A stretch of 64,000 nt of DNA, from the NCBI RefSeq assembly GCF_036785885.1, contig NC_092329.1, positions 8,866,001-8,930,000 on the forward strand, given 5' to 3'. A program made the position numbers and the translations under genes. The number at the start of each line of letters is the position of its first letter. Within the stretch, counting starts at the first letter, position 1. This document shows, one piece after another, positions 1 to 64,000 of the stretch. The stretch comes from Coffea arabica. Its lineage: Eukaryota > Streptophyta > Magnoliopsida > Gentianales > Rubiaceae. The notes beneath the pieces were generated by a model. The model made no database searches. It was given only the letters and a program-made list of their open reading frames with translations, and had not been told where the DNA came from.

Positions 1-400
1 AGGTTGACTAACCACAGATTACTAGCTACGTTATGGCTATTCAAGTATCATTGGAAATTTCACAAAATAAGTTTCAGCACAGTCATCTTTCAATGAGCTT
101 AATTAGCATACTAGACCATTACCTCGAACCATGCCTCTACCTCAATTGTCATGTCATAACATAATTTACACCAACAAAACTCTATTCTTAAGGTTTAATT
201 TTCAAGAATTTGATTCAAATTCAATTAAGAGCAGAACGGAACTAGATTATAACCAAATAAAAACAAGTACTTGCTGGATCCATTTTCAGTCTGTCTAGAG
301 AGTAGCTAATTAGCTACAATACAAGCAGCAAAATCATTTAAAAAAAAAACTGAATTGTCTAAATTTGAGCCAAAAGGGATCATGGGAAATAGAGAAAAAC
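1..400 (-). other. CIPK8 intron 1 (partial)
   Basis: This stretch follows the first coding exon of the CIPK8-like gene on the minus strand. The donor site reads CAG|GTTTTT at 401/400. It is AT-rich with no kinase-like reading frame, as expected for an intron whose next exon lies beyond the left edge. The CIPK8 branch of the family is known to be intron-rich, which fits. Confidence 0.75.
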
Positions 401-559
401 CTGGTCGACCATCTTGTGCTTGATGATGGTGGAACGATCGAGTATTTTCATGGCAACACTCTCCCCTGTCTCTGTATTTTGGGCAAATTTAACTTTAGCA
501 AATGTTCCTTCTCCTATTGTTCTTCCTATCTCATACTTGCCTACTTTCCTCACCACCAT
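401..559 (-). CDS. CIPK8: CBL-interacting protein kinase 8-like, first coding exon (partial)
   Basis: Read on the minus strand from ATG 559-557, this exon encodes 53 residues and ends in phase 0 at a CAG|GT donor. The N-terminus (MVVRKVGKYEIGRTIGEGTF) is the start of a CIPK/SnRK3 Ser/Thr kinase. Residues 13-20 form the glycine-rich ATP loop (IGEGTFAKV) and ESVAMKI holds the ATP-binding lysine. The wording matches CIPK8 better than CIPK23 or SOS2/CIPK24. CIPKs bind Ca2+-loaded CBL proteins through a C-terminal NAF motif and phosphorylate membrane transporters; CIPK8 is linked to nitrate and salt responses. The activation loop, NAF and PPI regions lie off the left edge, so only the 5' end is visible. 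The start is supported because it gives the family's usual N-terminus with no upstream extension. Confidence 0.93.
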
Positions 560-940
560 TTTCTTGTCCTTTTTCTTTTATTTTCTAAAAAATTCTAGTA
601 CTAAATTTTGAACTGTTCAAAATTTCAAAATTTTCCTTGCTCCTCCTTCCCTAGCTTCCCACCATTTCCTCTTTATCAATTCTCTCAACCAGACCACATT
701 GATCATCAAAATCACCGAAACTTGTTTAAATTAATCAATTTACAAAATCCCTTCGCTAAAAATATATTAACAAAAAGAAAAGTAGGAGCAAGAAAGAAAG
801 AAGATTAGGTTTGATAAAGTAGACAAAGAGAGAAAAAGCGGAGAAAGAAAAGAAAGGAAATGGGTTTTGTAGTGGCAGAGTGGTAGAAGTGGTTGAAAAA
901 AGGTATTATAGTGAAGTGAAAGCGAGGTGAAGAGAAAATT
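560..940 (-). promoter_or_regulatory. CIPK8 5' leader and proximal promoter
   Basis: This is the sequence upstream of the CIPK8 start on the minus strand. It has pyrimidine- and purine-rich tracts typical of a plant 5' leader and no convincing coding sequence. A Mutator-like foldback element is inserted at 941, about 380 bases upstream of the ATG, so it bounds the undisturbed promoter. No TATA box can be assigned with confidence. Confidence 0.4.
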
Positions 941-1817
941 GGGATGATTTCAGAAACCTCCCCTGAATTTTTTGACTATTTCACTGACCTCCCCCAGGTA
1001 TCAAAAATTACACTAATCTCCTCTAAAGTTAATTATCTTATAACATTTAGACCCAATTGATAATTAAAAGTAATATTAGGAGAGAAAATATATTATAATT
1101 TCATCACTACCCCTCATCTACAACATTATTTAATTAATTTAATACCAATCCATACATTAAAAAAAGCACTAAAATTTGTTGTTGTCATTAGAGATCAAAT
1201 CATATACAGTATCAAAAAATAATATATCATGTTATATTTTTTACTTAATACAATATCCAATTACTCTTTTCAATTATATACCCATTGTCAAACATGATCT
1301 GCAATAAATAATTAAGAAATTTGCAATCAAAATATCACAAAGAATAAACTTTAACATCATAAATATACTTATCAACATATTAAAATTAGTTGTTGAGAAT
1401 TTTATGGAATTAAAGTTCACTCTTTGTAATATTTTGATTACAGATTTTTTTTATTATTTGTTGTTAATCATGTTTAATGGTGAATTTGCCACTGAATAAT
1501 GCAATTTAGATCTTACATTAAATCAAATGTATAGAATGATATGCTATATTTGATACCATATGTGATTTAATTCCTAATGATAAACAACAAATTCTAGTAT
1601 TTTCTTTAATATATAGGTGGGTATTAAATTAATTAAATAATTTAGTAGATAATGGGCAATGGTGGAATCATATTATTTTCTCTCTCATAATATCACTTTT
1701 TAATTGTTGATTGGACCTACATGTTAAACCTTAAGGGAGATTAGTATAATTTTTAAAATTTGGATGAAAGTTAGTGAAATAGTCAAAAACCTTAGGGGAA
1801 ATTTCTGAAATTATCCC
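941..1817. mobile_element. Mutator-like foldback element (877 bp)
   Basis: The ends are GGGATGATTTCAGAAACC and the inverse GGTTT..GAAATTATCCC, and the arms hold the motif acctcccctga. The 9-bp sequence GAGAAAATT flanks both ends exactly (932-940 and 818-826 past 1000, i.e. 1818-1826), which is a target duplication of Mutator size. No transposase is encoded. The same end sequence recurs at 8075-9080, 48293-50883 and 48822-50410. Confidence 0.88.
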
Positions 1818-1984
1818 GAGAAAATTAGTGGGGTTTGTTGATGGGAATGGAATAATAGTGGTACCAATTGATTTCCAGTCACCAGTCAACTGTCGCCACA
1901 CTAAACTCAACAGTGTCTCAAGTGAGAAAGGCGACGGCTAACTATTTCTATATGTTATATTTCATTTCTTCGCCTTGTTTTCCA

Positions 1985-2120
1985 TGCATATGGCATCTTA
2001 AAAAGTTCTGAGTCAGGCCTTCACCCAAGTAAGAGTCAGACTCTATGAGTACTCTCCGAGTCGAATTCGGATTAGTCTCATTAAGAGTGAAAATATCGGA
2101 TGCTCAAAGCACAAAAAAAA
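1985..2120 (+). repeat. SINE-like retroposon, family 2
   Basis: This segment (cttaaaaagttctgag .. gattagtctcattaag .. gatgctcaaagc followed by an A tract) is closely matched at 62758-62885, which also ends in A10. Two dispersed copies in the same orientation, each with a 3' A tail, suggest a short non-LTR retroposon. I could not define target duplications or clear box A/B motifs. Confidence 0.5.
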
Positions 2121-3179
2121 ATGTATAGATTCCAACGCCCAACTTCCCACTTCTTCATTTCTTTGCCAATGGTTTGAGGACACTTGTTAATGGTAAACTC
2201 TTGTGATTTGTCATAAATATTTGCTCACCTTTTAAATCTAAAATGTGTAGTCTTTTAAAAAAGAAAATGTTTAACCAATTTTCAAAATATTAACATCTAA
2301 ATCGTAATTAATGAGTTCATCAAAATCATTATTTAGGCAAGCTCTTTTATTTTAGAAGAAGGGAAAATGTTTTTTTATTTTTAAGTCAACATACATGGAT
2401 ACTATATAAGTTTATGAAGACATTATAAAATTCAATATGGACAACTGGCTCGAATAGTACTTAAAAAGTTTTTAGTGAATCACTTTTGGATTTGCGATTT
2501 TTATTTTTGGACAACGTTATTCTTTAACATTTATTATTGGGCTAATTTAAATCCTCCACTTTAATTTCTGATAATGTTTATCTGTTAATTTTTATTATTG
2601 GATCAACTTGACAAAGTCGTGATTTCGTATTTTTTATCACTTACTTAAGTTTTAAAGTTTATTATATATATATATAAATATCGAGTATTGGATATTGGGT
2701 TTTTAGCGTCCTTCTGTCAAATCTTATCGAATTATCCATCGATTACTCCTTATCAATACCAAACCTTAATGAATAACTCATGGGTCGTTTAATCGAATTA
2801 ACCATTGGATTGAATGCCTACGAGTGTCAAATTTTACCATATCTATTGCCATCCCTACTTTTGGAGTACTAATTGTCGAAATTGAAGATTCTTTCAATCC
2901 ATTTTTCATTTTACATAAAATTATAAGGAGATATACAAATATAATTAAACATTAGTGAAGTCATGTGGCAATATGCAAAATCATAATAAGTTTATTACTA
3001 ATTTTCCCTTCTTTTAGGAGCGCTCACAATATTTTCCCCCTCCCTTTCGTTCCTCTTATTTTCTATTTCTCGTTTCCATTATCAGGATTATAGTGTGTGT
3101 GTGTGTGTGTTTTTTTTTGGGTCTAAGGTAAACATTGTGAAGATATGAATTGTACATGTAATTGTGAATAAAGGGGGGG
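2121..3179. other. Intergenic, no gene seen
   Basis: AT-rich sequence with stops in all frames. The only structured part is a (TG)n microsatellite at about 3092-3110, followed by a T tract. Confidence 0.6.
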
Positions 3180-3450
3180 AAAAAAAAAGAAAAAGTGCCA
3201 CAGAAACTGTCAAAGGACTGGGCAGCAAACTTGTGTTTGGTCATTGTGGAAATAATAAATTTGAGGGAAAATTTGTGCAAAACTTGAGAATCAGTTGTCA
3301 TGTTGTGCTGAGTTAAATTGCTTTTGTAGACTTCAAAGTCTTCACTACGTTTGATCATCTTATTGTTAGTGGCGTCCAGTGGATAATATAAAAAATCAAC
3401 AAAGTGCATGGCATGCCAAGCAAAAGTCATAAAACGACATAAGTATACAG

Positions 3451-3507
3451 TTTTTTTTTTTTTTTTCTTTTGGTAGAAACAAAAATATCCTATTAAGTAT
3501 TACAACC
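3451..3507 (-). repeat. Remnant of a SINE at the site shared with copy B
   Basis: This 57-base T-rich piece lies between acataagtatacag and acataagtaaacag (13 of 14 identical). Copy B has a full-length SINE at the equivalent site (6526-6742). The bases next to the T tract (gtttctacc on the minus strand) match the 3' end of that SINE, so this looks like the same insertion after an internal deletion. Confidence 0.55.
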
Positions 3508-4332
3508 ACATAAGTAAACAGCTAATTAATCCCAGTTGCAAGTGAATGACATCATTGGTGGAAAGGAAGTTCCTTTTTTTTTTTTTTTTGCCCTTTTCAA
3601 TCTCAAATCCTCAGCTTAGTTAGCTTGTTTAATGTGTAGATTTAATGTTCATGTTAACAAATTTGTATTTAATCTGTACAACTATTACTGCATAGGGTAC
3701 TGTAGTATTGATTGCTTATTAAAGGGGCTCAAATTTTGAATTTTGTTCCTTTCTTTCTTTCTTTTTTTTTTGTTTTTGATTAATGCATACTTTTGTTTCA
3801 TGAAATCCTTTTTAGCATCATTATCCGTCATTAGTCAAACAAATTAGGCTCTCATTTTTTTTTCTTACTTTTCAAACAAATTGGATTGTGATTTTTGCAG
3901 AAAAATGTTTACTTTTATCGTAAACATATTTTTTAATCATTTTTTTAAATTCATATATATCAAATTGTTACAGTATATTTTTTTATAAAAAAACTTCTAA
4001 AAATAACAATCCAAACGAATAAAGTCATTAGATTTCGTACCAGCAAACAAAAAAAGATTAAATCAAGATCTCGATCTTCGACATTTTAAATTTGCTACTT
4101 GTAAATATTTTCAACATGCTTCATCAATATATATATATATTTATATTATATAATTAGATGTAGATCGAGTTCAAATTTTGCTTCAGCTTCAAAATTCATA
4201 TGCATGTGGAATCCGTGTCTAAGTATAGATGTTCATTATATTACAGACACATTGGTAAGACATTCAAAATGCGATGGCGACCATGAGTTTCACGTAATGT
4301 AGCATTTCATATAGGTGGTACGACACTATACC

Positions 4333-4775
4333 AAAAAATAGTATCAAAAAATAGTAGTATCAGGCAGATTATTTCAGATAGAAATGGAGAAAATCAACAA
4401 TTTAACAAAAAATAATAACTAGCACAAACGATGAGTAACGGACAAGAACTAATATGGTTCGACTTAATCATCAAACCTACATCTACGGAGAGAAACATAT
4501 GTTCTTATTATGAAAAAGAAAATACTATAAAATTACAACTTGATTATCAAATCCAACTCTCGTATAATCTTTTCACCTATTAAGAACTCTCTCTCTTGTA
4601 AAATGCTAATATACCTATTTATAGAACATCATTTGGCCAAAAATCAAATAATATTAGAATGAAACTTTATTATCTACTCCAAGTAACTAAACAATTAGGA
4701 AATTAGTTACTTCCACACAAAATAAGAAATTTGACTAAAAGAAATTAAGCCAATTTTTTAATAAAAAAAAAAACT
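4333..4775 (-). mobile_element. Probable solo LTR (copia-like), minus strand
   Basis: Copy B lacks this block at the equivalent place, so it is an insertion. Its reverse complement shares the order GGCTTAATTTCTTTTAG, a tataaatag TATA-like box and a late run resembling the 10732-11405 element. Promoter-like layout with no gene fits a solo LTR. The ends are not cleanly defined. Confidence 0.5.
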
Positions 4776-5803
4776 TTACAACTCATACCTATGACCTTAA
4801 TTACGTTGATGGGAAATTAATTAAAGAACAAACAGTATACGTGTCTCATCTTGTCTTTGGTTATTATCGAAAGTCCTGAACAAGAATTGACATGACTAAA
4901 AGAGGGATGATTTGGTTCTCAGTTATTACCAGTCTTCGTCGGAAGAAGGAGGAGGGAATGCATGAGAATTGGCTTTTATCGAGCAAAGACATTATGGTGG
5001 CCGACAAAGTTGTAACTTCTAAGACCAACCCCCTCTACAACTAGCGAACCTCAATGGAGCTGGCCCCCTTCCATCTTCCAACTGATCAATTTGACTATGC
5101 ATGCTTTCTATTTTGCTGCCACAAACACAAATGAAACTTTTTATTATCTACTAAATCTCTACACGAGTGTGTTTGGTTGTGTCAAATCTGAGATGTGATT
5201 TTTGTGGCCAGATCAGGTTTGGCTTTATTGGTGGGGAGAAATAATTGGCTATGCTATGATAATAATGCATCGAGGCAACTCATAACTCAAGAATGATTAT
5301 TTTTCGCTATTTGGCTGTGATTTTTGTTAAAAAAAAAAAAATTTAGCTTTTTTTGTTAATATATATTTTTAATTATTTTTATCTCATATATATCAAATCG
5401 TTATAATATTTTTTTTTACAAATATTCGTAAAAATAGCAATTCAAACCATAGTACAGAGCATGCTCATAATCAATTTTTCTTAACTTGTTTATGTAAAAG
5501 AAGAGTACATTTCGTGCTTCGCAATAATAATTGGCTCGTACGTTTTTTTGGCTAGGCGTCTAACAACTTCTGATACCTTAGAAGATGATTAGATGAGGAT
5601 TATTTAATTTATTAGGAGCACTAGCTCAGCCTACTTGCGAGTGAGAGCAATTGGCTGTCCAACTGCTGTGAAACACGTAAATTGACAGTGGTTTCTAGAA
5701 GATAGTGCATCTGTACCATGCAACGTAAGGGCTATTAGAAAACCACAATGGTTAAAACAGATCAAAGGAATAAAGAATCCAGCATTCTAGCAAAAGTGGC
5801 CTT

Positions 5804-5939
5804 GCTTGGATTGCTGTTTTCCGTAGAAAAATTTCGTCATTTTCCGTGAACACATTTCCCTATTACCTTTTTTCCTCACATACATCAAATCGCTACAGTA
5901 ATTTTTCCATGAAAAATGACAGAAAATGCAATCCAAACG
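5804..5939. mobile_element. Short MITE, TTTGGATTG/CAATCCAAA type
   Basis: About 136 bp beginning gcttggattgctg and ending gcaatccaaac, giving short inverted ends, with a conserved core (ccgtgaacaca, then atacatcaaatcgctacag). The same layout recurs at 7772-7934, 24445-24590, 30536-30680, 36373-36515 and 58312-58460, and more weakly at 3890-4020 and 5285-5450. Confidence 0.6.
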
Positions 5940-6525
5940 GGACCTAATATTTCTTTCATTTCCATTCATGCATTAGCCTCAATTTCTTATAGTTTCCTAG
6001 TTTTAGTTTTCTTCCTTCTTTTGAACAAAATTTTAAGCATTGGCAGATGCATGGGAAGGAATAAGCAAGAAACGAGAGGGTAAGAAGAAAGGAGATGGTG
6101 AAGACGAATCTACTGCCAAGTACCCAGAACAGTACCGAACAAAAACTCTTCTTCTCCAGTACGTTTTTTGTAGTGATCAAATAAATAGATGAATGATACT
6201 TGCAAAACAAAAAAAAAAAAATTTAACCAATTAAATAGTTCTACAAGAGAATCTCTTGACATCAAAACTACCAGAAGCAAGCTTCAAAGGACTGGGCTGC
6301 ATCTACAAACTGCGTTTGGTCATTGTGGAAACAGTAAATTGGAGGGAAAGAAAGTCTCTGCAAAACTTGGGAATCATTTGTCATGGTATGCTCAATTGAA
6401 TTGTCTTCGTACACTTCAAAGTCTTGAGTCTCTTGACTACGATTATAAGATCACCGCATTGATAATATGAAAAATCCAAAAACTGCATGCGATGCCAACA
6501 ATCTTAACATGACATAAGTATGCAG

Positions 6526-6742
6526 TTTTTTTTTTTTTTTTGGAGGATAGAAACAAGAGAAATGTTCTTGGGATAATTCGGAAGGGATTGAACCACCACC
6601 GGATCAGACGGGTGCACTGCACACGCACCTAAATTTTTTAAACAAAGCCATATTTAATTGTGACAAATTGATGGGAGGCAAGGTTCACCACCAAATCTTA
6701 ATGCATTGGTGGTGGCCACCAACCCAAAGGCTGGTGGTTAGC
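6526..6742 (-). mobile_element. SINE, family 1
   Basis: On the minus strand it runs from ccaccagcctttgggttgg through ggtggccaccacc and gcacccgtctgatccgg to an A tail (T15 on the plus strand). It matches the 26188-26490 SINE in order and wording. The flanks acataagtatgcag and acgtaagttacag look like a decayed target duplication. Confidence 0.7.
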
Positions 6743-7771
6743 ACGTAAGTTACAGCTGATACACGAAAAGTTTTCATTGGACCATGATTGATGCTAGTTG
6801 CAAGTGAATGACATCATTGTTGGAAAGGAAGTTTTTTTTTTTCCCCCTTTTTTCAATCTCAAATCATCAAGCTCAGTTAGCTTGTCTAATGTGTAGGTGA
6901 ATATGTTCTTGGAAAGGAAGCATAGGGTTCTGTTGAATTGATTGCTTATTAAAGGGGCTCAAAATTTCAATTTTGTTTGTTTGTTTCTTTTTTTTTTAAA
7001 AAAAAAAAAACAATGCATTCTTGTGTTTCAAGAAGTCTTTTTAAGCATTATTATCCGTCATTAGTCAAACAAATTGGGCTCTGACGTTTCTTTTTTACTT
7101 ACTTTTCGGACTTAAGAAGAAAAAGATGAATCTTTTGTCTTGTCGACTGTATTGTTCTGACTAAAATGTCAAATGAAAACATTTTACCTGTTTTAAACGT
7201 CTTTTCAACTCCATTTTTTTTTTTTGTTTGATGTTCAATGAATTGTCACCTTAGCCTTAAGATGCCCAAATAAGTAAAAAGTTAAAGCAAATAATTAACT
7301 TTAGAATTTTTACCTACTTCATTTGCCGTGGTAACCCGACATTAGAGAGAATCTAACTGAATTAGACAAAATTTATCCCATAAAAAAACTTGAAACATGC
7401 TCTTCATTCGAGCAGTTGTTTAATTTCTTTTGTTTTTCTTTTTAACAAGAAGGGGTAGAATTTATGAGGTAAGACGGAGAAGAGGGACTGAAAGTTGAAA
7501 CCCAGGACAATAAAGGAGACGAAACAAAAGACTCGACGTACCATAAAGTAATATAACATGGACTTAACCTTAATCATGTTTATTTCGGTCTTTAATTGAA
7601 AATATGCTCAAAACATGCACTCAAAGTTATACATGCCTGAGACCTCAGGGCCTCAGGGGGATCCCCTTTATATTTTATTTTTTGCCTTACTTGCCTCATT
7701 AAATCATTAGAACTCATACCAACCAATTAAAAAAAAAAAAAAAAAAGAGCCATCAGAAGATTAAATCAGGT

Positions 7772-7934
7772 TTGTTTGGATTGAGGATTATTTGTCAAAA
7801 TTTTTTTGCTTACATCATCATTACAATTTTCAACACACCTTTTTATCTTCCCAATTATCTTTTTATCTCATATGCATCACATCACAAAAAGTACTACAGT
7901 AAAAATATCTCAAATAATTTACAATCCAAATAGA
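7772..7934. mobile_element. Short MITE, TTTGGATTG/CAATCCAAA type
   Basis: Starts gtttggattgaggat and ends ttacaatccaaata, with inner motifs ttatcttcccaattatc and gcatcacatcacaaaaag that recur almost exactly at 58312-58460. Non-coding. Confidence 0.65.
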
Positions 7935-8034
7935 GCCGACTCGATCTTTTCCACTCAAATAGAAAAAATAAAATGAAAAAGATGATGCCGACCTTCTAAA
8001 TTTACTACTTGTAAGTATTTCAAACATGCTACAC

Positions 8035-8040
<6 letters not shown>

Positions 8041-8074
<34 letters not shown>
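8041..8074. repeat. (TA)n microsatellite
   Basis: Seventeen uninterrupted TA units. The next base begins a foldback element, so the element seems to have inserted into or beside the TA tract. Confidence 0.95.
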
Positions 8075-8077
<3 letters not shown>

Positions 8078-9080
8078 ATAATTTCACAAACCTCCCTTGA
8101 GGTTTCTGACAATTTCACTCGACTCCTCTCAAGTTTAAAAAATTATACTTACCTCCCTTGATATAGTAAAATATCTATAATGATCTACACTTGGTAGACA
8201 ATTTTAAATTTAAGGCAATAAATTTACAAAATCCAAAAAAAATCTATTTTCTGTCTCTTGTCTATTTTTGCCCCTCTCTTTACTAATTAATATAACCTCT
8301 TTTTATTATCTTTAATTTTGTGGATATTAACAAATTGAAATTACAAAATCAATAGAGAGAGCAGATTACGTGTCAAATTAAAAGGAAATGAAGAGACTCA
8401 CAATGATAGAGAAATAAATAATAAAATTGACGATTGAAATAGAAAAAAAAAACTAATGATCTGAAATTTGTCATAATTTGTTTGTTGTTGAGAAAAACTT
8501 TTATAAAATGTCAATAATTACATAAGGATTTCTTTCATTGGATTAGAAATTTTTTATTATGATTTTATTATGGAGGTAGAATTTATTCTCTACTTTTGGG
8601 ATATTAATATTTTTAAGACTATAGAAGGGTTATAATGGCGGTTCTAGGTCAGATTAGCTTGTATTGAACAGGTATTTGAGCATTGATATTTAATTTTGGG
8701 GTACAATTGGCTGTCAATGGTGTTTGTGTATGTGTTTTTTTCTTTCTTTTTTTTTTTTTTGCTTGGCAAGTATTGATACTATATATACAATTTGAAATTT
8801 TTCAATGGTTACTTGATTTTAAAACTTATACTTGGATGGTTGTTAGGAATTAGGCTTGTTAATTTATACAAAGCATGGAAGAAAATGATTGAGTATACTA
8901 TATTTTTCTTTCTTAGTTCTGTACAAAAGGGCAATTTAGGGTTTTTGTAAAAAAACTATCTCATTGGACCTATATTGTTATTAAACAGTAAAAGTAAGGG
9001 AGGTATATGTAATTTTTAAAACCTGAGGGGAGCTCTCTGTAATTGTTAAAAATCTCAGGATGGGGTTTGTGAAATTATCC
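8075..9080. mobile_element. Mutator-like foldback element (about 1.0 kb)
   Basis: Begins GGGATAATTTCACAAACC and ends with the inverse GGTTTGTGAAATTATCC. It interrupts copy B of the local duplication relative to copy A. Same end family as 941-1817. Target duplication cannot be read because the left flank is a TA microsatellite. No coding capacity. Confidence 0.8.
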
Positions 9081-9353
9081 TCATATATAAGCATGTCTGT
9101 CTCAAACATGCTTTAAAATTGCCATACTACCAAGTCCAGATCATTCATAAAATAAGCTGTAGGTCAAGTTCAAATTTTGCTTCAACTTCGAGATTCATAT
9201 GCATATGGAATTCGTGCCTAAGTATACATGTGAATATTGGATCGGCAAAGATATTCGCAAAGAAGTATGATGGTGCTTTATTTTGGTAAGACATCTCAGA
9301 ATGCGATGGCCATCAATTCGGGCGATGTGTTTTCACGTAATGTATCATTTGAC

Positions 9354-9563
9354 GGATTTGGGGCAGGGACGGTCCAGATTGGACTTCAAAAAAATGTGCG
9401 GCTCAGATAACAAGTGGTAACTCGATTTCCGCGCCAAGTGTGGGGCCCACCACTATCTGTTGTGAAAATACAACCTGTGGAAAAAAAGTTACACGGTGAA
9501 CAAAAGAAGTTACGCGCTGTTGATGAAGAGGAAATTTGTCAGGGACGTCCCTGCCCCGAGTCC
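9354..9563. mobile_element. Mutator-like MITE (210 bp)
   Basis: Ends are GGATTTGGGGCAGGGACG and the inverse of GGACTCGGGGCAGGGACG (16 of 18 identical). The 10-base sequence ATCATTTGAC flanks both sides exactly (9344-9353, 9564-9573). The equivalent place in copy A, near 4300, reads gcatttcatataggtgg without the insert, so the empty site is visible within this window. Confidence 0.9.
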
Positions 9564-10077
9564 ATCATTTGACATAGGTGGCAGTCGCCCAAAAAAAAGT
9601 GACACTCCATTAGATTGATGGTCATCAAAAACTTTACAACTCATACCGATGACCTTCATTTTACGTTGATGGGAAATTAATTAAAGAACAAACAGGGTAA
9701 GCGTCTCAACTTGTCTTTGTTTATCATCGAAAGTCCTAAACAAGAACTGAAAATGAGTAAAAGAGGGATGATTTGTTTCTCAGTTATTAGTTGCGTAAAG
9801 TCTTCATCAGAAAAAGAAGGGAATGCATGAAAAAACTAAGAAGTATCGACCAAGCTCTCCATACAAGTAGTGAACTCCAATGGAGTTGGCTCCACTTCAA
9901 CTTCTAACTAATCGATTTGACTTCTCTTTCTAGTTTGCGGCCACATACGCAAATGAAACAATCTGTCCACGAGTATGTTTAGTGGTGTCAAATCTGATCT
10001 GAGATATGACTCTTGTGGCCAGATCACGTTTGGCTTTATTGGTTGGGGGAAATAATTGGCTATGCTGTGATATTAAT

Positions 10078-10521
10078 TAGGAATGTCCAACGAATTCGAA
10101 TTCGATAAATCGAAAGTTTGAATTCGAAATTTTTCAAAAATTTGGTAGTAGAATTATCGATCGAATTCAATTTCGAATTAGAATCGAATTCCGAATTCGG
10201 AAACCTTTTTTTCTTTTTAGTTAGATGTATTATTATGTAATATAAAATTTATATTACATATATTATAAAAAATATTAATATATATAATATATATATTATA
10301 AAATGAAATCGAAATCGGAAATTTCTATTTCTATTTCTGATTTCGAATTATGAATTCGAAACCAAAAATTCCGATTTCAAAAACTCCATTGCCGAATTCG
10401 AACCAAATTTGCATAATTCAAAATCAGAAATTTCGATTTCAGTGTCGAATTCCGAATTACCGATTTCAAAAATTTTGAATTCGGTTGGTAAATCGAAATT
10501 TTTTGATTTTGCACACTCCTA
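10078..10521. mobile_element. hAT-type MITE rich in GAATTCG (444 bp)
   Basis: Ends are TAGGAATGTCCAA and the inverse of TAGGAGTGTGCAA. An exact 8-bp duplication ATATTAAT flanks it (10070-10077, 10522-10529), and the uninterrupted counterpart is near 5265 in copy A. The interior is built from gaattcgaattcg-like and aaatcgaaat-like motifs on both strands, so it can fold on itself. TAG...CTA ends and 8-bp duplications are hAT hallmarks. Confidence 0.9.
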
Positions 10522-10731
10522 ATATTAATACATCGAGGCAACTTATGAGTATAACCCTAGAATCATATTTTTGCTATTTACTAAGTAAAACATGGTACAA
10601 TTTGCTCACGGATCAATTCTTCTTAAACTTGTTCGATGATCTGCACTTGACACATAATTATTTGGTATAGGTTCATGTTTTGGAAGCTCCAGTTATCATT
10701 GGCTGCTAATAGTGACTATGGTATGAATATC

Positions 10732-11405
10732 TGTTAGAAATTTGGCTTAATTTCTTTTAGGTAGATTCCATATTTTATGTGAAAGTAACTAGTTTTCTCA
10801 TTGAAATAGTAGTCAAAAATTTTCCATTTAAATGAGTTTAGAAATTAGAAGAAATTTTCTATTTTGTATAATTTTAGGTATTTATATGAGTTTAGGAATT
10901 AGAAGTTACTTCCATTCTGCATAAGTTTATAAATTACTAGTAATTATTTTCTATGATTACTTGGGTGTTAATTAAGTAATGTGACTTATAAATAGATGGA
11001 GTAAGGATTGGTATAATACATAAGGGGCGACATATAGTTTTATACATAGGGTGAAAAAAGGGTTCTTGAAAGGTGAGAGAAATTATACAAGAGTTAGGTT
11101 TAATTTGGATTTAAGTTATATTTTTGTAGAAATTTTCATAATAAATAAATAATGTGTGTTATGGCGTGAGCTTAATAATGAAGTCGAATTACATTCAATC
11201 CTGCACATTATTTATTTTCGTGCTTGTATCTTGTTTGTTATTAAATTATTATGTATTTGATGTCTCCACAATGATTTATTCCACATCTAACTCCTAACTA
11301 TGTCGAATTAAACATAGTAGCTTACGTAAGTACGAGGAAAACAGAAATAAGACAATAATATCTTTACAAACAACTTGTTGCTCAACTAGTGATAAAACGC
11401 CAACA
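10732..11405 (+). mobile_element. Probable solo LTR (copia-like)
   Basis: Starts TGTTAGAAATTTGG and ends GCCAACA, so it has TG..CA ends, with a tataaatagatgg TATA-like box about 260 bases in and no internal gene. It is absent from the matching place in copy A (near 5470). A 5-bp target duplication is not evident, so the exact ends are provisional. Confidence 0.5.
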
Positions 11406-12634
11406 AAGAAAGAGGAAGAACAGAGCACCGAGAGAGATGAAGATACATGAAGGGGCAGCATGAGTACATTTGGTGCTACGCAATAACAATTGGCTCGTAC
11501 GTTGTATTTGCTAGGTGTCTAACGATTTACTTCTGATACCTCAGACGATGAAGATGAAGATAATTTAATTTATTGGGAGCACTAACTCTGCTTGCCTGTG
11601 AGAGCAATTAGTTGTTCAACTGCTGTGAAACACATAAATTAAACTGACGGTGGTTTTTAGAAGATAGTGAAAATGTATCATGCAACGTAAGGTCTATTAG
11701 TAGTAAACCAAAATGATTAAAAGAGAAAAAAGAAATAAAGAATCTAGCATTCTGGCAAAAAGCCTAATTCTTCTTGACTTTTTATTCTTCTACCTATATA
11801 GTAAAGCACGAATGGCTTTGTTGAAGGTAGTGGTTGTTGTGTTGATGTAGCAGCATTTTATTGGCTGGAGTTTGGTCATCATTCACGTGAGCCTCGCGTG
11901 GTTTCGCCAGGAGGAGGAGTGGGAATTCTTGCTGTTGTCCGAGAAGAAGCAAGTGAGAACCTTCGGTTTTTGAGAAGAAGCCGTTTCTCTGTAGCGTGAG
12001 TACCATTTGTCTGGTCAACAGCTTGCTAGCTGAGTGAGCTTATGTATGACGTTGGTGATGGTTTGATTGATGACAAGTGTTGGCTGATGGGCTCAATGTG
12101 TGGTATGATTTGACGATATTGCCCTTCTTTTAAAATCAAATGTACCGTTGTATCTTGCTGAGGTTCTTCTTTGTCTTTGCGATTTGGTGAGAAGAGTTTC
12201 AGCTCTGCTCTAGAGAGCTACCAAAAAACGCCTTTTTTGCTCTTTCCTTTGATTGACAAGACTGAAAACTCTTTGTTTCTCTTATGTATGCAGAGGTTGC
12301 TACGTTTCTGGTGCCGCCTTTTCCAGGTACCGTCATCATGATCCGCGGTAGCTGTGCCTCATTTTTTTTCATTGTTGTTTTCTTCTTCTCCTGCTGCTTG
12401 CTTCTTGGTTCTGAGCTATAGCCTCGTTTCTTTTTCCTACTTTTTCTTTTCTTAGTAAGATTTGGTGTCTTGCTGCCTTTTTGCATAAGGTTTGATTCCG
12501 CTATTATTTTTTATTTTGAGCTCCTTGCAAGCGCCTTGCCTGCATTGTCGTGCTTATTTGGTTCTTTTCCCCCTAAATTTTATGCCCTCTTCAGCTGTTA
12601 CTGTTGCATTGCCTGTTTGCTTTGCTTTGCGTCT

Positions 12635-12837
12635 CATTTTTGCTTCTTCTTTTGTTTCTCATAGGGTCTATTTCACTTTTATTTCTGCCAAACCCTTTTG
12701 GACTGTGTTTTCCATTTTCCTCCTGTCAGCAATATCTCATTTTTGCTTCTTCATTTATTTCTCATGGGGTCTATTTAAATTTGGTTTTTTACCAAAGCAT
12801 TTTGAACTGTGTTTTTCATTTTCCTCCTGTCAGCAAT
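12635..12837 (+). repeat. Two imperfect tandem units of about 100 bp in the Helitron 5' region
   Basis: Each unit runs from catttttgcttctt through gggtctattt and gaactgtgttt to cctcctgtcagcaat. The region is pyrimidine-rich and probably part of a long leader or intron. Open frames across it are hydrophobic by composition only and I do not call them genes. Confidence 0.75.
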
Positions 12838-13284
12838 CCTTGTATCACTGTGTTTTTTTGCCTTGTGCTTTTTGTCCTGCTTTTCCTTGTTATGTTCAGG
12901 TTATCTTTCCCCGTCTCCTGTTTAATGCTTTTCCCCTTTTCCCTTTAATTTCCTTATACTTTTTCCCACTTTGCTCTCTGGTCCTTGTTCTACCGCATTT
13001 ATTTACTCTTTGTTAATGCATCTCCTTAACCTTTTTCCCTCTTGCTGTTTTATTGGATACAGGATCTGGTGCTGCCCTCTTCTCTATTGCTCTACTGTTG
13101 GCTGATAAAGGCTTGTTATATATCGCTAAGGTTAAGGTGACATTACTTATTCTCCCTTCTATATGTCCTTTTGGCTTGCTCTTGGCCAATAACCGTTTGA
13201 TGCATGCTTTTGTTACCTCTCTTTAAATGTTACCAGCTTCACTCGGACTTTTACCTGCTTTTTACTTGTCTGCTCTGTTCCAAG

Positions 13285-13470
13285 GTGCTGTGTAAGAGCT
13301 ATGCTTTAGCTTTCCTTCACTATGCTTCTTTTTTGTATATTTACCCAGTTCCATGTGTGCTGTGTAAGAACTGTAATTTAACTTTTCTTTACTCTGCTTT
13401 CCTTGGTATACCTACTCAGCTTCATGTTGCTGTGTGGGAGCTGCGATTTAGCTTTTCTTTCCTCTGTTTT
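13285..13470 (+). repeat. Three imperfect tandem units of about 71 bp in the Helitron 5' region
   Basis: Units begin near 13287, 13358 and 13429 with variants of gctgtgtaagagct followed by ttagcttttctt and end with cagcttcatg-like wording. They lie just before the Rep coding part. Function unknown. Confidence 0.65.
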
Positions 13471-13629
13471 TAAATTATTATTTGAAAAGATGTATTTGAT
13501 GCATGTCTCTGTTGTGCCATTTGCTTGTGTTACAATTTTGCTTGAACTTTGGCCTCCTTTGTGCTTATTTAGTTAGGCCTATGGTGGTGTATTAGAGGTA
13601 TACATTAGACTTTCTTTTCGCCTGCTAAA

Positions 13630-16600
13630 GTGTGTAGCGATCAGATGGATAGGAATACTGTACGGCGCAAAAAATATGCAGAAATACCGCCTCTGAAGAA
13701 AGCAGAGTTTCTGCGCTCTCGAAGGCAAGCTCGAGCTGCAAAGAAAACTGAAAAAACTTTAGTTCCACATGTTCGCAAGGTCCCGTTAGGATATGTGGAA
13801 ACTGGTGTGTCGTTCCCAAATACTCATCATATGCCATGTCATAGTGGCGGTCCTGCGCCTGTGCATTCTCAGGCGTTGGGAAGCACAGATGTTGTGCTTC
13901 CAACTGATAATGCCTTTGCGATTAGTGAGGGATTAGAATTCATGTCGCACCGTCCACCTGGTTCCTTTAGTGGTCATGCTTCCTCCTCACAATCTGTGAA
14001 CAATGCACATTCTGAAGTTATACTTGCCTCATTTCCTTTGAACTCATCTATTATAAACTCTGAACGATCAGGCCAAAAAGAACTTGCTTGTAAAACTAAT
14101 TCTTTGTCTGCTGGAATTTCGGATCCCACTTTAGAACCTCCTTCCACAGGTACTGCCTTGCCTTAGCATACTCACTCTGTTTGCGAAATTGCTGAGCTAC
14201 TTCAGCCACGCTATAAGCAATGAATAATTAGCTTTATAGCCTGGTTTCTGAAAACCTTCTTCTTTTGTTAGCCATGTCCCTTTAAGGGACTTTTGGCTCC
14301 TTCAGCTATCTTATTTACTTCTGCAATTCGCAGACATCTTTCCTCCTTGCAGAAGGGAGGCTGCCAGGTGTAGCCCAACACCTGGTTGCTTGAAAAAAAA
14401 AAAAGAAAAGTAGTTCCTTCTGCTGATCCATTTATAAGTCGGCCTCGCTCGAAAAAATGCACCACTCCTGAATCTGTAAACAAACAGACCTTAGGTTGGA
14501 ATTTACTCCTAATTTGGTTTAGCCATTGCTTGCTTTATATTCTGATTCATCCATCTGGCCAGTCACGTCTAATAGAGTCATTCGTGTGTGAAATATAACT
14601 GCAGCGGTAAAGCGAACAGCTGCACGTTCAAACATATCTCGTCTTGCCAATATTCCTGACGCACCTCTGATTCTGCCTGATGCTCCTAATTGTGAGCATT
14701 GTGGAGCGAAAATGTTCCACTTGGAACCTCTTTCCTTTTGCTGCTCGGAGGGAGAAATCTCTATCGTTGCTCCTCCAATGCCTTACGATTTGAAGCGTTT
14801 GTTCATTGGCAATGATGAAGAGCGTAATCAATTCAGAAACAATGTTCGCACTTATAACAACAACCTTGGCTTTACATCTTTTGCCGCGAAATATGACTCC
14901 GAATTAACAAACAACGCAAAATGTGTCTATATCTTCCGTGTTCAAGGTCAAGTTTACCACTTTCTTGATGGTCTTATTCAGTTGGGCGATAGACCATTTG
15001 GGATCCAGCTATATTTTTTTGACACTGATGAGGAATTAACAAAGAGGCTTGGTAATTCTGATAAGCTGCGCGAAAGCACTTTGAAATTGCTTATGCGCGT
15101 TCTTTCCAGCAATCCTTATGCTCGCTTCTTTAAGGGCCTTAGGGATGTTCCGAACCTTGACAATCTGAACATCATCCTTAATTGTTATCCTTCACTTGAC
15201 CAGCGAATATATAATCTTCCCTCCACCTCGCAAGTTGCAGCTATATGGACTGAGAGTGAAGATCAGTCATTCGATAGACGTGCTCATATTCAGGTTTATT
15301 CTCGCTCAGCTGGTAGCCATAGAATTCAACATTACTATGGCTGTTACGACGCTTTACAGTACCCTCTAATTAAAAGGATTTGCAAAAGGAAGAGAGGAGG
15401 GGATGCTTGTGAGGATGAGATTAACATTGATCCAGCTTCAGTTAGCTCCTCATCGAAGTTAATTAATTTAGAACAGAGAGGCGAGTACATTTCTCTCTTG
15501 TTATAAACTACTGAATCTACCCATTGCATTACATCATCTAATCATATTGAGCGTATTTTCCTTCTTTATAGCTGCTGATCGAGGAAAAACAGAGGAAGAT
15601 ACTGTATCTGCTAGAGAGTATTACTGTTATAGGTTCCAAATAAGGGACGATGATGAGTCAATGTTGTTACACATTCTTAGGTTGCTGCAGCAATTTTCGG
15701 TTGATGCTTACGCCAAAATTGAAACATGTAGGCTTGACTTTCATAGGCATCGGCAAACCAGGATACGTTCTGAAATTCTACAAGGAGTTCTTGACAGTGT
15801 TTCTGTTGGCCAAACTGCTGCTTCTAAGGTTGGTCGCAAGGTCATTCTTCCAACTTCTTTTATAGGTGGTCCGAGAGATATGAGGCGTCGTTACCTTAAT
15901 GCGATGGCACTGGTATAAAAATACGAAAAATTAGATATTTTCCTTACAAAGACGTGTAATCCAGCATGGAAGGAAATACAAGAGAATTTGAAATACCATG
16001 AAAAGCCTCAGGATCGGTCGGACCTTCTCGCTAGAGTTTTTAGGGCCAAATTCGAAATGCTTAAAGCAGAAATTCTGAATAAGAAAATCTTTGGCAAATT
16101 TACAGCGTGTGTCTACGTGATCGAGTTTCAAAAGCGAGGCTTTCCTCATGCCCATTTATTATTGATCGTAAAACCTGGTCATAAACTACTTAATCCAGAG
16201 TCGTATGACAAAATAGTTTGTGCTGAGTTGCCCGACAAAGATCGATATCCTCACTTATATTCTCTTGTTGTGAAGCATATGATCCATGGTCCTTGTGGAG
16301 CCATACTCTTAAGCTTGTGAAATACTTGTATAAGTATGTTTTCAAAGGACACGATCAGGTGAGCTTTAAGATTATATTGTGTGAATCAGTCGATGATATT
16401 GATGAAAAAAAAGACTTCCAAAAAGATAGATGGGTTTCACCTCCGGAAGCTTTTTGGTGCATTTATGAATTTAGACTCAATGAAATGACCCCAGCAATTT
16501 ACACTTTCCAAGTTCACCTTCCGGACCAGCAATTCATTTCATTTGACAAGAACTTTGACTTGGTGCAATTACTGAGTAAAATTGACTTTTCTAAGACAAT

Positions 16601-18766
16601 GTTAACTCAGTTTTTCCACATGAATAGAACAAATCCTAGGGCACAGAATCTGAAATGCTTGTACAGAGATTTCCCTAAACATTTTGTTTGGTTTACTAAA
16701 TATAAAGAGTGGACTGAAAGAAAGCATCGAAAGGTGATTGGTAGGATAGTGATTGTTAGTCCAAAAGAATGAGAGAGGTATTATTTGAGGTTGCTTTTGA
16801 CTCACATTGCTGGCCCGACCTCTTTTGAAGACCTTTTGACTGTTAATGACCAGAGATTAGCTTCGTTTAGAGAAGCTGCTTTGGTCCTCGGCCTTCTGCA
16901 GTCCGATGCGTATATAGACGAGACGCTACAGGAAGCAGTAGCATTCCAGATGCCATCCTCATTGAGGTTATTGTTTGCCACTCTCCTTGTGTATTGTTCT
17001 CCGACAGATCCTAGATCATTTTAGGAAAAGTTTGAACCTGAGCTTTGTGCTGACTATCATTACGAGTAGCCATTTGATGCCCTTTCTTCTCCTGAAATTA
17101 GAAGAAAAGTTTGCAAGATATTAACACCTCACTAGAACAAATGGGCAAAAGCATTGCTGATTTTCACTTTGTCTCTGATGAACTTTCACCTGGTTACACT
17201 GAGAGGTTGACAAAAGAGATTGAAAGTAAAAGGAACTTAGTAGTACCACCCGATGATCTGTTGTTGCCTCAGATGTTGAATTCTAACCAAAAACTTGCCT
17301 ATGATCTAATCATAAAAGCATGTTCTTCCTTAGAAGGCCAAGCATTTTTCGTTGATGACTTTGGCGGCACCGATAAAACATTCTTGTACCGGGCACTTCT
17401 CGCAACTTTGCGATCACAGAACCATGTTGCACTTGCAGTTGCAACATTTGGAATTGCAGCATCGATCCTTCCTGGCGTAAGGACGGCTCACTCGAGATTC
17501 AAGATACCACTTGATTTCTCAAAAACTAAGAGTTGTCAGCTTAGTAAACAGAGCTCTGCTGCAAAACTCATTTCTGAATCTAAGCTTATTTTGTGGGATG
17601 AGGCTTCGATGGCTAAGCGGGACACAATTGAAGCATTTGACAAGTTGCTGAAAGATTTAATGGACTCTGATTTGCCATTTGGAGGAAAGGTAATAGTTTT
17701 TTGTGGAGATTTTCGGTAGACTCTACCTGTCATTGAGCAAGCAACTAAAGAAGTCCTCATAGGGTCGACCTTCCCTGTTTCTCCTTTGTGGCCTAAACTA
17801 TATAAAATCATACTCACAGAAAATATGCGAGCTATGCTTGATCCAGGATTTTCACAATTTCTTTTAAGAGTAGGAGAGGGAAGGGAGCCTGTTGATGGTG
17901 AAGGTGAAATAAATTTATCATCGGATATAGTTATTCCTTATTACGATAAAGAGGAGTCTTTAAACAGGTTAGCTAGCTACATATAACCAAGTTTAGTGTC
18001 TTTTTAATAGTTACTCCTCCTATTTCCATTTTCAATGAACTTTCTTTTACACAGGTTAATAGAAAGCGTCTTTCCAGATTTGAACCTCTATTCGCAGGAT
18101 CCTTATAACCTGATAAATAGGTGCATCCTTGTTCCTAAAAATAGCTCAGTTGATGAGCTCAATGAAATAATGATTAGGAGATTTCCTGGAACCCTTCAAA
18201 CTTATATTAGCTTGGACAAGACTGTTGATCAACGACACCAAGGCGATTATGAGGACTTCCTCAATTTTCAGAATCCTAAAGGTCTCCCTCCTCATAAGTT
18301 GCTGTTGAAGGAAAACTGTCTGCTAATGCTTCTAAGAAATTTAAATCCAGCTGAAGGTCTATGCAATAGCATAAGGTTAATATGTCGAGAACTTGGTCAG
18401 CACACAATTTCTGCAGAGATTGTTTTTGGCCATCATCGAGGCAAAAGAGTTTTTATTTCAAGGATACCTCTTCAAACGCCTGACAATGACAAAAATGAGA
18501 TTGCATTCATGAGACTGCAGTTTCCTGTCCGCCTTTGCTTCGCTTTGACCATCAATAAATCACAGGGTTAAACTGTTGACTACGTTGGCATCTATCTAAG
18601 AGAACCAATTTTTTCTCACGGCCAGTTGTATGTTGCTCTGTCCAGAGCTAAGACCGCTACCAAAGTTAAAATTCTTCTGGTTCCTGGAACATTTGATGGC
18701 ACAAACGTAGATTGCAAAACTCGCAATATTGTCTTTGATGAAAGTTTTAGATTAGCTCAGGCCTAA
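13630..18766 (+). pseudogene. Helitron Rep/helicase, disrupted
   Basis: Coding pieces in order: a basic N-terminal exon (13630-14166), further exons and a Cys-type segment CEHCGAKMFH before 14712, a segment with IYNLPSTSQVAAIW and YDALQYPL (to 15480), Helitron_like_N core (15573-16320) with RLLQQFSVDAYAK and the HUH motif PHAH (16147-16155), the Tyr motif KYLYKYVFKG (from 16320), then PIF1-type helicase: Walker A region 17354-17380, WDEASM, VIVFCGDFR, and the C-terminal TINKSQG / [14 protein letters not shown]. It would nick DNA and unwind it during rolling-circle transposition. Lesions: stops at 15916, 16770, 17022, 17717 and 18569, a frameshift near 16290, a second between 17024 and 17111, loss of about 70 residues between HGPCG and the Tyr motif, and Walker A GGTGKT changed to GGTDKT. 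One intron (about 17970-18053) splices ESLNR to LIESVFP. Certain family, clearly inactive. Confidence 0.93.
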
Positions 18767-18888
18767 ACAATTTTCTACTTGAATTATGCTAAAGTAAGAT
18801 GCTTATGCAGATTTGTTTTTGTTAGATTGCTTTGTTCTTGGATCTTTTAGTTCTTGCTCATTTATCCATCGACTTATGTGGTTATAGG

Positions 18889-21196
18889 ATGGCTAACTTG
18901 CTGCCAATGCGAGATATTATGCCTCACATGAAAAATTAGAGCTGCATCATCACTGTTCAGGAAAAGCAACAGATCACAAGCTCAATGGGAACACCGACAA
19001 GAAAGCAGAAATTTGTTTTCTATGATTCAGAGGTTAGTCAAAGCCACTGTTCGGTCTTAGATGTAATTGTTTAAACGCACTATTCTTTTGCTTTATTAAT
19101 CCTGTATTAATTTTATCTCTTTAAGTAGGGATCAAGAGTCGAAGGAATCATCTTCAATGATGACATTCCTAGAATGAGCCAGATCTTGCAAGTTTTTAAA
19201 AAATATAGAATCTCCAATGCTGAGGTCAGACCTATACCGTCAAAATTTCAGACATCTGAGCTTACCGTTCAATGGGTTATCAGCAGCAGGACTGTTATTG
19301 ACGAAATTGCTGATGATGATGAAGTCATGCCTGTAAAATTCTGCTATTCAAAGTTTACTGACTTAGTTCAACACATGGATGACAAAACTAGATCAGTGGG
19401 TGAGTCTTTCAATGCTTTACTCTTAATGTGTTTGCATTCTGAAAAAAGTTCTTTACGATCACTTTCTCTGTATTGTTCTTAGACATGCTGGGAGTTGTGA
19501 TCAGCGCGCTTGAGAGGAAAACAGTTATCAAGAACTCAAGGCAATCAGATGTTCAGAAATTTGTCCTGCTTAACGAAGAGTAAGAGTTTTAAGCTTCAGT
19601 TTAGGCAAAAGTTCACGCTGCCTTTTCTTTTTTTCCTCTGCAGTTACTTTTTCCAATCTCTAACTGTTACCTCTTATCACGAACACATATCACAGCCGGT
19701 GTTATTGTCTCTATGGGATAGTTTCCTGGCTAATGAGGGACAGGAAATTGTATCTAAACTTCACAACTATCCTGTGATCATTGCTCACAGAATCAAAGTG
19801 AACAACTATAATGATTTGTTCCCATTTTATTTTTTGAGATTTTTACCGTTTACCTTTTGTATTCGTCTGCAGCACCTGTAAAGACCTGTTCCATTTCTTT
19901 TCGTCATATAGGGGTCGCACTTGGTACTTGGTTTGATTCAGCTATTCTTGTTGATCCACCTGTACAAGAAACAAGAGAACTCAAAAACTAGTACATTCTA
20001 TTTTCAGTCATCGTCCTTTGCACAATTTAGATCTAAATGCTGTCCTAACTTTCAGTCCTGATATTCTTTATGTTCCTTTCACCCAAGGCATTGAGGAACA
20101 CTAAGTTGATTAAAGAGATTGTCAAAAAAAAAGGACTATATTAAATATAATCCACAGCTGTCCTTAAAATCAGACCAGAAAACCACCTGGATTTGGAACA
20201 TAACTTCATTGCAAAAGGTTTAGGAGTGAAACATGCTGCCCTGCTTTCATACTTTTGTCATGCATGATCATCTTTTTATACTCATAGTTGCTCATCTTTT
20301 AGATTATATGGGTGAAGGCACAGTTCTTTTTTGAACACATCTTCCAGAAGTATTGGTACATGTGCTGTAAAAATTGTTGTCGATCTACAGCAGCAAACTA
20401 CCAAATTGAGTTTACCTGTAACTCAAGCAAAGAGAGACACCCTGCAGTGCCTAGGTGCTAAATATTCTGTTTGTAATATATTCATTTCTGTTAATTGTTT
20501 TGTAATACTTGTTCACATTAAAAAAGTCACTTGTTGCATATTGTGTACCTATTTTCAGATGCCACTTTGATGTTGATTTGACCGATGACACCAGTATGAT
20601 ACCAGCTTCAATTTTTGGCGAATTAGCAGAGAACCTACTGACGTTTAGTGCACTGGAAGTAATGCAGCATTTTAATTAGGCTCTTACTCCTAAATCTTGC
20701 TAATAAAGGTATTCTATACTTTTTACTCTTACTTTTCGTTCTCTCAACAGAATGTTGAACTTCCCCTCGAGTTTGTCCACAAGGAGCTTAAATCAAAGAT
20801 GTTTCTACTTCACATCAAACCTGTGCAAACACAGCTGGCAGATGCAAGGCAGCGCTACACAATTATATACTACTCTGAAATTAATGATGATGTCGATTCT
20901 GTCCGGTTAACAAGTGAACCAAAAGATGGCTCTCTCTTTCCTGGCAAAGAATCTGACACTATACAGCTCGCGACTCCAGGTAACTCACAAATATCTGCTT
21001 TTTTAGTTCTGCATTTATATTTTACTCCAGATAAATAATATGACAAATCAAAAAAAATATGGTCACAGGAGAGAATAGTGCTCGTTCAAAGGTTTGTGTT
21101 CGGCTTTCTGAAAGGTTTGATGGACCACAAAGCACTGAAGCAAATGAGGATGAAAATGCAGAGTGCAGCTCTACCAAGAAGCAAAAAATCAACTGA
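18889..21196 (+). pseudogene. RPA1-like single-strand DNA-binding protein of the Helitron, disrupted
   Basis: The piece MRDIMPHMKN followed by VQEKQQ, then GTPTRKQKFVFYDSE, and in the next exon (from about 19129) GSRVEGIIFNDDIP, is the first OB fold of plant RPA70-like proteins. Later exons give a second OB fold (to about 19990), a zinc-ribbon OB fold near 20345-20640 (YMCCKNCC .. FTC, then FDVDLTDDTS .. FGELAENLL), and the C-terminal RYTIIYYSEIN segment, ending at TGA 21194. Many plant Helitrons carry such a gene, presumably to coat the displaced strand. TAG at 18937-18939 replaces the conserved Trp of HMKNW (TGG to TAG), and further stops near 19990 and 20150 suggest decay. Exon borders are only partly certain. 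Confidence 0.8.
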
Positions 21197-22104
21197 CTTG
21201 TTACTGTTGGGTCTTTTGTCCACCTAATTCTTAGGTTCTATGGCTAACATGCTATCGCATATTTTTGCAAAGTTCCTTGTGCATTCCTAGAAGGATCATT
21301 GATGTATTAATGAAACATGTGCTTTTGTTCATGGATACCCCTTAGACTGGTTTCAATCTGGCACCTTTTACGTTTGCTGATAACTTGCAATCAGCACCAG
21401 CTATGTATTTGAATTGATGGTTTATAACTATTATGTGCTTGTTACAGTATCCTTTAAATTTACTTTCTACTCTATTCAGCTCATTAACTGACCTTTTACT
21501 GAATGCGCTAGCTGTTATACACCAAATTTTGTAGAATACCTTTATCAGAACCTATTCAAATTTTCTCCTGCAGATAACTCTCTTACTAAATATCATACCT
21601 GTTATTATGAGTCTCTCTTACTCTGTTCACCAGCTCAAATTTCGTGTATCTATTAGCCTTAAATTGTGTAGTTGTGCAGCCTTCAATTCGTTTGCAAAAA
21701 CACAACTTTTTTCCTCAGACAGAACTGTGTATACCCTTACTTGGTTTGAAACACAGTAGATAAAATAGATGCACAGTGGTAGCAATCACTGGACTTTCTC
21801 TGCATTCACTTCTTTTATTATTAACCAGTTATGCATCTTTGATGTGCCAGATCATTAATGCCCTTAACTGTGAAAAAATAAACGCCAGCTTAACTATAAA
21901 GAAATTCATTTTTAAAAAAATTATTAGCCATCAATTGTTTATATATAACTACTTCTTGAATAAATCATACATCCCAACAAAGCACTATAAGTTAAGTTTC
22001 GTACTTGCTTCTCTCAAATTATCCCTAGCCTTCAGTTGTTTTCTTTGCCTTCATATAATTACATCTTTGATGTTTTTCTTTAATTAGCTTGTCCAATTAG
22101 ATCA

Positions 22105-23177
22105 ATGGCGGAAGGTTCATCTACTTATGGATTAACAAATACCAGCTCAATCGCTTGTTGTTTTCTACTGAAATGCAATCACAGAGGAGAGGTCTAATTT
22201 TCTTCTTTGTGATGGAAAATATTTGTTAACGCTGTGCAGTCCAGTTATATAACTTCATTTGACATTTCCTATTTTCCACTCCTGAAACGCAGATTCTGCC
22301 TGCTGAATTCAGGCTATTGCTTACTCAGCACCAACGCAACAGAGTCATTCTCAGGCATGGAATTTATAAATGGCCTGTTGTGGTCGGTGAGCGTTCATTT
22401 GAACAAGGCTGGGATGAATATTGCCGTGAAAACATTACTAACAGACATGATATGTTGCTTCTCCGGCATACCGGCAATCTCATATTTGATGACGTCCATT
22501 TTTCCAAGCTGCAAAAACAGGTTTACCTGTCTTGGACAGCGCCATTGCCAAATTTATTGCAGGCCGGTACTAATCATGCATAAGGCCAGTTTACCCTTAC
22601 CTTTATATCTGCTACTTGTAGCAAAATTGTCTCTAATTTATTATCTGCTAAATAACTTCAGATTGTGCAGATTCTATGATAATTCCACAGTGGGTTGCTT
22701 CATCAGCGAAGCCAGATTTAACCCAAACTCTCACTGATTCGGTTTCCTTCTATCAAACCTTTAATACAGCAACCCCAAACACATTGGTAACCTATCCTTG
22801 CACTATTTCTTTTCCCTCTCTCACTGCATTCCTTTAAACCAAATCTATATATTCTGTTCTCGGATCTTACTTTCGTTCTTTTCTATTAGAAAATCCCAAG
22901 ATTCGTCGATCACTCTGTTAATGGACGCAGAACTCCAATGCTTCTTATTAGGACTGGAGAGAAACTTACACAGGTTGGTGTGAAAGGAAAAAAACTAAAA
23001 GCAAATTGGAGAAGCTTCGCTCTTCAGCATCAGTTGCAGCACAATGACATCCTTGTCTTCATTCCAGAATCATCAACTACCTTCATAGTTTTAGTATTTG
23101 ATGATAATGGAGTCGAGAGAGTCTTTCCATTGTCTTGCATTTTCAAAGTTTATTCTAATTGTCATGGTTGTACGTAA
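22105..23177 (+). CDS. Two-B3-domain protein carried by the Helitron
   Basis: I assemble four exons with GT-AG borders and a continuous frame: 22105-22191, 22293-22566, 22671-22786, 22890-23177, giving 254 residues. B3 domain 1 (about residues 30-105) has ILPAEF, then YKWPVVV, SFEQGWDEYCRENI, DMLLLRHTGNLIFDDVHF. B3 domain 2 (about 160-240) has KIPRFV, TPMLLIRTGEK, NWRSFALQHQLQHNDILVF, FIVLVFDDNGVE. This is the plant REM-type B3 plan: strand pattern, W..F and L..(G)D.L.F, so a sequence-specific DNA-binding role in the nucleus is likely. No acidic or other effector domain is seen. The gene lies on the same strand as Rep and RPA, about 900 bases before the Helitron 3' hairpin. All exons are open, unlike its two neighbours. 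It may be a captured host gene or a standing Helitron gene; I do not know of B3 as a usual Helitron domain. Exon joins are inferred, not proven. Confidence 0.78.
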
Positions 23178-24045
23178 CTTCTGTAGTATGCCTTTCTCTA
23201 TAAACTAAATTTGCTTTTCTCTTGAAGCTCTTCATCGCACATTGTTCCAATTTTTTATTTCATTGAAGCGCATTCCGACTCAATATGGCTGCATTTCAAT
23301 GAAATCAAGCATGCAGCAAGTACATTACAAATACCTAACATCTATTATTGCTGCTCCTTTTTCCCACATAATCAATAATTAATCAGTAACTAATTTCATA
23401 TAAATGGCCTGTTATGGCATGAAAATCAAGTACACTAAGCATTCCACCTTTCTATTTATCAAATGGTTATTTGATTCTCCAATCAATAAACTTCAGTCAG
23501 GGAACATTTCCATTGACTGTGGTGATAGATTGTTGCATAGAGAATCCTTACTTCATACCATGCATCGCACTTCCATTCTCCTGTCCAGAGTTGTCGCGTT
23601 AGTTGTTCCAATTTTCATGTTACGTACAAAGAATTGAATAAACAATATACAAACATTTGAACAACATCAAAATTAATGCTTGTTGTAAATTTATAACCAA
23701 CACAGACAAATCAATCCTCCATAGAATAATAGAAAAATTAATAGTGTTTACTCATTGTTTAATATTTTAAAACCTCCCATTTACTTCTCTGGACACTTCG
23801 TCCCATCTCTACATGAAGCAAAATCATACTCATGAGCTTCAATTTTATTTGTCTCAATTGTTTTCTTTTCGTCCTTTTTCTCAACACCATGTTAAATTCA
23901 AACATTAATTTACTTGCGTTCTCTTACGACATTGCTTTTTAAAAAAACTTAATCATTTTATAACCAAATAGCTTAAATGCAATGCATCCGATTTATGATA
24001 TCTCCACTCGAAAATCGGGGCATTTTCTGGGTAACATGAAATTAA

Positions 24046-24076
24046 CACTGCGCATCGTGCGGTGATCCCCTCCTAG
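24046..24076 (+). other. Helitron 3' terminus
   Basis: Stem cactgcgc, loop atc, stem gtgcggtg form an 8-bp hairpin (two G-T pairs) at 24046-24064. After atcccctc the element closes with CTAG at 24073-24076 and the host resumes with T. This is the classic Helitron replication terminator. Confidence 0.92.
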
Positions 24077-24164
24077 TAATTATAACAAGGTGTTGACTGA
24101 TCTTGTACTTCCTATCGAATTTTGAGATTGACATCTGAGGTAAAGTGACATTGGAATTGGGCCT

Positions 24165-24390
24165 ATCTTCTTTCATTTCCTTTCATGCACTAGCCTCAAT
24201 TTCTTATAGCTTTCTTTATTCTTTTTTCTCCCTTTTTACAAAATGTAAAGCATAGAGAGGAGGGAAGGAATAAGCAAGAAAGGAAAGGGGAAGAAGAATG
24301 GAGATGGCGAAGATGAAACTGCTATGTACCCAAAACAAAGAATAAAAAATCTTTTCCTCCAGTGCGCTATTTGTAGTCAAATAATTTTAA
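24165..24390. repeat. Truncated third unit of the local duplication
   Basis: Matches 5947-6210 in order: catgcactagcctcaatttc, ggaaggaataagcaagaaa, gaagaatggagatggcgaag, ctccagtgcgctatttgtag. It shows that the Helitron went into or near the junction of tandem units. Confidence 0.75.
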
Positions 24391-25211
24391 ATGGAATGTT
24401 TGACATCTTTAAACAGTGGCATGTAGATGAATGCTACTTGTGTGTTTGGATAGGCAATTTACAAAAACTATTTGCTTGTATCACGAATAATATATTTTTC
24501 AACATATTTTTTTAATATTATTAATCACTTTTTTATTTCACATACAGTACATTCAAAAGATTATTACAATAATTATTTCAAATAAGCTTTTAACCAGTTA
24601 AAAGTTTTACATGAGTGTTGAACTTTGGAACATTGAAAAATCAACGATGGAAGGAAAATCTCAACCCCATCGTCACAGAGAATAGTAGTTTTACGCCTCG
24701 AGCAAATCTCACTTTGTAGTTTAGTACCATTACATAAACCCTGTTTAGTTTCTTAAAGTCAAGATCATACCCTTCATTTCTTTTCTCGTTTAACTTGATG
24801 AAAAGTGAAAAATTTTTACCATGTTGTTGCCGAACAAAAGTAACTTTTACATTAAGATCTTGCTATAGAAATTTCAAGGTGACATGTTCTTTTGTTATAG
24901 CTAGGCACATTCATACAAGTAATTTATATAGTCCGGTGAAATAAATAATGTAGTATAAATTTTCTACTGGCCAATAATAACAAAATAGCCAATCGTCTTA
25001 TCCCCCCTCACCTGCATGAAACAGGTTGTACAGGTTCCAGTAGACATCAAAAGGGCCTGAGCTTTGCTACTGCAATGTATCATTGTATTGGGTTGGGCAT
25101 GGTTGACCTTTATTGCCAAAGATCTTGAAAATAGTTGAGCCCAAATTTTTAAGAGGGCCAACATCCACACAAATAGTCGACAAAAAACCCATGTGGCTGA
25201 ACAAAAAAAAG
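24391..25211. other. Intergenic, with one MITE
   Basis: At 24445-24590 there is a TTTGGAT-type MITE (tgtgtttggataggc .. cacttttttatttcacatac .. attatttcaaataag). The rest has no gene that I can support. Confidence 0.5.
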
Positions 25212-25986
25212 CATAGTTATTAAACCCGGCCCGGAGAGGAACCCGGTGAAACAGGTAGATCAACGGGTTACTGGTTCAACCAGTGGGTGAGTGATCCAAC
25301 CGGTAGGTCACTACATATATTTAAATATTATGTTTTATAATTTTTGATATGATTAAAACTATAATAAATTATGTTATAGTAAATACTCAATTGGTTCAAT
25401 TTATTATAGAATCATTAATTCTTATAAGAATTAACAAAACCTAAATTTAATTAGTAATCCACCAAACTTCAAGTATAAAATTTTATCTAAGTATAATTAT
25501 TTAGTTTATTTACGAATTTTAAGTGCAAAAGGTTATTAAGAATAATATTTATTTTTAAAATAAATTGTGTAATATGTTATTTTTTAAATTCATTTCATAA
25601 TTTACAGAATTTAGGGAATAATAAAATTTTATTAAAAGATTCCAAACAAATTTTGTTTTGAAGAAATAAAATAAGAATAAAAAACTAATATATAATATAG
25701 AAGGAGTAAATAAGCACTAAGTGAGCTATTGGACTAGTGGTGAGTGCGCTTAACCTTTATACTTGAGATCTGAGATTTGAATCAGCATTGGAACATCTTC
25801 TAATCATTTCTATCCCAAAACCGGGTTCCTTACAAAACCGTCCCCGAGTTCCTTACAAAACCGTCCGGTTCAACCGGTTGAACCGCCGGTCCGTTGAAAA
25901 GTCAACAGATTTCTTGCACAAACGATCCAATTACAAACCCAGCCCGGTTTCATGACCGGTTCACCGGGTTGACCGGTATAACTATG
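25212..25986. mobile_element. TIR element with ACCCGG-rich ends (775 bp)
   Basis: Ends are CATAGTTATTAAACCCGG and, inverted, CATAGTTATACCGG..AACCCGG. Flanks are A8G and A8T, compatible with an 8-9 bp duplication but low in complexity. Both ends are packed with ccggtt/aaccgg motifs. Between them lies AT-rich DNA and a tRNA-like segment (25721-25795). No transposase. Confidence 0.65.
25721..25795 (+). repeat. tRNA-like (SINE head) fragment
   Basis: The run ggactagtggtgagtgcgc resembles a pol III A box region and gagatttgaatcagc resembles a B box (GGTTCGAATCC type) about 35 bases later. The pairing potential of a true tRNA is lost, so it is a tRNA-derived fragment, perhaps a SINE head, and not a tRNA gene. 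Confidence 0.4.
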
Positions 25987-26187
25987 AAAAAAAATTTACT
26001 ATTTGGAATGCTCCGGTATTCCAGTTGTTGTAGTATTTTAATAAAATAGTTAAATTTTCAATTAATTGTGTAAGTTACAAGGAGAATAAATTGGCAACAA
26101 TTTCTGAAATTTATTGGTGAATGAATGATTTTTGACTAAAGATTTATTATATGAATTATGAATTTTCAATTACAATAAGTTTTTGTA

Positions 26188-26490
26188 ACCAACGGCCCTT
26201 TGAACCGTTGGCCACCACCAAAGACTTTAAGTCTTGATGGGATGGGAGGTCAATAATTCAAACCTTGATGGGATTGGAGGTCAATGTTCAAATCTTACCT
26301 CCCATCAATGTATCATTATATATAACTTCTTCTAAATCCATACGGGTGCATGTACACCCGTCTAGTCCGATGGTGGTTTAATTTTCATCGATTTTTCTAG
26401 GCCCCGTTGGGCCTCCCTCCTAAGTGTAGGCTAGAGTAGGATTACGAGTAGAAGTAGATTAGGTCAAATGTTGCCGTTTGATAAAAAAAA
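26188..26490 (+). mobile_element. SINE, family 1 (303 bp) with target duplication
   Basis: It starts accaacggccctttgaacc, passes gtgcatgtacacccgtc and gcctccctcctaagtg, and ends with ttgataaaaaaaaa. The flanks attacaataagtttttgta (26169-26187) and the same with one extra T (26491-26510) are a long target duplication as left by LINE-driven insertion. A second copy is at 6526-6742. Confidence 0.85.
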
Positions 26491-28510
26491 ATTACAATAA
26501 GTTTTTTGTAATTCAATTGCAATAAGTTTTGTAATCTACAATTCTAATTTAAATATAATTTGAATAGCCAATAATTCCTACATATATCTAGCATATAATG
26601 TAACTTATGGGTTTTGATTAACTTTTCATCACCTATATATACGTGTAGTTGAGATAGAAATAATACTACAACAACTTTTCATAAGAGAAAAACCATTTAC
26701 TCCTTTGTTATTTTTTATCTCATAGATTGGCAACAAAAATCAGTGTTAGTGGAGCTATACGCTCTTAGTTGTGTAGACTAATAAGAGTTACAGCAAATGT
26801 GGATGGGTTGTTATATCCTAGGGGTGACTAGTTGGAGATTCTGCTGCACCAGAGTTGATTCTTCTGCAGAGACTTAAATTACCTTAAAGAAAACGAGATA
26901 TCCGTATCTTAGCTCACCGCATTTTCTCATACTATTGTTATAACTATTTTTAATTTTTCTATTTGACTTTTGTATTTTTTGTTCTAACGGAACAGAACCA
27001 GTCAATAACAAAATTATCCCTACGTAGATCATATAACTAGGGGATGCAGTGCCAAGGGTGCATACAATTTTGCAACTACTGAACTGGGAATTCTAGGCTC
27101 TCAGTCTTTCCAACACGCTTTTAACTCACTTCATCGATGCTGCAAAATCCATACTAAGCAAGGCTCGAGAAGATGGACCTAGGTGATTTTTAGTATTCGT
27201 TGTTACTACATGTTTATCTCTTAAAGATAATATCATATTAGCGTTTGTATTTCAACTTTTCACCTTGTCTTATTGTATAGGACTAGGCAAGCATCAGACT
27301 TCAATATGGTATGGTGTTATTTGGGAAGAGTTCAATCGCTTGCAAGTAGAAGTTGCAAGATGTGGAAGTATGGGAACTGAATATTGCTATTTTTGAGGAG
27401 GATAGTTGATACTTTTCTTTCTTTCTTTTTTTGGAAAGGATGTAATGAGTGAATGAGACTCGTGAGATTAAATATGGGTTGTGTTATTTTAAAATGGTTT
27501 TAATGCCTGCATCTGAGATTTTTTTGGCCAAGTCTAAAGTCTGTATCTTAGATTATTTTTGTGGGCCAAACCCGAAGACAACCCTACAAAACTATAAAAA
27601 GAGGGTATCCCATTCCCAACCCATTTTTATAATTTGGGTCGGCATGAATGAGGGGGCGGGTCACGAATTAAAACATGTTAAAACCACAAGTATTTGACCT
27701 AGTCCATATGCAAGGTTAATTCAATTGTATATTCTGTCCATTAAAGCTAGAACTAGTAGTGAAAGACCTGTGTCTCTTTCTTCAAATTTTCATATTTGCA
27801 ATGATTTACTTTATTATTTCGATAATTTGGTTAGCTTTTTAAACTTGTCTATTATGTAGTTTCTCATTTTAGCTACGGGAATGTTCATTTCAGTCCTTTT
27901 TTATTTATTTACGCCCCCATTACGTCCTCCTCCTTCTTATTAAGAGACTATAAAGCCCCTATCCTATTTTTATTTCTCATACTCATATATTATTAACTCA
28001 CCAAATAAGTTTCTATTGACAAATTGAAGTGATATATTCAATTCAAACGTATCTACCTCATTACATTATTAGTTTTTTAATTTGTAACTTTTAAATTTTT
28101 TTTTTAATGAGGATCAACCGTGATTTCCCACTTACTCTTCTTGATGACTTAAACCCATGGTCTGTTGGTTACAGGTCAAGGATAATGAGGCAAATACATG
28201 AGAAACCACTGTTGCAAAAAAATAAATATTGGGGTGGTTTGGGAATATGAATAACAAGAAGGGAAATTCATTAACATTTCTCTTTCAGTTGTCTTGAAGA
28301 GGTTGTTTTGAAACTTGTTTAATTACTTTGAATGTGTTAGGATTACTAGTCCTGTGATTGCCTTTTCCATGAATCATATACTTCAAATTATGAAGAAGGT
28401 TTTTAAACTTTTATTTAGTTCTCAATTATCAATTACTGAAACTTGAAATGCAATTTTTTTTTAAAAAAAAAAACTCAGATGTAGATTCAGGTACTTGAGG
28501 GTTTCGAACC
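26491..28510. other. Intergenic, no gene seen
   Basis: Short open frames here (for example 27449-27697) have no family resemblance and no splice or codon pattern to support them. Part of 26640-27300 has retroelement-leader-like wording but no ends I could define. Confidence 0.5.
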
Positions 28511-28902
28511 GCAACGGATCTTCTGTCTCACACTCTGTGCCATTCTCTGTCCCACTTTTTATTATATTGCTATTTCTCCAACATAAACATCATGTTTTAG
28601 TTCCTTTTTGTTTCCTAAAAATCCAATAACTATTAATTAAGTAAAAAATAAATACAACACCTTCAAAAAGCAATATATAATAGAAAATTTAAAAATACAG
28701 CAGAAAATTCATTAAAAAATCTCATTTTTTATGCATTTTGATATTTTGAATTTGTTAAATTTTGTATATTACTCAATTAATAGTTATTGGATTTTTAGGA
28801 AATAAAAAAGAACTAAAATATGATGTTTATGTAGGAGAAACAGCAATATAATAAAAAGTGGGACAGGGAGTGGTACAAGATGTGGGACAGAAGATCCGTT
28901 GC
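28511..28902. mobile_element. Foldback MITE (392 bp)
   Basis: The left arm GCAACGGATCTTCTGTC .. gctatttctccaacataaac is repeated inverted on the right up to GAAGATCCGTTGC, with arms of about 130 bp including ctaaaaatccaataacta. Only about 100 bases separate the arms. I could not read a clean target duplication. Confidence 0.75.
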
Positions 28903-29118
28903 GCGAACGAACCAATGTTTCGCGAACCAATGTGACGGATACCCACATTCTCTATAGGCAGGTTACGATTTGATAATTTTTTTTTTTTTTCAGAACTCTT
29001 AAACTCCAATTTGGGTCATGAAATTGTCCCGTGGTTTAGCTCTGAAGTTAACAAGAATTCAAAGGCAATATGCCCATTTATCGCGCCTCATGTGCGGTAG
29101 ATTATTGCTTTTTTGAAA

Positions 29119-30259
29119 GGAAAAATCTTCCAAAACGTCCCTCACATTTTGTAAAATAACTTTTTTCGTCCCTCACTTTTAAAAGTATAATTTTATGTCC
29201 CTTATATATTCACATCGGTCAAATTTAGTCCCTAACTAGGTTTCCGATCATTTTTTGGCAGGAATCCATCATGTGCAAGGCACGTGATCATTTTTGAAGG
29301 GTAAATTTGTTAAATTATATTTTACATAATCTGATCTATAGTCCTCCACATTTTATAAAATAAATTTTTTCGTCTCTCACATTTTATAAAATGATTTTTT
29401 TCATCCCTCACATTTCACAAAATGAATTTCTCCATCCCTCACATTTCAAAAAATGAATTTTTCATTTCTCACTAATTATGTGTGTGAATACATTTTTTTT
29501 AAACACATGTATATGTCTATTTGATTTTGCTTAATAATAATAGCATAAACACATGTATGTAATTGGGCCCAACTTGTGGGCTATCTTCTCTTTTTGTATG
29601 ATTATGACTAATATTTACCAATAGAACCTTAATTTGCATATTCTTATTGTATTTTGACCGAAAATAGCTTTATTGGCCAACTTGACAATGAATGCAAGAT
29701 TTTTTACTAGCTAATACCAGATGAAATCAAATGATCACGTATAATATATGGTATTCGTATTGCTAAGTGAAATCAAATAGACACATACATATATTTATGC
29801 TATTCGTATTATTAAACAAAATCAAGTAGACATATACATGTATTTAAACAAAATGTATTCACACACATAATTTTTTTTTTAGGGTTTCCCTCACACACAT
29901 AATTAGTGAGGGATGGAAATATTCATTTTTTGAAATGTGAGGGATGGAGAAATTCATTTTGTGAAATGTGAGGGATGAAAAAATCATTTTATAAAATGTG
30001 AGGGACGAAAAAATTTGTTTTATAAAATGTGGAGGACTATAGATTAGATTATGTAAAATATAATTTGACAAATTTACCCTTTAAAAATGATCACGTGCCT
30101 TGCACATGATGGATTCCGGCCAAAAAATGATTGGAAACCTAGTTAGGAACTAAATTTGACCGATGTGAATATGTAAGGGACATAAAATTACACTTTTAAA
30201 AGTGAGGGACGAAAAAAGTCATTTTATAACATGTGAGGGACGTTTTGGACAATTTTTCC
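29119..30259. mobile_element. Mutator-like foldback element (1141 bp)
   Basis: Ends GGAAAAATC and GGAAAAATT inverted; arms of about 380 bp pair along their length (ccaaaacgtccctcac, gatcacgtgccttgcac, catccctcacatttc). The 9-bp sequence TTTTTGAAA flanks both ends exactly (29110-29118, 30260-30268). Each arm also holds a short tandem array of about 35-bp units (ccctcacatttcacaaaatg). Non-coding. Confidence 0.87.
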
Positions 30260-33200
30260 TTTTTGAAATGGTCACGCAATTAGACAATGACGCGAATTAA
30301 ATTGCCTACCTTTTCAGTCTTAAAAATTGGGTCATTCCTCATACCTACATCCAACTGCACTTATTCTTTTTTTTTTTTTTTTGAATTTTATGAAGTGTTG
30401 TTTCCAATTCCACAAGTTAACTTTTACAGTATTCTTTGATCTTATTTCAGAGGGGAAGCATATGGTTAATTTAATTCAATAGACAAAAACGTACCATAAT
30501 CTAAAACAATTAGCTAATTAAAATTTTGAAGTAAACTTGGACTGTGGCTTTCTACAGAAAAATTTTTATATTTTTCGTGAACAAACTTTTCAATCATGTT
30601 TTTACCTAGCGTACATTAAATTATTATAATATATTTTTATATAATTTTTTTAAAAAAATAGCAATCCAAACAGAACGACTTGTGAAAGGACTAACAACCA
30701 TGAAAGAAGTCATCATGAAGGGAGGCAAGATATTAATGGTTTCAGACAAGCATGCGATCGTTTTCGTATCATTCACAACCGGAGTTTCTCAAGATGGAAA
30801 TGGGATCAACGGGCACACTTGGGGCATTCAAGAGTGGGATTTGAGTTGGCCTCCATCTCAAAAACAGTCCCTCCATACGAGTGTTGCAAAAGAAGATGGT
30901 TTATGCCATACGAGTTTGGCATGGATGCCACATGATATTAGAGAGAAAAGCTAACAAAATATTTGTATCTAATTTGGCTTATTCGGTGTTTCAAAATTTG
31001 ATTTGAGTTTAGTTATTTGTGAATTATGTTTTGTCTCTTGTTACAGTAATTGATTTCTCAAGAGTCAGGTTAATTTCTTTTTAGGATGCTTTTCTAATTT
31101 GGATTTGCTCTCCATCAATAGTGTCATTATTTAAGAGTTGGATCCTCTTTTTGCTCTAAATCAATCCCCCTATTGATAATAACCCAAGTAATTCAAGTTC
31201 GAAGAGCCAAACGACGCATTAAAGAAAGGATAAATCTTTCGTACAGTAGCAAGGTTAGATACATATCATATATGCAAAACTTATAGTTGACATTTAAACT
31301 TTGAATATATATCATGCATCTATTGTCGTTAGTGTATACACTGTCACTATAGAAAAGATTAATCGTAAAGAGATAAATCTTTTCTAGATTTAAAGAGTTT
31401 TCCTGTTATTAGGTTTAGAGTTTAAATTATAAGCCCGAGAAAGGGCTCCTAAGGTTTCTAGAATCTTTTCGTTTTTAGATTCAAAGTTTGAATTATGAGC
31501 GTTAATCAAAGTCTTTGACAGAGAAAAATATGCTGAGAAAAGGAGTCGATCAGCTCATTCTCATTCTATCGTCTCTCATTCACGGTCTATATGTTTTTTC
31601 AGTCACAAAATTGAGCCTAATGTAGTCAAATTAAGGGCTAAAATTGCATAAATTTTGGGAATAATTGGGATCGAAAAAAAATCAAGAATACCTTTCCCAC
31701 AATTACAGGTTGCATATTATATCTCCATGCCGATGAGTTGTCTTGACCTGCTTATGCTATGAGACATTTTGACGAATATTTATGATGTGGAAAAATGGCT
31801 GTGATCGTTACCGGAAATACAAGTAATTAGTATATGCTTGTTTTGATTGTGATGATAGCGTTTGGGTCTTGATAGTTTTTATACTTTTTGTGTACTCCTA
31901 AAATTTGTCAACATTAAGGCATCTATAGCTGACTGGCTTCGGCAACGACTCAATTTTTAGCCATTCGTTAGCTATCTTAACAGGGACAATTTAGTCATTT
32001 CATTGATTTTTGCTTTTAGCCAATTGATTCTCGAATTTCTAGTTTGACCAGTCTTAAGGGGGATAACCTGTGTACTAAAGAGGTAAAGTGAGATTAACCC
32101 CATGATTCCGGGGGCCAAAGTGCCTTTCATCCTCTTTTTTATTTTATTTTATTCGAGTCGTACATAATCAAATTTGGGAGACGGTGATAAATGACTGCGT
32201 ACTAAGGATGCGTTTGATAAAATTAAAATCTGAAATTTGAAATCTAAAGTCTGAATTCATTAAGTTATTGAGCTGTTAAGTACTAAATCTAATACATTTG
32301 AGTATATATTATATTAAATGATAAGTGAATAGGTTATTACTTACTATTAGGAGTAAACTTTACCCAAAACATTCAGTGCCACTTAATTAATTTAAATATT
32401 TAATTTTTAGTTATCATACGTAAAATCTGAATTCATTAATTTTAGGAGTAAATTTTTTATACACTGACAGTGTATATACTATCACCCGTTTAATTCATAA
32501 CATGTGTACAAAAATTGAATTTCAAATTCAAATTTTACATAATTGTCTTTCATATAACGCGCTGTCAGTGTAGGAAAGATTAATCCTAATTTTAATTATT
32601 GAATTTAATTATCAAACAAGGCCTAAACATCATACAAGCAGCGGGGCTTGATCCGTTAGTTTCACTTTCACCTTCAAATTCATTAATTCAATAATGTTAG
32701 GTGTGGACTTCCATTGCACTGTGTCCGCTAGAAACTTAACCAAATAGCGCGTTGTGGGTCAACTACCAACCAATCAATGCAAAATACGAAAAGAAATCCA
32801 GCAATATGCATGATTAAACTAATGCAATATTGCTAACTATTATCTAAAATATGCCCATAAAGTTAACCTTAATTAATTCGCCATGATTCCAACATAATCC
32901 ACTTATCTAGCATTGTTGAATCCCAAAAAAAGAAATAGTATACACAAAATAACAATGCAAAAAAAGCTCCACTACTTGTCAAAACATACACATCCAGCAT
33001 AATTGCATTCTATTATAAAAATTACTTATAAAAATATTATTTACTAGCATCTCAAACACATTTTACAATGCAGTTCTCAATTTTTTCAATCACTTTTTTA
33101 TTTTATATATATCATATAATAAAAAATACTATAGTTATTATTTTAAATGTTACATAAAAATATTAACCCTCTCGATAGTAGCGTAATTAATTCGCTTCTC

Positions 33201-33393
33201 TTGATTTTGCTGAATTTTACATATGTATACACAATAACAAAAATGCCAAACAAGCTCATGTCAACCCATAAGCACCTATCATAATCGCATTACATTATAA
33301 AAACTAGTACTAGTATTAAGGATACAATTGTTTCAAACAAACAAAAAAAAAAAAAAAAGAGATACAAATTAAAAAGAAAAATATCTAATACAT
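30260..33393. other. Intergenic DNA and PB1 gene 3' flank
   Basis: Holds a TTTGGATTG-type MITE at 30536-30680 (cagaaaaatttttatattt .. atagcaatccaaacag) and a probable small TIR element at 32443-32587 with acactgacagtg and ctgtcagtgtaggaaag in inverse order; a related scrap lies near 31325-31370. A 90-codon open frame at 30682-30954 has no recognisable domain and I leave it out. No other gene seen. Confidence 0.5.
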
Positions 33394-34758
33394 TCACTTG
33401 ACCACAAATTTGCCGTCGGGATTCAAAACTCCACCAGCCTGTCTAACGTCGAAGGTGGGAGCCACCGTGGGCACCGCCTGATAAGGCGGAGGATGGTGCA
33501 TCACGTTCACACCTCCAGGCGCAGCACAGAAGACCTGCCTTCCTGCGCCGTCGTAGCTAACTTGCGCATACCCTGGCTCAGAAGCAATTGGTGGCCGTAC
33601 CAATCCGATTCCAATCCCGTCAGATGTGTAGGCCCCACCAATCTTTTGTTGCTGAATCATCGAGGAAGATGCAGGCGGACCCATCGGATTATACACCGGC
33701 TGTTCCCGGTAAGCCTCCGGCACCATCCTTTGCACTCCGAAGTACTGCTGGCCGACTTGGCCGGGGACCTGTCTCATCGCCGGAGCTTGATAAACCCCCG
33801 CCGGAGTTTGAATTAGGTACATAGGAGGAGGCTCGGTTCCCCCAACCCCAGCTGGAAAAGGCCCTTGTCTTTCCTGCCAATACGTCGCCGGAGTTGTCAC
33901 CGGCGCGACCTGCTCCGCCTGAGGAGCCTGGGGTGGAGGTTTTTGCTGGTAAAACTCATCGACTTTCCTCCTGTACAAATCTTGATCATGGCCTGAAATT
34001 TGCATCTTCTGCATCTCATGCATCTGCCGTTGAATCTCCGCCGCCGGAGGAACCACGGGCTCGCCTATCACCTGCCGAACCATAACCGTAGGAGCCACCG
34101 GCGGAGGATCCTGCAACTTCGCCGGCGTGGGATGACCCTTTTCCAAACCAAACAAAAAATCAGGGCTCCTCGCCGGCTCCTCCACCCCAGAAACCGCCAC
34201 AGACTGCGGAGAAGAGCCCTCCAAATTCTGATTAATCTGCGCAGCATTCAACGCGTCAACAAACCACTGCCTCTCAGCCTTGGAATCATCCGACTCAAAA
34301 CTACTCACGGACGGCGGCGGGTTGGCATTCAACGGAAATATAAACAGCCTCAGCCTCGCCGGCTTAGCTGAAGACCGATGAAGACGGTCATATTCAAGCA
34401 TCATATGCTCCAAATCCTCATCGTTGGTAACCGAAATTAACGCATCAAGGTCTTCTCCGGGCAACTGATACTTAAAACTTACTTCAGAGGAATCAGAAAG
34501 CGAAGAGAGTTTAGAGATGAGCATGGAGTACTTGACGTTCCTATCGACGGCCAAGATTTTGGTGTCGCCGCCGACGTAAGTGAGCTGGTTGTCATGAGGG
34601 CGGGGGAGGATTTTACCGCCGTAACCGCACAAGAACTTGACTTTGAAGTAGGCAGATGAAGAAGAAATGGCCTCATCCCAGGAGGAATTTTCGAGGGACC
34701 TTGGGGAGGAATTTACGGAATCCGGGTAGGATGAATTATTCAATGCGTAGTTCTCCAT
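33394..34758 (-). CDS. PB1 (octicosapeptide/Phox/Bem1p) domain protein
   Basis: An uninterrupted 454-residue frame, start ATG at 34758. Residues about 38-142 form a PB1 domain: FKVKFLCGYGGKILPRP with the basic patch at the start, then the acidic OPCA-type motif YQLPGEDLDALISVTNDEDL. Thus it may have both faces needed for head-to-tail PB1 pairing. The rest is low-complexity, rich in Pro, Gln and Gly (for example QQKPPPQAPQAEQ), with a short conserved tail LNPDGKFVVK. It resembles the plant family typified by Arabidopsis At5g09620/At5g64430, which is of similar length and of unknown precise role, probably a cytoplasmic scaffold. An A/G- and T-rich tract directly upstream (34770-34806) fits a 5' leader. 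GC content is well above the surroundings. Confidence is high on domain and limits, low on function. Confidence 0.93.
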   Translation of the reverse strand: MENYALNNSSYPDSVNSSPRSLENSSWDEAISSSSAYFKVKFLCGYGGKILPRPHDNQLTYVGGDTKILAVDRNVKYSMLISKLSSLSDSSEVSFKYQLPGEDLDALISVTNDEDLEHMMLEYDRLHRSSAKPARLRLFIFPLNANPPPSVSSFESDDSKAERQWFVDALNAAQINQNLEGSSPQSVAVSGVEEPARSPDFLFGLEKGHPTPAKLQDPPPVAPTVMVRQVIGEPVVPPAAEIQRQMHEMQKMQISGHDQDLYRRKVDEFYQQKPPPQAPQAEQVAPVTTPATYWQERQGPFPAGVGGTEPPPMYLIQTPAGVYQAPAMRQVPGQVGQQYFGVQRMVPEAYREQPVYNPMGPPASSSMIQQQKIGGAYTSDGIGIGLVRPPIASEPGYAQVSYDGAGRQVFCAAPGGVNVMHHPPPYQAVPTVAPTFDVRQAGGVLNPDGKFVVK

Positions 34759-37700
34759 CTCTTCGTGTTTTTTTTTTCTTCTTTTTCTTCTTTTTTTTTT
34801 TTTTTGGCCTGGGGAGATTTTGGGTTGTTTGGGAGGGGATTAAGGGACCGGGGAATGAGGATTGGCCATGATAAAACAGAAAAGCTGAACGGAGGGAAGA
34901 CTATCGATTCAGGGGGCTGGGGGACCGGGGGCGGGTGAGGGGATGGTGGGACCAAGGAATTGCAAGTCTATTATTGAGGAGGCTTGAGGAGTTGGAAGCA
35001 AGATAATGATGAAGCGTGGAAGGAAGACTTTTAAAAATTTGTTTTCTGCCTTGAAAAAGATTGGGGGGTGCATTATTGCTTGTGTTTCAACCCGCAAAAG
35101 ATTACTCGCATTCGTGAACGAGAATGTCAAGGTAGTAGTACACTATTCATGCACCCACCACCTAGCAAGTTTTTTTTTTTTTTTTTTTTTTTTGAATAAG
35201 AAGTAAATTTGAGTAACGAGTTATTCTTAAGTTTAGTTGTAATTTTTTTGCAAATTCTAAAATTATCTCTTCATAAAAAATATGACATAAATTGCCTTGG
35301 TAAAGATAGGAACCTTCTTAAGAATTACCATGGTAAGGAATAGTTTTCTGACACGAATTAACCACAAAATATCATCGTTTAATGATTAAAGAAAGAAAGG
35401 TTCATCTGTAGTCGGGTCAAATCTGATTGTGACATGTTGAGTAAATGTTTATATTTTACACATTTGATAAGCCCAAAAATCTCAAAGCCAATGACACATT
35501 TGCCTGGAAAGTCTACTGTTGTTAAATAGCTTATATTAGTTAGAAGTCTGTAAAATTGGAAAACAATAGAAAGATAAATAATGGAATAAACAGTTTAAAA
35601 AATAGTAAAAAGCAAATTATTTCTAATGTGAACTCATAAATTTGGAATTGGAAGGAAATCCATTAAATGCTAACGGCTCGAATTTTGCCTCTCCATTAAT
35701 TAATTGGCAGTCAAATGTTCGCAGTCTACTTCTCATTTTCTCCAACTTCTCTCTAATTCTTTTTCTTTTCTCCACAGGCTTTCTTCTTTGTTGGATTTCA
35801 TTTTATTTTGTTTTTCTAATAAAATTTCTCTTAAATTTTTTAGCGAGAATTTTTTAGTGAGAATTTTTTCTTCTCTTAGGAGTTCCTTGTGAGATTTTTG
35901 TGCTGTTCCTTTTCTTATTTTGTTGTTAGATTTGAATTTATTTTAGGCCTAGTTATCAGATCTAAAATGTTTTTGGATTTTAAGTTTTTTTAACAAATTT
36001 CATTATCATTATTGGAGTTTAAAACTAGACTTGGCAATTACAACATGCACATAATGAGTTGCAGTGATTTATTTTTATCAGAATGTAATTTTTAAATTTC
36101 TTGTATGTTTCAAATTTAATTATAATTTTTAGATTGATTACAGTTGTTAAATTACAGATTTGTTCTTAGTATATTTTTGTCTTACCATTAGAGTAGTAAT
36201 GTAAATCAAATTGTGTTAGATGATTTCAAACAATCCAATAATGAGATTTACTTTTTTTATAAAAAATAAAAAGAAGTTAAATGATTTTGAAAGAATGGCC
36301 AACTAATTATAAGAGGTCACCAACCTTGATAGGTAGGATGGTACAAAATGATAAGCCATTAGTATAAAATAAGCCCGTTTGAATTGTTATTTTTAGGATT
36401 TTTTATAAAAAAAATGTATTATAACGATTTGATGTATGTGAAATAAAAAAATTGATTGAAAAATGTGTTCACGGAAAACGAAAAATTTTTTCTGAAAAAA
36501 TTACAATCCACATAGTAATAGAGTACCAATGATTTACTCTAAAAAAAGTATAGCTTTTTATTTATTTTAAGATGGTAGTTCATGAAAATATGCGTAAAGA
36601 AATGTAGAAAATGTAATTGTTTAAAAAAAAAGTTTCTAAATTTTTCAATAATTATGCTGCAATACTAAACAAAATTTGGGTACCATATACTCAATTTATT
36701 TTTTTTTTGACAAAAAATTAGAAAAATAACATTAATGGTTTGACTAGATATAATATATGACTCTTTAATTCATGAAAATATTTTTTGATATTACAACATA
36801 TGGACGTAAATCACAAGATTATAATGGTACAACCAACATTTTAGAATATCTAGAGATCCTATTAATTCCAACTTATGGTTGACATTGAGTTAGTAATTCT
36901 TAGAAATCTAAGAATGGGATTAAGATCTTGACACCTACTATTCTAACGCTACTTTTAATCTTTAACTTTTCAGGCTATAAAAAATTGAGCTGCATGTGAT
37001 CATTTTGATGAAATTGAGTCTGTGGCTGTGGTAGGTGTTTATTTTAATTTTGATTCTTTTTTGCTCGCGCCAAAAGAAAGGGAATATTGCATACATAAGA
37101 AGAAGTATCTGATGCAAAAATTGACTTCGCAACCGAAATTATCAATAAATAATAATAAAAATAAAAATAATAAAAACAAGGATATGGAAGCCATATATGA
37201 GGACAAAGGAACAACACAGCACATAATCTGCAAAACCTATACAACTTGCGAAGCCTATCAAATTGTTTCCACATTTCTTTTTTTTAGATGCATGCTTTTC
37301 CCTTTCAACTTACATGAGTTAATAAAAAAAAAATCACACGAAAAATCAACATAATACTCTCAAAAGAACAACTTAATAATGGATTTAATAGATTTTTTTT
37401 TTTTTGAGATTTTAAGGTAAATTTGGATGTTGAATATAGGACGTATAAGCAATATATACTGATAACTTACATGAATCAAATCACACGTCATATAAGTGCT
37501 TGTATTTAGGTACCACTAGTTTTTTTTAAGTGCGAGTAATTTCGTGGAAAACACTTGCATACTTAATAATTATGATGTGAGAGAATCCTTTTCCTGGTTT
37601 ATTAAGTCATACTCAATACATGAATATGGTATGGTGGCTGATATCACCTGTTGTCCCCGTCATGCTCGATTCACATATGTTAAATGCACTTATAGCCATA

Positions 37701-40700
37701 ATACATACACCTTGATATCTACCCACGGTGGTCCTGCTTAGCACTCGGACTGGCACGGCACGTTGCTCACGTCTCTTTCTAATCCTTTCTCTATGCGCTT
37801 CTTCTAAGCTTGCATATTTTCATCGGCGACCTATTTAGAAAAGCTCAACTATACATATGTAAAAAGGTTTCAATAAGAATGCATAACCAACTAAATTATT
37901 AGCACAAACACAATTAATAAATAAATAAATAATAACGTTTGTACCTCCCATATGCTATCAAGAATTAATAACATCCTTCAGTGAACCATTGCGCTGATTT
38001 GAACACTCTGACTCATTAGGCCTTTCTTTACAAGGACAAAATCACGAAAAGGCAAAATAAAGCAAAGAGCTCACCTTGCAAAATCAGGAAATGGAAGCTT
38101 TCAATTGGAAGAAGAAGTTGGCCCTGAGACAATGGTTCACCGGAATAAAACAGGAGATCTTATTACCCTTTGTTGACTTGGAAATCTGAAATCAAAACAT
38201 CAAATCACCAAATAAAGGTGAGTAAGAAAACAGAACTTAAAAAATAGAAAACAGAATGAAATATGAACACAGAGCAGAAATTAGCTGCTACGGAACATTT
38301 ATAACCAAGAAGTGACCAGCCCTATTCAATACATTGGCATGAGGAGGTGCATTTTGTAACTATGATTGTATTGCTTTTGACTCTAAAGATAGTAAATGTT
38401 CCAACCTTGTCCAAGGCTACAAAAATATGTTAACGATGGTAAACTTGGCTTAAAACAAATCAGTTCCCTCTAATATGAGTTCTCTCTATCTTGGTTCTAA
38501 ACTTGGTTTAAAACAAATAAGCTCTCTCTATCTGCAATCCTTAGAACACCTAGTATAAGTATGCAACATTTTATCTTAATTAAATTCAGAAAACTGAATC
38601 TGGCTTTAAGGCATTTTACAAATAGGTTTTGGGCACTAATTAGGATGGAGAAAAATACTGCAAAGAGTAAACATAGCAGAAATTAGCTGTTATGGAACAT
38701 TTATAACCAAGAGGCGACAATCGCAACTGTATTTGATTGAATTCAACTTTTCATCCATTCACAATATCCATCATTTTCTATGGTTAATGATTCTAGAGAA
38801 TGAAATGTCTGAAATGAGAATGAGTTCTTCAATCGTTTAAGTTGCTCCTGAGATGAGAGTGTGTTCTATGTTTGTTTCATGGATGCCCAATTAATTGGAG
38901 AACAAGATCAGATAACCCAAAAAATGAAGGAACTTCACCGTGCTCTTCGGATGAAGAAATTTAGCCACCACAATAGTGGTTCTCGGCAAACAATAGCTCA
39001 TCCCTATTCCTCGAACAAGACCCTGCCTCTCATTTTTTTCTCTTTTTTTTTTTTTTAATTTGGTTTGAAGAGACAAAATATGCAAGGGAAAAAGAAATCA
39101 CGCAAAAGTGGGGAAATCCAATTATTTTAAATTCAAGAGTTAGCTACTTGCATGAAATTATTATTCTAAATTCAAGAGTTAGCTACTTGCGTGAAATTTC
39201 ATAAGTGACTTGGGACAAAAACTGACTTCCTTTCCTAGAAAAAAAAAAGAGAACAAAAAATTATACATTTAACCCATCAATCATGCTGAACGCTTTTCTG
39301 AAGTGGCCTGAATTTAACATCAAAGAATCTTTGGAACTAATTTCACTACCATGGCATATTTCGTCAGTCTAAGCTTGCTCAGACTCAAAAAAAAAAAAGT
39401 ATAGCTAATTGTCTAAAAAAAACACATCATCTTTTCTTAGCTTTACATTGCATAAATTCAGGGCTAACAAGTTCATATTGTTAGACCACCATTCATTTAT
39501 TGAAGTTAGGAATAACACCTACACCAACTGTAATAACCTCTCAATGTGTTTAGAAAATCACCTATATTTTTCTTGTTACTTGGTTTTGGATAGAAAATTT
39601 AGTTGTAATGCCTCTGGAATACAAATACCTTAATGTAATTAGTTTATAATAGTTTGTCTCTTGACAACCTAATTAAACTCATTCAAAAAAAAAAAAGAAC
39701 TTGCAAATTTGATGTTCAACACCTTTTAATTTGATTAGTTTCCTGCGTAATTTCTAATGTTTTAAACCTCAAATATAGAAAATGAATTGGATATATTTAT
39801 AGGCTAGATTACAAACTACATTAGCTAAACCCACAAAGTAAAATAGGAAAAAGATAAAACACACACACACACACACACAAACACAAAGTGAAACAGAAAG
39901 TATGAAATGCCTGGCCACGTCTTACACAAGGAAAATTAAAGAAAGAAAAAGAGAAAAATAGCCTCGAATTGGCCTTCCATATATTCCTTTCTGTTCTGTA
40001 GCTTTTCTGGTTGTTTTTGGAAACTTATTAGTTTATAATGGATTAAACTGTACGGATATTATAATAAGAGAAGGTTATAGGAACCGCAAAACCAGTTAGG
40101 TGCTGTTTACGAGAAGAAAAATCAATTGCTCCAATACATTATAAATGAGTTGTTAAAAAAATGACAAATTAGTGCTCCACCAGTTTTGATATCAAAGAAG
40201 TTGTTGCTCAATATAAAATCTACATCTGGCTACGTCAATTTTGCAACAGTTTGCCAACTTGTTACAAAAGATTTGAAAGGTATTTTATCTTCAACAGAAT
40301 CTAAAACCAAATGAATGTTTCGAAGTGGTTAAACAAAATGCTCATGGGTTTGGTTGCCAATTCATGTACTAATCACAAATCAAGAACTACTTGGTTTCTA
40401 TCCAAGTGGACATTTTCATTGGCTTCGGTATTAAGCATCGAAAGTCTCTTACTTATTTTCTTTATTCATAACCATTGACAATGACACCAGTTTTTTTGCT
40501 CTGCAATTTTCAAGTTTACGTGAACCATATAATGTACTATGTAAACACAGGAAGGGAACCATAACATCATAACAAATTACAAAAAACAAAAGAACAAGCA
40601 AATACCATATCACAATCGAAACATGCATTGATGAAATTACATTAAACCAATCCAAAACATCAAACAATTTTCTGAAACAGAGAAAAACTAACACACAATG

Positions 40701-40801
40701 ATTGTAGATGTTAAATGAGGACATATAGCGAATATATGGTGTGCACGTCAAATAAGTTTGAATGACCTGTCTAAAAATACAGCCCTTAATCATAAAAACA
40801 A
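34759..40801. other. PB1 gene promoter and intergenic DNA
   Basis: 34759-35200 is the likely leader and promoter of the PB1 gene. Beyond it I see no gene. Structured items: a TTTGGATTG-type MITE, inverted, at 36373-36515; a 40-base direct repeat (attagctgctacggaacat and its variant) at 38287 and 38680; a 39-base tandem duplication (aaattcaagagttagctac) at about 39128 and 39169; a (CA)n microsatellite at about 39861-39880. Confidence 0.5.
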
Positions 40802-41140
40802 GGGTAAAGTACATAAAACCCCCTTGTGGTTAAGGAAATTGACACGAAACCTCCTCATTGTTTAGAAACTCCCACTTAACCCCCCTGTGCTTTGGACTTG
40901 TTTGGATTTTACCTGCTAACCGGCTGATGAGCCGGTAATAATATGAAATACCAAAAATACCCTCATATATAATATTTGAAAAGTTACAGATGCAATGAGT
41001 CAATTCTTTAAGTCCGGGAAAGCCTTTGAAGAATGTCAGCTTGGATCCATCAACTGTGATTGACTTTCCCTGTCCCTTGGGGGCCGGAAGAATGTTTTCA
41101 CTTGAGAATGAATTTCACAGATTGAAAATCTTTCGCTGAT

Positions 41141-41611
41141 GAATTTGGTGCTAAAGTGACTGTGATCAGTACGAGTCCTAGCAAGAAGGATGATGCCATT
41201 GTACGTCTTCAGGCAGATGCCTTTCTGGTTAGCCATGACAAAGACAAAATGCAGGCTGGTATGGAGACATTGGATGGGATCATTGACACGGTCTCGGCGG
41301 TTCACGATCTCGGACCATTGATTGGTTTATTGAAGTCACAGGGGGTTCTTGTCCTGCTTGGTATCCCCAACAAGCCGCTTGAAATTCCAGCCTCTCTCTT
41401 GCTTTCGAGCAGGAAGGTGGTGGGAGGGAGTGCCATTGGCGGCATCGCGGAGACGCAAGAGATGATTGATTTTGCTGCGAATAACAAAATAACTGCAGAT
41501 GTTGAGATTATACCAATGGAGTATGTGAACAATGCAATGGAGCGTCTAGCAAAGGGTGATGTCAAGTTCCGATTTGTAATTGACATTGCAAATACTTTGA
41601 AGGCTACCTAG
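41141..41611 (+). pseudogene. Captured C-terminal part of a cinnamyl alcohol dehydrogenase-family gene
   Basis: An open frame of 156 residues from EFGAKVTVISTSPSKK to VIDIANTLKAT and its own stop is the last 40-45 percent of a CAD-type MDR alcohol dehydrogenase (family length about 357). The NADP(H)-phosphate contact STS..K, DGIIDTVSAVH, GGIAETQEMIDFAA and the C-terminal RFVIDIANTL are present. The catalytic zinc ligands, structural-zinc cysteines and the GLGGLG motif, which lies just upstream in intact enzymes, are absent. No start codon in context and no intron are seen. It sits wholly between the TIRs, so it was captured by the element. It cannot be an active enzyme; whether it is transcribed from the TIRs is unknown. 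Confidence 0.88.
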
Positions 41612-41803
41612 CTTAGTCCGCGCAGTCTCACCACCAAGTCCCAACAAAACTCAGAGGCCACCAGTATCATTTCCCACCAGTCGTCAGTGCAGTAAAGAGA
41701 AAAAAAAGAAAAAGAAAAAAAAGAGAGTCGTCAGTGCCGTAGAGAAGTCAGCACTAGGAATTTCTCAGATCATTTCCACTCTTAAATGCGTTGGAAAGTT
41801 AAA

Positions 41804-42148
41804 TCAGCGATATCCATAAATTCCGTGACCAGCGGTGCAATTAACGCAACCAACATCGATCACCTTCCCACTTCTTCCCTTTACTTTACTTTGACACACA
41901 GAACAGCGTCTGCAGGCAGCTAAATGGGAAAGTAGCACAAGCCAGCAGCAGCCATTCCTTAAGAAATACAAGTGGGATTTGGAGTATTTGGGGAAATATG
42001 TTGAGGTGTTGGAGGAAAAGGGGTTTTTGGGTCTTCGTTTTGCATCTCTGTCGAAATTTTTCATTTGCAGATCTACAACTATGGTGGGTGTAAGCTTGGA
42101 AGAGACATGGAGGACAAAATTGGAATGAAATGAGTTTTTGCTAGACAC
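41804..42148 (-). other. Open frame in the Pack-MULE, possible second captured fragment
   Basis: On the minus strand 114 codons are open, with paired cysteines near the end (CRRCSVCQ .. GCVNC, then GHGIYGYR). The CxxC pairs recall plant DnaJ-type zinc-finger proteins, but the resemblance is weak. It could be another acquired piece or chance. I do not assign a function. Confidence 0.3.
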
Positions 42149-42954
42149 AAGTTACCATTAAGTCGTGTAAATATCACTCGCTAGCTCCCCAGCCGGTTAG
42201 CAGGTAAAATCCAAACAAGTCCAAAGCACAGGGGGTTTAAGTGGGAGTTTCTAAACAATGAGGAGGTTTCGTGTCAATTTCCTTAACCACAGGGGGGTTT
42301 TATGTACTTTACCCTAAAAACAAAAGACATCAGCACAACAAACAAATCACATCAATGCGACCTTCAGTTATGATCAGCAAATTGATAAACTCAAAACCGA
42401 TAAGCTAACAGAAATCCTTACTATACTAAAAGCGAGAGTTAGGTTGCTACAGTGAAAATGGAAATCCTTACTAAATCCTTCGTGCTCCTCGGACTCCCTT
42501 TTTTGTGGCTTTGCTATTACTTTCCCCTCCTTCTCTATTTGCTTGTTAGAAAACTTGTATGCGTTTTTAGTGATGTGCATCAATGATTCTTGGAGATGAA
42601 ATCTTTGAGATAACAGTAGTGGCTTCTTCATAATTTTAGCAGTTAAAAAACAATAAACTGCTGCATTAGTTAACCCAAACTGAAAGAAAACATGCGTCAA
42701 AAATGAATGGTAATGAGGTTTTCACCAACCGCTTCCCACCCTTCCAAGAAGTACTCCGGTCCAACTAACAAAACCAAATGCCCTCAAGTTGCTAAAAATT
42801 ACTTGATAACCGGTAGGGATGGTAGCGGTCATTGGGGGGGGGGGATTTTTCCTCCCGTTTAGAAATGGGGTAGGGGCGGGGGTATGCTCCCCGCCCCACC
42901 CCCACCCTGCCACCTGTTTGAAAAAAAAAATATATTTATATGTACATAATTATA

Positions 42955-44819
42955 TCCTTATACTCCCTCCCTTTTTTTATAACTGACGTTTAAGGTTTTG
43001 CACACCAATTAAGAAAAGTTTTTCATTGCTTAAATCTATACGCTACTTTCCTTTTGTACCCTCATTAATTGTCCAATTCACCCATGTTTTCTCTCACTAG
43101 AGTACTAAATGGTGCTGTTTTACTAGGCCAAAAGCAATGCAATAATTACTAAGAGTAGTAATTAAGAACCCTGTATTGAAAAAGAGAGATAAAAGGGTAA
43201 AATTGTGAAAAAATAATTAATACTGTATGGAAATAATAAAACGACAGATAAAAGTATACTAGAGCAAATTTCTTAAACGTCAGTTATAAAAAAAGGGAGG
43301 GAGTACTATATAAGGATGAGTTTAGGATAAAGATGATTTTTGGATTTCAACTACAAGGATGGGGCTATTTTGGGAATGCGAGAGTGTTTGAAGTGCAATT
43401 AGAGCATTGAATATGAGTCATTGTAATTAATTTGGTTTTGTTGCAATTACTTAGATGTCCTTTCAGACATTCAAAGCTAGGGGTAAGTTTGACATGTGAC
43501 AGTGTTCGATATCCGATCCAATATTGGGTACAACTGAATTCAGCTTATGTTTTAGTGAAATTACATAAAAGCTCTTCTAATCATTTAATTGTATTAATAT
43601 CCAAGTCTTTTAATTTTCTAAAGCCTTTCTTATCAGTTATTTGCAAACTTATTATATATAGATGTTAAGACATAATTAATACCAATTAGTAGAGAAGTTT
43701 GGTTTCTTGACCATTACCATGACAACCCCCATCTATTCAAATTCATTTCATTTACTTATAGTTTTGTTCCATCACAATCATGCAACCTATTTGTTTCTTA
43801 ATAGGTATGTTTTCTTTAGTCAATCTACTTTTTGGTTGAATAAATCTGTAATCTTGCAAGTTTGTATGTGCAATAAGTGTTTAGTGTTTTAATTCAATTA
43901 TCCATGTTAGACAAGCTTAATAGGGAGAAGATCACATTTATTAATTGTTATTTGTGGTTCAAAATAAGTTTATCATCATAAAATTTTCCATTTATAGATT
44001 GTAGCTACTTCTTTTGTTGTTTTAACTATTAGTTATGGTAATTTTCAAATCGTTTATTATTTTATTGATGATTCCATCTAGGCAAATTTTCACTTCATTT
44101 GATTTGCCAATATGTTTAACTTTCTACTTAAAACTATTTGGCTGCAAATCTAAAGTATGTATTTCATTACTTTTAATTGTTTTCTTGAATTGAGTGGATT
44201 AAGATGCTTTAGTACTTTTTTGAGGTAATTATTCCTCTAAATTAGTGTGTTAGGTGTTGTATATCTTTGCAATTAGCTCAAAAACTGATGTTTCGTGATT
44301 GTAACCCTTATTGAGAAGGAGATTCTTTGCTATATGTCCTAAATCATACAATAAATCATAATTGATTGATTGGTCAATGTGGAGGTTTCGTGATAATATA
44401 TCCTTGAAATCAATATAAAATCAAGAATTTGGCTTGCAAGAACCGAAATTCCACCAGCAATGATTTCTTTAAGTATGTAATTGTCAAAATCTCACTTGTA
44501 TGACAAGATAATGTGGTGGATTGCCCTCATATCAAGATTAAATTCAAACTAAACAACAGATTTTAATATTCCTAAAGTGCATGAGCGGATATAAGTAGGT
44601 TGTTTATTCTACTAGGTTAGATGCAAAGTGGTTGATCGTATCTTATAATTATGTTTCATTGCATATTATATATTTTGACTAATGATTTTTTTGTTTAATA
44701 TTATATAATAAATTTGTCATACTTCAATTCTTATATTACAAAATATCAAATAATAATTATTAACCATCTCTAATTACAAGCACTAAACTCCCGCGCGTTG
44801 TGCGGGCTTTTTCCCCTAG
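42955..44819 (+). mobile_element. Non-autonomous Helitron (1865 bp)
   Basis: The 3' end is canonical: stem cccgcgc, loop gtt, stem gtgcggg (44790-44806), then ctttttccc and CTAG at 44816-44819 before host T. The 5' end TCCTTATA, continued after the nested MITE as ctatataaggatgag, is preceded by A, as expected for insertion between A and T. Flanks join into the hAT sequence. It encodes no Rep or helicase. Confidence 0.82.
42963..43303. mobile_element. Stowaway MITE (341 bp)
   Basis: Ends CTCCCTCCCTTTTTTTATAA and its inverse, with arms continuing to ctgacgtttaag, flanked by TA on both sides (42961-42962, 43304-43305). CTCCCTCC ends with TA duplication identify Stowaway (Tc1/mariner-derived). 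It lies 8 bases inside the Helitron start. Confidence 0.9.
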
Positions 44820-45322
44820 TATATATAATGATATTATCAATTATACTACTAATTATACATGTCTATTAATAAAAATTATTAATTATTTATACTAAATTTA
44901 TTAATACATTTCTGTTAAATTCCTAACTACACTTAATACAATAACACTTTTTTCTAAAAAAAATACAATAATAATTTAGTGATTGTATTTTTATCAAAAG
45001 TAAAAACTTGATTATTTTAGTTATATTTGTTTTATCATATTAGATTGTATTCAAATAATCTTTGTTTAATTATTTTTATGAGTTTTAATTGTGAATATAC
45101 AATGAATAATAATTGGGTGTGTGTTGATATTTTAGTATTTGATTATTTGCTCAAATTTAATTATAATGAAATTATATAATAAATTTTTTTTAATCCCACG
45201 AAGCGGGACGGGGGGAATTAAAATGCAATGGGGCGGGAGTGGGGTAGGGGACATTGCCACCCCTAATAACCGGTCCATTTTCACTGTAGCAACCTAACTC
45301 TCGCTTTTACTATAGTAAGGAT

Positions 45323-45482
45323 GTGCTGATGAAGATTTGATGTAGTAAAACACGTATTAAGGACATAAGAGAGAGATAAAACCCTGGAATCATTGGATAG
45401 GGCAGCAACAAAGAGTTTTTCCAAGTCAGAAACTCCAGCCACTCTAAATAATTCATTACATGCTTAACAATTGCTACATGAC
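45323..45482. other. Short unique spacer between TE stacks
   Basis: 160 bases of host-like DNA which continue after 47444 when the hAT insertions are removed. On the minus strand it is part of a frame open for about 60 codons, but no family is recognisable. Confidence 0.4.
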
Positions 45483-47436
45483 TAGTGATGGCAACTAGAG
45501 GTGGCAAAATGGATATATGGTTGATAACTGGTTTTAGTTAAATGGATAGTGGATCAAATTGATCCAATCCAATTAAAACTATTTAATAAATGGATCTAAA
45601 TGGATGTCATTTAAATGGATAGTGTAAACCACGATCCATCCATTTATCCATTTACTCTCCCAAATTCTAAATTTAAGATCCAAATATTTTTTTTCAAAAA
45701 ATACAGATCCCCAAAGTTCTATCCTTAAATCACCTAAAACCTTTTGGTAATAACAAATGCTTGTACTACTACTCTATTTCAGTACTTCATAAAATTAGTT
45801 TAGTTCCAAGAAAATTTAACTGCTGTGGTCAATTTAATCTTTCGTCATTACTTTAAGTATCATTTTGTAAAGTAATGAACAATTAAGAACTTGGCTACAT
45901 TTTTATAACTATTGAATGAATTGAATACGGCTTTACAGTGAAAAGAAGTTTACGTTTCCAATTTTTTGCACTCCTGTTCAAGAGTGATGTCTTGAATAAA
46001 AGTGCAGTTCTAACAAGAAATGTTATGTTATTTGACAAGTAAAATATTTTCATCACATGTGCAGGTAGTACCTAAAAATGTGCACGTAGTACCTAAAAAT
46101 GTATGAAACTCCTTATTATACCATTGATATACAAGCTACTTTATATTACTTAGTAAATTAGGTGTTTTTTTTTTTGGATAGTTGGGTTAGGTGATAAGGG
46201 GAGAAGGATTGCAAGTATGAGGATTTGGAAAAAAAAAAGATGTCATTTACATATCTTAACCAATGTTGCGGGGACACTCGTTAGAAAAATTCTTTTTATA
46301 AATAAAAGAATTTAAAAAATAAAAATTATTTTGACACTGCATGATGCATTCTCGCTTTTTCTTTACTTAAGAATATAAATGTTTGCAATCATTACTACAT
46401 GAGAGTTTAATTAAAAAAAAACAAGAGTAGAGACTAAAATATAATTTTGAAAAGGATGGAAGAAGTCTAGGAACTAGAAGCAAATAAAATGCAATTAATG
46501 TTATTGACAACTTGACATGTGAGGAAGTTATGAAGAAAAGAATAGGTGGTCCCACAAGATTTTATCTCACATTTTTATAAATGTGTTTTCTATTTTTTAA
46601 GTTAAATAGATGTATATGGATAAGATGGATAATCCATTTAAATCCACCAACATAATTGGATTTAAATGATTATCCATTTAAAACCATTGAATTTATATGG
46701 ATCATCCAAATCCATTTAAGGTTAGTTTATACGGATAGATTGGTGGATATGAATCCATTTTGCCACTTCTAATGGCAACGAAGCCGGGGCGGCGGGTTTG
46801 GGCGGGGGACCCCTCCCCTGCCTTCCACCCCGTTGCCCACTACTTTCCCTCGCCCTCGCCCCGCCAGGCGTCCCCTGCTCCAGTCCCGCCCCACACTGCT
46901 TCCCTCGGAGGCACCTGCAGGGTTAATAAAAATTTTCATATAATTTTATTGTAATCAAATTTTAGCAAATAATTAAATATTAAAATATCAAGACATTAAC
47001 AAAAGTAGTCAAGTTTTCACTTTTGAAATAAATACAATCATTAAGTTATTATTGTATTTTTTTGAGAAAAAAAGTGTTATTGTGTTAAGTGTAATTAAGA
47101 ATTTAGTATAAATATATTAGTAAATTTAGTATACCTAATTAATAATTTCTATTAGTAGACATGTATAATTATTAGTATAATTGATAATATCAATTATATT
47201 ACATATACTAATATACATTATATAATACATATAACTAATAATATCATTATTATAAATTTGTAATTAATTAAATTAAATATTATATATATACATATAAATA
47301 TATATAAACGGGTGGTGGGGTGGCTTTATACTCCCCCGCCCCAGCTCGTTTCTTAAAGGGGGACAAAAATTTCCCCTAATCCGCCCCAACCACCAACCCA
47401 TTAGTCTGTGAGTACCCGTCCCAATTGCCATCCCTA
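45483..47436. mobile_element. hAT-type element containing another hAT
   Basis: Begins TAGTGATGGCAAC and ends with the inverse of TAGGGATGGCAA. Flanks tacatgac (45475-45482) and tacgtgac (47437-47444) agree at 7 of 8 bases. Interior G/C-rich ends and AT-rich centre match the hAT at 42814-45265 in inverted orientation. It is interrupted 13 bases from its left end by a second hAT. Confidence 0.85.
45496..46771. mobile_element. hAT-type element nested in the previous one (1276 bp)
   Basis: Ends TAGAGGTGGCAAAATGGAT and the inverse of TAGAAGTGGCAAAATGGAT; exact 8-bp duplication ATGGCAAC (45488-45495, 46772-46779). Both ends are rich in aaatggat/atccattt repeats. No transposase frame is seen. Confidence 0.9.
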
Positions 47437-47444
47437 TACGTGAC

Positions 47445-48292
47445 CACCAGAGACCTTCGTGTGATTTATGAAACTCCTCGTTGATGATCATGAAGAAGCC
47501 CGAAACCTGATTTTAGCTGCAAAAGTCAGATGCAATGTCTTAGCATATGTGTCATCAGATTACTGTAAATTTATATAAACGGATATGGTGACATTGCATC
47601 CCTCAACTCATTTATCAATACTCCTACTAAAGAACGAAGAACCATATTGGTACAGAATACTACTGCATATTGGTGGCAAAAGGAGAAAACAGCAAAATGG
47701 GATCGCATTTGCTTCTCCAATGAGTACGTGCTTAATTTATTGAGAAATCTCAAGATCACGAGCACTAGCTAGGCAGCATTTTTAGGGGAGTGGAGGAGGA
47801 GGTGGAGGCCACATTGTATTTTTTTCATCATGCATTATTAGTCAATGAATATTCCGTTCATTATTTCATAAGGGAAAAAGTGCGTCTCTGGTATATTCAT
47901 TTACAACCCAGTAGAAAACAGAGAGTAATTGTAACTGTAATAAAGAAAGAGGGATATCTTTGTCTTTCCAAATGAAAGATTTGTTGAAAAAAAAAAGACT
48001 TAATTTAAAAAACAATCAACCCTGCAAAAATAGTTTAGTTAGTTGCCATATTTACTCCTTAACATTTGACCACATGACGTGGACGTCATTTACTCCAGCC
48101 AAAATTCTACCGGAAAAGTGGTCAGGGACCAAAAACAATCTTTTATTCATTAGAAATTAAAATCACTCATTTTCATTTTGAAAGACTAAATTTTCTCATC
48201 ACCGATGTGTGAGGGGATGATTGGTGTAATTTTTTCAAATTTAAATAACGTATTGGGAAGATTGATTGATGCAACTAAATACTTTAATGTTG
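47445..48292. other. Intergenic, no gene seen
   Basis: Only short open frames without recognisable domains. Confidence 0.5.
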
Positions 48293-50883
48293 GGGATAAT
48301 TTCATAAACCTCCCCTGAGATTTTATGAACTATCACCTAGCTCCCTTGAGGTTTTCAAAATCTCACTTAGCACCCCTTGAATTGATATTTTGGTAACATT
48401 GGAAGCCTTCTAACCAAAAGTAATATTAAAAAATTCATGTTTGAGGAGAGAGATTATTTTAGTGCCTTTAATACCCTTAGGCTATAAAAAAACAAACATT
48501 TTACAAACCAAGGAAAAAAAGTACTAAATTGGAACCATCTTAAAAGTGAGGAGATAAAAAATTGGTAAGATTTTATGTTACTGCCAATAATCACTTCTAC
48601 AGTAGGAAAAGATAGTAAAAACAAATATCATTTTTTAAATCATTTCTACAAATAGAACCCTTCATAGCATTGAAGGTAATTAGCATATAAAATAATACAT
48701 TTGAGCAAAAAAAAAAACTTAGTAATAGATGAAATTCAACTTTAATATCATACAAAAAATTTACTCAAAATAGACAGAGTTTTTTTATGGGTGTGAAATA
48801 TGAAAATTTTATTATAGAAAAGGGATAATTTCAGAAACCTCCCCTGAGGTTTCTGACATTTACACTCACCTCCCCTGTGGTTTGAACAATTACACTGACC
48901 TCCCCTGAGGTTACTAATCATTTACAAATTCAGTCCAAATGATTAAAATATTATTTTAGAGAGTGAAATTAGAATTTTGTACCTGATTTGTCATTTGTGC
49001 TACATGTCCAATGAATGACAAAGTATTACAAATTAATTAATAATTAATAAACTTAAGGAGCGTAGTTTATAGGTAAATACATATTACTTATTTAAAGTAC
49101 CAACTCTTTACGGATATTTTACTTTCAAACATTTACTTTATTACAAATATTTATTCTCAAATACAGATTTGTATTTCCTCTCAAATATTTAAATTTTGTT
49201 AAATAAAAAACCTACCAGTTTTTCTTCCGTAGAAATATTAATATAACACTTTTTCAATTTTAGTTATAAATATTTATGTATTTAGCATAAATTAAATGAT
49301 TCAGGATAAAATACTCATAAAGAGCTAATACTTTACTTATGTAATGGATGAAAATCATAAAAAATTAATACTTTATGGGCCATTCCTTTTTTTAAAAAAT
49401 ATTTAATTTATATCAAATAGATAACCTACTGATTTTCTTTTTGTGAGAATATTACTGTAACACTTTTTAATTTTTAATTACAAACGTTAATATATTTATC
49501 ATAAATTAAATATTTGAAAATAAAATATCTGTAAAGAGCGGGTACTTTAAATAGGTTATGTGTATTTGCCTATAAACTACACTCCTTACTTAAATCAATA
49601 AACTACACTCCTTACTTAAATCAATAAACTATACTCCTTACTTTAAAGAGTATAGTTTATAGGCAAATACACATAACCTATTTAAAGTACCGATTCTTTA
49701 CAGATATTTTATTTTCAAATATTTAATTTATGATAAATATATTAACGTTTGTAATTAAAAATTAAAAAGTGTTACAGTAATATTCTTGCAAAAAGAAAAT
49801 CAGTAGGTTATCTATTTAATATAAATTAAATATTTTTTAAAAAAAGAAATGGCCGATAAAGTATTAATTTTTTAAGATTTTCATCCATTACATGAGTAAA
49901 GTATTAGCTCTTTATGAGTATTTTATCCTGAATCATTTAATTTATGTTAAATACATAAATATTTATAACTAAAATTGAAAAAGTGTTATATTAATATTTC
50001 TATGGAAGAAAAATTGGTAGGTTTTGTATTTAAATAAATTAAATATTTGAGAGTAAATACAAATCTGTATTTGAGAATAAATATTTGTAATAAAGTAAAT
50101 GTTTGAAAGTAAAATACTCGTAAAGAGTTGGTATTTTAAATAAGTAATACGTATTTGCCTATAAACTACACTCCTTAAAGTTTATTAATTATTAATTAAT
50201 TTGTAATACTTTGTCATTCATTGGACATGTAGCACAAAGGACAAATCAGGTACAAAATTCTAATTTCACTCTCTAAAACAATATTTTAATCATTTGGACT
50301 AAATTTGTAAAGGATTAGTAACCTCGGGGGAGGTCAGTGTATTTGTTCAAACCACAGGGGAGGTTAGTGTAAATGTCAGAAACCTCAAGGGAGGTTTCTG
50401 AAATTATCCCTATAGAAAAAGTCAGAATTTGAAAAACTATTTGAAGTTTCAATTATTTTATTTCTCTTGCGCTCTACATGAATAGGAATAAAAAAATAGA
50501 TAAATAAATAAAGTTGTGAAATACCAAAAAAGGGAAAAAAATAAAAAGAACCTGCAGCTAGTCTTCTCCAAATGCATTGAATATTTCATTGATCAAATTC
50601 TATATTTAATTGATATTTGCAATTCAATTATACATACATACATATACATACATATATATGTATGTATGTTTGTATAGACATTGTTAAAGAAAAGTAGGAA
50701 GTTTAGAGAAAGAAAAACAAGTTCAGAAAATTTAAATATGAGGGTATTATTGACAATTCATCACCTTTAATATTAGTATACGGCCCTACTATCACTTCAA
50801 GGGTGCTAAGTGAGATTTTGAAAAGTTTAGGGGAGCTAGGTGATACTTCATGAAACCTCAAGGGAGGTTTCTGAAATTATCCC
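48293..50883. mobile_element. Outer Mutator-like foldback element
   Basis: Begins GGGATAATTTCATAAACC and ends with the inverse GGTTTCTGAAATTATCCC. The next bases in from each end, ctagctcccttgagg and gggagctaggtgat, also pair. Flanks ttaatgttg and ttaatattt agree at 7 of 9 bases. It is interrupted by a second member of the family at 48822-50410, leaving about 1.0 kb of its own. Confidence 0.82.
48822..50410. mobile_element. Inner Mutator-like foldback element (1589 bp), near-complete hairpin
   Basis: Ends GGGATAATTTCAGAAACC and its inverse; exact 9-bp duplication TATAGAAAA (48813-48821, 50411-50419). Arms pair from the tips (cacctcccctgtggtttg) through cctataaactacactcc to the centre near 49600-49640, so nearly all of the element can fold. 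A 27-base unit (caataaactacactccttacttaaat) is tandemly repeated near the centre. Non-coding. Confidence 0.9.
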
Positions 50884-52193
50884 TTAATATTTTAGGGGAG
50901 AAAATTGATGAAGCATACCATCATCAGAAGGGGTTTTTGCGAAATCAAGTCATTAACCCCAACAGGAATATATTATTGCTTGCCTATACTATTGATCAAG
51001 TTAGACACAGTTGAAGGTGGAGATGAAGTATTCCGAAATTGGATGGCAGAAATTAAATGTAGAACGCCAAATTACGTGTCAAAAAAACTAATCATATATA
51101 TTTTTTATTTTATTCTGTTAGTATCTACATTAATTGTGTTACATATTTTCCTGCAATCCCTCGGGCTGCTTAGCCTAATATTAATGTGTAGAGCGCCAAG
51201 AATGTCCAGATAATTGTAGCGTAAGCCGGACGTGCACGGACCTGTGTCGGGGGCTCACTTTCCAACAGCTTCTCTAATCTTTGCCTCCAAAATCTTTCTC
51301 GCCTCTCACACCCACAAAACTCTCAGTTCTGTCATTAAGCCCAACAACTACTGCGGTTGTTGGATTTTGTAACAACTACTGCGGTTGTTGGATTTTGTAG
51401 GCCCCAGCCCCACCACCATCCACCTGCTGCCACCCCTCTGATTAATTTTTCTCTTTTTGATCGTCACTAGCTTTTAGTTTTCTAAGGTTCCCATTCCTCA
51501 AAAATACTCTGATTAGACACCCAATCTCACCTGATTTCGCAGCTTTTTTTGGTTCCCATCCTAACTTTGCACTTCGCACAAGCATCTATACATTATTAGT
51601 ATCTAAGGCACGCTAGATGCTAGTGCAATAATAAATAAATATTTAAAATTTTTAAAAAATATTTGTTGAAATTATTTTTTATGAGATTTGGTTTTATATT
51701 TTTATAATACTTACATAAAGAAAATTGACATTTACATAAATAAAATGTACAAACAGACTATTATTTGAAAGCGGATAGTTATAAAAGAAGAGGCAAACGT
51801 AGATATGATGCGGGGTTAGAGAGACAAAAATATATATGATAGTGGGTAGTTATATTTAAAAGGTAATTTAGGAAAATCATAAGATGACAACTTTTTATTT
51901 ATACCGAAAGCCTCCCTACACACAAAGTTAACATCATTTCAGTATTAACTATCTACGCAGGTTTTATTATTGTAAAGATACGAGCAATGATAATTGACGT
52001 AAACATTTTTTTTGTCATATTTTGAACTCTCAATTTTATCTTTATAAAAATTAATTTTTATCCTAATCACCTAATCATATTTTACCATTATAACTACTCA
52101 TAATCATCTTAATTATTGTAACTATCAAATTACTATAATTATAGAAATCAAAGTTCTTCCATAAAAATTTTATATAAATTTTTTGAATATACT
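50884..52193. other. Intergenic DNA upstream of the SHMT gene
   Basis: No gene supported. It holds an exact 28-bp tandem duplication at 51343-51398 (each unit starts aacaactactgcggttgtt) and a mixed (TACA/TATG)n tract is found just outside at 50631-50680. At 52169-52194 lies a 26-base run (ttatataaattttttgaat and on) that recurs at 52246-52271 next to the inverted repeat. Confidence 0.5.
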
Positions 52194-52338
52194 AAGTGCA
52201 CATTCAATGTACTTGTAATTAGAGAATAATTAGAATAAATTAATTTTATATAAATTTTTTGAATATACTATAAAAAATTTATATAAAATTAATTTATTCT
52301 AATTATTCTCTAATTACAAGTACATTGAATGTGCACTT
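52194..52338. repeat. Perfect 67-bp inverted repeat with 11-base loop
   Basis: Left arm 52194-52260 and right arm 52272-52338 are exact reverse complements; the loop is gaatatactat. It ends about 12 bases before a TATA-like box and 186 bases before the SHMT start codon. A direct repeat of 26 bases overlaps the left flank and the loop, which suggests a template-switch origin. Confidence 0.95.
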
Positions 52339-52349
52339 AACACTAGTAC

Positions 52350-52357
52350 TATATAAT
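52350..52357 (+). promoter_or_regulatory. Likely TATA box of the SHMT gene
   Basis: The sequence TATATAAT lies about 170 bases upstream of the SHMT ATG, followed by a C/A-rich leader, a usual spacing for a plant gene. Not proven. Confidence 0.5.
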
Positions 52358-52524
52358 GTCTGTCACATTCTAAAATACCCTTTTTTAAAAAAAATAAAAA
52401 ATAAAAAACCGAGTCTGCCCATTTCACCAACCCCCGGCTCGGTAAAACCCCCCAAGCAAAAATCAATCTGCCATTTCACAATTCGCAGAGGGAAACCAAG
52501 AAAAACGAAGAGGAAAGCCCAGAA

Positions 52525-55500
52525 ATGGCAATGGCGATTGCTCTTCGAAGATTCTGCTCTTCTTCTTCCTCCTCCTCCTCCTCCCTCAGACCTCTCTCCT
52601 CCCGCGTCTCCTCCGTCTATCGGATGGTTCGTTCTCTACACACAACACATAAACACTTGTTTTTCATCATTTATGCATGTAAAACTTCATTATACAGATG
52701 CATCTTAGATGTTTGACAAATTGTTGCCTTTTTTTTGTATTCTTTTTTTCTTTGGATTGATACAGTCTTCTGTGACGAATCAAGCTGTAGGTGAAAAGGA
52801 AAATTCACGTATCACGGTATTGATTGAGTACTTTTTTTTTATTACATTGTGAGGTGAAGTTGTTAGATCTTGGTTTAGTGTATGTATCAATAGCTTAATA
52901 TGTTAATATTTTGTTGGAATTGAATAACAGTGGATAAAACAATTGAATGCACCGCTAGAGGAGATTGATCCAGAAATTGCTGACATCATCGAGCTCGAAA
53001 AAGCCAGGCAATGGAAGGTGATTTATACTTCTAATAACAAAAGCCTTGTTCATTTTACTACTTCTCATTTGTTATTGATCTTAATTAGTCTGTAATAGTG
53101 GAACGATTTAGCACCATTTTTTATATGCACGTTTGTTCTGTTAAAGTTAAATTCAAATCACATGAACTGCCGACTTACCAATGCCGCCTTAAGTTTCATT
53201 TGATATTTTTGTTTTTAATAGAAAAATCAAAATCGAATTTTGGCTTATTTAGATGCTTTTTGTGAAAGTAGGGACTTGAGCTTATACCATCTGAGAACTT
53301 TACGTCGACTTCGGTGATGCAAGCGGTTGGATCGATAATGACGAACAAGTATAGTGAGGGGTACCCTGGTGCTAGATACTATGGAGGAAATGAGTATGTG
53401 GAAAATTGCTTTTGTTTCTTTTTTATTTTCTTAAATTCCTAAGTTGGCTTTCTTTTGGATAGGTAAAAAGACTTTCTTTCACAGAATTGAGTAAGTAATT
53501 ATCATGCATTGGGAGTGTATAAGAGTGGCTTTGTGCACATGAAGGTACATTGACATGGCTGAGAGATTGTGTCAGAAGAGAGCTTTAGAAGCTTTTAATT
53601 TGGAACCTACAAAATGGGGAGGTAAAATGCATTTCTTTCTCGGAATCCTCCTTGGGCATGCCTATTTCTAAATTAAAAATGATGTCTATTTTGAGACATC
53701 TTGCTTGCACATAAATAATATAGCTGAGCACTGGGCTTTTTTCTGGTGATCCAGTTATTCGTTAGATATATTATCATGGGAGTCTGATAGATACCATCTC
53801 AAGTAGATTGCTTTGGTCTTATATCAAGTGGTTTATGTATCTGCTTTTTTTAGTGAATGTTCAGTCATTATCTGGATCACCTGCAAATTTTCAAGTGTAT
53901 ACTGCTCTGCTCAAACCTCATGAAAGGATAATGGCACTTGATCTTCCTCATGGTGGACATCTTTCACATGGTTATCAGGTCATTACATTTTCATGAAATT
54001 TGGAAGTCCAGATTTTGAATCTAGTTTTAGCACTTTGCTCTCTCCACACACTTTTACACCCTTACCCATTTCTTTTGGTTCTTTTGCAGACCGACACAAA
54101 GAAGATATCTGCAGTCTCAATTTTTTTTGAGACAATGCCTTACAGACTGGATGAGAGCACAGGGTATATTGACTATGACCAGGTGATTTCCTTATCTTTC
54201 TGGAAGTTCTTCTGGTCTTGCAGAAATATTTTATACTCAACGGCTTTTAACTCATCACTACAATGGTGACCTTGCTTCCTACTTATTGATTGCCTAGTAC
54301 TCAAAATTCTCGATATAATTGAGACAGGAAGAAACAGTTAATTGTATTTGTTTTGCTTGCATAAATTGGTGCGCTTATGCGTACATATAGTATATTGATT
54401 CTGAAGTTATGGAAGATAAGGCTGTCTGCTATTATGTTACTTTTAGAAACGAATTCCATAGTAATATATCTTGGTTATGTACTCGATTGTTGGCAATTTT
54501 TCCTTGTTATTGATGTTCTGGGTCTTCTACCATGACGAAATACAGTTTTTAAATGTTAGGTGCCTAATATTTGGCCACTGGGAGATATTGTATACATCGA
54601 TTTTGAATTCCAAAAGGATATGTCAATGTTGATTTCATTTACTCCAGATGTGAAACGGCTACTAACCAAACAGTCTCCCTTCCTGAAACCCAGACCCCGG
54701 GCCTCCCTTCCTTCCTCCCTCTCTCTTTCTCTCTCTTTCTCCCATGCTCATCCTTTGCAAACTGACTGTTAAATGAAGCAGAACGAAGAAGGAAGAATTT
54801 TGTAAAAATCATACCATTTGGTGGGGTATTGAAATTTGCTACTCATTTTGAAGCATATTGGTTTTTAAAGGCTGCGCGCCCCCCATCTGCCTATCTCACT
54901 ATATAATTTTTGAACTTTCCATATATAGAAAAGAAATATAGACTAGAAACAACATCTGTTACTCCTGTACCATAATCTCTTTGTCTCTGAAGTTACAATT
55001 TCAATTTTGAAGCGTTCTGCTCTGTTCTTTTCTTAATCTTGTACAACTTTAGTTCCAGAATAACTGATAGAAGTAGTTTTTACTTACTAAAAGTTATGGG
55101 TGAATTTTGTTTCGATCTTTTTCCAAATATTAAGTCTTATGTCTTTCTATTGACAGTGCTTGCTGCGAACGAATTCAAGTTTTTAGTTAGTTTTGCATTT
55201 CTTTTTAATATTGTTCAAACCTGACTATCCAAGCTGATGGTCATCTGGTGCCACCGCAGTTAGAGAAGAGTGCAACACTATTTAGGCCAAAGCTGATTGT
55301 AGCTGGTGCAAGTGCTTATGCACGGCTGTATGATTACCAACGAATTCGCAAGGTACCATGAGTTTAAGATTGCAATCTTACATCAACATTATCATGTATT
55401 TCTGAACTTTTTGAATGTTTTGTAGTCATTTATTAATAGTTGATATGAAATTGATAGGTATGTGACAAGCAAAAGGCTGTGATGTTAGCTGACATGGCAC

Positions 55501-57580
55501 ACATCAGTGGGCTTGTTGCTGCTGGTGTCATCCCATCACCATTCGAATTTGCCGATGTTGTTACAACCACAACACATAAATCACTTCGTGGGCCACGTGG
55601 AGCAATGATTTTCTTCAGAAAGGGGGTAAAAGAGATTAACAAACAAGGACAAGAAGTGAGTTTCTCTTTTCTTCCTTTTTGGGTATATTCTGCATACCAG
55701 AACCTGGGGATTTTTTCTACTAAGAATTTTATCCTGCATCAGCCAGGTGAGGCAGTCCAGAACTACTGGCCTATCTCTCAACTCCTCATAAGAAGTGAAC
55801 TCTAATTGAGAAATAGATATATCAAGAAGTTAAAATGCAGAATCTCATGCATCTTGCTCTGTATCTGAACTGTTTGTTGCATATCCCATTTTGACCATGA
55901 TTTATCCCCAAAGGGAAAATGAAAAATGAAAGGAAATACAAAGCATTTTGATGGCTTAAGGTGGAACTTTGAACTGATGTTTACTGATGATTCCTTTTAA
56001 ATAGTTTTGAGTTCCATCTTTCAGGTGATGTATGACTATGAAGACAAAATCAATCAGGCTGTCTTCCCTGGACTTCAAGGTGGTCCTCACAATCATACAA
56101 TAAGTGCCTTGGCTGTTGCATTGAAACAGGTAGAGTTGTTTGTAGATTTTGCATGATGGTTTCATGGTGGTTTTTGTACTTTTTTTGTATGTGTATTTAC
56201 AATCTTGCTGACAAAATTTTTATTCAAGGCCATGACACCAGAGTACAAGGCATATCAAGAGCAAGTTCTGAGTAATTGCTCAAAGTTTGCAGAGGTAACA
56301 TCAAAATCCATGCTATGACCTTTTTTCCCTTACAATAAAGACTATTTTCTGTTGGAATCCTGAAATCTGGTCTGTTCTCAGGGTAATATTGGCTTAATTT
56401 TGCTGTATTTGATCTAATTAAAAACATTTTATCTTCATCGATGCAGACTCTTTTAGCTAGTGGCTATGAACTTGTATCTGGGGGAACTGATAACCATCTT
56501 GTTTTGGTCAATTTACGGAACAAGGTAAGATATCTTTGTTCTTACTTTAGCCCCCTTATCTATTCCAGTTCGAGATTCTGAATGGAAACTTAAAAGTTAT
56601 TTCCTTCTTTCTGTCTTTTCAGTGGAACATCTTTCTAAAGATGCTTCTTAAGTTTGTTGCTTTGATGTATGTGCCTAAATAAATCTTTTGAAGATACTAA
56701 ACGAAAGCTTCAGATGAGCTGTGGAGAAAAGCTTTTCTGTCGAAGTTGCAGTTTCCTACTATCTTCTTTTGGAACTAAAAGAATAATTCCTGTTCTACTT
56801 TTTGTTTGTCCTTAAAGATAACTTGATTGAGGATAATCATCCTCTGGCGATTCATTTTTGGCTGGAATTCTTTGTGCTGGTCTTCATGGTTCCAATAATC
56901 AACAAAATTTAGCTGCCAAAAACCTGGACTGCTTATACTTCTGGGTCTGAAATTCTCTCTGTGTTTAGTTGCCAAAAACCTGGACGTGCTTATTCTTCTG
57001 GGTCTGAAATTCTCTCTGTAGGGGATTGATGGTTCAAGGGTTGAAAAAGTCCTGGAGTCGGTACACATTGCAGCAAATAAAAATACTGTTCCAGGGGATG
57101 TATCTGCAATGGTGCCCGGGGGCATTAGAATGGGTAGAGCACCCACCTACTGATCATCTTTGCATTGCTCTGTCCAATTGTAACTTATAGTTAACTCTAA
57201 TTTATACGGTGATTTAGGAACCCCTGCTCTCACTTCTAGAGGATTTGCTGAAGAAGATTTCATCGAAGTGGCCAAGTTCTTTGATGCAGCCGTGAAGCTG
57301 GCTCTGAAGATCAAAGCTGAGACTAAAGGTTTTAAAGCTTGTTCAACGTTACTCTGATTCATCTTTTTTGAGATCCTTTGGAGCTTAATAAGCTGGCTGG
57401 GTGTTCAAATAGCTCTATCTTTGCTTTTGTTCAGGTACAAAATTGAAGGACTTTGTGGCAACAATGAAGGATGCTAACTTACAATCTGAGATTACTAAGC
57501 TACGGCATGAGGTTGAAGAGTATGCCAAACAATTTCCAACAATTGGGTTCGAGAAAGAAACAATGAAATACAAGGACTGA
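52525..57580 (+). CDS. SHM1: Serine hydroxymethyltransferase, mitochondrial
   Basis: Fifteen exons, all GT-AG and in frame: 52525-52626, 52766-52816, 52931-53017, 53272-53393, 53545-53621, 53854-53978, 54090-54182, 55260-55352, 55458-55655, 56025-56129, 56229-56294, 56447-56524, 57022-57133, 57218-57328, 57435-57580. They encode 521 residues (Arabidopsis SHM1 517). The enzyme converts serine and tetrahydrofolate to glycine and 5,10-methylene-THF, working with glycine decarboxylase in photorespiration. The N-terminus [14 protein letters not shown] is a Ser/Arg-rich mitochondrial presequence. [44 protein letters not shown] and the PLP-lysine motif [13 protein letters not shown] are all intact, as are GGPHNHT and [11 protein letters not shown]. 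Intron 7 (1077 bases) is the longest. A perfect inverted repeat lies just upstream of the promoter. The mitochondrial isoform is inferred from the presequence and length. Confidence 0.97.
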
Positions 57581-59121
57581 ACAAGGTTCCCCACATTGTA
57601 AGGTAAATCTGCAGCTTGTTGACTGCGGATCAAATGCTAACATTGTTGTCATAATGTCTTCATTGATTTCTAAGTAAGAAATAGATAGTAGGACCATAAT
57701 CTTCGTAGTTGATTACTTAAACCATTGATTTTTCCCATTAAATTGGGTCATTGCAGCACAATCCCCTTTGGAAACTGTCTTTTTGACTATTGTGTTGCTA
57801 ATGTTTTAGGTTCTACTTCTATGTAGAGATTAATATTACACGTCTACCGCAATATATGTGTGAAATTAAATGCTGGCACTTGTGGAATTTACCGGTTGAT
57901 TTGTAAATGAAATACCTTCACATCCTTTAACGCTTGCATTCATTTTGCTCCACAGTTGTTGATGGTGTTAAATGGGAGCCGCTGGGAGGAGTTGATTGCT
58001 TAAGCTGTATATGATTTAGAAGGCTTCTTCTCGGGTATTCATCTGCAAGAGGCGGGCCAATTTGACACGGGATTACATCATTACTAAAATTTGTATAAAA
58101 CATTTTAATCCCTAGCAATGTATGAAACTTTCAAGTTTCAAGAACATTTGGGATCAAAACCTTTCTTGAACACGAGAGAATAGTTAAAATGCCCTGCGTG
58201 GTAGTGGACTGTGTGACACTTTCTGAACCCTTCTTCTTAGATAATCTATCTAATCTGCAGTTAGAGCTTGGGGCGTGAATTTAGATGAGGCTGTACAATC
58301 AAATCATAGAGTGTGTTTGGATTGAGATAATTTGAAACAAAATAATTTACTTCATAAATCTCAATTACCTTTTTATCTTCTCAATCACTTTTTTATTTCA
58401 CACACATCACATCACAAAAAGTGCTATAATAATTATCTCAAATAAATCATCCAAATAAACTCTTATCCAAACAAAAATTATCTTTTCAATTGAAGTGGAA
58501 AAATATAACCATGTGCACTTTCATAAACCTTTTCTATTGAAGGCAGCAAATCAAACAACAAAAACTACTTTCTCATTGAACGCAGCAAAATAGGTATAAT
58601 CAAAGTGGGGGAGTCTACATTTCTTTCTAGTATCGTATTTACGAGTGAAATTTGCGGTTGAAAGGTGAAAGAAATATTATTGATCCTTAGATTAAATATT
58701 GTTAAATATTTAAAATTTAAATTATTATTTTTAGTAAGAAATACAAGCTTAGGGGATGATATCAAGAGGGATCATAGAGTTTTTTAAACAAAATACCGGG
58801 ACGCAGGAGACAAATGTCGTTTCCCTCCAAACTTCAGCCGACCAATCAAACCCAACCACATCATGACTGCATTTCCCGATGGGCCCAGATGACTTGGCAA
58901 GAAGGTCAACGAACTCCTCCATTTGGCATTTGTATGTATGATTCTATCCTGTGATTCAAGGAAAATTCAATCCCGTCCAAACACACAAAAAATACGAGAT
59001 AACGTACTTCCATTTCTCAGACACCCCTAAAGAATACTGCTCAAGGAATAACCAAACACGAAATTCAGCTACACAATAAAGGGATTTAAATCACTTTTCG
59101 GGCTTCAGACTATTCAAATTG
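57581..59121. other. SHMT 3' flank and PPR gene promoter
   Basis: SHMT 3' UTR first, then a TTTGGATTG-type MITE at 58312-58460 (gtgtttggattgagat .. catcacatcacaaaaag .. aaataaatcatccaaat) that matches 7772-7934. No other gene. The PPR leader is probably within 58900-59121. Confidence 0.6.
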
Positions 59122-61473
59122 ATGGCCTCCTTGCCTTCTGCTGTAGTTGGCAACACTCTCAAGCTCGATCCTGACTTCAAACGTCACATTCCACCTTCTC
59201 TTACATTCGATAAGGTAGCAATGATTTTTCTGCATCTAATTCCATTACTTTATGTGAATATTGTCGAGCTCATGTCTATAATTTGTTTGTTTTGTTAGAA
59301 AAACTATGGGAATAATGCACAACTGGATAAAGCTTTGGACCCTTTTAGTATGGAGTTCAATGAAGCAATTGCAATAGTAAAAGAATGTGGTCTGAAAGTT
59401 GAGTCCGCTGCTTATCTTCCACTGTTGCAAGAATGCATAGATAAGAATTCGGTTTCAGAAGCACAAGTAATTCATGCCCATATCATAAAAACTGGCACGC
59501 ATCAAGATTGGTTTCTCATGACATTTCTTGTTAATGTATATGCAAAATTTGGTACGGTGGGAAATGCTAGGAAAGTATTTGACAGTTTGCCTAGGAGAAA
59601 TGTGGTTTCTTGGACCTCCTTGATGTCGGGTTATATTAAAAGTTCAGAGCCAGAGCGTGCTATTGGTGTTTTTGAAGAAATGTTGGAAGCTGGGGTGTAT
59701 CCCACGAATTATACGTTGGGACTTGTTTTGAATGCTTGTTCATCATTATCGGATATTGAATTAGGGAAGCAAATTCATGGTTTTATTTTGAAATATCGGA
59801 TTGCGGATGACACGAGCATTGGAAATGCACTTTGTAGTTTGTATTCTAAAAACGGGATTTTGGATTCTGCAGTTAAGGTATTTCAAAGCATTGAGGAAAA
59901 GAATGTTATTTCGTGGACTGGTGTGATATCAGCTTGTGGGGATAATGGGAACCCTGCCAAGGGGTTGGATTTTTTTGTTGAGATGCTACTTGAGGGTGCA
60001 GAGCCAAATGAGTTTACATTGACTAGCGTGTTGAGTCTGTGCTGTGTAATTCAGGCTTTGGAAGTTGGGATGCAGGTTCAGTCTTTGAGCATTAAACTTG
60101 GTTATGGATCTAATCTACGTGTGATGAATGCAGTTATGTATTTGTACTTGAAAAATGGATGCATTAGTGAGGCGAATCAGTTGTTTGATGCAATGGACAT
60201 CGTCAGCTTGGTAACATGGAATGCTATGATTGCAGGCCATGCTCAGATGATAGATCTTGCAGAAGATGGAGTCTCAGCACATCAAAGTGGGATTCAGGCT
60301 CTCAAGATGTTGTTGAGATTGCACCGATCTGGTTTAAAGCCAGATTTATTCACCTTCTCAAGTGTATTGGATGTATGCAGTAGTTTGGCTGCTCTGGAAC
60401 AAGGAGAACAGGTTCACGCTCAAACAATTAAATCTGGGTTCTTGTCTGATGTAGTTGTTGGAACTGCTTTAGTCGACATGTACGGCAAATGTGGAAGCAT
60501 TCAGGGAGCAAGTAAAGCTTTTCTTGAGATGTCCACCAGGACTATGATATCCTGGACTGCAATGATTACTGCTTTTGCCAGGCATGGCCAGTCACGACAG
60601 GCATTACAGCTTTTTGGGGATATGAGGTTTGTTGGAGTAAAGCCAAACAAGATTACTTTTGTAGGCGTTCTTGCAGCTTGCAGCCATGCTGGAATGGTCG
60701 ATGAAGGATTGGCTTACTTCAACATGATGAAAAATGAGTGTAAAATCAAGCCTGTGATGGACCATTATGGATGCCTGATTGATATGTTTGTGAGGTTAGG
60801 TCGGTTGGAAGAAGCTTTTGACCTTATCAAAAAGATGGATTTTGAGCCCAACGAAGTTATATGGTCAATGCTAATTGCAGGCTGTAGAAGTCATGGGAAA
60901 TTAGATTTGGCTTTTCAGGCAGCGGAGCAACTGCTCAACCTTAATCCAAAGGACTCAGAGACGTATTTGTCGTTGTTAAATTTGTACTTCGTTGCGGAGA
61001 GATGGAAGGATGTTTCAAGGGTGAGAAAAATGATGAAAGCTGGAAAAATAGGAAAACTGAAAGATTGGAGCTGGATGACCATTAAAGACAAGGTTTATTC
61101 ATTTAAGCCCGATGATCAACAAGGTTTGATGAAAGAGGTTGAAGAATATCTGGCGGATTTACATGAGAGCGTAAAGACTCTTGGATATGAATTCCAAGCA
61201 AATTTTGAGGCGATAAATTCTGAAGAGCAAGAAACAACTTCGTCTACCGTTCATCACAGCGAAAAAATGGCAGTTGCATTTGGGCTGTTGAATACACCGA
61301 ATGCTGCACCAGTACGGATTAAGAAGAGCATTAGCATGTGTAAGGATTGCCATAATTTTGTTAAATATATCTCAATATCAACTTCAAGGACAATTATAAT
61401 CCGAGACAGCAAAAAGCTGCATAAATTTGTTAATGGAAACTGTTCATGTGGGGATTTCGGCAGTCTCCTTTGA
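59122..61473 (+). CDS. Pentatricopeptide repeat protein, PLS class with DYW-like C-terminus
   Basis: Two exons: 59122-59214 (ATG, 31 codons) and 59299-61473, joined FDK|KNYGNN, encode 755 residues. From residue about 60 PPR motifs follow in P-L-S order (HAHIIKTGTHQDWFLMTFLV, RRNVVSWTSLMSGYI, LFGDMRFVGVKPNKITFVGV and others), then E motifs (NEVIWSMLIAGCRSHGK) and a DYW-type domain with HSEK, CKDCH and the final CSCGDF. Such proteins bind organelle RNA, and DYW domains supply C-to-U editing deaminase activity; zinc ligands HxE and CxxC are visible. The usual terminal D-Y-W is replaced by DFGSLL. The N-terminus is short and only weakly like a transit peptide, so chloroplast or mitochondrion cannot be chosen. 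The exon 1 start is inferred from a good ATG, open frame and clean splice sites. Confidence 0.92.
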
Positions 61474-62757
61474 TATGTTGTGAATCAAATGAAAAAGCTA
61501 GGTTATCTCAATGCTTTATGATTCTTTGTATACTACATGACATGGAAATAGATCATTTTCAAAATTGTCCTTCTTTCCATTTATGACTTGTTGAACAAAA
61601 TAAATCAACGTAGCAGTGGCTAGCCACCTCTGAAGGACTGGTTAGGTGAATTTCTTGCGCACTCAAGCTACATATGAAGTCTGCTTTTGTTGAATATTAT
61701 GATCCACAAGTAAATAAATCAACAAGTCTTTCTTTTTTTTTTTTTGGGCCAACCAAAGTTTAATAAACAGTTATGAACAACAAATACACAGTCATAAACT
61801 TGGCCAAAGGAACATGGAGGGAGTGATTTAGGCCTACTACGAGCATCAACCAAATGAAACCCAAAGTTACTATCTTCTTCAACATGCTTAATTTCGGCTC
61901 CTCATTTCCCAACTCAAAGTTCAATAGTTGTCCGCACAGAGTTTGGTGCTTTTTGCAATCGTGTTCTTGTCACAGAAACTCAAGTCCATTGCATCGTTAA
62001 AAGTCATGATAAAAATAAAAGATAATCCAAGATAACATTCTGATTAATTTTTATTAGTGTTTAAACGCCAAATTATCTTAGTATTATTATACTATATATA
62101 CCGTGTGTCTAAGAGATTAATCTGAACAACATTTAGGACTTGTATTGAAAGATCCTTTGAGTCCAAAAGTCTGAATGCAGGAATATTCAGAGTTCGTAGT
62201 ACCACCTTGTAGCCCCACTGACACCCTGTTTTTGACGAGCCGATTTACATTTTGTTTCGGTCGTATTAGTCCAGCCCCATCAACAAATCATTGATGGGGA
62301 AAGTATCAGAATCTGGGAAGAGATTCTTGGCTGTCAACATTGAAAAGTATCTTCTACATGAAAATTTGTGTTCTCATAGCAATCGACATGCTAGTATTTG
62401 ATTAGTCTACACAAACTACAGATTGTGCGCACTCGTGAACATTGTGCAGAAAAGCATAAGAAAAGCGAACAGAAAAAAAAAGGTTCGGATTTAGTGTGTG
62501 TATTTATGATTTGTTCACTACTATTTCTTCATTCCTTGACTTTCTCTAATGATCTTTTCTTCATGTCTTTATCCATCTTGCTGGTTATTTTGCCTGTTTT
62601 TGTCTGTAGTTTTTCTGGCAATGATGTATTTCTGTAAATTTTTTAACTGTACTAAGCCAGATAAATTTCATAGCATTCTTGAAACAATAAAAATTGACAT
62701 TATCCAAGATACGTAACTTCCTTTATGTCTTGAAAAGTTCGACTTTTACATGTGACA

Positions 62758-62885
62758 CCTTAAAAAGTTTTGAGCTAGATCTTCACTCTTGAGTAAGAGT
62801 CGGACTTTACGGTTGTTTCTCGGGCTAAATTCAGATTAGTCTCATTAAGGGTGAATATACCAAATGCTCAAAGCCAAAAAAAAAA
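62758..62885 (+). repeat. SINE-like retroposon, family 2
   Basis: Matches 1985-2120: ccttaaaaagttttgagc, gagtaagagtcggac, cagattagtctcattaag, caaatgctcaaagcc, then a run of A. Orientation is the same. Confidence 0.5.
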
Positions 62886-63157
62886 GAGATATACAGATGT
62901 CCCTTTGCGGCCTTGCCTGACCAAAGCATACTCATACTTCAGCCATCTTGACCTCTACTTCTACGTTACCATTTCTGGGATTTTGTTAAAAAAGAAAATC
63001 ATAATGTCTCAACCTTCTTATCATGCTTAAAGCAACTTAAAGTTTGTCATTTTTGTTTTGTGATGTTTTTTCTTTCTTTCCTTCTTTTTTTTTTAGTTCA
63101 AGAAAAAGGGAAGACAAGGATGGCCTATGTAATTTTTTCCCCCTTTTTTTGTTTTTT

Positions 63158-63159
<2 letters not shown>

Positions 63160-63199
<40 letters not shown>
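63160..63199 (+). repeat. Uninterrupted run of 40 G
   Basis: It follows T-rich DNA and is followed by ttgggg. Such a tract can form G-quadruplexes and slips easily in replication and sequencing, so its exact length is uncertain. Confidence 0.9.
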
Positions 63200-63201
<2 letters not shown>

Positions 63202-63663
63202 GGGGTTTCTATGGGTTTCTTTTATTTTTAGAAGATAAATGCAACACAAGCCTCACGGATGAATGAAGATGATTCTGAATCTGATATGAATCTTCTACAC
63301 TAAATGGACTGGATTCAACTAACCAAATTGTTTGCTTGTCCCAGACTTTTGTCAGGGCAAAAGCATGTGACGTTAGGCCTAAAGTCCGTGACGTTGCCCT
63401 TTTCTTTAATTATGTTAAAGGCCCTTTACGCAGCAGGAAGGAAAGTAATTTCGAGACTCTACTTTCCTAGAGTTCAAATTTGGTATTTGATAAATTTTTA
63501 GTGGTGATTAAGAGTATGATGTACTCATTAGCATATCCAAGTATTAATATCAAAGAATATATGGAAAACAAGACAGAATTGACTGCTCTTTTATTTTATT
63601 TTTTTAAATATATTGTAGCTAACACCACCATCAAGCTGCTAAACTCTACTTTTAAACTATGGT

Positions 63664-64000
63664 CCCGTTTGACAAATGAATTTTTTGGATATTTGCTTAA
63701 AATTTTACTATAACTTATTGCAGAAGTTGTAGGAAAAATTTTTAAAATATTTAAATTTTTGAATATTTTAAAGTGTATAATTTTCTTTAAAAATTTTAAA
63801 GAAGTTTTTGATATTACTGTAGTTCTCGTCAAACAGGCCGTTTGACAAATGAATTTTTTGGGTATTTGCTTAAAATTTTACTATAACTTATTGCAGAAGT
63901 TGTAGGAAAAATTTTTTAAATATTTAAATTTTTGAATATTTTAAAGTGTATAATTTTCTTTAAAAATTTTAAAGAAGTTTTTGATATTACTACTGTAGTT
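63664..64000. mobile_element. MITE in tandem duplicate (173-bp period)
   Basis: The unit starts cccgtttgacaaatgaa and ends tctcgtcaaacagg, so its ends pair. The second copy starts at 63838, directly abutting, and is nearly identical; it runs off the right edge, so further copies may follow. Confidence 0.75.

Follow-up and report, generated by a model that had tools for sequence, protein, structure and literature searches.

A gene for two B3 domains is, with high probability, a standing accessory gene of a large clade of Coffea Helitrons, and one of REM-type origin. It was located in the window, by which we mean the whole stretch of 64,000 nucleotides of Coffea arabica that was analysed, within a Helitron that carries a decayed Rep/helicase and a decayed RPA-like region upstream of it. 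The preliminary description of this DNA had left a choice between a whole host gene captured together with its introns and a B3 protein that is a standing part of the Helitron lineage. The latter is borne out by many dispersed copies, their four exons, a fixed place at the 3' end, constraint on the protein and association with one Rep clade.

The Helitron of the window and its B3 gene

The features of the element and its flanks are, in window coordinates:

11462..11760, + strand: left flank, belonging to a locally duplicated unit (counterpart in copy A of the unit at 5503-5795)
11785..24076, + strand: whole Helitron, 12,292 bp, with A at 11784 before it and T at 24077 after it
14592..18766, + strand: decayed Rep/helicase (Helitron_like_N, PIF1 and Pif1_2B; Pfam)
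19129..21190 (limits approximate), + strand: RPA-like region, decayed, several exons; its 3' part is present in 14 of 17 close copies
22105..22191, + strand: B3 exon 1, with the start codon and the first strand of B3 domain 1 (family alignment)
22293..22584, + strand: B3 exon 2, remainder of B3 domain 1 (18-copy alignment; end moved from 22566)
22581..22583, + strand: in-frame TAA of the window copy (codon 126), with a GC splice donor just behind it at 22585
22671..22786, + strand: B3 exon 3, covering the linker plus the first strand of B3 domain 2 (18-copy alignment)
22890..23177, + strand: B3 exon 4, remainder of B3 domain 2 and stop codon (family alignment)
24018..24033, + strand: subterminal box GGGCATTTTCTGGGTA, an 11-bp direct repeat whose second unit is degenerate; candidate B3 or Rep site
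24046..24076, + strand: 3' hairpin (24046-24064) and CTCCTAG terminus (window ends, copies compared)
24164..24384, + strand: right flank, where the duplicated unit resumes (copy A counterpart 5948-6184)

At the 5' side, homology with copy H37 starts at exactly 11785, where the window element begins TTCTTCTACC (a putative 5' TC end) and H37 has an identical start. At the 3' side, 12 of the 17 close copies cease to match at 24077-24078, that is, at CTAG|T. A hairpin stands before this CTRR-type terminus (CACTGCGC-ATC-GTGCGGTG, then ATCCCCTCCTAG) and is a perfect palindrome in several copies. Comparison of the window with itself revealed a duplicated unit, of which copy A pairs with 11462-11760 and then jumps from 11760 to 24164, pairing again with 24164-24384; copy B is thus interrupted by about 12.4 kb. 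The Helitron lies between A and T, and copy A bears an insert of its own at the place of the empty site. Such a hairpin, a CTAG end and insertion between A and T are general features of Helitrons. The insert in copy A is small (window 5796-5947), has TTGGATTGC and GCAATCCAA near its ends and lies near the place equivalent to the Helitron site in copy B. Elsewhere in the window two inverted structures were noted: 48821-50411 is a 1.6 kb inverted self-match, 93.5% identical, which makes it a long palindromic element, and in 29116-30262 two arms of about 0.45-0.48 kb form an inverted repeat, 87% identical and separated by 0.2 kb.

The Rep/helicase matched Helitron_like_N, the HUH-type Rep, with 61.3 and 98.9 bits in two adjoining frames (cut-off 28.9 bits), and was followed by a PIF1-type helicase (Pfam PIF1, 172.6 bits; Pif1_2B, 41.3 bits). 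In copy H53 a single frame of 902 codons joins the Rep and the PIF1 part. Compared with H53, the window Rep/helicase is disabled by six in-frame stops and by two changes of frame, about 0.23 kb being lost at one of the latter, so that the at least seven disabling changes earlier attributed to Rep/helicase and RPA together are reached by the Rep/helicase on its own. It lies upstream of the B3 gene on the same strand, as had been described. The RPA label of the neighbouring region is weakly supported exon by exon: one exon gave a weak match to Rep_fac-A_C (20560-20676, 14.0 bits, below the cut-off of 28.5), and three other RPA-like pieces gave no Pfam profile match when searched exon by exon.

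The B3 gene is situated within the Helitron boundary (22105-23177 in 11785-24076), on the strand of the Rep/helicase and about 0.87 kb ahead of the hairpin and CTAG end (24046-24076). The four GT-AG exons first proposed do give an open frame, of 257 codons with the acceptor at 22661 or 254 with that at 22670, and the spliced protein resembles B3 in two stretches (Pfam, 31.6 bits against a cut-off of 30.1). Single exons scored under this cut-off (13.6 and 21.9 bits), and all six family members compared with the B3 profile matched it, with E values up to 0.01. The claim that the gene is intact, with no disabling change, was contradicted by the family model. The intron 2 donor on which it relied, at 22567, is not conserved, several copies having ATAC, GTGC or TTGG there. 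Among the 18 aligned copies the conserved intron 2 is 22585-22670, with CAAG|GTCAG at 22584/22585 and TGCAG|AT at 22670 kept in most of them. This model places the TAA at 22581-22583 in frame and gives the window a GC donor at 22585, so that the window protein would end after 125 codons unless a cryptic donor were used. The closest relative of the window copy, L033, shares the GC donor and has a stop at another place. The window B3 copy is a decaying member of its family.

Dispersed copies, Rep lineage and purifying selection

A search of the Coffea arabica assembly (1.198 Gb, 131 contigs) with the B3 protein gave at least 232 exon matches, 148 of 894 candidates being scored. When 150 of these matches were merged, at least 90 B3 loci on 22 contigs were obtained, of which 60 had more than one exon match. 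All 17 close copies that were fetched bear the B3 gene, the exon matches listed being 65-89% identical. The four exons were seen in order in 16 of the 17; in L058 exon 4 falls beyond the fetched stretch and was found by the genome search. Similarity to the window begins in the RPA-like part in 14 of the 17, and at 21583 in L037, L038 and L046. At G000:C9:5100212-5144394, 12 B3 matches with two stops each follow one another at a spacing of 3,995-3,996 bp, that is, a tandem array with a B3 pseudogene.

Longer copies carry the complete set of parts. The match to the window extends from 12.27 to 24.08 kb in H36 and, interrupted by gaps before 14 kb, from 12.6 to 24.08 kb in H53; in both it takes in the Rep, the helicase, the RPA-like region, the B3 gene and the end. 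H37 (L064 + L037, C8:44.85 Mb) is without an equivalent of 14563-21583, and thus of the Rep, helicase and RPA-like parts, and retains both ends and an open B3 frame. L038 (C2:9.21 Mb) and L046 (C2:33.24 Mb) have the same junction at 21583 and open B3 frames as well. L037 and L038 are almost identical although they are at distant sites.

With the family exon model all 260 codons are open in 12 of 18 copies, two of which (L043 and L056) have one non-canonical splice base each. P0001, an independent protein from the database, is identical, letter for letter, to the gene model of L074, a locus with Rep 6.6 kb upstream and the hairpin and CTAG downstream. With the family phases, which the splicing script imposed and which are therefore not tested by these copies, a spliced gene was obtained from nine of 12 distant copies; six of the nine are free of stops. 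CTCCTAG|T with the hairpin sequence follows the B3 gene in 16 of 18 close and six of 12 distant copies. Among the close copies, the hairpin arms are damaged in L040 and L043, the tail is lost in L046 and the stretch of L058 is too short; for the other six distant copies no CTCCTAG|T with hairpin was found within the stretch read. A genome search of this kind had been proposed as the check on the two readings, and B3 does recur before a CTAG hairpin in many Helitrons, as expected of a lineage gene. In L120:2290-3500, the Helitron 3' end lies within an open frame of 403 codons whose later part resembles, by eye, a receptor kinase; this element was possibly inserted into or beside a host kinase gene.

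The association with Rep was determined from the matches listed, i.e. 150 of the at least 232 B3 matches and 150 scored Rep matches from 763 candidates. A Rep match was present 4-16 kb upstream on the same strand at 13 of 90 B3 loci, at 6.5-7.9 kb in 12 of these. The controls gave 0 for the downstream side, 0 for the opposite strand and 0, 0, 0, 1 and 1 for five shifts. In a Rep tree of 43 tips (12 fetched B3-linked Reps, H36, H53, the window and 28 unflagged Reps picked by hand), the 15 B3-linked Reps all fall in one clade of 16 tips (support 86). Four further, unflagged Rep lineages were chosen by hand as the next ones in the tree (L108, L115, L116 and L096), and each has a two-B3 gene within the 3-4 kb read downstream of it, encoding a protein 33-45% identical to that of L036; in two of them the hairpin and CTCCTAG|T were found. 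This indicates that the B3 gene is older and more widespread than the first Rep clade implied, the lineages sampled for B3 belonging to one of the two main Rep clades, the second of which has 15 of the 43 tips. Among the Reps sampled, B3-bearing Helitrons form one Rep clade.

The B3 protein is under purifying selection within the Helitron family. Pairwise dN/dS had a median of 0.28 and a range of 0.19-0.50 (96 of 105 pairs, dS > 0.05), calculated from 15 of the 18 close copies, with three of different length dropped and three stop-bearing copies retained. Without the window copy the value was again 0.28 (83 pairs). A codon model gave an omega of 0.22 for 17 open copies and of 0.29 for the 12 close ones among them; as it admits open copies only, it is biased toward constraint. 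Fixing omega at 1 lowered the log-likelihood by 223 (17 copies) and 56 (12 close copies). The model took 12 of 18 close and five of 12 distant copies, the distant ones dropped being three without automatic splicing, three with stops and L072 with a poor first exon. In matched pairs the constraint on B3 (dN/dS 0.19-0.31) was weaker than that on Rep/helicase (0.09-0.21).

A subterminal box and the possible action of the B3 protein

All 24 ends recognised by their hairpin have a GGRCA box, at a distance of 40-91 bp from the CTAG end and in most cases of 48-61 bp; the pattern was defined post hoc, after the ends had been viewed and GGGCA relaxed to GGRCA, on ends that all come from Helitrons with B3. 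A second box at a distance of 10-11 bp occurs in 16 of the 24 ends. The box is single in the other eight, including the window, with GGGTA as its second unit, and the deep lineages L073, L119 and L120. Because close copies share descent, the 24 ends are not independent and the box is to be counted in about six deep lineages. Its spacing corresponds to one helical turn, as would fit either a dimer or a single protein bearing two B3 domains. The box could equally be a site for Rep. With a conserved subterminal box, binding at the end becomes a concrete hypothesis.

The gene very probably descends from an ancient two-B3 gene of REM type that a Helitron captured together with its introns, and it has since been copied alongside the Rep/helicase and the RPA-like gene while purifying selection acted on it. 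The most likely mechanism, which we put forward tentatively, is that of an accessory factor. The protein would use its two B3 domains to bind the DNA of its own element, the putative target being the GGGCA box that lies immediately internal to the 3' hairpin and is often doubled at 10-11 bp. Once bound, it might mark the 3' end for Rep or keep that end accessible.

Somewhat unlikely is an anti-silencing function like that of VANC proteins, in which the B3 protein, being of REM type, would bind noncoding DNA of its own Helitron and block RNA-directed methylation, or compete with the host REM proteins that recruit Pol IV. In the available part of PMC12270911, the Arabidopsis two-B3 proteins VDD, VAL, REM12 and REM13 are described as recruiting CLSY3/4-Pol IV and as binding direct repeats whose 10-bp units are one base apart, and REM8 as binding three AAGCGGAT repeats. 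VANC proteins, according to the portion of PMC10398659 at hand, target repeated motifs in the noncoding parts of their own element. H37, devoid of Rep, helicase and RPA-like parts with its B3 frame open, and L038 and L046, with the same junction and open frames, also fit such a function. Against it, the tandem repeats in the 5' part of the window Helitron (12632-12837 and 13277-13470) are repeats by sequence alone, and word enrichment in the noncoding parts yielded mainly low-complexity words. Counted over whole elements, CATGCA and TGGGCA were near expectation in three full-length ones, and CATGCA was higher in H37.

Less probable still is a role as transcriptional regulator of the Rep and RPA promoters of the element, by which transposition would be timed to reproductive tissue. 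REM genes show preferential expression during the development of flower, ovule and seed, according to the abstract of PMC6821719, and the B3 coding sequence is constrained. The 5' part was scanned for words and tandem repeats, but the conserved noncoding box is at the 3' end, away from Rep.

The accessory-factor reading and its anti-silencing counterpart can be combined in a broader proposal, possible though doubtful, in which a clade of plant Helitrons would have carried out a domestication in reverse, of a host REM regulator, the two-B3 protein at its own GGGCA box (in many ends doubled at 10-11 bp) is an end-recognition or anti-silencing factor, and Helitrons and their hosts pit rival REM proteins against each other over Pol IV silencing. 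The gene may serve as a test case for the finding of Helitron 3' ends or for escape from silencing, since REM proteins guide Pol IV in Arabidopsis (PMC12270911, in the part available).

Probable REM-type origin and comparison with known systems

Introns 1 and 3 of the Helitron gene are in phase 0 and stand directly before the (x)(I/L)PxxF motif of each B3 domain. Of 13 host loci taken as REM-type, a label inferred from sequence as were their exon starts, and three of them homeologous pairs, nine have AG directly before (x)(I/L)PxxF in phase 0. An intron is absent there from L022, a REM-like host locus; L025, L026 and L030, also REM-like, have a compatible frame, their splice bases not being displayed. 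A phase-0 intron before this motif may be a defining feature of REM genes. In single hhalign comparisons with host REM, the Helitron domain 1 gave a probability of 92% (E 5.5e-7) and domain 2 one of 82% (E 1e-5); the two Helitron domains, compared with each other, did not match significantly (probability 1.3%, E 0.039). The B3 fold was recovered for domain 2. Structure models were of low confidence (48.7 for the first and 43.7 for the second, built with more sequences), and no fold of domain 1 was drawn from them. Foldseek with the first model returned no match at E 0.001, and a PDB sequence search with the family alignment returned just At1g16640 (E 0.67) besides two entries attributable to chance. 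No close host source gene was found among the 30 Pfam B3 loci compared, whose best exons are about 30-41% identical. Intron places and profile comparison give good support to an ancient capture, probably of a two-B3 REM-type plant gene with its introns. The earlier idea of host capture thus holds as an ancient origin and fails for a passenger of a single copy.

That ordinary host REM genes stand beside Helitrons by chance is very improbable. UniRef does call P0002 'B3 domain-containing protein REM8-like', but the gene, the RPA-like part and the terminus move together and stop at CTAG|T at different sites, and P0001 is the product of the L074 model with its Rep upstream and its hairpin and CTAG downstream. 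A single recent capture, by which one host REM gene with introns became the passenger of this one Helitron copy, would account for the introns and their agreement with host REM-type places, but can hardly be entertained: it is refuted by the many dispersed copies with their constant place before the end, one Rep clade and purifying selection, and host B3 exons (30 Pfam loci) are at best about 30-41% identical.

In protein databases the full-length window protein had no relative, 0 of 220 candidates passing. A search with the family alignment gave 11 matches, ten of them named, all from Coffea, and the ENA contig P0008; a search with exon 4 gave six, P0014 (Coffea arabica) and the contigs P0008, P0012, P0013, P0015 and P0016. 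The named relatives come from Coffea arabica, C. eugenioides and C. canephora only. As the L075 model includes the whole of P0012 without a mismatch, the contig matches may be coffee DNA, and the B3-Helitron family is claimed within Coffea only. P0001-P0003 are entered as uncharacterized protein, TF-B3 domain-containing protein and REM8-like, names that may inflate coffee REM counts. Given the Helitron B3 genes, some coffee 'REM-like' genes would be transposon genes, to be removed from family counts and expression studies. In the gene model P0004 (Coffea eugenioides), an N-terminus with PF06645, presumably a signal peptidase subunit, is fused to the Helitron B3, and this could be either a real chimeric transcript or an annotation merge.

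The Helitron itself is of a known kind, and as far as the literature was searched its standing B3 gene is a new component: no report of a Helitron-encoded B3 gene was found in open PMC papers, Repbase reports lying outside the search. From a conserved B3/REM gene it would follow that a transcription-factor family of plants is able to turn into a permanent transposon gene, and such a family seems here to have been taken on as a functional component of the element. Maize Helitrons, to go by the title of PMC3288121, captured gene fragments stepwise. The coffee elements resemble them in having host-derived sequence within a Helitron and differ in that one gene has been retained and constrained across a clade. 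In contrast to the host REM family, to which one abstract assigns VRN1, the Helitron B3 gene is transposon-encoded, has at least 232 exon matches in one genome and is about 30-41% identical to the host exons compared. It is comparable to VANC of VANDAL elements, in the part of PMC10398659 available, as an element-encoded accessory protein that possibly binds repeated noncoding motifs of its own element, and unlike VANC it belongs to another element class and another protein family and is known from sequence alone. The closest parallel in composition is with the PHRPA Helitrons of plants (Mothra and relatives), which, in the passages of PMC4683698 available, have a Rep/helicase and an RPA-like gene, the latter being the accessory gene known in plant Helitrons, as well as derivatives without Rep. 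'Transcription factor' occurs 0 times in the text available, the passages of which discuss only RPA and no B3 gene (PMC4683698). The coffee element shares the Rep/helicase, a putative RPA-like gene and the Rep-less derivatives with these Helitrons (PMC4683698, passages available), and differs from them by a gene for two B3 domains that is placed after the RPA-like gene and before the 3' end.
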